A stretch of 33,452 bases of DNA, from assembly GCA_037446255.1 (NCBI GenBank), contig JBBIIY010000007.1, positions 1-33,452 of the forward strand, written 5' to 3'. Under the pieces are notes generated by a model. That model worked only from the letters and a program-made list of their open reading frames with translations, made no database searches and was not told the DNA's origin. Shown here one piece after another: positions 1 through 33,452 of this stretch. Both the position numbers and the translations under genes were made by a program. The stretch is from Lithacetigena sp037446255 [NCBI: Coprothermobacterota bacterium]. Lineage in GTDB: Bacteria > Coprothermobacterota > HKB111. Within the stretch, counting starts at the first letter, position 1. Every line of letters begins with the position of its first letter.

Positions 1-17
1 GTTAAATTTTTATGACA

Positions 18-3000
18 TCATATAATTGTGGTAATTCTGACACAATCGGGGGTAAGAAGACTGCTAAGGGCGAAGCGGGATTCGGGGCAGGATTTCAGGT
101 AATGATTGTTAAGGTCAATCTTTGCTTCCCAGCCTTCTTTTCTAAAATAAAGCTGTACCGGACAATCTCCCCGATAGTCCAGCAGTATCTGCTTCAAATC
201 TGTAAGGAGTTTGGCATCTTCAAAAGGTAAGGACAGTTGAAAACAAACTCTGTCTTCCTGTTTTTCCGCCCGGGTAGTGGTTATAGTTTCTATCCGATAC
301 AGTTTCTTCAGGTCTGCTTCTTCAATATACTCAACCAATTTACCTGCAAGAATGCTATCTATCTTATCTTCTTCTCTTTCCAACCTGACTTCCAGTATTA
401 AAAATCCCTTTTTATCAACAAGGGTAGAATATCTTTCATAATTTTGAGGCAAGACTAAAATTTCTGCTTCACCGGATAAGTCCAATAATCGGATTCTAAG
501 CAGGGGATTTCCTAATTTGCTTGTTTTCCTGCTAATTTCTACTATTTTACCCCCAATTCTGCTACTGTTACTCTCGGATGATAAAAGCTCGGAAATAAAA
601 ACAATATTTTTTTCTTCCCACAGATGGCGGTATCCCCTCAAAGGATGCCCGCTTACATAAACTCCTATCATCTCTTTTTCAAATTCCAACAACTCTTCTT
701 CGGTGTATCCCTTACCTTTACCGACTTCATCTTTAACTTCAATCACTCCCAAACCAAAAAGCGAGCCATTGCTTACATTAAGGCTGGCATAACCATTAGA
801 ACCATTGCGGCCTAGTTCTTTTAGTAAAACATTTCGGTTAATACCCAGGGAATCCATGGCACCGGCTTTTATCAGGGATTCCACTGATTTTTTATTAACA
901 CGGGCATTTTCCACCCGACTCAAGAAGTCCCTCAAGGAAGTAAAAGGTTTACTGCTTCTGGTTTCTATGATGACCTGGGCTGCTCCTTCACCTACATTTT
1001 TAATAGAGTACAGTCCAAATCTTATTCCCTTTTCAGTCAAGGAGAACCTTGCTTCCGAGAGAGAAATATCGGGAGGAAGCACCGGGATATTCATAATCAG
1101 AGCTTCTTCGGTATAAAGAGCTATCCTGTCGTGGCTTCCTTCTTCATTTCTCATCAGAGCAGTCAGAAACTCCCCGGGATAGTTAGCTTTCAGGTATGCA
1201 GTACGATAGGAAGTAAAAGCATAAGAGGCGGCGTGGGCTTTATTGAAACCGTAATTGGAAAAAGCTTCTATGAGCTGGAAAAGTCTGGTGGCTTCTTCTT
1301 TCTTTACGCCAGTGTGAGCCATGGTTCTTTCAATAAAATCTTTTTTCATCGCCTCTATCACTGCTGCTTTCTTTTTCCCGATGGCTGCTCTCAGATTGTC
1401 TGCTTCACTTAAACTGTAACCAGCTACATTTCTAACCATCTCTATCACCTGCTCCTGATACACCACCACCCCATAGGTTTCGGTAAGAGTTTCCCGGAGT
1501 GCTTCGTGAGGATATTCAACCTTCTTCTTACCTTTTTTCCGGGCTAAAAACTCTTTTATCTGTTCCATGGGGCCCGGGCGATAGAGGGCTAAAAGTATCA
1601 TTATATCGGATATATTGCTGGGATTTAACTCCCGAAGAACCCGTCGCATACCAGCAGATTCTAACTGGAAAACCCCTATGGTGTTGGCCTTTTTTAAAAG
1701 GTTAAAGGTTTTCTGGTCATCAAAAGGGATTTCTTCCAGAGAAAAATCAGGGTTTTTCATTCTTATCAGGTCTTCGGTTTCTTTCATAACTGTAAGGGTG
1801 CGAAGCCCCAGAATGTCAATTTTTAATAGGCCCAAGGCTTCCAGTGAACTCATATCGTACTGGGTGAGCAGGCCGGTATTGGAGGTCTGCAAAGGTACTA
1901 AATCAGTTATATCTCCCTCATAGATAACTACTCCGGCAGCGTGGGTGGAGGGATGCCTGGGTCTGCCTTCTACCCGCAAAGATAGATCCATTAACTCCCG
2001 GTATTTCCCTTCGCTCTGGTAAAGATTCTTAAGCTCCGGGACATCTTCCAGGGCGGACTTCAGGCTGGAGCCAAAAGGTATGCGTTTGGCAATCCTGTCC
2101 ACTTCGTTTAAGGGGATGGAAAGCACCCTGCCCACATCTCTGATGGCTCCCCGAGCTTTCATGGTACCAAAAGTGATAATCTGGGCTACGGATTTTTCCC
2201 CATATTTTTCTCTCAAATAATTAATGACCTCTTCCCTGCGGTTGTAACAAAAATCTATGTCTATATCAGGAAGGGCTATTCTGGAAGGATTGAGAAACCT
2301 TTCAAAAAATAAGCCGTACTTCAGTGGGTCAATATTGGTAATGTTCAGGGCATAGGATACCAAACTGCCACTGCTGGAACCCCGTCCGGTACCCACAGGA
2401 ATATCCCTTTCCTTGGCAAAGTTAACGAAATCGGCCACAATCACAAAATAGCCTTCAAAACCCATACTGTTTATGATGGAAAGTTCATATTCCACCCTTT
2501 CGGCGGCTCCTGCTGGTAAAAGTAAACCGTACCTTTTCGTAAGCCCTTTATTCACTAAGTGTTTTAAATATTCAGCCTGTGAAGTAAAAGGTTCGGGAAG
2601 AGGATGCCGGGGAAGCCGGGGAGTATATGGGGGTAGGGTATAACTAATTTTTTCCACTACCTCGCAGGTGTTGGTTATGGCTTCGGGCAGGTCACCAAAA
2701 AGACTGCTCATTTCATCTTTAGACTTCAGGTAGAACTCTTCCCCTTCAAATTTAATTTTGGGGTTATCCACGGTAGAGCCTGTGCCAATAGCCAGCAAAC
2801 AAAGATGTGCCAGAGAATCCCTTTTGTTGAGATAATGGACATCGTTAGTGGCTATAAGTTTTATATTCAGCTCTTTACTTATTTTTACAAGGTCGTTTTC
2901 AATTTGCTGTTGTTCTTTAAGCCCATGCCGCTCCAGTTCCAGGTAAAAATCGTCTCCAAAAAGAGTTTTATAAAAAGAGGCGCTTTCTCTGGCACCTTTA

Positions 3001-3458
3001 TAATTACCCGAAAGCAGTTTATGGGGTATTTCTCCTGCCAGGCAAGCCGAGAGGGCTATAAGACCTTTATGGTGTTTTTGTAGAATCTCTTTATCTATCC
3101 TGGGCTTATACCAGAATCCATCTACCTGCGAGATGGTGGAGAGTTTTACCAGATTCTGGTAGCCTTCGGCATCTTTTGCCAGCAGAACCAGATGGTGAAA
3201 ATCATCATCTTCTCTGGGAATATGGTTGCTAATGAGACGGGGAGCCTGATATGCTTCAATACCCAGAATCGGTTTTATTCCTTCTTTCAGACACTCTCGC
3301 GAGAATTCCACCAATCCATATAAAACACCATGGTCGGTAATCGCCAGGGAGTTATAACCTGAGGCCTTACTCTTTTTGATTAACTCCTTTAAAGGGCAGA
3401 ATCCATCAAGTAAACTATAGTCGCTATGTACATGTAGATGGGTAAAATCCACTATCAT
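18..3458 (-). CDS. dnaE: DNA polymerase III alpha subunit, DnaE type
   Basis: Replicative DNA polymerase catalytic subunit, 1146 aa, close to the usual DnaE length. It is DnaE rather than PolC: the PHP domain is at the extreme N-terminus (HLHVHSDYSLLDG near residue 7, ITDHG near 40) with no inserted exonuclease. The palm carries GTGRGSSSGS (356-365), PDIDIDF (397-403, catalytic D398 and D400) and KIDILGL with the third aspartate D548. A helix-hairpin-helix region and a C-terminal OB-fold (about 985-1065, GGKIVEISRKTSKLGNPLL) follow. The ATG lies only 2 nt from an AGGAG, so the GTG two codons later (3452) has better spacing and would give the more typical start MDFTHLHVHS. The stop codon is inside the window, so the gene is complete. 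It is last in the minus-strand block and separated from gatB by a repeat-bearing spacer. Confidence 0.96.
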   Translation of the reverse strand: MIVDFTHLHVHSDYSLLDGFCPLKELIKKSKASGYNSLAITDHGVLYGLVEFSRECLKEGIKPILGIEAYQAPRLISNHIPREDDDFHHLVLLAKDAEGYQNLVKLSTISQVDGFWYKPRIDKEILQKHHKGLIALSACLAGEIPHKLLSGNYKGARESASFYKTLFGDDFYLELERHGLKEQQQIENDLVKISKELNIKLIATNDVHYLNKRDSLAHLCLLAIGTGSTVDNPKIKFEGEEFYLKSKDEMSSLFGDLPEAITNTCEVVEKISYTLPPYTPRLPRHPLPEPFTSQAEYLKHLVNKGLTKRYGLLLPAGAAERVEYELSIINSMGFEGYFVIVADFVNFAKERDIPVGTGRGSSSGSLVSYALNITNIDPLKYGLFFERFLNPSRIALPDIDIDFCYNRREEVINYLREKYGEKSVAQIITFGTMKARGAIRDVGRVLSIPLNEVDRIAKRIPFGSSLKSALEDVPELKNLYQSEGKYRELMDLSLRVEGRPRHPSTHAAGVVIYEGDITDLVPLQTSNTGLLTQYDMSSLEALGLLKIDILGLRTLTVMKETEDLIRMKNPDFSLEEIPFDDQKTFNLLKKANTIGVFQLESAGMRRVLRELNPSNISDIMILLALYRPGPMEQIKEFLARKKGKKKVEYPHEALRETLTETYGVVVYQEQVIEMVRNVAGYSLSEADNLRAAIGKKKAAVIEAMKKDFIERTMAHTGVKKEEATRLFQLIEAFSNYGFNKAHAASYAFTSYRTAYLKANYPGEFLTALMRNEEGSHDRIALYTEEALIMNIPVLPPDISLSEARFSLTEKGIRFGLYSIKNVGEGAAQVIIETRSSKPFTSLRDFLSRVENARVNKKSVESLIKAGAMDSLGINRNVLLKELGRNGSNGYASLNVSNGSLFGLGVIEVKDEVGKGKGYTEEELLEFEKEMIGVYVSGHPLRGYRHLWEEKNIVFISELLSSESNSSRIGGKIVEISRKTSKLGNPLLRIRLLDLSGEAEILVLPQNYERYSTLVDKKGFLILEVRLEREEDKIDSILAGKLVEYIEEADLKKLYRIETITTTRAEKQEDRVCFQLSLPFEDAKLLTDLKQILLDYRGDCPVQLYFRKEGWEAKIDLNNHYLKSCPESRFALSSLLTPDCVRITTII

Positions 3459-3581
3459 ATCTCCTGTATTCCGTTATTATTATAAAGCATTAAAAAGGGG
3501 TTGATACGACTTTGCCAATTATTGTGAAAAACTATTATGTAAATTTAAAGAGGGTGTGGAGGGAACAGAAAAAATCCATAT

Positions 3582-3704
3582 AATAAATCAGAAACGGTCT
3601 GAATTATCGCAACGACAAACATAGATGGATACAAAATAATCAATCAAATAAATCAGAAACGGTCTGAATTATTGATGTAGAAAGATAGAAACGGTCTTGA
3701 TTAT
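3582..3704. repeat. Three short direct repeats between gatB and dnaE
   Basis: Two perfect 26-bp copies (3582-3607 and 3647-3672) share the core CAGAAACGGTCTGAATTAT with starts 65 bp apart. A third, degenerate copy with core AGAAACGGTCTTGATTAT lies at 3687-3704. The core has dyad symmetry (TCAGA-AACGG-TCTGA), so it may be a protein site or a small hairpin. Only three copies exist, spacing is unequal and no cas gene is nearby, so it is not called a CRISPR array. Confidence 0.7.
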
Positions 3705-3727
3705 CTGAATTGTTTAATCTGTGTAAT

Positions 3728-5170
3728 TTATTTAAGAAGGGTGAGTTCCTTCTTTAAAAGCCTGGAAATTTCAGCTGGCTGGGCTTTTCCTGAACTTTGC
3801 TTCATTACCTGCCCTAAAAGATAATTAAAGGACTTTTCCTTTCCCCCCAGGTATTCCAGCACGGTTTTTTCCTCGGACTTGAGAACCTTATGAATTATAA
3901 CCTGCAATTCCTGTTCACTTAAAAAAGGCATTTTCTCTTTATTTAAAATATCTACCAATTCAATTTTTTCCGATAAACACTTTTTAAGTGCTTCGCGGGC
4001 GAGGTTACGGGTAACTTCTCCTGTTTTTACTTTCATAATCAGGCTTCCTAACTCCCGGGGAGTGATATATAAATCTGTAAAAGTGCGGCTGTCTTTGGCC
4101 ACCGATAGAACTTCGTTGATAATCCAGGAGGAAGATTCAATTAAATCTCCGGTTTCCTCTCTTACTTTCTGGAAAAAAGCATAAATACCCGGCTCCTGGG
4201 TTAAAATCTCTGCCTGGTCTTCCCGTAAACCTTCTTTCATCAGGTCATTTTTAAGCGTCTGCGGCAGTGGTGTTAATTTTCCCCTGATTTCTTCTATATA
4301 AGAAGGTTTCAGGGTAAATCGGGGTATATCCGGGTCGGGAAAGTAGCGGTAATCGGAAGCATCTTCTTTCCTTCTTTGAGATACGGTGATGCCTTCTTTT
4401 TCCAGGTACCCCCTGGTTTCCTGCACAATAATCTTGCCTTCCGATAACAATTTATTCTGCCTGTGTGCTTCGTAAGTCAGGGCTTTTTCCATAAAACGAA
4501 AAGAGTTAAGGTTTTTTATCTCTACCTTTCTGCCCGGGTTACCTTTTTCATCGGGCAAGGAGACATTTACATCCACCCGCATAGCGCCTTCCTCCATATG
4601 AGCCTCGCTTATCCCGAGGAACCTGATGGCTTTCTGAAATTCTTCGAGGAACTTCCTTCCCTCCAAGGGAGTGCTTCTAAAGGGGTGAGTAACTACCTCC
4701 AGCAAAGGTATGCCACTGCGGTTAAAGTCAACATAAACGGTTTTAGCTCCTTTTAATCTGCCTTCTGGATAAACCAATTTGGCGGTATCTTCTTCCAGAT
4801 GGACATCTTTTATTTTCACCGTTAATTCCTGATGGTTAGTCCTGAAGGTAAAGCATCCTTCTTCACCCAGCAAGCTGTGGTGCTGTGAAATCTGGTAATT
4901 TTTAGGCATATCAGGATAAAAATAGTTTTTACGGGAAAAAGTCAGGGTAGGAGCAATAGAAGCCTTAACAGCCAGGGCCAGCTTCAAAGCCAGTTCCAAA
5001 GCGGCTTTATTGGGTGAGGGCAGGCTTCCCGGGTGTCCGGTGCAGATAGGGCATATGTAACTGTTTGGTTGTTTCAGGGAAAGGCGGTAGGGTGGAATGG
5101 GGCAGGAGCAAAACAGTTTGCTTCGGGTGTTAAGTTCTATGTGTATTTCCAGCCCGATAAAGATATCCAT
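3728..5170 (-). CDS. gatB: Asp-tRNA(Asn)/Glu-tRNA(Gln) amidotransferase subunit B
   Basis: GatB, the kinase/tRNA-binding subunit of the GatCAB complex that amidates Glu-tRNA(Gln) and/or Asp-tRNA(Asn) using ammonia delivered from GatA. It has 480 aa, the normal family length. The N-terminus shows GLEIHIELNT, then the four zinc-binding cysteines C21, C23, C40 and C43 (CSC and CPIC), then ATP-site segments (EDTAKL, DFNRSGIPLLEVVT, EGAMRVDVNVS, EIKNLNSFRFME). The C-terminal third is the helical YqeY-like domain that holds tRNA. Only a weak ribosome binding site precedes the ATG. It is separated from gatA by a 239-bp spacer filled by a palindromic repeat, unlike the tight gatCAB clusters of many Bacillota. 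Confidence 0.96.
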   Translation of the reverse strand: MDIFIGLEIHIELNTRSKLFCSCPIPPYRLSLKQPNSYICPICTGHPGSLPSPNKAALELALKLALAVKASIAPTLTFSRKNYFYPDMPKNYQISQHHSLLGEEGCFTFRTNHQELTVKIKDVHLEEDTAKLVYPEGRLKGAKTVYVDFNRSGIPLLEVVTHPFRSTPLEGRKFLEEFQKAIRFLGISEAHMEEGAMRVDVNVSLPDEKGNPGRKVEIKNLNSFRFMEKALTYEAHRQNKLLSEGKIIVQETRGYLEKEGITVSQRRKEDASDYRYFPDPDIPRFTLKPSYIEEIRGKLTPLPQTLKNDLMKEGLREDQAEILTQEPGIYAFFQKVREETGDLIESSSWIINEVLSVAKDSRTFTDLYITPRELGSLIMKVKTGEVTRNLAREALKKCLSEKIELVDILNKEKMPFLSEQELQVIIHKVLKSEEKTVLEYLGGKEKSFNYLLGQVMKQSSGKAQPAEISRLLKKELTLLK

Positions 5171-5193
5171 TATTTTTTCACAACTTATTATCT

Positions 5194-5360
5194 GTCATTA
5201 CGAGCACCTGAAAGGCGCGTGTTAATCTCATCATTTTCCCCTCACCCTACCCTCTCCGTTCCTGGGAGAGGGTAATAGGAGAAAATCTCCCTGCCAAGAG
5301 AGGGATAAAACCCATAAAAGATGAGATTGCTTCGTCGCCTTTAAGTCTCCTCGCAATGAC
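5194..5360. repeat. REP/MITE-like palindromic element with a nested repeat
   Basis: The outer arms are inverted copies of one another: 5194-5233 begins GTCATTACGAGCACCTGAAA, and 5320-5360, read on the minus strand, begins GTCATTGCGAGGAGACTTAA. Both run through an AAGGCG block to end in ATCTCATC. The inside carries a second repeat type (CCCTCACCCTACCCTCTCC and its partial inverse GGAGAGGGT). The outer sequence belongs to the widespread GTCATTGCGAGGAG dispersed-palindrome family (family assignment from memory). It sits between gatA and gatB and may act as a processing or attenuation structure in that transcript. Confidence 0.75.
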
Positions 5361-5409
5361 CAAGAAAAAGGGAAGCTTCTCGTAATTACAAAGAAAATAG
5401 GTATTTGCG

Positions 5410-6861
5410 CTACGATTGAATAATAACATTTTTTATCCTATCAACAATAACAGGTGGTGGAAAATCCCCCCGTTCCCGTTCTAACATCAAGGCGGCACTC
5501 AAAATCTGTTCTTCTTCAAAGTGCCTGCCAATAAGCTGTACCCCCACAGGAAGACCATTGTTAAGAGATAGGGGTAAGCTAACCGCTGGCAGACCAGCCA
5601 GGTTAACCGGGATGGTAAACAGATCAGCCTTATACATCTGCAAGGGATCCTCGGCTTTAGCACCAATCTTGAAAGGCAAAGTGGGCGTGGTGGGCATCAG
5701 TATTAAATCTACTTCTCCAAAAGCCAAACGAAAATCCTCACGGATTAAAGCACGGACTTTCAGGGCTTTCAGGTAATAGGCATCGTAATAACCGCTACTC
5801 AGGGCAAAAGTGCCCAGGAGGATTCTTCTTTTAACTTCCTTGCCCAAACCCCTGCCCCGCGTGTTTTCCACCATCTCGGCATAATTTTCTCCTTTACCTC
5901 TTTCACCATACCTTAACCCGTCAAAACGGGCCAGATTAGATGAGGCTTCGGATGAGGCCAGTATATAATAAATTGATAAACCGTATTTAATATGAGGTAG
6001 GTGAACCTCTTTTACAGTTACATCCAAACCCTTAAAAATACTGATGGCCTTATTAAAAGTATCCTTAATACCGGCGTCCACCCCTTCTTCCAATAAATCG
6101 GGGCAGTAGCCAATCACCAATGGCTTTAAGTTTTTACCAGGATAGTTTACAGGTGGGCAGGAAGAAGTGGTAGGGTCATTTTCGTCCCTACCTCCAATTA
6201 CGCTCAAGGCTAACCAGATATCTTCAACATTTTTCGCTATAGGCCCTATCTGGTCCAGGGAAGAGGCGAAAGCCACCAGTCCATAACGGGAAACTCGGCC
6301 ATAAGTTGGTTTAAACCCTACCACGCCACAGAAAGCTGAAGGCTGCCTTATAGAACCCCCGGTATCCGAACCGAAAGCTAAAGGAGTCGTCCCCGAAGCT
6401 ACCGCAGCTGCAGAACCACCCGAAGAACCTCCGGGAACACGAGTCAAATCATAAGGGTTCCTGGTGGTCTGGTAGGCAGAGTTTTCGGTAGAGGAACCAA
6501 AGGCAAACTCATCCATATTGGTCTTCCCCAGGATCAAGGCCCCTTCTTTCTTTAGAAGCTCCACCACGGTGGCGTCAAAAGGTGGTTTATAATTCTCCAA
6601 AACCCTGGAGGCACAGGTGGTCCGTAGACCTCTAACATTAATATTGTCTTTGAAGGCTATCGGAACACCAACCAGCCTTCCATCAGGGTTTTTTTCTAAA
6701 TTGAGCGCTTCTTTCTTGAGTTCTTCATAGGGTTTTAAAGAAATAAAGGCTTTAATTTTATCTTCAAGTTTTTCAACTCTCGCCCAATAATCATCTAAAA
6801 TTTCTAAGGGGGAAAACTTTCTTTCTTTAATGCCCTTTACGATATCTCTAACGGTTAGCAT
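5410..6861 (-). CDS. gatA: Asp-tRNA(Asn)/Glu-tRNA(Gln) amidotransferase subunit A
   Basis: GatA, the glutamine amidase that releases ammonia for GatB. It has 483 aa, standard length, and belongs to the amidase-signature family. The Ser-cisSer-Lys triad is visible: K71 in GVPIAFKDN, S146 in GGSSGGSAAA, and the nucleophile S170 in GSDTGGSIRQP. Further landmarks are KTNMDEFAFGSSTENSAY and FCGVVGFKPTYGRVSRYG. It starts 6 nt after the gatC stop, so the two are clearly co-transcribed and probably translationally coupled, as there is no clear Shine-Dalgarno. The 3' end is followed directly by the palindromic repeat. Confidence 0.97.
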   Translation of the reverse strand: MLTVRDIVKGIKERKFSPLEILDDYWARVEKLEDKIKAFISLKPYEELKKEALNLEKNPDGRLVGVPIAFKDNINVRGLRTTCASRVLENYKPPFDATVVELLKKEGALILGKTNMDEFAFGSSTENSAYQTTRNPYDLTRVPGGSSGGSAAAVASGTTPLAFGSDTGGSIRQPSAFCGVVGFKPTYGRVSRYGLVAFASSLDQIGPIAKNVEDIWLALSVIGGRDENDPTTSSCPPVNYPGKNLKPLVIGYCPDLLEEGVDAGIKDTFNKAISIFKGLDVTVKEVHLPHIKYGLSIYYILASSEASSNLARFDGLRYGERGKGENYAEMVENTRGRGLGKEVKRRILLGTFALSSGYYDAYYLKALKVRALIREDFRLAFGEVDLILMPTTPTLPFKIGAKAEDPLQMYKADLFTIPVNLAGLPAVSLPLSLNNGLPVGVQLIGRHFEEEQILSAALMLERERGDFPPPVIVDRIKNVIIQS

Positions 6862-6867
6862 TGACGG

Positions 6868-7152
6868 TTATTCGCTGGTTATAGGAGGTGATTTCAAATA
6901 ATCCCCCTCTATCTCGGGAAAATTCTTGATAATATCATCTCTATTGGTGAAGGGCATTTCCCGGTCTTCCCTCAGGATAAGTTCCTGGGGATGAAAGTTT
7001 AAAGAGTCAGGATTTATAAAAGAGGTATCGTCAATCTCCCGTAATTGGTCAAAATATTTAATAACCATGAACACTTCTTTTTCCAGTATTTTTTCTTCCT
7101 CTTCGCTTACCTTTAGAGAAGCCAGTTTCAGAAGATTCCTAAGGTTTTTCAT
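6868..7152 (-). CDS. gatC: Asp-tRNA(Asn)/Glu-tRNA(Gln) amidotransferase subunit C
   Basis: GatC, the small subunit that wraps around GatA and stabilises the GatCAB complex. It has 94 aa, the usual size. Typical features are the N-terminal LLKLASLKVSEEEEKILEKE helix, a central YFDQLREID segment and the acidic LREDRE region. Its ATG overlaps the last 14 nt of the upstream propeller/SLH gene, implying coupled translation. gatA follows after 6 nt. Assignment rests on family pattern plus gatA next door. Confidence 0.93.
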   Translation of the reverse strand: MKNLRNLLKLASLKVSEEEEKILEKEVFMVIKYFDQLREIDDTSFINPDSLNFHPQELILREDREMPFTNRDDIIKNFPEIEGDYLKSPPITSE

Positions 7153-9394
7153 TTCTCAACCTCATAAGTATGGTAGTTGCTTCAGCCCTACTCAAGGGAA
7201 AGTGGGGGAGGAAGTTGCCTGCAGGGGTTCCCATAAAGATTCTTTCGCGATGGACAGCTTCAATAAGCAAATAGTAGGGATAGGTGGAAGCCACATCCTT
7301 GAAAGATGGTTTGGATGGCTGCTGAAAAGGCAATTTTAAAGCCAGGGCTACCCACTCGGCAGATTCTTCCCTCTTTATTTCGCTACCTGGATTGAACCTC
7401 CCACCAGCTATCAAGATTTTTCTTTTTACCAGTTCCTCAATAAAAGGAGAAGCCCAGTGAGTCAGTGGCACATCGGTAAATGAAGAATATATGGGCTTTC
7501 CTGGAACTATATTGAGTGCTTTAATTAGCATGACTGCAAATTGCGCCCGGGTGGTTATATGATTGGGTTTAAAACTTCCGTCTGGAAAACCAGCCACTAT
7601 GCCTTTTACTTGTGCGTTTTCGATTATACGCCTTATTGAGTGGAAGGTAGTATCATAGAAAATGGACCGGGAAAGAGTATTGAAACCGCCTATAAATAAC
7701 CCATTGGAAGTCCCCAGATAAACCCTGTTTCCATCTCTTAAAAATGATAGCACGGTGGAAGAAGGCAGTCCATCACGCGGGTTAACTCCCCTTGTAGTAC
7801 CGTATATGTTGTCCTGAAGGTAAAAACCATTTTCAGTTAAATAAAAAATATAATCTTCATCTTCATCTAACTTTAAAATATTGGCTGAAAAGGGCAGGTT
7901 ATAACTGGAAAAGGTTGAATTGGTTAGGTTAAGTTCCAAAACAGATTTACCGGTAGATACAAGAAGCCCTTTTTGAGTAGATATAATACTTCTTATGGGA
8001 GAAGTGGGGGCTCCGGTAAAGGTAATCCTGGTAAAATCGGCAGACTGCTGGGTCTTTCGGTAAAGACCGTTCACAGTACCTGCATAAAGAATATCTTCTT
8101 TTAGAAAAAGTGATATGGCATCTTTTAGAAAATAAGAGTCAAACCTCCTTTTTAGTGGCTCATACATCTGAACTCCCAGCTTGGTAGCCAGAATAATTTT
8201 GTCTTCATGTACTAATAGATCTAATACCTGATTATGGAACAGCCCCTTGCGGACATCAAAAGATTCCAATACTTTTTTCTGAGTTATACTGTAACGATAC
8301 AATCCATTGTTGGTAGCTATATAGCAATCGTCATTTGATTGAACTATATCATTAACCTCAACCTCTTTTATGATTTCGCTGAGATAATTTAACTCTTCAT
8401 CAAAAACAAAAAAACCATTAGCAGTACCGATAAAAAGGTCGGATTTATTTTTGCTTAGCATAGTTATACGGTTGGAAGTAAGCGGACTCAAACTGGCAAA
8501 TACCGCCCGGCTAAACAGGTTGTTCCTATTCATCCTTACCGCACCCTTGCTGGTTCCGGCAAAGATAAAACCGCTACCTACTTCAATCGTTTGTATTTCA
8601 GTGCTTATTACTTCAGGGGGTAGGTTCAAGTTTTGTACCAGCAAGTCCAGATTGGCTATTCTTAAACCTCTCTGAGTTCCTATATAAATCAGTCCGTCGG
8701 AAATCTTGAGAGATAATATTACGCTTACGGGGAGTCCTTCTTTAACCCCTAAAAACCGCGTCTCTGCTGTTTCGGGTTTATACCTGATAAGTCCCTGCGA
8801 GGTTCCCAGATAAATAAAATCGGAACTTGTTTCCAGGGCAATCACGCTCCCCTTAAAACCTGGTATTTCTATTTTTTTCAGAGCTTTCGTTAAGAGAGTA
8901 AGTTCGTATAAACCCAAGGGGGTGGCTATGTAAAGGTTGCCCTTTCTTTCCTTGAGCTCATTTACCTGAAGTACGGGGAAGCCGGGTAGTCGGGTGAATA
9001 TTCTTTTATCGTAAAAATACAGCCCGGAAGAAGTCCCCGTGAAAAAACCATCCTTTCCTTTATATAGGGCTGTTATGGTGGTATCATCTAAACCATTGGC
9101 CTGGTCATAAATATTTTTTAGGCTGCCCAGCCTGTCCAGTAATACCAATCCCCCTTGCATGGTTCCAGCAAAAACTCCTTCCTCGTGAGGATACAGGTAA
9201 AGAATCTCCATGGAAGTAAGACCATCAAGGGAGGTTATATTGATTCGTCTTCCTGTATTAGCTTCATACCTTACCAGACCACCGGTAGTAGCTGCCCACA
9301 GATAATTGTGGTGGAAAAGTAAATGACGGGTATTATCGTAACTATAAAGAAGTTTAGGGGTCTGCCCGTAAGTTGAATGGGGAGTAATCAGCAA
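7139..9394 (-). CDS. Secreted beta-propeller protein with C-terminal SLH domains
   Basis: At least 751 aa. Residues about 20-580 contain many short propeller-type repeats (LYIATPLGLY, IYIGTQRGLRI, LFIGTANGFFVF, CYIATNNGLYRY, LYAGTVNGLYR, VYLGTSNGLF), similar to the Reg_prop repeats of sensor propellers. Residues about 593-751 hold three S-layer-homology motifs (GIVAGFPDGSFKPNHITTRA, FTDVPLTHWASPFI, FKDVASTYPYY...LSRAEATTILMRL), which normally anchor proteins to cell-wall polymers. The only canonical start in the open frame is TTG at 9394, but 12 in-frame codons upstream (from 9430) add a basic-hydrophobic segment that makes a good signal peptide (KFRIITVFVLLLLLITPHS). The true start is therefore probably further upstream and non-canonical, or a base is missing near 9430. 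It lies between dnaN and gatC and overlaps gatC by 14 nt. Ligand and role are unknown. Confidence 0.85.
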   Translation of the reverse strand: MLITPHSTYGQTPKLLYSYDNTRHLLFHHNYLWAATTGGLVRYEANTGRRINITSLDGLTSMEILYLYPHEEGVFAGTMQGGLVLLDRLGSLKNIYDQANGLDDTTITALYKGKDGFFTGTSSGLYFYDKRIFTRLPGFPVLQVNELKERKGNLYIATPLGLYELTLLTKALKKIEIPGFKGSVIALETSSDFIYLGTSQGLIRYKPETAETRFLGVKEGLPVSVILSLKISDGLIYIGTQRGLRIANLDLLVQNLNLPPEVISTEIQTIEVGSGFIFAGTSKGAVRMNRNNLFSRAVFASLSPLTSNRITMLSKNKSDLFIGTANGFFVFDEELNYLSEIIKEVEVNDIVQSNDDCYIATNNGLYRYSITQKKVLESFDVRKGLFHNQVLDLLVHEDKIILATKLGVQMYEPLKRRFDSYFLKDAISLFLKEDILYAGTVNGLYRKTQQSADFTRITFTGAPTSPIRSIISTQKGLLVSTGKSVLELNLTNSTFSSYNLPFSANILKLDEDEDYIFYLTENGFYLQDNIYGTTRGVNPRDGLPSSTVLSFLRDGNRVYLGTSNGLFIGGFNTLSRSIFYDTTFHSIRRIIENAQVKGIVAGFPDGSFKPNHITTRAQFAVMLIKALNIVPGKPIYSSFTDVPLTHWASPFIEELVKRKILIAGGRFNPGSEIKREESAEWVALALKLPFQQPSKPSFKDVASTYPYYLLIEAVHRERIFMGTPAGNFLPHFPLSRAEATTILMRLRNEKP

Positions 9395-9422
9395 TAGTAG
9401 AAGTACAAATACCGTAATTATT

Positions 9423-10547
9423 CTAAATTTGCATGGGCATGATGAGTGCCAGATAGTATCCTCCTACCAGGTCATCGGCTTTAGGTATTTTCTGATTGGT
9501 TATTAAAATGGGACTCTGGGAGCTGTTAAATCCAAAGAAAAGGGTGTCTGAATTACTATTTTTCAAAGCATCTACAAAATAACGGGGATTTATAAAAATA
9601 TCCAGTTTATTACCAGTGAATTCAACTGCCTCTACGGTCTCTACTCCCTCCCCCACACCAGCAACATTTATGGTTAGAGTTAATAAATCCCCCACAGCGA
9701 ATTTTAAGGGTTCATGTTGATTTAAGGTGGTCAGGCGGTCTAATGACTGCAATAAAGGCTGGGTTTTCATGTTCAAGATGGTGGTGCAGGTACGGGGAAT
9801 AACTTCTTCGTAGGGAGGAAACTTGGCTCCTAACAGCTTGAAAGTCATATGGGTATTCCCCTGAATAAAATCAACCTGTTTCTGGTCCCATCTTATGGAT
9901 ATATCCTCCCCGCTGTTTAAATATTCCACCAGTCTCAAATCGGCAGCGCTTATCATGGCAAAAAGGTTCTGATTGGGAAAGGATATTAATTCCCCTTCTC
10001 CAACACTTAGCCTGTGCCCGTCAGTGCTAACCACTCTAAACAGGTTTTTGTTATTAGTCAATAGGGCCCCGCTTAATCCTTCCCTTTCTACTTCTCTGGA
10101 TGCAGAAAACAGGCCCTGTTTGAGTATAGTTGAAAGGACAGACTGACTTATCTTTAACTCCTTACTATCTTCGGCAAAAGGAATTATTGGGAACTCCTCA
10201 ACTGACATCAGCTGGAAGGAAAAAGAAGATTTATCGGTTTTTATAATCAATTGGTTGTTGTTCAGAAATAAACTAACTTCCTCTTCATTCAATTTTCTCA
10301 GGATATCCGAAACTAATTTACCGGGAAATAATATTGAACCCTCGCTTTCACAATGATAATCAACAGAAGTGGTAATTGCTTTTTTTAAATCGGTAGCAGT
10401 TAATTTGATTTTTTCGTTAGTGTATTCCAGAAGTACCTGGCTTAAATAGGGATAAGTTGTTTTTCCCGCAGGTAAAGATAAGCTGGTTTTGTCCAGTGCT
10501 GAAGAAAAGACTTTTCTTTTTACTTTTATTTCTACAGGTTTGTTCAT
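9423..10547 (-). CDS. dnaN: DNA polymerase III beta subunit (sliding clamp)
   Basis: DnaN, the ring-shaped processivity clamp, 374 aa (typical 365-380). Three similar domains are recognisable: the N-terminal domain (VFSSALDKTSLSLPAGKTTY...LSQVLLEYTNEKIKLTATDL), a middle domain with VVSTDGHRLSVGEGEL, and a C-terminal domain ending YLALIMPMQI, matching the conserved P-M-R/Q clamp C-terminus. A strong AGGAGG lies ahead of the ATG. It is downstream of dnaA with the AT-rich spacer between them. Its last codons overlap the probable extended start of the propeller/SLH gene. Confidence 0.97.
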   Translation of the reverse strand: MNKPVEIKVKRKVFSSALDKTSLSLPAGKTTYPYLSQVLLEYTNEKIKLTATDLKKAITTSVDYHCESEGSILFPGKLVSDILRKLNEEEVSLFLNNNQLIIKTDKSSFSFQLMSVEEFPIIPFAEDSKELKISQSVLSTILKQGLFSASREVEREGLSGALLTNNKNLFRVVSTDGHRLSVGEGELISFPNQNLFAMISAADLRLVEYLNSGEDISIRWDQKQVDFIQGNTHMTFKLLGAKFPPYEEVIPRTCTTILNMKTQPLLQSLDRLTTLNQHEPLKFAVGDLLTLTINVAGVGEGVETVEAVEFTGNKLDIFINPRYFVDALKNSNSDTLFFGFNSSQSPILITNQKIPKADDLVGGYYLALIMPMQI

Positions 10548-10831
10548 TTTTAAATCCTCCTGAACTTAGTGCTACTAAAATATTTTATATCTTTTATAGT
10601 AGTAATAGTACAAATTTTTTGTTAATAATTAAAAAAAACTTTATTCTTGCAACTCATCTTTTTATACCTGTTTTGTTAGTAATTGGTTGATAAGTCCTAC
10701 TTATAAACATCAAAAGCGACCTGTGTTAGTAAAGCGGTAGTTTTTAACCAACAATCAACCTACTTATTAACAATTTATTAACATAATGTTAACAACTTCA
10801 ATATATTATAGAATTCAGGTTATTTTTTGAA
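10548..10831. other. Probable oriC in the dnaA-dnaN spacer, with TTAYTAACA iterons
   Basis: This 284-bp AT-rich spacer separates dnaA from dnaN. No canonical TTATCCACA box is present. Instead the 9-mer TTAYTAACA occurs five times: minus strand at 10620-10628, 10674-10682 and 10724-10732, plus strand at 10764-10772 and 10775-10783. The last two are 11 bp apart, with a weaker ATGTTAACA a further 11 bp on (10786). Near-matches are TTATAAACA (10701-10709, plus) and TTATCAACC (10685-10693, minus). AT-rich tracts at 10570-10650 and 10795-10830 could be the unwinding element. oriC assignment is from position and clustering; function is inferred. Confidence 0.6.
10584..10613 (-). promoter_or_regulatory. 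Candidate dnaN promoter
   Basis: Read on the minus strand, TTGTAC (10608-10613) and TATAAA (10584-10589) are separated by 18 bp and lie about 40 bp upstream of the dnaN ATG. One candidate TTAYTAACA box (10620-10628) is immediately upstream of the -35, which would allow DnaA to influence dnaN. Pattern match only. Confidence 0.4.
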
Positions 10832-12181
10832 TCAGCGTTTTTTCAGAGAGGAAATAATTGAATCAATAACCCTCTTAATATCAGGATTCTCTGAAATATC
10901 CTTTTTTACCTTTTCACAGGCATGTAAAACCGTAGCATGATTTTTTTTACCGAACCACCGCCCGATGGTCAATAAAGAATGGTTGGTAAGTTCACGGGAA
11001 AGATACATAGCAACTTGCCTGGCCTGAACAATGTCCTGGGTTCTCCGGGTGGAGGTAATATCTTCTTTTTTGATGTTGAAGTGGCGGGAAATGGCTTCCT
11101 GAATATCTTCCAAGGTTGGCTTGGCGCTTTCAGGTTTTTCAAAGACCCCTTTTAATACATTCTGGGCTAAAGTGAGGGTGAGAGGAAGTTCCTGCAGAGA
11201 TGACACAGCCATAACCCTGTTTAAAGCACCTTCCAATTCCCGAATGTTTTCGGTAATCAAAGAGGCAATATATTCCAGGACTTCATTCGGAATGGAATCT
11301 TTTTGTTTCAGGTTGTTAATTACTTTATTCCTTAATATAGCTACCCGGGTTTCAAAATCGGGAACATCTATATCAGCCATTAAACCCCACTCAAAGCGAG
11401 AACGAAGCCTCTCCTCCAAATTGGGTATTTCACGCGGCAGTCTGTCAGAGGTCATAACTACCTGCTTACGGGTTTCGTACAGGGTGTTGAAAGTATGAAA
11501 AAATTCTTCCTGAGTCCGTTCCTTACCGCTTAAAAACTGGACATCATCTATAAGGAGCACATCTACATGGCGGTATTTATTTTGAAATTCACCGGTCTTT
11601 CTTTCGCCTATGGCTTTGATTAACTCATTGACGAATTTTTCACAGGATACATAAAGGAATTTTTTCCTTTTATACTTCTCCTTTACCCGGTTGGCAATAG
11701 CATGCAGCAGGTGGGTTTTTCCCAGTCCCACACCTCCGTAGAGAAATAGAGGGTTGTAAGCCTTGCCGGGATTATCCGCTACCGCACGTGAAGTAGCAAA
11801 GGCCAGTTTATTGCTGCTTCCTACCACAAACCGGTCAAAAGTGTATAAATTATTGATGGTATGGTCTTCGGTTATCTCTTCGTCATCCTCTGCTTCTTCC
11901 AGGCGGGGGGCTGGGGGAGCTACAATTTTTTCCGCTTCTTTAACCGAAAAATCAACTTTAACCGGTAAATTAAGGCGAAGATTAAGGGCATCCTGGATAA
12001 TGTTAAGACAATTGGAAGTGAGCCAATCTCGGGCAAATTCGGAAGGTACCACCAGAGTGATAACTTCGGGGGTAAACCTGGAAATGGAAATGGGTTTAAT
12101 CCACATCTCAAAAACCGGTTGCGAAACCTTCTGTTTTATCTCTTTTAAAGCTTCCGTCCATGCAGGCTTGATCTCTTCCAA
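10832..12181 (-). CDS. dnaA: Chromosomal replication initiator protein DnaA
   Basis: DnaA, the AAA+ initiator, 449 aa (normal length). Domain I is at about 1-80, followed by a short acidic linker. Walker A GGVGLGKT is at 149-156 and Walker B LLIDDVQFL has D212 and D213. Sensor and arginine-finger segments follow (LRSRFEWGLMADI). The domain IV signature is ELTNHSLLTIGRWFGKKNHA. By alignment to E. coli DnaA, the minor-groove arginine R399 is kept (R380), and H434 and T436 are kept (H415, T417). Three other major-groove contact residues differ: P423 to L404, D433 to N414, T435 to A416. The start codon is TTG at 12181 with an AAGGAG 10 nt upstream. The gene is divergent from rpmH, as in Bacillota origins. 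Confidence 0.97.
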   Translation of the reverse strand: MEEIKPAWTEALKEIKQKVSQPVFEMWIKPISISRFTPEVITLVVPSEFARDWLTSNCLNIIQDALNLRLNLPVKVDFSVKEAEKIVAPPAPRLEEAEDDEEITEDHTINNLYTFDRFVVGSSNKLAFATSRAVADNPGKAYNPLFLYGGVGLGKTHLLHAIANRVKEKYKRKKFLYVSCEKFVNELIKAIGERKTGEFQNKYRHVDVLLIDDVQFLSGKERTQEEFFHTFNTLYETRKQVVMTSDRLPREIPNLEERLRSRFEWGLMADIDVPDFETRVAILRNKVINNLKQKDSIPNEVLEYIASLITENIRELEGALNRVMAVSSLQELPLTLTLAQNVLKGVFEKPESAKPTLEDIQEAISRHFNIKKEDITSTRRTQDIVQARQVAMYLSRELTNHSLLTIGRWFGKKNHATVLHACEKVKKDISENPDIKRVIDSIISSLKKR

Positions 12182-12319
12182 TTACTCTTTACTCCTTCGG
12201 TTTTTAGTTGAGGATATATTAACTTAACCTGTTCAGGTAATAAATATAATAGCACTTTTTAGCAATTTATAATATAATTTTACTTACAACAATGGTAAAT
12301 GGACTAAAGGAGGTTAAAA
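12182..12319. promoter_or_regulatory. Divergent dnaA / rpmH promoter region
   Basis: A 138-bp AT-rich spacer between two divergent genes. On the plus strand TATAAT appears at 12245-12250 and overlapping copies at 12268-12278, giving candidate -10 boxes for rpmH without a convincing -35. A perfect inverted repeat ACCTG-TT-CAGGT lies at 12227-12238, close to the dnaA start, and could be an operator. An AAGGAGG ribosome binding site precedes rpmH. No canonical DnaA box is seen. Confidence 0.45.
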
Positions 12320-12454
12320 ATGAAAAGAACCCACCAACCTAAAAAAAAGAAAAGAAGCAAGACTCACGGGTTTCTAATCCGTATGCGCACTCCTGGTGGA
12401 AGGCAAGTAATTAGAAGAAGACGCTTGAAAAGAAGGAAGCGTCTGACTGTATAG
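12320..12454 (+). CDS. rpmH: 50S ribosomal protein L34
   Basis: A 44-aa highly basic protein beginning [18 protein letters not shown] and ending [12 protein letters not shown], the classic L34 pattern (MKRT.QP...THGF..RM.T..GR.V...RR...RK.L). It belongs to the 50S subunit near the peptide-exit side. A strong AAGGAGG lies 8 nt before the ATG. It is the first gene of the plus-strand block and is followed by rnpA after 6 nt, the near-universal rpmH-rnpA pairing. Confidence 0.97.
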
Positions 12455-12460
12455 AGCTAA

Positions 12461-12793
12461 ATGGGACTGAAGCGGGAGAATATCCTCCCCAGTTCTTTAA
12501 TAACCGCTATCTTCCGGTCAACCCGAAAAAAGATTGATGGTTCAGTTATAGTTTTGTATTGTCTGGAAGTACCCGATGATTTTAAAGCCGGAGTAATGGT
12601 TTACAAGAAAGTTGGCAACGCGGTTAGAAGAAACCATATAAAAAGAATTATTAAATCATTTTTGGCAGATAACCTTAAAGAAATTAAATCCGGGTATTAT
12701 TTTTTGGTAGTTAAAGAAGATAAACCTGATGCAGATTTAATATCTTTAACTCTTCATCTTATGCTAAAAGGTAAACTAATAAAGGATGTTTAG
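12461..12793 (+). CDS. rnpA: Ribonuclease P protein component
   Basis: RnpA, the protein subunit that helps the RNase P RNA bind pre-tRNA leaders, 110 aa. The diagnostic motif is VYKKVGNAVRRNHIKRIIKS (the RNR motif, in which the usual R-N-R appears as R-N-H). The N-terminus LKRENILPSSLITAIFRSTR resembles the LK...F..V...G region but is more diverged than usual. The 3' end overlaps yidD by 8 nt, so the genes are translationally coupled. Confidence 0.93.
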   Translation: MGLKRENILPSSLITAIFRSTRKKIDGSVIVLYCLEVPDDFKAGVMVYKKVGNAVRRNHIKRIIKSFLADNLKEIKSGYYFLVVKEDKPDADLISLTLHLMLKGKLIKDV

Positions 12794-13016
12794 GCAATTA
12801 TTGATATTTATTATCAGATTTTACCAGGTTACTCTTTCCCCTCTTATGGGTCAGGGAAAATGCCGTTTTCATCCCAACTGTTCGGAATATTCCATTCAAG
12901 CGATTAATAAATACGGAACTATAGTAGGGGGAAAGCTTGCCCTGAAAAGAATCTTACGCTGTCATCCCTGGTCTGCTGGTGGATTGGATGAGGTCCCCTT
13001 AACTATTAATAAGTGA
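12786..13016 (+). CDS. yidD: Membrane protein insertion efficiency factor YidD
   Basis: A 76-aa YidD-family protein: short amphipathic N-terminus (RQLLIFIIRFYQVTLSPL), conserved cysteine block CRFHPNCSEYSIQAINKYG and RILRCHPWSAGGLDEVP. In other bacteria it sits on the inner face of the membrane and aids insertion of YidC substrates. The position between rnpA and yidC is the canonical one. It overlaps rnpA by 8 nt. Confidence 0.95.
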   Translation: MFRQLLIFIIRFYQVTLSPLMGQGKCRFHPNCSEYSIQAINKYGTIVGGKLALKRILRCHPWSAGGLDEVPLTINK

Positions 13017-13043
13017 AAAAAACCTAAAAGGAGATATATAAAT

Positions 13044-13676
13044 ATGATTGACATCATTGCAAGGTTTTTAATTACTATCCTGGAGTTTTTCTACAGTCTG
13101 GTAAAAGATTACGGGTTAAGCATTATGCTGCTTACCACTGTAATCAAACTGGTTATGACCCCTTCGGCCATCAGCCAGTTCAAACAGCAAAGGGCTATGG
13201 AGAAAATCAAGCCCCTGGAAGCCGAGATAAGGAAGAAATTCAAGGATAAGCCTGAAAAACTAAATCAAGAGATAATGAATCTTTACAAGGAGCATGGTTT
13301 TAAGCCTTTTGGCTCCTGCCTTATGCTACTTATTCAGTTCCCTATCTGGTTTGGGCTGTTTAGGGCTCTTTCCACTTATACTGCTTTTAGCGGGGCTTCA
13401 TTTCTCTGGATTAAAAATTTAAGTGTTCCCGACCCCTACATTTTACCGGTTCTGGTGGGAGCTACCACTTTTTTCCAATTTAAGCTTACTACCGGTAAAA
13501 CTCCCTCTACTCCGGATAGCCCCATGTCCAGTATGGCCATGATGAATTATATTTTTCCATTCCTTCTGGCCTATATGGCTACCCGTTTCCCCGCTGGACT
13601 GGGTATTTACTGGGTATGGTACGGATTACTCACCGCAGCCGAACAGCTGATATTAAGATGGAGAATGAAAAATTGA
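13044..13676 (+). CDS. yidC: Membrane protein insertase YidC/Oxa1 (short, Gram-positive type)
   Basis: 210 aa, the five-TM core without the large periplasmic domain of proteobacterial YidC and without an obvious lipobox. Visible landmarks are YGLSIMLLTTVIKLVMTP (TM1), the basic cytoplasmic hairpin EIRKKFKDKPEKLNQEIMNL, CLMLLIQFPIWFGLFRAL, and the last TMs FLLAYMATRFPAGLGIYWVW. The groove arginine of Bacillus YidC/SpoIIIJ (IIRLxxLP) is replaced by lysine (K35). An AAGGAG lies 15-20 nt upstream of the ATG. The C-terminus overlaps the jag start region, and the YidC-Jag pairing is typical of Bacillota. Confidence 0.95.
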   Translation: MIDIIARFLITILEFFYSLVKDYGLSIMLLTTVIKLVMTPSAISQFKQQRAMEKIKPLEAEIRKKFKDKPEKLNQEIMNLYKEHGFKPFGSCLMLLIQFPIWFGLFRALSTYTAFSGASFLWIKNLSVPDPYILPVLVGATTFFQFKLTTGKTPSTPDSPMSSMAMMNYIFPFLLAYMATRFPAGLGIYWVWYGLLTAAEQLILRWRMKN

Positions 13677-14380
13677 ACAAGGATTATATTGAAAAAGAAG
13701 GCGCATCCCCCCGGGAGGCTTTTCTGAAAGCCTTACTGGAGATGGGAGCATTGGAAGAAGAAGTAGAACATACTATTGAAGAAGTACTATACAAGGGATT
13801 TTTCGGTACTACCAAGAAAACCTACCGTTGTCGTTTGTGGCTTAAAAGTTTTTCGTCAACCCCTAAAACTACCTCGGCTAAAAGAAGAGAACCCCCTGTT
13901 TCACAGGAAACCAAAACTAAAAAAGAAACTTCAGTACAATCCAACATTACCAGAGAAATACTGGACAAACTGGGTTTTGAGTATGAAAATATAAGAGAAA
14001 TTGCAGTAGATGATGGCTGGAAGATAGATATCAGATGCGAAGATCCAGGAAGACTTATCGGGAAAGACGGTAACACTCTTTTTGCCCTTCAGAGAATTCT
14101 GGCAACGCTGTTTTTTCGTCAATATGGAAAGGGCGCCGTAAATCTGGACATTAATGATTATTTGAGAAAGAGGGAAAATCGGATTGAAGAACAAGCGCTC
14201 ATCGCCATCTCCCGGGTAAAAAAATTCAAAAAGAAAGTAGAACTCAAACCTATGAACAACTGGGAAAGGAAAATAGTTCACCGAAAGGCTAACGAGGTAG
14301 GTATTATAAGTCTATCTTATGGAACCGAACCCTATAGGAGGGTGGTCCTTTCGTTGGAAAATGATAGTAAGCCCAGATAA
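13658..14380 (+). CDS. jag: Jag/KhpB family RNA-binding protein (Jag-N, KH, R3H)
   Basis: About 240 aa from the ATG at 13658, chosen because the Jag-N domain begins just after it. The frame remains open to an ATG at 13616 inside yidC. Order: Jag-N (REAFLKALLEMGALEEEVEH...KGFFGTTKKTY), a charged linker rich in Lys/Thr (about 65-90), a KH domain with GRLIGKDGNTLFALQ, and a C-terminal R3H domain (NNWERKIVHRKANE). Jag binds RNA and, with KhpA, affects cell division and elongation in Gram-positives. It is translationally coupled at both ends: it overlaps yidC by 19 nt and mnmE by 20 nt. Confidence 0.92.
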   Translation: MENEKLNKDYIEKEGASPREAFLKALLEMGALEEEVEHTIEEVLYKGFFGTTKKTYRCRLWLKSFSSTPKTTSAKRREPPVSQETKTKKETSVQSNITREILDKLGFEYENIREIAVDDGWKIDIRCEDPGRLIGKDGNTLFALQRILATLFFRQYGKGAVNLDINDYLRKRENRIEEQALIAISRVKKFKKKVELKPMNNWERKIVHRKANEVGIISLSYGTEPYRRVVLSLENDSKPR

Positions 14381-15704
14381 AGACACTATTTCTGCTATTT
14401 CCACCCCTATCGGTATTGGAGCTATGGGGATTGTTAGAGTATCAGGTCCCCGGGCACTGGCCATAGGGTCGCGGGTGTTAGGTAAAAACCTCGGTAAATT
14501 GGAAGCCAAAAAGGCTTTTTATGGGTTTGTCAGAGACCCGGAAACAGGGAATCTCATAGATGAGGTGGTGTTCCTGATTTATCATGCTCCCAACTCCTAC
14601 ACTGGCGAGGATATGCTGGAAATATTTACCCACGGGGGATTGGTTGCTCCCCGCGAAGTGCTGGGAGTACTTCTTAGAAATGGCGTCAGGTTAGCCGAAA
14701 GGGGCGAGTTTGCCCGGAGGGGCTTTTTAAACAACAAGATGGACCTGGTGAAAGCCCAGGGAATAATAGATGTAGTTGATGCCCGTTCGCAGAAAGCTCT
14801 TTTTACTTCGGTTTACCGTCTTAAAGGAGAAGCCAGCGAGATGGTGGTCAATTTAAAAAAGAAGCTGGAACAGATCCTGATCAGTTTGGAAGCCACGGTG
14901 GATTTCCCGGAAGAGATAGATGAAGAATATAATTTGGTAACTGAATTATACAGGGTAGCCGGAGAAATGGAAACCTTCCTGAAAGGTATGGAAACCTCAA
15001 GGCGCTTAAGACAGGGCTTGAAAGTAGTGTTAACTGGAAAGACCAATGTGGGAAAATCTTCCCTTTATAATACTTTACTTCAAGAAGAAAGAGCGATTGT
15101 TACCTCTATCCCGGGGACCACCCGCGATGTTCTGGAATCTCAATTAGAATACGATGGTTATCCCATTTTAATATATGATACTGCCGGTATCAGGGCGGCC
15201 AGCGACGAGATTGAAACTATCAGTATATCTCGCACCCGCCAGGCGGTCAAGGGAGCGGATCTGGTTTTACTGGTCATAGATGCCAGCATCCCTCTGGAGG
15301 AAGAGGACGAGGAGTTCTTTTATGACCTTAAGGAAAAGGGCGGTCTGGTAATCCTGAATAAAATAGATTTACCGGAAAAGATAGATAGAAAAAGGATTTT
15401 GTCTTACGGATTCCCGCTTCTGGAAACCTCTGCCCGTACAGGATCAGGGGTGGAAAATATTTTTAAAAAAGTGGTAGAAATGGCTTTTCTTGGCAACATT
15501 GACCTTATGCTATCTGAACGGGAAGCTAATTACCTGAACGAAGTCCTTAAACATATAAGGGGTGCTGTGGAAAATCTTAACACGCTGGATATAGTAGGGC
15601 ATCATCTCCGGGAAGGGGTTACCGAGTTAAGAAGGATATTAGGTGAAGAGCCAATTCTTGACCTTACAGAAGAAATATTCAAGAATTTCTGTGTGGGGAA
15701 ATAA
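14361..15704 (+). CDS. mnmE: tRNA uridine-5-carboxymethylaminomethyl GTPase MnmE
   Basis: MnmE (TrmE), which with MnmG installs the cmnm5 group on U34 of tRNAs reading NNA/NNG codons. Starting at ATG 14361 it has 447 aa, and the N-terminus DTISAISTPIGIGAMGIVRV matches the family start. The frame extends upstream to 14319, but those residues are not family-like. The folate-binding N-domain is followed by the G domain with P-loop GKTNVGKS (226-233), IPGTTRD, DTAG and NKID. The protein ends in FCVGK, with the conserved C-terminal cysteine. It overlaps jag by 20 nt; the mnmG GTG follows its stop by 1 nt. Confidence 0.96.
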   Translation: MIVSPDKDTISAISTPIGIGAMGIVRVSGPRALAIGSRVLGKNLGKLEAKKAFYGFVRDPETGNLIDEVVFLIYHAPNSYTGEDMLEIFTHGGLVAPREVLGVLLRNGVRLAERGEFARRGFLNNKMDLVKAQGIIDVVDARSQKALFTSVYRLKGEASEMVVNLKKKLEQILISLEATVDFPEEIDEEYNLVTELYRVAGEMETFLKGMETSRRLRQGLKVVLTGKTNVGKSSLYNTLLQEERAIVTSIPGTTRDVLESQLEYDGYPILIYDTAGIRAASDEIETISISRTRQAVKGADLVLLVIDASIPLEEEDEEFFYDLKEKGGLVILNKIDLPEKIDRKRILSYGFPLLETSARTGSGVENIFKKVVEMAFLGNIDLMLSEREANYLNEVLKHIRGAVENLNTLDIVGHHLREGVTELRRILGEEPILDLTEEIFKNFCVGK

Positions 15705-15705
15705 G

Positions 15706-17568
15706 GTGATTGACTATCCCGTAATCGTCATAGGCGGTGGTCACGCGGGTATTGAATCAGCCCTGGCTTCGGCCCGTCTTGAAGTTCCTACCCTGCTTAT
15801 TGCTATCAACCTGGATACTGTAGGCTGGACTCCCTGTAATCCGGCTATCGGAGGACCGGGTAAAGCCCAGCTGGTTAAGGAAATAGATGCTCTGGGCGGA
15901 GAAATGGCTCTCCTTACTGACAAAACTTTTACCCAGATAAGGATGCTAAATACCAGCAGAGGTCCGGCTGTGAGGAGTCTTCGCAGTCAGATAGACAGGA
16001 TTTTATACCATCGGGAAGCTAAAAACGCATTGGAAAGGACGCCCCAATTATCATTACTGCAAGGAGAAGTGGTAGATGTTTCGCGGATTAAAAAATGGCG
16101 GAAAAAACCATTATTTAAGGTAACTTTGAGAGATGGAAGAAATTACCTATCTCAAGCAGTAATCCTGGCCACCGGAACCTACCTTAAAGGGGTGGGTAGA
16201 ATCAGTTCGTATTCTTATCCGAGCGGTCGGGGGACGGAACCTCCTGCTAATTACCTTTCGGAATCGCTAATAAAATTAGGTTTAAGGCTTAGGCGTTTTA
16301 ATACAGGAACCACCCCCCGGATTGATGGGCGAACCATAGATCGGGAGGAGATGTCTATCCAGCCCGGAGAAACGGGTTTAAAGTTTTCACCCCTAAGCCC
16401 ATCGGTTACCCGAGAACAGCTTCCCTCTTATTTAACCTATACTACGCTGGAAACACACCAGGTGGTCAGGGAACATCTTCATTTAACCGCTTCCCGTTCT
16501 ACCGATATGGTTAAGGTAGGGCCAAGGTACTGCCCCTCCATAGAAGAAAAGATGGTCTGGTTTCCTGAAAAAGAAAGACATCCGGTGTTTCTGGAGCCTG
16601 AAGGTTTTACTACGGTGGAATATTATGTTCAGGGGATGAACATCAGTCTGCCAGCGGAAATTCAATTAAAGATTTTGCGTACAATTCCGGGTATGAAGAG
16701 AGTGGAGATAATCCGCCCGGGTTATGCTATTGATTACGATTTGCTTGACTCCCTGCAACTACAAGCACAATTGATGGTTAAAAATATTCCGGGTCTTTTT
16801 ACCGCAGGACAGATTAATGGGACCACAGGTTATGAGGAAGCGGCCTGTCAGGGGCTTATTACCGGTATCAACTCCGCTCTTTATGTTTCAGGCGAAGAAG
16901 GTTTTGCTTTGAAACGCGATGAAGCCTATATGGGGGTGTTGGTGGACGATTTAACCACTAAAGGGGTGGAAGAACCCTACCGGATGTTGACCTCTCGTGT
17001 GGAGTACCGTCTTTCCCTCAGGCAGGACAATGCCGATTTGCGGCTTACCCACCTGGGAAGAAAGCTCGGACTGGTTAGCGATGAAAGATACGGACTATAT
17101 GTTAAAAAAGTAAAAGAAATAGAGGAAATATTAGCCTTCTTGAAGGGTAAAAGAAAAAAAGAAGACACTCTCCATGATTACCTGAAAAGACCGGAAGTGA
17201 CTCTATGGGAAAATTCCTACTCGCCGGCAGGGGTAAGAGAGAGAGATATTTTAGCTGATAGTTTCCCGGAACTCCTGGGGTTTAGCCCTGATGCTTTGGA
17301 TGAAGTGAATACCCGGATAAAATATGAAGGATACATCGGCCGTGAAAATAAAAGAATGGCGGATTTCAGGGAAATGGAGAACTTCCTGATACCGGATTTA
17401 AGTGAGGATTTGGCAATTCCCGGTCTTTCTTCCCTGGGAGCATCCATGCTAAAAAACAGAAAACCAAAATCTATTGGAGAGTTTTTGCGTATGCCCGGGG
17501 TGTCTCCCCAGGATGGGCTGGTCCTGCTGGATAAAATAAGGAAAGCAGGAGCAGTAAGTAAGAAATAA
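15706..17568 (+). CDS. mnmG: tRNA uridine-5-carboxymethylaminomethyl synthesis enzyme MnmG (GidA)
   Basis: FAD-dependent partner of MnmE. Starting from GTG 15706 it has 620 aa, in the usual 610-640 range. The frame is open from ATG 15643 inside mnmE, but the Rossmann strand begins right after the GTG (YPVIVIGGGHAGIESALASA). Other landmarks are the C-N-P-A-IGG segment (TPCNPAIGGPGKAQLVKEID), RGPAVRSLRSQIDR, the GTYLKGVGRISSYSYPSGRG region, GLFTAGQINGTTGYEEAACQ, and the C-terminal helical domain with EPYRMLTSRVEYRLSLRQDN. MnmE-MnmG-RsmG is the standard order; rsmG begins 2 nt after the stop. Confidence 0.96.
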   Translation: MIDYPVIVIGGGHAGIESALASARLEVPTLLIAINLDTVGWTPCNPAIGGPGKAQLVKEIDALGGEMALLTDKTFTQIRMLNTSRGPAVRSLRSQIDRILYHREAKNALERTPQLSLLQGEVVDVSRIKKWRKKPLFKVTLRDGRNYLSQAVILATGTYLKGVGRISSYSYPSGRGTEPPANYLSESLIKLGLRLRRFNTGTTPRIDGRTIDREEMSIQPGETGLKFSPLSPSVTREQLPSYLTYTTLETHQVVREHLHLTASRSTDMVKVGPRYCPSIEEKMVWFPEKERHPVFLEPEGFTTVEYYVQGMNISLPAEIQLKILRTIPGMKRVEIIRPGYAIDYDLLDSLQLQAQLMVKNIPGLFTAGQINGTTGYEEAACQGLITGINSALYVSGEEGFALKRDEAYMGVLVDDLTTKGVEEPYRMLTSRVEYRLSLRQDNADLRLTHLGRKLGLVSDERYGLYVKKVKEIEEILAFLKGKRKKEDTLHDYLKRPEVTLWENSYSPAGVRERDILADSFPELLGFSPDALDEVNTRIKYEGYIGRENKRMADFREMENFLIPDLSEDLAIPGLSSLGASMLKNRKPKSIGEFLRMPGVSPQDGLVLLDKIRKAGAVSKK

Positions 17569-17570
17569 CT

Positions 17571-18218
17571 ATGAGCCAGGTAACTCCCGTTTTAGTTCTG
17601 GAGATGCTACCCTATCAGATAGAGTTGGAGCAAGAAGGGTTCAGGCTTTATCATAAACTGATTGTTAAATTCAACCCTGCTCTTAATTTAGTTTCTTTAA
17701 CAGATGTTAAAGAATTAGAAATAAAGCATTTTCTGGATTCTTTATCTCCCAAATATCTTGGTTTGATTACCGGTAGTCCCCTGAAAGTGCTTGATTTTGG
17801 CACTGGTGGTGGGCTTCCGGGTTTTCCCTTGAAAATAGTTTTTCCGGATTTACAAATGTACCTTGTGGAACAGAGCATTAAAAAAACCGTTTTTTTGGAA
17901 ATGGTGGTCAAGGCATTAAATCTGAAAGAAACCATAATATTGAAAGGCGAAGCCAAACATTTTCAGGGTATATATGGTAATTATTTTGACCTGGTTCTTT
18001 CCCGAGCTACCGGACCTTTGAAGGAAGTTCTAAAGATTGCTCTCCCCCTGGTAAAAGAAGGGGGAAAACTTATATTTTACAAAGGAAAAGGGCTGGAAAA
18101 AGAGCTGGAAACTGTTAAAGAATACCTGATCAAAAATAACTATCCTTATGAAATTCATCCTTACCTTCTCACTTTAAGAGAAAATGGTCGAAACCTGCTG
18201 GTTGTAAGTAAGGGATAA
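17571..18218 (+). CDS. rsmG: 16S rRNA m7G527 methyltransferase RsmG (GidB)
   Basis: SAM-dependent methyltransferase acting on G527 (E. coli numbering) of 16S rRNA, 215 aa, typical length. It has an FNPALNLVSLTDVKELEIKH segment, SAM motif I VLDFGTGGGLPGFPLKIVFP (the usual DIGSGAGFPG is here DFGTGGGLPG), LVEQSIKKTVFLE, and SRATGPLKEVLKIA. It closes the conserved block. Downstream there is no noc/parAB as in Bacillus; instead a 349-bp spacer with a parS-like site leads to gltX. Confidence 0.94.
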   Translation: MSQVTPVLVLEMLPYQIELEQEGFRLYHKLIVKFNPALNLVSLTDVKELEIKHFLDSLSPKYLGLITGSPLKVLDFGTGGGLPGFPLKIVFPDLQMYLVEQSIKKTVFLEMVVKALNLKETIILKGEAKHFQGIYGNYFDLVLSRATGPLKEVLKIALPLVKEGGKLIFYKGKGLEKELETVKEYLIKNNYPYEIHPYLLTLRENGRNLLVVSKG

Positions 18219-18247
18219 ATAAGCTTATCAACAAAGATTATTCCCTT

Positions 18248-18263
18248 TGTTCCGCGTGGAACA
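18248..18263. promoter_or_regulatory. parS-like site (ParB/Spo0J binding)
   Basis: TGTTCCGCGTGGAACA differs at one base from the perfect palindrome TGTTCCACGTGGAACA and closely matches the bacterial parS consensus TGTTTCACGTGAAACA. Its origin-proximal position after rsmG fits a chromosome-segregation centromere. No parA or parB gene is in the window. Confidence 0.75.
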
Positions 18264-18495
18264 GGCTTTATCCAATTGGGGAATGTCCCCTGAATTCCTT
18301 TGTTTTTTATCATACCGAATCTCTATCCTTGGCCCTTCCTTTGACCTGATCCAGGATTGATTCAGGATCAATTCGGTATCTCCCATCATCCTATCACTCC
18401 GGGCTGAGGCTCAGAGTCTTCGGTTCAAAAAGACCCACCCATTAACAAAAAGTTTATAATAGGATATATAAGTAGTAATCAATAATTATTCCTAT

Positions 18496-18511
18496 TGTTC
18501 CATATAGAACA
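18496..18511. promoter_or_regulatory. Second, degenerate TGTTC...GAACA palindrome
   Basis: TGTTCCATATAGAACA shares its outer bases with the parS-like site, and both are preceded by ATTATTCC at the same distance, so the two look like diverged copies of one ~27-bp unit. The central CGCGTG is replaced by ATATAG, so ParB binding is doubtful. It lies 57 bp before gltX and could also be an operator. Confidence 0.35.
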
Positions 18512-18567
18512 AGGATGTTGCCAACGAAAATAAACTTAAAATGAATAAATAAGGCTAAAATATTATT

Positions 18568-19986
18568 ATGAAAAATACTGAAATAAGGGTTAGATTCGCA
18601 CCCAGCCCCACGGGGTTTATGCATATCGGTAATGCCCGCACTGCTCTATATAACTATTTTTTCGCCAGAAATACCGGAGGCAGGTTTGTTCTCAGGGTAG
18701 AGGACACTGATGTTTCGCGTTCTACCCGGGAAGCTAAAGAAGTTATCTTCTCTTCCCTTAAGTTCCTCGGTATAGAATGGGATGAGGGACCCTACTATCA
18801 ATCAGAAAGGACCTCTCTTTATCAGGAATATGCTGAAAAGTTACTTAAAATAGGAATAGCTTATAAATGTTATTGTCAGCCTCGGGAGTTAGAGCAAAGA
18901 AGGATGGAAACGCAAGCGGCAGGGAAGCCTTATAAATATGAAAGGACCTGTTATCATCTTGCTCAAGAGGAGAAACAGCCAAAAACAGGCTTACCTTTTG
19001 CTATCAGGTTTCTGGTATCTCCCGGCGAAATTTCTTTTCCTGACCTTATCAGAGGGAATATCACTTTTAAGGGAGAAGAACTGGAAGATTTTGTTTTATT
19101 AAGGAGCGATGGAACGCCAACTTATAACTTTGCCTGCGTGATTGACGATTATTCTATGAAAATAACTCAGGTCATAAGAGGCGAAGACCATATACCTAAC
19201 ACTCCCAAACAAATACTTATATATAAAGCATATAAGTGGGAACATCCTTTTTATGCGCACCTGCCTATGATAATAGGTCCAGACCATACAAAATTAAGTA
19301 AAAGGCACGGAGCCACTTCAGTGGAGGCTTACCGGGAAATGGGTTATTTGCCCGAGGCTTTGGTAAATGCTCTGGCTATGCTGGGAACATCTTTTGAACC
19401 CGATAGGGAGGTTTACCGCCCGGACGACCTGATCAGTCTGTTCTCTCTTAACAATGTTTCAAAAAAAGCAGCAGTTTTTGACCCCGAAAAGTTAAAATGG
19501 TTTAACCGGGAGCATATAAAATTGATGACCACCGAAGACTTACTAAGCCGTTTGCTGGAATCGGGTTTTTTAAGTGGCGATAAAGAATACCTTATAAAGG
19601 TGTTGGCTCTGGTAAAAGATAGAATAACCGTTCTTGGAGATGTACATAGCGAATTTGTCTATTTCTTTGAGGAACCAAAAACTTTTGATGATACCGGTTT
19701 AAAAACCTGGAGTAGTGGCGAAGTATTGGAAAATCTGGGGCTATTAAAAGGAAAATTATCAGAATTAACGGATTTTTCAGCTCCCTCCCTGGAAAAAATG
19801 GTTCGCTCTTTGGCTGAAGAAAGAGATGTAAAAGCAAAAAATCTCATTCATCCTCTTAGGCTGGTTCTTACCGGTAAGGCGGTAAGCCCGGGATTGTTTG
19901 AAATGATGGAAGTGTTAGGTAGAACCAGGGTAGTTACCAGAATTGATGCCTTTTTAGAAAAGATCAAACAGATTAACGAGCGATGA
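18568..19986 (+). CDS. gltX: Glutamyl-tRNA synthetase
   Basis: Class I synthetase charging tRNA(Glu), 472 aa. Motifs: APSPTGFMHIGNARTALYNY with the HIGH-type sequence H19-I-G-N22, RVEDTD, and the KMSKS-type loop K242-LSKR. Domain order is the Rossmann fold, an insertion with cysteines in CYCQPRELEQR, then the all-helical anticodon-binding domain ending LRLVLTGKAVSPGLFEMMEV. With GatCAB encoded 12 kb away, this enzyme could be non-discriminating (also glutamylating tRNA-Gln), but that depends on whether GlnRS exists elsewhere. The stop overlaps the recF start by 4 nt (ATGA). Confidence 0.96.
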   Translation: MKNTEIRVRFAPSPTGFMHIGNARTALYNYFFARNTGGRFVLRVEDTDVSRSTREAKEVIFSSLKFLGIEWDEGPYYQSERTSLYQEYAEKLLKIGIAYKCYCQPRELEQRRMETQAAGKPYKYERTCYHLAQEEKQPKTGLPFAIRFLVSPGEISFPDLIRGNITFKGEELEDFVLLRSDGTPTYNFACVIDDYSMKITQVIRGEDHIPNTPKQILIYKAYKWEHPFYAHLPMIIGPDHTKLSKRHGATSVEAYREMGYLPEALVNALAMLGTSFEPDREVYRPDDLISLFSLNNVSKKAAVFDPEKLKWFNREHIKLMTTEDLLSRLLESGFLSGDKEYLIKVLALVKDRITVLGDVHSEFVYFFEEPKTFDDTGLKTWSSGEVLENLGLLKGKLSELTDFSAPSLEKMVRSLAEERDVKAKNLIHPLRLVLTGKAVSPGLFEMMEVLGRTRVVTRIDAFLEKIKQINER

Positions 19987-21038
19987 TACTTAAAAATTTA
20001 AAGATGTCCAATTTTAGAAATATTTCCGACGAAATAATTGAATTTCAGGAAGGATTAAACCTTATCTGGGGAGAAAATGGACAGGGGAAAACCAACCTGT
20101 TGGAAGCTATATATTTATTAAGCGGAAGACCGTCATTTCGTGGCGCCCAGGATAATGATTTGAAGAAAGAGGGCGGAAATGGTTATTATATCGCAGGAAT
20201 GTTTGAAGAATTTCCCAATGAAAACTACCAGGTGGAGGTTGGTTACGAAAATGGTAGGGGGAAAAAAATTAAACAGCAAGGCAAGGAAATAAGAAAAAAA
20301 ATAGATTTACTTTTGAAAGTACCCCTAACCCTGTTTTATCCCGGTGACCTGAAAATCATTCAGGGAGAACCTCAAGCCCGAAGGCGTTTCCTGGACAACA
20401 TATTTTTACAGGTATCTTCCCAGCATAGGAGGGTATTTGTTAATTATTATCGGGCTTTGATGCAAAGAAACCACCTTATCAAAAGAATACGGGAAGGAAA
20501 ATCGGGCTATGGGGATTTGTCTCCCTGGAATAGAGAACTTATAAAATGGGGAAATGAATTAATGGTTTTAAGGGAGAAGCTGCTCCTGTTTATGGAAGAA
20601 CAGTTGAATGGTTTTTATCCGGAAATGAGCGGCGAGTCTGCTAAAATCAAAGTTACCTATTTATCATCCAAGCTTGACGAAACCAATATGGAGAAACATT
20701 TTGAAGAAGAAAAACGAAGAGGGTATACCCTGCTGGGGCCACAGGTAGAGGATTTTGAAATTTATCTTAATAAGCGGACTGCCAGAATTAATGCTTCTCA
20801 GGGCGAGCAAAAACTGTTGTCTCTCTGTTTAAGATGGGGGGAAGCATTTTTTCTGCGAGAACAAACCGGTCCGCCTATTTTTTTGATGGATGACGCTTTG
20901 TCCAGCCTGGATAGTAAGAGAAAATTATTACTGTTAAAAGAGTCTGCCAAGTTTTCTCAAGTGTTCATAACCCATACCGATAAATTGAACCATCGCTTTT
21001 CTGGTATTTACCAGGTAATAGGGGGCAGGGTAGTGTGA
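19983..21038 (+). CDS. recF: DNA replication and repair protein RecF
   Basis: SMC-like ABC ATPase of the RecFOR gap-repair pathway, 351 aa. It shows the RecF N-terminus LKNLKMSNFRNISDEIIEF, Walker A GENGQGKT (30-37) and PLTLFYPGDLKIIQGEP. The signature-type segment is ASQGEQKLLSLCLRWGEAFF, and Walker B with the D-loop is PIFLMDDALSSLDSKRK. It is not next to dnaN as in Bacillus but is coupled to gltX (4-nt overlap) and to the DciA-like gene (GTGA overlap). Confidence 0.95.
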   Translation: MILKNLKMSNFRNISDEIIEFQEGLNLIWGENGQGKTNLLEAIYLLSGRPSFRGAQDNDLKKEGGNGYYIAGMFEEFPNENYQVEVGYENGRGKKIKQQGKEIRKKIDLLLKVPLTLFYPGDLKIIQGEPQARRRFLDNIFLQVSSQHRRVFVNYYRALMQRNHLIKRIREGKSGYGDLSPWNRELIKWGNELMVLREKLLLFMEEQLNGFYPEMSGESAKIKVTYLSSKLDETNMEKHFEEEKRRGYTLLGPQVEDFEIYLNKRTARINASQGEQKLLSLCLRWGEAFFLREQTGPPIFLMDDALSSLDSKRKLLLLKESAKFSQVFITHTDKLNHRFSGIYQVIGGRVV

Positions 21039-21310
21039 AACATATCGGGATAAAGGATGTTCTAAATAATTTATGGAAAAGGCAGGATTTGGATACGGTT
21101 TCTCTCGTTTTTGATATTCTTCGTAAAACCTTAAAACCAAAAGTTTTTGGGATGGTGGAGAGTATAGGTTTTAGCGGAAAAATCCTCAGAATAAAAATAA
21201 AGGGCGGGTCTGTGGAGAAAACAGAAGTTAGGTTATATCAAGAAGAAATTATAACCCGATTAAACGAGGTTTTAGGAAAAGATAGATTTACCGCAATAAT
21301 AGTCGTTTGA
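21035..21310 (+). CDS. DUF721 / DciA-like protein
   Basis: 91 aa. It starts with GTG overlapping the recF stop (GTGA), so coupling is very likely. The N-terminal helix I-K-D-V-L-N-N-L-W, the central FGMVESIGFSGKILRIKIKGG and the tail YQEEIITRLNEVLGKDRFTAIIV fit the DUF721 fold, which is commonly found after recF in Gram-positives and Actinobacteria and includes the helicase-loading factor DciA. Sequence similarity by eye is modest. Assignment leans on position and the beta-sheet/helix pattern. Confidence 0.65.
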   Translation: MKHIGIKDVLNNLWKRQDLDTVSLVFDILRKTLKPKVFGMVESIGFSGKILRIKIKGGSVEKTEVRLYQEEIITRLNEVLGKDRFTAIIVV

Positions 21311-21527
21311 TGAAGTAGAGGAGCGAACTTGGGATTGACCCTGGATCTCCCTCGCCTATTACCCCGTACCTGCCTCTTTGTCACCCCGAATTCAATTCAG
21401 GATCTCCTCTTTCAGTATCTAAAGTCGGAGATGCTAAATTTATCCTGGATCAGGTCCAGGACAGGGCCAAGGACAGAGTTTCAGTATGGTTAAAAACAAA
21501 GGGGACTATCCCCGGTCGTTACAAGCG
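21311..21527. repeat. Dispersed repeat island between the DciA-like gene and lpdA
   Basis: 217 bp between convergent genes. It contains a CCCCGAATTCAATTCAGGATCTC unit broken into hairpin-prone pieces, notably TCCTGG-ATCAGG-TCCAGGA (about 21440-21460). The CCTGGA/TTCAGGAT words are shared with the spacers at 18330-18390 and 31290-31315. No open frame of note. Confidence 0.5.
21491..21513 (-). terminator. Candidate intrinsic terminator of lpdA
   Basis: On the minus strand, downstream of the lpdA stop, GGGGA-TAG-TCCCC is followed at once by TTTGTTTTTA, a short GC stem with a T-rich tail. The same GGGGA...TCCCC hairpin occurs after rsmG (18278-18290), and a related GGGGACAGTCCC lies at 31502-31513, so it may also be part of a dispersed repeat. 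Confidence 0.5.
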
Positions 21528-22907
21528 TTAACTGAGGGTATGTAGTCCCAATCCTCTGCCAGCCTCGGCAGCTTCAAAAAATATTTCTCCCAGAGTGGGG
21601 TGCGGATGAATTATCTCACTTAATTTTTGAAGAGTTAAACCTTCCTGAACTATAACCGACCCCTCAGAAATAAGATTGGGAGCTTCATGCCCTAATATTT
21701 GTACGCCGACAATCTTTTCGGTCCCTTCTTCAACGGTAAAGGAGCAATAACCATCTCTACTCTCCTCAATAAGCGCCATACCTACTGCTGTCCATGGCAC
21801 TTTAACCGTTCTGGCCTTAATGCCGGCTTCGGTAGCCTCTTTCAGAGTTAATCCGGTAAGTGCCAGTGGTGGGTGAATATAGGTAACACGGGGAATTATT
21901 CGTAAATCCACAGGTTTGTTTTTCTCAAGCAGGGCGTTTTCGGTCGCACATAAGCCCATATGAGTGGCTATGTGAGCTAATTGGATTTTACAGGAGACAT
22001 CTCCAGCAGCATAAATGCTTTTGATACTGGTGCTTAAATCCTCTTTTATGGAAATGATACCCCACTGGTCTAAAGCCAGACCAATTTCCCGTGCTCCCTG
22101 AGGTACCAGCGGTTTTCTGCCGGTAGCGATAAGAACTTTGTCCACTTCTACCCTTTCCGTGCCTGAAGGAGTCAGGAACTCCACCAGAGTTTTACCATCT
22201 TTTGCCTTCATTTCCACCAGCGTTGAGCCAGTATAGAACTTTATACCCTGACGGGTTAAAAGCTTTCTTACTTCTTCAGCTATCAGTGGGTCTTCCTGGG
22301 GTAATATCTGGGGCATTATTTCCAACACTACAACCTCTGAACCAAAACTTCGGTAAATAGAAGCAAATTCCAACCCCAGAACTCCTGCTCCCACCACCAG
22401 AAGAGAGGCGGGTAGTTCTTTAAGATTAAGCATATCATCGGAACTTAAAATATTTTCCCCATCAGGGGTCAGGGCTTTGGGAAAAGCGGCATAGGTACCG
22501 GTAGCAATAAGGATATTTTCAGTGGAAAGGACCTGGTCGCCCACTTTAACCTGCCCGGGGTTAAGTAAAATGCCTTCACCTTTATACACATCCACTTTTC
22601 TCCCTTTTAAGAGAAACTCAATACCTTTTTTCAGAGTGGATATAACCAGTTCTTTCCTTTCAGTTACTTTTTCCAGATTAAAGCCTTCTTCGGTGATGGA
22701 AATACCCCATTTGGGCATTTTTTTAATTTTTTCTTTAAGGAAAGATGCATGGTAATAAGTTTTAGTGGGAATACAACCTTTGTTCAAACATAGCCCGCCC
22801 AATTCAGATTTTTCTACGAGAGCAACTTTAGCACCCAAGGCAGCTCCTCTTAGGGCTGAGGTGTAGCCACCGGGTCCGCCTCCTAAAATTATCAGGTTAT
22901 ATGACAT
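21528..22907 (-). CDS. lpdA: Dihydrolipoyl dehydrogenase (E3)
   Basis: FAD/NAD disulfide oxidoreductase that reoxidises dihydrolipoyl groups of 2-oxoacid dehydrogenase or glycine-cleavage complexes. 459 aa, standard length. FAD motif ILGGGPGGYTSALRGAALGA, redox-active disulfide C40-LNKG-C45, NAD motif VVGAGVLGLEFASIYRSFGS, the second FAD motif SIYAAGDV, and the interface HPHPTLGE that supplies the catalytic His-Glu pair. An AAGGAG lies ahead of the ATG. It stands alone: no lipoyl-protein or decarboxylase gene is adjacent, so its partner complex is elsewhere. Mercuric reductase and other relatives are less likely given HPHPTLGE. Confidence 0.93.
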   Translation of the reverse strand: MSYNLIILGGGPGGYTSALRGAALGAKVALVEKSELGGLCLNKGCIPTKTYYHASFLKEKIKKMPKWGISITEEGFNLEKVTERKELVISTLKKGIEFLLKGRKVDVYKGEGILLNPGQVKVGDQVLSTENILIATGTYAAFPKALTPDGENILSSDDMLNLKELPASLLVVGAGVLGLEFASIYRSFGSEVVVLEIMPQILPQEDPLIAEEVRKLLTRQGIKFYTGSTLVEMKAKDGKTLVEFLTPSGTERVEVDKVLIATGRKPLVPQGAREIGLALDQWGIISIKEDLSTSIKSIYAAGDVSCKIQLAHIATHMGLCATENALLEKNKPVDLRIIPRVTYIHPPLALTGLTLKEATEAGIKARTVKVPWTAVGMALIEESRDGYCSFTVEEGTEKIVGVQILGHEAPNLISEGSVIVQEGLTLQKLSEIIHPHPTLGEIFFEAAEAGRGLGLHTLS

Positions 22908-23050
22908 AACTATCTCCTTTATGATTTATTCAGTATATTAAGACAAAGAAACAGTAAATAAATTATAGCAATTTTTGAACCGTAGATAAGAATAATCCGT
23001 CTCCTATTATAGAAAGAATGATATATTTATTATGTGGAAAACATATAAAA

Positions 23051-24244
23051 ATGAGTAAAAAATTATTGACTTTATTATTAACAGGTTGTCTCCTTACAGG
23101 CGGTTTGGTAATAACTACCCCTGCTAACCAGATTTTTTCGGGAAACCTGTTAAACATTCATATTCTTTTAAAAATTGGCAATACTCAAGCGTTGATAAAT
23201 AGTAAGCCCTACACCATGGAAGCCCCCCCTATTTTAATAAATGGCAGGGTGATGGTGCCCTTGCGTTTTATTGCTGAAACCCTGAGCGCCCAGGTGGAAT
23301 GGGATGGTACAGAAAAGAAGATAACAGTTACAAGTTTAAATAATGAGATTAAGTTATGGTTGGGTAAAAGTTTTGCTCTGATAAACGGCAAACAATTTTC
23401 TCTGGAATCCCCGCCTGTTTTAATTGAAGGTAGAGTTTTAATCCCGGTAAGGTTTATTGCAGAAGCCCTCGGAGCTACGGTAAATTGGAAACCTCAAGGT
23501 AGCGAGGTAGAGATAGTAAAACTATTTACCGGCGAAGTAGTTTTGGCTGGCCAGGTTGTGGGAATTGATCTCTTCAAAAGAGAGTTTCTCCTGTTGTGGG
23601 GTAATATTACTCTTACCCTGGTGGGAGTAGATAGGGCTGTTATGGAAGGCAGGGCTTCCAGGCTGGAGGATATATCTCTCAGGACGAAGGTGGTTATCTG
23701 GGGAACCCTGGAAGAAAACCAGATCAGGCTGAAAAGAGTTTTAACCGGTACCTACACTCCCCCACCAACTCAGGAACAACTCATCAAGGGGGCTATTAAC
23801 TTAGTAAATCTTACCAATTCTCTTCTCTTTGTGGTGGTAGATGATGGAAGAACTCTACCGGTAACCATCCACCATAACACTGAACTTGTTCTGGATGGTA
23901 AAAAAGCAGTTTTAGCAGATTTTAAAAGGGGTTTTCGCGTTTCCATTATTGCCCATGTTGAACCCGGACGAATCCTGGCCCTCAAGGTAAAAGGAGAAAA
24001 AGCTCCAACTACCCTTTTGGGGACGATAACCTCGGTACAATCAAGAGAGTTGAGCTTATTATCAGGCACGCAAACTATAAAAATTATAATTGATTCTAAA
24101 ACTGTCATACTGGTAGATGGGAAAAAGATTGGCCCTGGCTGGCTGGTAACCTTCAAACACACAGTTATCAATAGAAAGGCTCGGGTAACCGGGTTTTACG
24201 AAAACGGTTACTTTTTAGCCCTGAAAATAGAAATTATCAAGTAG
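23051..24244 (+). CDS. Exported protein with two copper-amine-oxidase-N-like domains
   Basis: 397 aa from ATG 23051; the frame is open from ATG 23018, but the later start gives a clean export signal (MSKKLLTLLLTGCLLTGGLV). LLTGC resembles a lipobox but sits early in the hydrophobic stretch, so lipoprotein versus signal-peptidase-I cleavage after TTPA is undecided. Two tandem copies of the stalk-type repeat follow: LINSKPYTMEAPPILINGRV with VPLRFIAETL, then LINGKQFSLESPPVLIEGRV with IPVRFIAEAL. These are common in secreted Gram-positive proteins and do not imply amine oxidase activity. The C-terminal ~270 residues hold repeated small beta-type units (VVLAGQVVGIDLFKREFLLL, TTLLGTITSVQSRELSLLSG) reminiscent of DUF5666-like domains. 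Role unknown. Confidence 0.8.
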   Translation: MSKKLLTLLLTGCLLTGGLVITTPANQIFSGNLLNIHILLKIGNTQALINSKPYTMEAPPILINGRVMVPLRFIAETLSAQVEWDGTEKKITVTSLNNEIKLWLGKSFALINGKQFSLESPPVLIEGRVLIPVRFIAEALGATVNWKPQGSEVEIVKLFTGEVVLAGQVVGIDLFKREFLLLWGNITLTLVGVDRAVMEGRASRLEDISLRTKVVIWGTLEENQIRLKRVLTGTYTPPPTQEQLIKGAINLVNLTNSLLFVVVDDGRTLPVTIHHNTELVLDGKKAVLADFKRGFRVSIIAHVEPGRILALKVKGEKAPTTLLGTITSVQSRELSLLSGTQTIKIIIDSKTVILVDGKKIGPGWLVTFKHTVINRKARVTGFYENGYFLALKIEIIK

Positions 24245-24297
24245 TTAGCATCACCTTTTTTCAGAACCCCCCGGTTATAATTTAATTAGAAAGGGTT

Positions 24298-25485
24298 ATG
24301 AAAAAATTTTATTTTCTCGCTATTACCATAGGAACTGTTTACCTGGCGACCACTGTTCTCTGGGTGGTGTATAACTCTTATATCCCCATAATGCTTAAAT
24401 CATTTGGTATATCCAGTTTTTTGGTGGGTTTATTGATGACCATGGACAATATTCTGGCCATTACCTGGGGACCTTGGGTAGGTATCATAAGTGACAATAC
24501 CCGAACCAGATTTGGTAAAAGAATACCTTATTTTCTTGTAAGTTTTCCTTTGATTGCCATTCTGTTTTCTCTGATTCCTGTAGTCCATCTTCAGGGCTTA
24601 ATAATTTTTTCCCTTTTATTGGTATTTTTAAATATCTTTATAGCTACAGCCAGAACACCCTTAGTAGCCTTAATACAGGATTTATTTGCCTCCGGGTTAA
24701 GAAGCCAGGCTTCAGGGATAATAAATTTTATGGGTGGAATAGGTGCAGTGGTAGGGTATTTATTATTTCCCTCCCTTTATGCCCTGCAAAAAGAAATACC
24801 TTTTCTGATAGCTTCCCTGATCATCATCATTACCGGAGCCTGGTTGGTTATCAGTATTAAGGAAAGTAAAGACAACCAAATAGAAGAAACCAGAAGAAAC
24901 CTGTTCTCGGAACTGGTAGGAATTCTTAAAAATAAAAAACTGTTAAATGTATACCTGGTTATATTTACTTACTTTCTGGGATTTAATGCTATTGAAACTT
25001 TTTTTACCTCCTATGGAAAATTTCAACTGGGTGTTGACGAACACCGGGCAAGCTTTTTACTGGGTATGTTAGCTGTCTCTTTTTTTGTCTTTTCCCTTCC
25101 AGCGGGTGTTATCGGGGGGTTGAGAGGCAAACGGAAAACTATGTCCATAGGGTTGTTGCTGCTTTCAATAGTGATGGCTACCATATTTATGATTGATGCC
25201 CTGGTGGTTGCCTATAAACTAATTTTAATCACCTTTTTATTAATGGTTGCTGGATTTTGCTGGGCGCTGGTTAATGTTAACGCCTTTCCTTTAGTTACCG
25301 ATTTATCCCCCCCAAAAAAAGCTGGAACAGCTGCCGGGTTTTATTATTTCTTCTCTATGACAGCGGCTATCGTTTCTCCCCCCTTAACCGGATTGATAAT
25401 TGATTTTATGGGTTACCCGTCTATATTTCTTATTGCCTCAGTGTTTATGTTGGGGGGCTTCCTTTTCCTTTATGACTGTAAATAA
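24298..25485 (+). CDS. MFS transporter, GPH/SLC45-like
   Basis: 395 aa with about 12 predicted hydrophobic segments. The loop after TM2 reads GIISDNTRTRFGKRIPYFLV, matching the D-x-T-R-T-R-x-G-R/K-R-x-P-Y pattern of sugar:cation symporters of the glycoside-pentoside-hexuronide and SLC45 type. Substrate cannot be assigned from sequence. It is preceded by a possible TATAAT and a weak AAAGGG. The downstream YfcC-like gene begins 53 bp later with its own AAGGAGG, so the two may be co-transcribed. Confidence 0.82.
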   Translation: MKKFYFLAITIGTVYLATTVLWVVYNSYIPIMLKSFGISSFLVGLLMTMDNILAITWGPWVGIISDNTRTRFGKRIPYFLVSFPLIAILFSLIPVVHLQGLIIFSLLLVFLNIFIATARTPLVALIQDLFASGLRSQASGIINFMGGIGAVVGYLLFPSLYALQKEIPFLIASLIIIITGAWLVISIKESKDNQIEETRRNLFSELVGILKNKKLLNVYLVIFTYFLGFNAIETFFTSYGKFQLGVDEHRASFLLGMLAVSFFVFSLPAGVIGGLRGKRKTMSIGLLLLSIVMATIFMIDALVVAYKLILITFLLMVAGFCWALVNVNAFPLVTDLSPPKKAGTAAGFYYFFSMTAAIVSPPLTGLIIDFMGYPSIFLIASVFMLGGFLFLYDCK

Positions 25486-25538
25486 TCAAATTGTGTTAAA
25501 ATGACCTTGAAGTATCAGTTTAAGGAGGTTTTGGAAAA

Positions 25539-26930
25539 ATGGAAAAGAAGTTTGGTTTCAAGTTACCCCATGGCTGGGTAGTTCTGTTTACCATCGCACT
25601 CATTGCCGCGGTACTTACCTACATTGTCCCAGCAGGACAGTATGAGAGGAAGTTTGATGAGGTGGTTAAACGAACCCTGGTGGTTCCAGGCACTTATCAA
25701 GCTGTGGAGAGCAGTCCCATTAAACCCTTTGATTTTTTTGTGGCCGTTCAAAGAGGTATGATAGACGCAGCAGATGTTATCTTCTTTATCTTTATCGTTT
25801 TTTCTGCCTTTTTTATAGTAATGAAAACGGGAGCTCTGGCTGGTTTTCTGGGTATGTTGGTGAGAAAACTGGAGGGCAAAGAAATAATAATGATTCCTGT
25901 TTTTATGACTATCTTTGCCATTGGCGGGGCAACTTTCGGTATGTTTGAGGAAACTTACGGGCTGATACCTGTTTTTATTGGATTAGCCATAGCGGTGGGT
26001 TATGATGCTATTGTGGGATTGGCTATGTGTTGTCTGGGAGTAGGTATTGGTTTTGCTGCTGCACCTATGAATCCCTTTACCGTGGGGGTAGCTCACAAGA
26101 TTGCTGAATTACCAATGTTTTCGGGGTTAGGATACAGAGCTATCTGGCTGGCAATCTTTCTATTAGTGTCTATCTGGTGGACCATCCGCTATGCTCTAAA
26201 AGTCAAAAAAGACCCTTCCTCCAGTTATGTGGCAGATATCGATTTCGGTATTTTTAAGATGGATAAAAATGAGTTATTCAATACACCTTTCACTGGCAAG
26301 AATCAATTAATAATGTTATTAGTGGCTGTTACCATTGTGCTTATTGTATATGGCTCTATTACCTATGGCTGGTATATCAATGAACTGGCAGCATTATTCC
26401 TGATTATGGGTATTTTAGCAGGAATCATAGGAGGTTTTGGAGCAAGCAAGTTAGCGGAAACTTTTGTAGAAGGATGTTCTCAGGTGGCTTATGGAGCTCT
26501 GGTGGTAGGAGTAGCTCGTACCATTTTGGTAGTAATGAGAGACGGAAAAATAATCGATACCGTAATTAATGCTTTAGCCAAACCCTTGGAAGGTATGCAT
26601 TCTTATGTATCAGCAGTGGGTATGGTTATAGTACAAACCTTGATGGACTTCTTTATCCCCTCCGGTTCTGGTCAGGCTATGGCAGTAATGCCTATCATGG
26701 CTCCTTTATCAGACTTGATTGGTGTCAGCAGGCAGGTAGCGGTTATGGCTTACCAATTTGGTGACGGATTCACCAACCTACTCTGGCCTACAGCAGGCAT
26801 AGTGGTTATGTGTGGTATTGCCAAGATACCCATTGAAAAATGGTGGAGATTTTATGTTCCTCTATTTCTACTTCTTATGCTTTTACAGTTTGTAGCAGTG
26901 ATAGTTGGTGTAGCCATTAATTGGCAATAA
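25539..26930 (+). CDS. YfcC family integral membrane transporter
   Basis: 463 aa, polytopic. It begins KLPHGWVVLFTIALIAAVLT and continues YIVPAGQYER, the hallmark of YfcC/ArcD-like carriers of the C4-dicarboxylate/basic-amino-acid superfamily. Conserved segments follow: GGATFGMFEETYGLIPVFIG, a charged cytoplasmic loop (RYALKVKKDPSSSY), VGVARTILVVMRDGKIIDT and MDFFIPSGSGQAMAVMPIMA, with re-entrant-loop-like serine/glycine runs. A good AAGGAGG precedes the ATG. The amidohydrolase immediately downstream suggests import of amino acids, dipeptides or N-acylated forms. The substrate is inferred, not seen. Confidence 0.88.
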   Translation: MEKKFGFKLPHGWVVLFTIALIAAVLTYIVPAGQYERKFDEVVKRTLVVPGTYQAVESSPIKPFDFFVAVQRGMIDAADVIFFIFIVFSAFFIVMKTGALAGFLGMLVRKLEGKEIIMIPVFMTIFAIGGATFGMFEETYGLIPVFIGLAIAVGYDAIVGLAMCCLGVGIGFAAAPMNPFTVGVAHKIAELPMFSGLGYRAIWLAIFLLVSIWWTIRYALKVKKDPSSSYVADIDFGIFKMDKNELFNTPFTGKNQLIMLLVAVTIVLIVYGSITYGWYINELAALFLIMGILAGIIGGFGASKLAETFVEGCSQVAYGALVVGVARTILVVMRDGKIIDTVINALAKPLEGMHSYVSAVGMVIVQTLMDFFIPSGSGQAMAVMPIMAPLSDLIGVSRQVAVMAYQFGDGFTNLLWPTAGIVVMCGIAKIPIEKWWRFYVPLFLLLMLLQFVAVIVGVAINWQ

Positions 26931-26958
26931 GAATTTTTTTAAATAAGTAAAAATGTAC

Positions 26959-26985
26959 GGGGGCAGGTTATTTTAACCTGCCCCC
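26959..26985 (+). terminator. Strong hairpin after the YfcC-like gene
   Basis: Perfect inverted repeat GGGGGCAGGTTA-TTT-TAACCTGCCCCC, 28 bp after the stop codon. The trailing sequence (TGGTTGTTAAAAAG) has no proper T-tract, so it may be a partial terminator or an RNA-stabilising stem between the transporter and amidohydrolase genes. Confidence 0.6.
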
Positions 26986-27013
26986 TGGTTGTTAAAAAGA
27001 AGGATCATGGCAA

Positions 27014-28357
27014 ATGGATATTTTAATTAAAAATGGCAGGGTATTAGACCCTTTCAGTGGGTTAGACAGAATTACAAACCTGTATCTTGACCGGGGTAAA
27101 ATTGTCTTTATTGGGGAGGAGGAATTACCAGCAGAGGTTGTTCTTGATGTTCGGGGGTTTTCGATAGTTCCCGGTTTTATTGATATTCATGTTCATGGGG
27201 AAAGGGTAAAAGATAGTTCCACCTCCGAATGCCTGCTTCGTCAGGGAGTAACTACCATCCTTTCAGGCAATTGCGGAATTGGCTATACAGAGTTTAGGAC
27301 TGAAGTTGAAGAAAGAGAAAAGCAGGGTTTATATCAGAATTGGCTGGGTCTGGTGGGTCATGATTATCTGAGAACTCAGGCAGGAGTTTTGGATAGGTAT
27401 GTAGAAGCAAACTTCCCAGAAATTGAAGAAATGAAAGAAATTCTTGAAAGAAACCTTAAACAAAGGGCGAAAGGTGTTTCTTTCGGGTTAGAATACAATC
27501 CGGGAACATCTACCAGGGAGATAATAGATATAATAAGTGTTTTAGCTGATTTTCCAGGGAGTCTGGCTACCTTTCATATAAGGTATGATGCCGGGAGAGT
27601 GGAAGAAGCCCTAAAAGAGGTTTTAACAATTTCCCGAAGAAGTAAAGTTCCTATTCAAATATCACATCTCGGAAGCATGGCCGGGTTTGGCAGGATGAGT
27701 AATTCATTGAATTTAATTGAAAATGCTGTTAATGATGGATTGGATATAATGATTGACTGTTATCCTTACAACGCTTTTGCCACTCGCATAGGAACGACAG
27801 TATTTGATGAAGGTTTTGAGGAGCGCTGGGGGGTGGGGTTAGAAGCCCTGGAGATTGCTTCTGGAAGTTATAAAGGAATAAGTCTTACCAGAGAACTATT
27901 CAAGATGATTAGAGAAACCGAGCCTGATACCATAGTAATCGCCCATGTCATGCAAGAAGATGAAGTATTGATGTGCCTTAAGCATCCGCTGGTTATGTTA
28001 GGGAGCGATGGTGGTTTCAGTTCTGGAGAAGGGCACCCCAGGGGCGCAGGTGCTTTTCCCAGATTTTTAAGGTTAGTTAGAGAGAAAAACCTTATGCCTG
28101 AGAAGGATTCTCTGCTGAAAATGACCTGGATGCCAGCTAAAAGATTGGGTATTCATAGGGAGAGAGGAAGAATTACCGAGGGGTATCAGGCTGACCTGGT
28201 GATTCTGGACTTGGACAGGGTTAGAGAAAAAGCTACTTTTCCAAGTCCAACTTTGCCGCCCGAAGGTATCAGATGGGTGCTGGTGAACGGAATAATTGCT
28301 GTGGACAACGGAACTTTAACCGGTGCGAAAGCAGGTAAAGTTTTACTGAATAAATAA
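27014..28357 (+). CDS. Amidohydrolase, N-acyl-D-amino-acid deacylase-like
   Basis: 447-aa metal-dependent amidohydrolase. The barrel motifs are in order: H59-V-H61 (PGFIDIHVHGE), the bridging cysteine C87 in SGNCGIG, FGLEYNPG with E160, H188 in TFHIRYDAG, H218 in ISHLGS, and D332 in GSDGG followed by HPRGAGAFPRFLR. The cysteine and the HPR-FPR pattern are those of D-aminoacylase/N-acyl-D-glutamate deacylase rather than dihydroorotase or urease. It is shorter than classical D-aminoacylases (about 480-530 aa). N- and C-terminal beta-sandwich strands are present (DILIKNGRVLDPF, EGYQADLVILDLD, VLVNG). Next to the YfcC carrier it suggests use of N-acyl-D-amino acids. Exact substrate unknown. Confidence 0.87.
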   Translation: MDILIKNGRVLDPFSGLDRITNLYLDRGKIVFIGEEELPAEVVLDVRGFSIVPGFIDIHVHGERVKDSSTSECLLRQGVTTILSGNCGIGYTEFRTEVEEREKQGLYQNWLGLVGHDYLRTQAGVLDRYVEANFPEIEEMKEILERNLKQRAKGVSFGLEYNPGTSTREIIDIISVLADFPGSLATFHIRYDAGRVEEALKEVLTISRRSKVPIQISHLGSMAGFGRMSNSLNLIENAVNDGLDIMIDCYPYNAFATRIGTTVFDEGFEERWGVGLEALEIASGSYKGISLTRELFKMIRETEPDTIVIAHVMQEDEVLMCLKHPLVMLGSDGGFSSGEGHPRGAGAFPRFLRLVREKNLMPEKDSLLKMTWMPAKRLGIHRERGRITEGYQADLVILDLDRVREKATFPSPTLPPEGIRWVLVNGIIAVDNGTLTGAKAGKVLLNK

Positions 28358-28385
28358 ATACTTATTCGGGTATATTATCACTACT

Positions 28386-28604
28386 ATGCCAATCTACGAA
28401 TATAATTGCACGGTTTGTGGAAACAAGTTTTCCCTGATGGCAACCATTAAAGAAAAAGAAGAAGGGCTTGAACCTGTTTGCCCTCAATGTGGGTCTATGG
28501 AAGTTAAGCAGTCTTTTAGCGGTGTTTACTTTGCGGTAAAAGGCGTCCTTTCCTCAGCCAGCTGCACCTCTTCTACCTGCGGAACCTGCAAAACCTGTAA
28601 ATAG
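28386..28604 (+). CDS. FmdB family zinc-ribbon protein
   Basis: 72 aa. It starts MPIYEYNCTVCGNKF and has a second pair CPQCGSMEVKQSFSG, the CxxC...CxxC zinc ribbon of FmdB/putative regulatory proteins. The C-terminus adds a cysteine-rich tail (SCTSSTCGTCKTCK) seen in part of the family. Function is not established; it may be a regulator or metal-handling protein. It lies 28 bp after the amidohydrolase and converges with the symporter. Confidence 0.9.
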   Translation: MPIYEYNCTVCGNKFSLMATIKEKEEGLEPVCPQCGSMEVKQSFSGVYFAVKGVLSSASCTSSTCGTCKTCK

Positions 28605-28605
28605 A

Positions 28606-28777
28606 ACAAATAATTGAGAACGTTTCTCAATAACTCTTGTAATCATCAATGAATTTGGCGATATTTATTTGTAATATCAATAAGAAATAATACAAATAAT
28701 TGAGAACGTTTCTCAATAACTCTTGTAATCATCAATGAATTTGGCGATATTTATTTGTAATATCAATAAGAAATAAT
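28606..28777. repeat. Perfect 86-bp tandem duplication
   Basis: Copies 28606-28691 and 28692-28777 are identical over all 86 bp with no spacer, indicating a recent duplication or active homogenisation. Each copy contains the palindrome ATTGAGAACGTTTCTCAAT (28613-28631 and 28699-28717). An inner TTATTTGTA is the inverse of the TACAAATAA at the copy junction. It lies between convergent genes. Confidence 0.95.
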
Positions 28778-28804
28778 CAAGGGTGTCCTTTCGGACACCC
28801 TTGA
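28777..28804. terminator. Bidirectional terminator hairpin between FmdB-like and symporter genes
   Basis: TCAAGGGTGTCC-TTTC-GGACACCCTTGA gives a perfect 12-bp stem with a 4-nt loop, 31 bp past the symporter stop. On the minus strand it is followed by TTATTTCTTATT, a moderately T-rich run, so it most likely ends the symporter transcript and may serve the convergent plus-strand one too. Confidence 0.75.
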
Positions 28805-28835
28805 TCTGAACCATGATTTACTCAACTGTAATAAA

Positions 28836-30212
28836 TTATGCCGGCGGTTTGTAGGGTTGTCCTTTAACAAAGTCGCTGAGAAGTTTAGCTGCTAAACCTG
28901 ATAACAGTAATATGGCAATCATATTAGGTATAGCCATTAGCCCGTTTAAAGTATCAGAAATATCCCAGATAGCTTCTAATTGCCCCAGGGCTCCAATCAT
29001 AATAAAGGGAAGCCAGATAAAACGATAAAGCATCCTTATTTTTCCACCCCACAGATAAGCGCCGCAGGTTTCGCCATAGAAACACCAGGCGAGGTTGGTG
29101 TCGTAGGAAGTTAATAACATACCGCCGACTACTATGATAGCGCCAAATGCGGGCATGACCGATTCAAAAGCATGAATAGTAAGGGCAGCTCCAGTAAGGC
29201 CTTTACCCAGAGCGTCAGCAGCGGTATAAGCTCCGGTAACCAGAATTGCCAGACCGGTTATCAAACAAACTACAATAGTGTCAACGAAAACTTCAAAAAT
29301 ACCCCAGAGCGCTTGCCTGGAAGGATGGTCGGTCCGGGCAGTAGCGTGAGCCATAGGTGCACTGCCTAAGCCGGCTTCATTAGAAAATACCCCTCGGGCA
29401 ACCCCCCTACGCATAGCTAAAGCTACAGTAGAACCAGCAAATCCTCCTATGGCACCCATGGGGGTAAAGGCATAACGAAACATATCAATAATTGCTGAAG
29501 GCAGACTGCCAATGCGGGCAAAAATTACAATGAGTCCTCCTATCAAATAGGTAATTACCATGAAAGGAACGATAATTTGTGCAACCTGGGCAATTCTTTT
29601 GATACCACCAATAGTTACCAGACCAACCGCTATAATTAAAATCAGACCGGTTATCCACTTATCTATTCCAAATTCCAGCATTCCTTTGGCAACCGAGTTT
29701 GCCTGCACCATATTGCCTATTCCAAAAGCGCACAGAGCTCCAAATAAAGAAAATAAAACTGCTAACCATTTCCAGTTTTTACCCAATCCTCTTTCAATGA
29801 CCATCATTGGACCACCGATCATTGGTCCTCCGGGTTCCTGCACTCGGAAGTGAACACCAAGGAGTACTTCCACTAACTTGGTACACATTCCCACCACCCC
29901 TGATACTAACATCCAGAATAAAGCTCCGGGACCACCAAGGGCAATAGCTGTGGCTACTCCAGCAATATTCCCTACCCCAACTGTACCTCCCATAGCTACA
30001 GAGATAGCCTGGAAAGGGGTGATGTCACCCGCATCTGTCTCCCGTTTTTCAAACTTGAAGACTTCTTTGGTCATGCGTCCAAACTGGGTGAACTGAGAAA
30101 AACCGGTTCTAAAAGTAAGGTAAAGACCTCCCCCGATAATGATAATAAGCATTGGGGGTCCCCAGACAATAGAATTTAGCTGGGAGTTAAGATTTAATAA
30201 CCACTCCACCAT
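28836..30212 (-). CDS. Sodium:alanine/glycine symporter (AGCS family)
   Basis: 458 aa, about 11 membrane segments. Characteristic stretches are GGGLYLTFRTGFSQFTQFGR, ITPFQAISVAMGGTVGVGNI, AGVATAIALGGPGALFWMLV, FRVQEPGGPMIGGPMMVIER (family signature, here with a duplicated GGPM), FSNEAGLGSAPMAHATARTD and GILAGxTDTIVVCL-type helices. It imports alanine or glycine with sodium. Its AAAGGAGG is well placed and the leader carries a consensus-like promoter and interlocked inverted repeats. It fits an amino-acid-using anaerobe. Confidence 0.94.
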   Translation of the reverse strand: MVEWLLNLNSQLNSIVWGPPMLIIIIGGGLYLTFRTGFSQFTQFGRMTKEVFKFEKRETDAGDITPFQAISVAMGGTVGVGNIAGVATAIALGGPGALFWMLVSGVVGMCTKLVEVLLGVHFRVQEPGGPMIGGPMMVIERGLGKNWKWLAVLFSLFGALCAFGIGNMVQANSVAKGMLEFGIDKWITGLILIIAVGLVTIGGIKRIAQVAQIIVPFMVITYLIGGLIVIFARIGSLPSAIIDMFRYAFTPMGAIGGFAGSTVALAMRRGVARGVFSNEAGLGSAPMAHATARTDHPSRQALWGIFEVFVDTIVVCLITGLAILVTGAYTAADALGKGLTGAALTIHAFESVMPAFGAIIVVGGMLLTSYDTNLAWCFYGETCGAYLWGGKIRMLYRFIWLPFIMIGALGQLEAIWDISDTLNGLMAIPNMIAILLLSGLAAKLLSDFVKGQPYKPPA

Positions 30213-30237
30213 AACAAAACACCTCCTTTAATATTTC

Positions 30238-30326
30238 TTCAGGGTGATGAAGATAAAATAACAATGTCAAAAACAAGCATCTTTTCTATAGTAATACCCT
30301 GAAACTTCTCTACATTGTTATTTTAT
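30238..30326 (-). promoter_or_regulatory. Interlocked inverted repeats in the symporter leader (possible pseudoknot)
   Basis: Arm A ATAAAATAACAATGT (minus strand, 30326-30312) is perfectly complementary to A' (30267-30253). Between them, TTCAGGGT (30303-30296) is complementary to ACCCTGAA (30245-30238), which lies 7 nt past A' and just before the RBS. The two pairings cross, which is H-type pseudoknot topology. Arm A overlaps the predicted -10, so it is in the RNA only if transcription starts further upstream; otherwise arms A/A' act at DNA level. Confidence 0.5.
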
Positions 30327-30493
30327 AATTATTGTTAGCAATATGTCAAGTAAATTAACAACAAGAAACTAAATAAGATAATTTAGAATGTTTCTCATTT
30401 TTAGACCTGCACTTCTCCCCTCCCTACCTATTTCATCTCCTCCTTAAAGGGGAGGGGAGCAAGGGGAGGGTGTTAATTTTTATATTGTAAACA

Positions 30494-30512
30494 ATTGAGA
30501 ACGTTTTTCTCT
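30494..30512. promoter_or_regulatory. Palindrome copies upstream of the symporter (operator candidate)
   Basis: TTGAGAACGTTT is identical to the left 12 bases of the tandem-repeat palindrome, with its right arm shifted by two Ts. A second match, 14 of 17 bases, lies at 30382-30398, about 33 bp upstream of the predicted -35. The AACGTT centre and TTGAGA/TCTCAA arms resemble operators of LacI-type regulators, but no regulator gene is in the window. Confidence 0.45.
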
Positions 30513-30599
30513 TTTAGATGGCGATTGGATACCTTAACCGGGAAGGTATCCAAGTAGTCAATTATTATCTGTTCAACAGTCTACTTAGTTCTTTGATAT

Positions 30600-31169
30600 T
30601 TATTTAATGATTTGAGGCGTGCTCACATTTTTTGCTAAACGACACATAAGGATGTAGGCTGCACTGCTCATACGATTCAAAGCCAGAAGAATATCTTCCC
30701 TTTCCAGTTCTTTATCTGCTTTCCAGAAAGCTGCCATGGCTTTTAATTCGGTTTCGCGAGCCAGGACTCTTACAATATTAAGGGCGGACATTAATTTACC
30801 CTGGGTTGCACTGGGTCTAAAATGTTTTACCCCGTAATACTTATCAGGGTGGTGACTGTGTGCTCTTAGCTCATCAGGGCCAAGCCCGAATAGAGTTAAA
30901 GGCGGAAGACTTTCTTCTAACACCTCCGCTCGGAAAATAGCCCCACAAAACTTAAGCATTTCTTCCAGCCATTCATAAAACTCTTCTCTATCTTCTTCTT
31001 TGGCTACCACCTGGGTAGAAATAATAAAAGCTTCTAATTGGTCCAATGAACCCCTGAAAGCTATCCGGGGATGGGTTTTGGGGACTAATAGTTTTCCTTT
31101 CAGGTGGGTAAAATGTTCTGGTTTATGCTCCAAATGGCTCCTGTTCCTAATTCCTTTGGTTACTATCAA
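30600..31169 (-). CDS. EutT-like cobalamin adenosyltransferase
   Basis: 189 aa, resembling the C-terminal catalytic part of EutT, which makes adenosylcobalamin from cob(I)alamin and ATP. Aligning segments are KPEHFTHLKGKLLVPKTHPR, IAFRGSLDQLEAF, IFRAEVLEESLP, a histidine-rich HSHHPDKYYGVKHFRPSATQ, NIVRVLARETELKAM and ILLALNRMSSAAYILM. Compared with enteric EutT (about 267 aa) it lacks the N-terminal ~80 residues including the metal-binding CCxxC, and an in-frame TGA lies just upstream. The annotated start is TTG (31169) without a good RBS; a TTG at residue 13 has AGGAG 4 nt before it. No ethanolamine or propanediol genes are adjacent, so the client B12 enzyme is elsewhere. Confidence 0.75.
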   Translation of the reverse strand: MIVTKGIRNRSHLEHKPEHFTHLKGKLLVPKTHPRIAFRGSLDQLEAFIISTQVVAKEEDREEFYEWLEEMLKFCGAIFRAEVLEESLPPLTLFGLGPDELRAHSHHPDKYYGVKHFRPSATQGKLMSALNIVRVLARETELKAMAAFWKADKELEREDILLALNRMSSAAYILMCRLAKNVSTPQIIK

Positions 31170-31548
31170 GATATATCATAATAACAAGGTCAATTGCTAA
31201 TGTCAATATGAATTCCCGGATTGTTTCCTCCACCGTCATCTCGAGACTTCTGAAAGAAGTCGTGGCGATCCCATTTTTCCCCCGCCTGTCAGCCTGAACC
31301 CCGATTCAGGGTCTCGTTTTTAAGTGTTTTTGGGGTCAAACCTGAATTATACATTTATCAATATCCTATTATCTTTTTGTTTTACAATGACTAACATAGA
31401 GAATGTGAAGAAGGTCAAGCCTGACCCCACTATATGTACCAATATCTGTTAATTAAAGGTAAAATATAGTTATAAAAATGGGACAATGCCCGGGTAGGAT
31501 TGGGGACAGTCCCTCTTTGGTTATCTAAGGTTTTTAAAGGAGGATGTA
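31170..31548. repeat. Dispersed repeat island before the DUF2207 gene
   Basis: 379 bp without a credible gene, between divergent transcription units. It strings together several palindromes: GACTTC-TGAAA-GAAGTC after GTCATCTCGA (about 31237-31265), CCTGAA-CCCCGA-TTCAGG (about 31293-31310), GGTCA-AGCC-TGACC (about 31413-31426) and GGGGACAGTCCC (31502-31513). Related words occur at 18270-18390 and 21350-21513. An AAAGGAGG (31535-31542) ends it, serving the GTG start at 31549. Confidence 0.55.
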
Positions 31549-33444
31549 GTGTATAAAAAGATTGGTATTTTTTCACTTTTGATAATTTTTACCCTGTTAG
31601 CCTTTCCCCATCAGACTTCGGCTAAAGATTATTCACTGCCTCAGGTTAGTATAAATGCCACCATCAGGGAAAATGGTACGGTAGTTTTCAGCGAGGATAG
31701 GACCTTTAGTTTTGATGGTTCCTTTTCTTTTGGCTATTATGAAATTCCCAAAGAAGGTTTTACCGTTTTAGAAGGGGTGCAGGTATCTATTGATGGAATC
31801 CCTTTACTCCTGAATGAAAGCAGGGAAGCGGGTACTTATTATGTGGAAGATACCGGTAGTACTTACAAAATCCACTATTTTTATAGCGCTTATAATGAAA
31901 GAAAAACTTTTACGTTTAACTATACCATTCCGGGACTGGTGAAAGTTTATCAGGATTATGGAGAGTTTTACTGGAAACTTCAGGGTAGGGGCTGGGAGAG
32001 ACCGATTGGTTCTTTTCAAGCTCGCATCGTATACGATTTTTCTGTTCCCATAAGCGAATATTTTGTCTGGGCGCATGGGCCTTTATGGGGAGAAATTAAA
32101 AAAATAGATGATAATACTGTCTTTGTTGATGTTAGCGATGTTCCAGCCAACACTTTTGTGGAAGCAAGAATTCTAATTCCTGCTGCCTTTTTTAAAACTG
32201 CCACGGTTATCAATACTGTTATCAAGGAAAAAGTGTTTAAAGAGGAAGAAGGCTGGGCTAAAGCTGCTAATAGGAGAAGGACATTAGCCAGATTTGTCAC
32301 AATTTATGTGCCGATTATCTCTTTATTATTGACAATCGCTTTACTTATGTATTTCCTCCACCTGTATAAAAAATACGGTGCGGAGTTTAATTTACCCAGG
32401 AATTTTATCTATGTCAGAGAACCGCCCACTCCAGAGAAGCCTGCGATAGTGGCAGGCTTAATGAATTTTAATGCTTTTAACCCCAATTCCTTGCAAGCTA
32501 CCATCCTCGATTTAATTTACCGTGGTTTTATAGATATGGAAGAGGTGGAAGTGAAGGGCTGGTTGGGAAATAGGAAAGATTTTCGCCTGATTCTGAAAAA
32601 TACAGAACTATCAGAAGACGAGCCAGTAGAAGATACAACCAATGACTCATCAGTGGAAGTTACGGAAGAAGCCGTTATAGACCCTGGAAGACTGGATAAT
32701 TTTGAAAAAACCTTATTAAATAATGTTCTCTTTGATGATAAAGGGATAGTTCTTATCTCTAAGCTTACTTCCAAGTTCAAAAGAAGGGCAAGTTATTATC
32801 AGAGGATACTGGATAATTTTAAAGAACAGGTGCAGAAGAAGGTTAAAAAGCAACAATTTTACGATCCCAAAAGTGAAAAACTATCAATATTTATACTGAT
32901 AGGTGGTGTTTTCATCGGAGTGGTAAGTTTTGCAGGAGCAATTTTCTTACAGAATGTCTCGGTGCTGCTAATATTAATTCCAGCTCTGGTGTATATTTTC
33001 GGAGGTCTCTTTGCCATGCCCAGAAGAAGCAAGAAAGGTAAAGAGAAGTATGATTTGTGGATGGGGTTTAGATCATTCTTGAGAGATTTTTCCAATCTTA
33101 AAGAGTACGGGCCTAAAACCATAGTGTTGTGGGAAAAGTATTTAGTTTATGGAACAGTTTTAGGAGTTGCCCGAGAAGTTTTAAAAGCGCTCAAGGTAGT
33201 TATTCCAGAAATGAAAGATTTGAATAATGCCAGGATTTTAAGGTCAGCGATGATGGCTAAAAGCTTTAGTGTAAGCGGGGTAACTCCGGTGAATCTTAAT
33301 CAGGCTTTCAATTCTCTTAACAGCGCTCTGGCTGGACTACAAAAAGTTGCACAGAGTTCTTATAGTTCTTCCTCTGGCGGTGGTGGTGGATTTTCTGGTG
33401 GCGGCGGAGGTGGAGGTGGAGGAAGCGGCGGCGGGGTAGGTTAA
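31549..33444 (+). CDS. DUF2207 domain membrane protein with glycine-rich tail
   Basis: 631 aa, complete, ending 8 bp before the window edge. The GTG start has AAAGGAGG 6 nt upstream; a nearby ATG is followed at once by a stop. It has a signal peptide (KKIGIFSLLIIFTLLAFPHQ, likely cleaved after TSA), an extracellular beta-rich DUF2207 domain (about 30-235), TM1 (about 250-272), a large cytoplasmic part with an acidic stretch (about 355-380), then two close TM segments (about 445-490). The C-terminus is a very glycine-rich tail of about 25 residues preceded by a serine run, typical of this family. Molecular function is unknown. Confidence 0.88.
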   Translation: MYKKIGIFSLLIIFTLLAFPHQTSAKDYSLPQVSINATIRENGTVVFSEDRTFSFDGSFSFGYYEIPKEGFTVLEGVQVSIDGIPLLLNESREAGTYYVEDTGSTYKIHYFYSAYNERKTFTFNYTIPGLVKVYQDYGEFYWKLQGRGWERPIGSFQARIVYDFSVPISEYFVWAHGPLWGEIKKIDDNTVFVDVSDVPANTFVEARILIPAAFFKTATVINTVIKEKVFKEEEGWAKAANRRRTLARFVTIYVPIISLLLTIALLMYFLHLYKKYGAEFNLPRNFIYVREPPTPEKPAIVAGLMNFNAFNPNSLQATILDLIYRGFIDMEEVEVKGWLGNRKDFRLILKNTELSEDEPVEDTTNDSSVEVTEEAVIDPGRLDNFEKTLLNNVLFDDKGIVLISKLTSKFKRRASYYQRILDNFKEQVQKKVKKQQFYDPKSEKLSIFILIGGVFIGVVSFAGAIFLQNVSVLLILIPALVYIFGGLFAMPRRSKKGKEKYDLWMGFRSFLRDFSNLKEYGPKTIVLWEKYLVYGTVLGVAREVLKALKVVIPEMKDLNNARILRSAMMAKSFSVSGVTPVNLNQAFNSLNSALAGLQKVAQSSYSSSSGGGGGFSGGGGGGGGGSGGGVG

Positions 33445-33452
33445 GCCAACCG

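What the first reader, a model, noticed from the sequence alone, without database searches (positions are those of the whole stretch)
10548..12181. Non-canonical DnaA boxes matched by a changed DnaA recognition helix
Seen: the dnaA-dnaN spacer has no TTATCCACA but has five TTAYTAACA 9-mers in 164 bp (10620, 10674, 10724 on minus; 10764, 10775 on plus), two of them 11 bp apart with a weaker third in phase, plus near-matches TTATAAACA and TTATCAACC. Versus TTATNCACA the common change is C to A at position 6. By a rough composition estimate, well under one copy is expected by chance. The DnaA encoded next door differs at three residues known to touch bases in the major groove in E. coli DnaA domain IV (P423 to L404, D433 to N414, T435 to A416), while R399, H434 and T436 are kept. 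Inference: box and initiator have co-diverged, giving an altered origin code.
Basis: partly seen in the sequence, partly recalled or inferred. Interest (0 to 1): 0.72.

Follow-up and report, generated by a model that had tools for sequence, protein, structure and literature searches.

The report
Replication origin with altered DnaA boxes
This is an ordinary-looking bacterial chromosome replication origin whose start signals are spelled TTATTAACA or TTACTAACA instead of TTATCCACA, next to an initiator protein whose DNA-reading helix is also altered; comparison with other bacteria suggests, but does not prove, that the two changes belong together.

Summary
The 284-bp dnaA-dnaN spacer has exactly the five TTAYTAACA sites reported (0.07 expected in shuffles), plus TTATAAACA and TTGTTAACA, and no TTNYNCACA site. 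The encoded DnaA carries P423L, D433N and T435A and keeps R399, H434 and T436. The spacer is very probably oriC: the box at 10620-10628 sits 11 nt from four DnaA-trios (0 of 5,000 shuffles), and the window's cumulative GC-skew minimum lies here. The co-divergence inference is only partly supported. Against it: boxes with A at position 6 are common beside unchanged helices (204 A6, 518 C6 in 99 canonical loci), TTATTAACA is already a reported putative box in mycoplasmas, and some other T435A DnaAs keep CACA boxes. For it: with the window left out, the A6 share rises with residue 435 (Thr 0.25, Ser 0.49, Ala 0.65 over similarity clusters; permutation p about 0.03); inside one order, T435A genomes have 13 TCAACA and 2 TCCACA cores after dnaA against 15 and 45 in unchanged sisters; a D433N-only DnaA has six A6 and no C6 sites. 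P423L shows no significant association. I read this as a known kind of origin with a shifted box preference; binding is untested.

The parts
10832..12181 (-). dnaA (449 aa, TTG start behind GAAGGAG); domain IV has L404 (P423L), N414 (D433N), A416 (T435A)
   Evidence: Pfam Bac_DnaA 1.3e-71, Bac_DnaA_C 1.2e-29, DnaA_N 1.2e-14; alignment to the 1j1v sequence; start region
9423..10547 (-). dnaN, sliding clamp
   Evidence: three DNA_pol3_beta domains
10548..10831 (.). dnaA-dnaN spacer, 284 bp, 24% GC, proposed oriC (box cluster plus unwinding element)
10597..10608 (+). four DnaA-trios, + strand 5'-TAG TAG TAA TAG-3' (read 3'-GAT AAT GAT GAT-5' away from the box); proposed start of unwinding
   Evidence: rule of PMC8287927 (at least 3 trios within 16 bp of a box)
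10609..10619 (.). 11-bp linker between box and trios; AT-rich, no clear second box
10620..10628 (-). trio-proximal DnaA box TTATTAACA (place of B. subtilis box 6/7)
10674..10682 (-). DnaA box TTACTAACA
10685..10693 (-). near-match TTATCAACC
10701..10709 (+). DnaA box-like TTATAAACA
10724..10732 (-). DnaA box TTACTAACA
10764..10772 (+). DnaA box TTATTAACA, first of an 11-bp-phased array
10775..10783 (+). DnaA box TTATTAACA, second of the array
10787..10795 (-). DnaA box-like TTGTTAACA; the palindromic GTTAAC also gives the weaker in-phase + strand site ATGTTAACA at 10786

Best explanation
The dnaA-dnaN spacer is the chromosome origin (oriC) of an unplaced, Firmicutes-like bacterium. It works by the basal unwinding system: DnaA binds a box cluster, the box nearest dnaN (10620-10628) seeds a DnaA-ATP oligomer onto the trios at 10597-10608, and the duplex opens toward dnaN. 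Shown by sequence: the box cluster, trios, spacing, neighbouring genes and local skew minimum. Inferred: binding and opening. The boxes are shifted from TTATNCACA to TTAYTAACA, chiefly C to A at position 6. I think most likely that this is matched by domain IV: T435A removes a side chain that favours C6, so A6 (with a thymine methyl on the other strand) is accepted or preferred; D433N may add to this; P423L is neutral. The matching rests on a cross-genome trend and one within-order contrast, not on a binding test. The confidence given is for this matching; for oriC alone it would be about 0.93.
For: Boxes: 5 observed, 0.07 expected; 7 A6-family and 0 C6-family sites in the spacer. Unwinding element: four trios 11 bp from the box, 0 of 5,000 shuffles. 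Cumulative GC-skew minimum at 11-12 kb of the window. Domain IV model pLDDT 91.6, Z 20.2 and 0.8 A over 94 residues to 1j1v. Trend without the window, 66 cluster units: T435 mean A6 share 0.25 (25 units), S435 0.49 (28), G435 0.38 (3), A435 0.65 (10); A435 coefficient 1.06 with GC as covariate, permutation p 0.03; non-D433 p 0.024. With the window: A435 p 0.023 and non-D433 p 0.012 by locus, 0.023 and 0.016 by cluster. Spacer only, without the window: A435 19 A6 and 5 C6, T435 81 and 174; A435 p 0.0175. Within one order, 300 bp after dnaA: three A435 genomes 13 TCAACA and 2 TCCACA; nine unchanged sisters 15 and 45 (one event, unmatched for anything but the order). L304 (D433N alone): 6 A6, 0 C6.
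Against: A6 boxes are common with unchanged helices: 204 A6 and 518 C6 in 99 loci; trio-proximal box A6 in 16 of the 73 of these where one was found; L022, L027 and L066 mostly A6. L255 (N433, A435): 3 A6, 3 C6, trio-proximal TTATTCACA. L099 and L100 (A435): 2 A6 to 3 C6 and 0 to 3. L273-L275 (A435) keep C6 next to the trios. With the stricter motif TTATN[A/C]ACA the trend weakens (A435 p 0.07, non-D433 p 0.11). The D433 effect depends on L304 (p 0.10 without it) and is not significant in spacers only (p 0.16). L255 and L099 drop out of the spacer-only test because no dnaN was detected within reach. No close relative and no whole genome of the window were available.
Confidence: 0.5

Rival explanations
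1. AT drift within normal tolerance. The spacer is oriC, but A6 boxes arose as in many AT-rich Clostridia, whose ordinary DnaA accepts TTATCAACA and TTATTAACA. The helix substitutions are neutral for base 6, and their coincidence here is chance.
For: A6 boxes beside canonical helices are frequent, and A6 share falls with GC (coefficient -0.5 per 10% GC). In spacers only, 3 of 45 canonical and 6 of 28 non-canonical loci with at least 3 boxes are purely A6 (window among the 6; Fisher p 0.078; without the window, with L045 counted, 5 of 28, p 0.25).
Against: With 280 bp upstream plus 500 bp downstream, GC below 0.36 and at least 3 boxes, 0 of 44 canonical but 4 of 26 other loci are purely A6 (p 0.016; without the window 3 of 25, p 0.044). 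The A435 effect remains with GC as covariate. Two A435 groups at about 48-52% GC still have AACA sites (L258/L259/L261, and L278).
Confidence: 0.38
2. Relaxed rather than switched specificity: losing T435 and D433 contacts lowers selectivity, so the boxes drift to AT-rich spellings and initiation relies on box number, phasing and trios.
For: Two boxes have C at position 4 (TTACTAACA) and one is TTATAAACA. A435 loci mix A6 and C6. E. coli T435M is defective in box binding (PMC5742627, passage read).
Against: All seven sites found by the A6 pattern are in one spacer and the C6 pattern finds none there, which pure relaxation would not favour.
Confidence: 0.1
3. Not the functional origin: the boxes are a dnaA/dnaN regulatory cluster and canonical boxes serve oriC elsewhere.
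For: Only 33.5 kb of the chromosome is available.
Against: Trios in register with a box, local skew minimum, origin-type gene order, and no cluster of C6 boxes in the window (at most 2 in 284 bp).
Confidence: 0.04

Closest known systems
B. subtilis-type oriC with basal unwinding system (dnaA-dnaN spacer, incC)
   Same: Box next to DnaA-trios, downstream of dnaA, trios on the dnaN side; spacing 11 bp, inside the reported 10-13 bp peak (PMC8287927, passages read)
   Different: Trio-proximal box is TTATTAACA; no clear second tandem box (linker TACAAATTTTT); no boxes upstream of dnaA
Mycoplasma hominis / M. mobile / M. arthritidis oriC boxes
   Same: Identical 9-mer TTATTAACA reported as putative DnaA box (PMC2751442, one passage and abstract read)
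   Different: There upstream of dnaA, and in M. hominis none between dnaA and dnaN; their DnaA helices were not examined here
Clostridial oriCs with TTATCAACA/TTATTAACA boxes (L018, L022, L049, L066)
   Same: A6 boxes, trios, similar spacer length and GC
   Different: DnaA with P423, D433 and T435 (S435 in L049); C6 boxes also present in the dnaA flanks
Thermotoga maritima DnaA and its divergent box
   Same: Altered recognition helix together with altered box (PMC6669920 and PMC10316083, passages read)
   Different: Box ACCTACCAC, a wholly different sequence; the best match in this spacer is 7 of 9
Epsilonproteobacterial DnaA (H. pylori, A. butzleri)
   Same: Shifted box preference (T5) proposed to follow changes at residues 435 and 438-439; P423L in H. 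pylori (PMC5043019, passages read)
   Different: C6 kept (TTCAC core); the shift is at position 5

Membership tests
DnaA initiator family | DnaA_N, AAA+ and DnaA_C domains | tested here: met
   Pfam
DnaA initiator family | domain IV fold as in the DNA complex 1j1v | tested here: met
   AlphaFold model pLDDT 91.6; Z 20.2, 0.8 A, 94 residues
Canonical DnaA/TTATNCACA recognition | P423, D433, H434, T435 kept | tested here: not met
   L, N, H, A in the window
Canonical DnaA/TTATNCACA recognition | cluster of TTWTNCACA boxes at the origin | tested here: not met
   0 TTNYNCACA in the spacer, 0 TTATCCACA in the window
Basal unwinding system (BUS) oriC | DnaA box within 16 bp of at least three DnaA-trios | tested here: met
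   TTATTAACA, 11 bp, four trios; 0 of 5,000 shuffles
Basal unwinding system (BUS) oriC | tandem pair of boxes before the trios (57% of predicted origins, PMC8287927) | tested here: inconclusive
   second box degenerate at best: linker TACAAATTTTT
Basal unwinding system (BUS) oriC | DnaA-dependent strand separation needing box and trios | not testable with these tools
   needs purified protein
Thermotoga-type divergent box | ACCTACCAC boxes | tested here: not met
   best match 7 of 9 in the spacer
Chromosome origin | global GC-skew minimum | tested here: inconclusive
   local cumulative minimum at 11-12 kb of the 33.5-kb window; whole genome not held

The most novel reading that the evidence does not exclude
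Residue 435 of DnaA, helped by 433, is a recurrent evolutionary dial for base 6 of the DnaA box: Thr favours CACA, Ser mixes, Ala moves origins toward AACA, in more than one phylum independently, and this window is a case that has gone fully to A6.
Probability: 0.35. Interest if true: 0.62.

Novelty: new variant of a known kind. Interest (0 to 1): 0.42.

Why it matters
If T435A really moves the box from CACA to AACA, origin prediction that searches for TTATCCACA-like boxes will score such origins poorly, and a residue-to-base rule would let box spelling be guessed from DnaA sequence. It would also give a natural, partly orthogonal initiator-box pair, and a clear question: how an essential initiator and its multi-copy site change together without losing initiation. 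If it is only AT drift, it shows how tolerant ordinary DnaA is at position 6.

Tried and rejected
Near-full-length DnaA matches reach 52%, partial ones 55%. So joint change could not be followed along the window's own lineage, and its phylum is unplaced: on two quick DnaA trees it is a long, unstable branch (where the careful tree did not finish, from which 14 near-duplicate or distant rows were left out by hand).

D433N alone as the cause of A6: weakened by L259 (D433, A435, 6 TCAACA and 0 TCCACA), L255 and the loss of significance without L304. P423L as cause: no significant association. C at position 4 tied to non-P423: 3 of 70 TTA?N[A/C]ACA sites against 24 of 590, and 2 of the 3 are the window's own. 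D433H with T435 (L030, L054, L078): 1 A6, 7 C6, no shift; L053 (H433, S435) 2 and 2. L307 and L308 count as A435 loci, but no dnaN was found after their dnaA; they drop out.

Limits of the statistics: one-sided permutations shuffle labels among 60%-identity clusters (split where members differ in label) within two sampling groups, not on a tree; sites are counted by pattern, not by binding; six model runs were made (three in 61, 72) and all are quoted. The A435 loci of one phylum were chosen by a DNA pattern for the helix, not by their boxes, but the window was chosen for both, hence the tests without it. Dropped: L029, L096, L097, L098 (genomes already present) and L264 (partial gene); before one search also L265-L270 (same genomes). 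Near-identical loci remained in the raw counts. One of 60 control loci could not be parsed, and L045 had an unreadable motif. 26 of 99 canonical loci gave no trio-proximal box by my rule (6 of 7 fixed positions), and one of the 16 A6 ones is TTATCAAGA.

Viral contigs scan for the N-H-A-T-V motif gave proteins with DnaA_C-like segments, not origins; not used. Three contigs of an unnamed fragmented genome were fetched hoping for a divergent dnaA and were not used. Rfam found nothing in the window at its thresholds. Literature: no paper linking residue 435 or 433 to base 6 turned up in the listings; that is eight searches of one open-access library at most, so it is no proof of absence.

Full report
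WHAT IS THERE. The window carries dnaE, gatB, gatA, gatC, dnaN and dnaA on the minus strand up to 12181, and rpmH, rnpA, yidC, jag, mnmE, mnmG, rsmG, gltX and recF on the plus strand (Pfam was run only on DnaA, DnaN, RecF and two other proteins; the other names are my reading of the translations). The dnaA-dnaN spacer is 10548-10831, 284 bp, 24% GC. No whole genome is held for the window.

THE OBSERVATION. Exactly the five reported TTAYTAACA sites are present, against 0.071 expected in dinucleotide shuffles of the spacer; none of 3,000 shuffles had five. The wider family TTNYNAACA has 7 sites in the spacer and TTNYNCACA none; outside the spacer no 284-bp stretch of the window has more than 2 of the A6 family. 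The window has no TTATCCACA. P423L, D433N and T435A, with R399, H434 and T436 kept, are confirmed on the alignment to 1j1v. The positions matter: base-specific contacts come from residues 399, 423, 432-435 and 438-439 (PMC5043019, passages read); the recognition helix reads TnCACA in the major groove and R399 reads TTA in the minor groove (PMC5742627, passage read); D433 and L438 matter for position 7 (PMC8235120, passage read). Which base T435 touches I did not find in the passages read.

IT IS AN ORIGIN OF THE BUS TYPE. On the minus strand, which runs dnaA to dnaN, the box TTATTAACA (10628-10620) is followed by 11 nt and then CTA TTA CTA CTA (10608-10597), that is, trios 3'-GAT AAT GAT GAT-5' on the plus strand. 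This meets the published rule of a box within 16 bp of at least three trios, with a spacing peak of 10-13 bp (PMC8287927, passages read). None of 5,000 shuffled spacers gives a box plus four trios. Many of the comparison loci show the same layout. Cumulative GC skew in the window falls to its minimum at 11-12 kb and then rises. No box lies between dnaA and rpmH, so the origin looks one-part.

DOES THE BOX CHANGE NEED THE HELIX CHANGE? No. In 138 dnaA loci, 99 have P423, D433, H434, T435, T436. In their spacers and 600 bp upstream, TTNTN[A/C]ACA sites number 204 with A6 and 518 with C6; a trio-proximal box was found in 73, with A at position 6 in 16. L022 (6 A6, 2 C6), L027 (4, 0) and L066 (9, 2) are mostly A6. 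TTATTAACA is printed as a putative box of M. hominis, M. mobile and M. arthritidis (PMC2751442), TT(T/A)TCAACA as a proposed mollicute motif (PMC3322544) and TTATCAACA as a box on the Cyanothece linear chromosome (PMC4674748); I read passages of each.

DO THEY GO TOGETHER? To some extent. A DNA pattern for G-x-[RK]-[ND]-H-A-T-V matched 8 of 398 Bacillota genomes, of which 6 were dnaA, three with N433. In the phylum of a Syntrophaceae locus it matched 14 of 237 genomes, of which 10 were dnaA by my search, all with D433. I took 60 other genomes of that phylum at steps of about four as controls (58 with a match) and pooled everything into 207 loci, 101 of them canonical. Counts by residue 435, window included: Ala 36 A6 and 20 C6, Ser 86 and 127, Thr 178 and 453. 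Without the window, in clusters of 60% DnaA identity, the mean A6 share is 0.25 for Thr (25 units), 0.49 for Ser (28) and 0.65 for Ala (10), at mean GC 0.41, 0.41 and 0.44; with GC as covariate the A435 term has permutation p 0.03, the Ser/Gly term 0.03 and the non-D433 term 0.024. With the strict TTATN[A/C]ACA motif A435 and non-D433 become 0.07 and 0.11; without L304 they become 0.007 and 0.10. With the window included they are 0.023 and 0.012 by locus and 0.023 and 0.016 by cluster. In dnaA-dnaN spacers (157 of 207 loci), without the window, A435 has 19 A6 and 5 C6 in 5 units, T435 81 and 174 in 16 units, p 0.0175; non-D433 p 0.16. The P423 term is never significant (p 0.08 to 0.84).

CASES. 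In one order of 12 genomes, three have A435 and E423 (L258 and L261 with N433, L259 with D433). In the 300 bp after dnaA they have 13 TCAACA and 2 TCCACA cores at about 50% GC; nine sisters with unchanged residues have 15 and 45. This is a joint change, but of one lineage and with other differences, since their DnaA lies on a very long branch. L259 has 6 TCAACA and 0 TCCACA with D433, so the shift there does not need D433N. L304, with D433N and T435 kept, has 6 A6 and 0 C6. Against: L255 (Q423, N433, A435, S439) has 3 A6 and 3 C6 and trio-proximal TTATTCACA; L099 (A435) has 2 A6 and 3 C6 and L100 (A435) 0 and 3, upstream of dnaA, TTATCCACA among them; L273-L275 (A435) keep TTTTTCACA or TTTTACACA next to the trios while their other boxes are mostly AACA (by eye). 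Purely A6 loci also include L300 (P423, D433, S435) and L301 (S423, D433, S435).

HOW IT MOST LIKELY WORKS. DnaA fills the 11-bp-phased boxes (10764, 10775, about 10787) and the minus-strand boxes, and the trio-proximal box starts the oligomer that captures the plus strand and opens the duplex toward dnaN. The model of domain IV keeps the known fold, so recognition rather than fold is what changes. I infer that loss of the Thr435 side chain removes a bias for C:G at position 6 and leaves room for the thymine methyl of A:T, with Asn414 a possible supporting change. This step is inference; the statistics are modest and not corrected on a tree.

VERDICT. A real, well-built origin of a known kind with a non-canonical box spelling and an unusually altered recognition helix.

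Noticed in passing
L105, L125, L141, L200 and other viral contig loci: A scan for the motif N-H-A-T-V found many viral contigs whose translated hit lies in a DnaA_C-like helix-turn-helix, the same N433/A435 pair as the window's DnaA; protein lengths and DNA targets were not examined.
   Followed up: no
12182-12320: The dnaA-rpmH intergenic region has no DnaA box of either spelling, unlike several of the Firmicutes loci printed.
   Followed up: partly
7139-9394: A 751-aa protein that looks like beta-propeller repeats plus S-layer-type repeats (my reading of the translation, no family search) sits directly after dnaN.
   Followed up: no
whole window: Near-full-length DnaA matches reach only 52% and MnmG about 41-48% (partial 53-56%), so the source is a deep lineage not met in the genome samples searched.
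   Followed up: partly
L334, L337, L338: Divergent dnaA genes with K at position 433 and S at 435 and no A6 or C6 box in the counted flanks; their box sequence is unknown.
   Followed up: no
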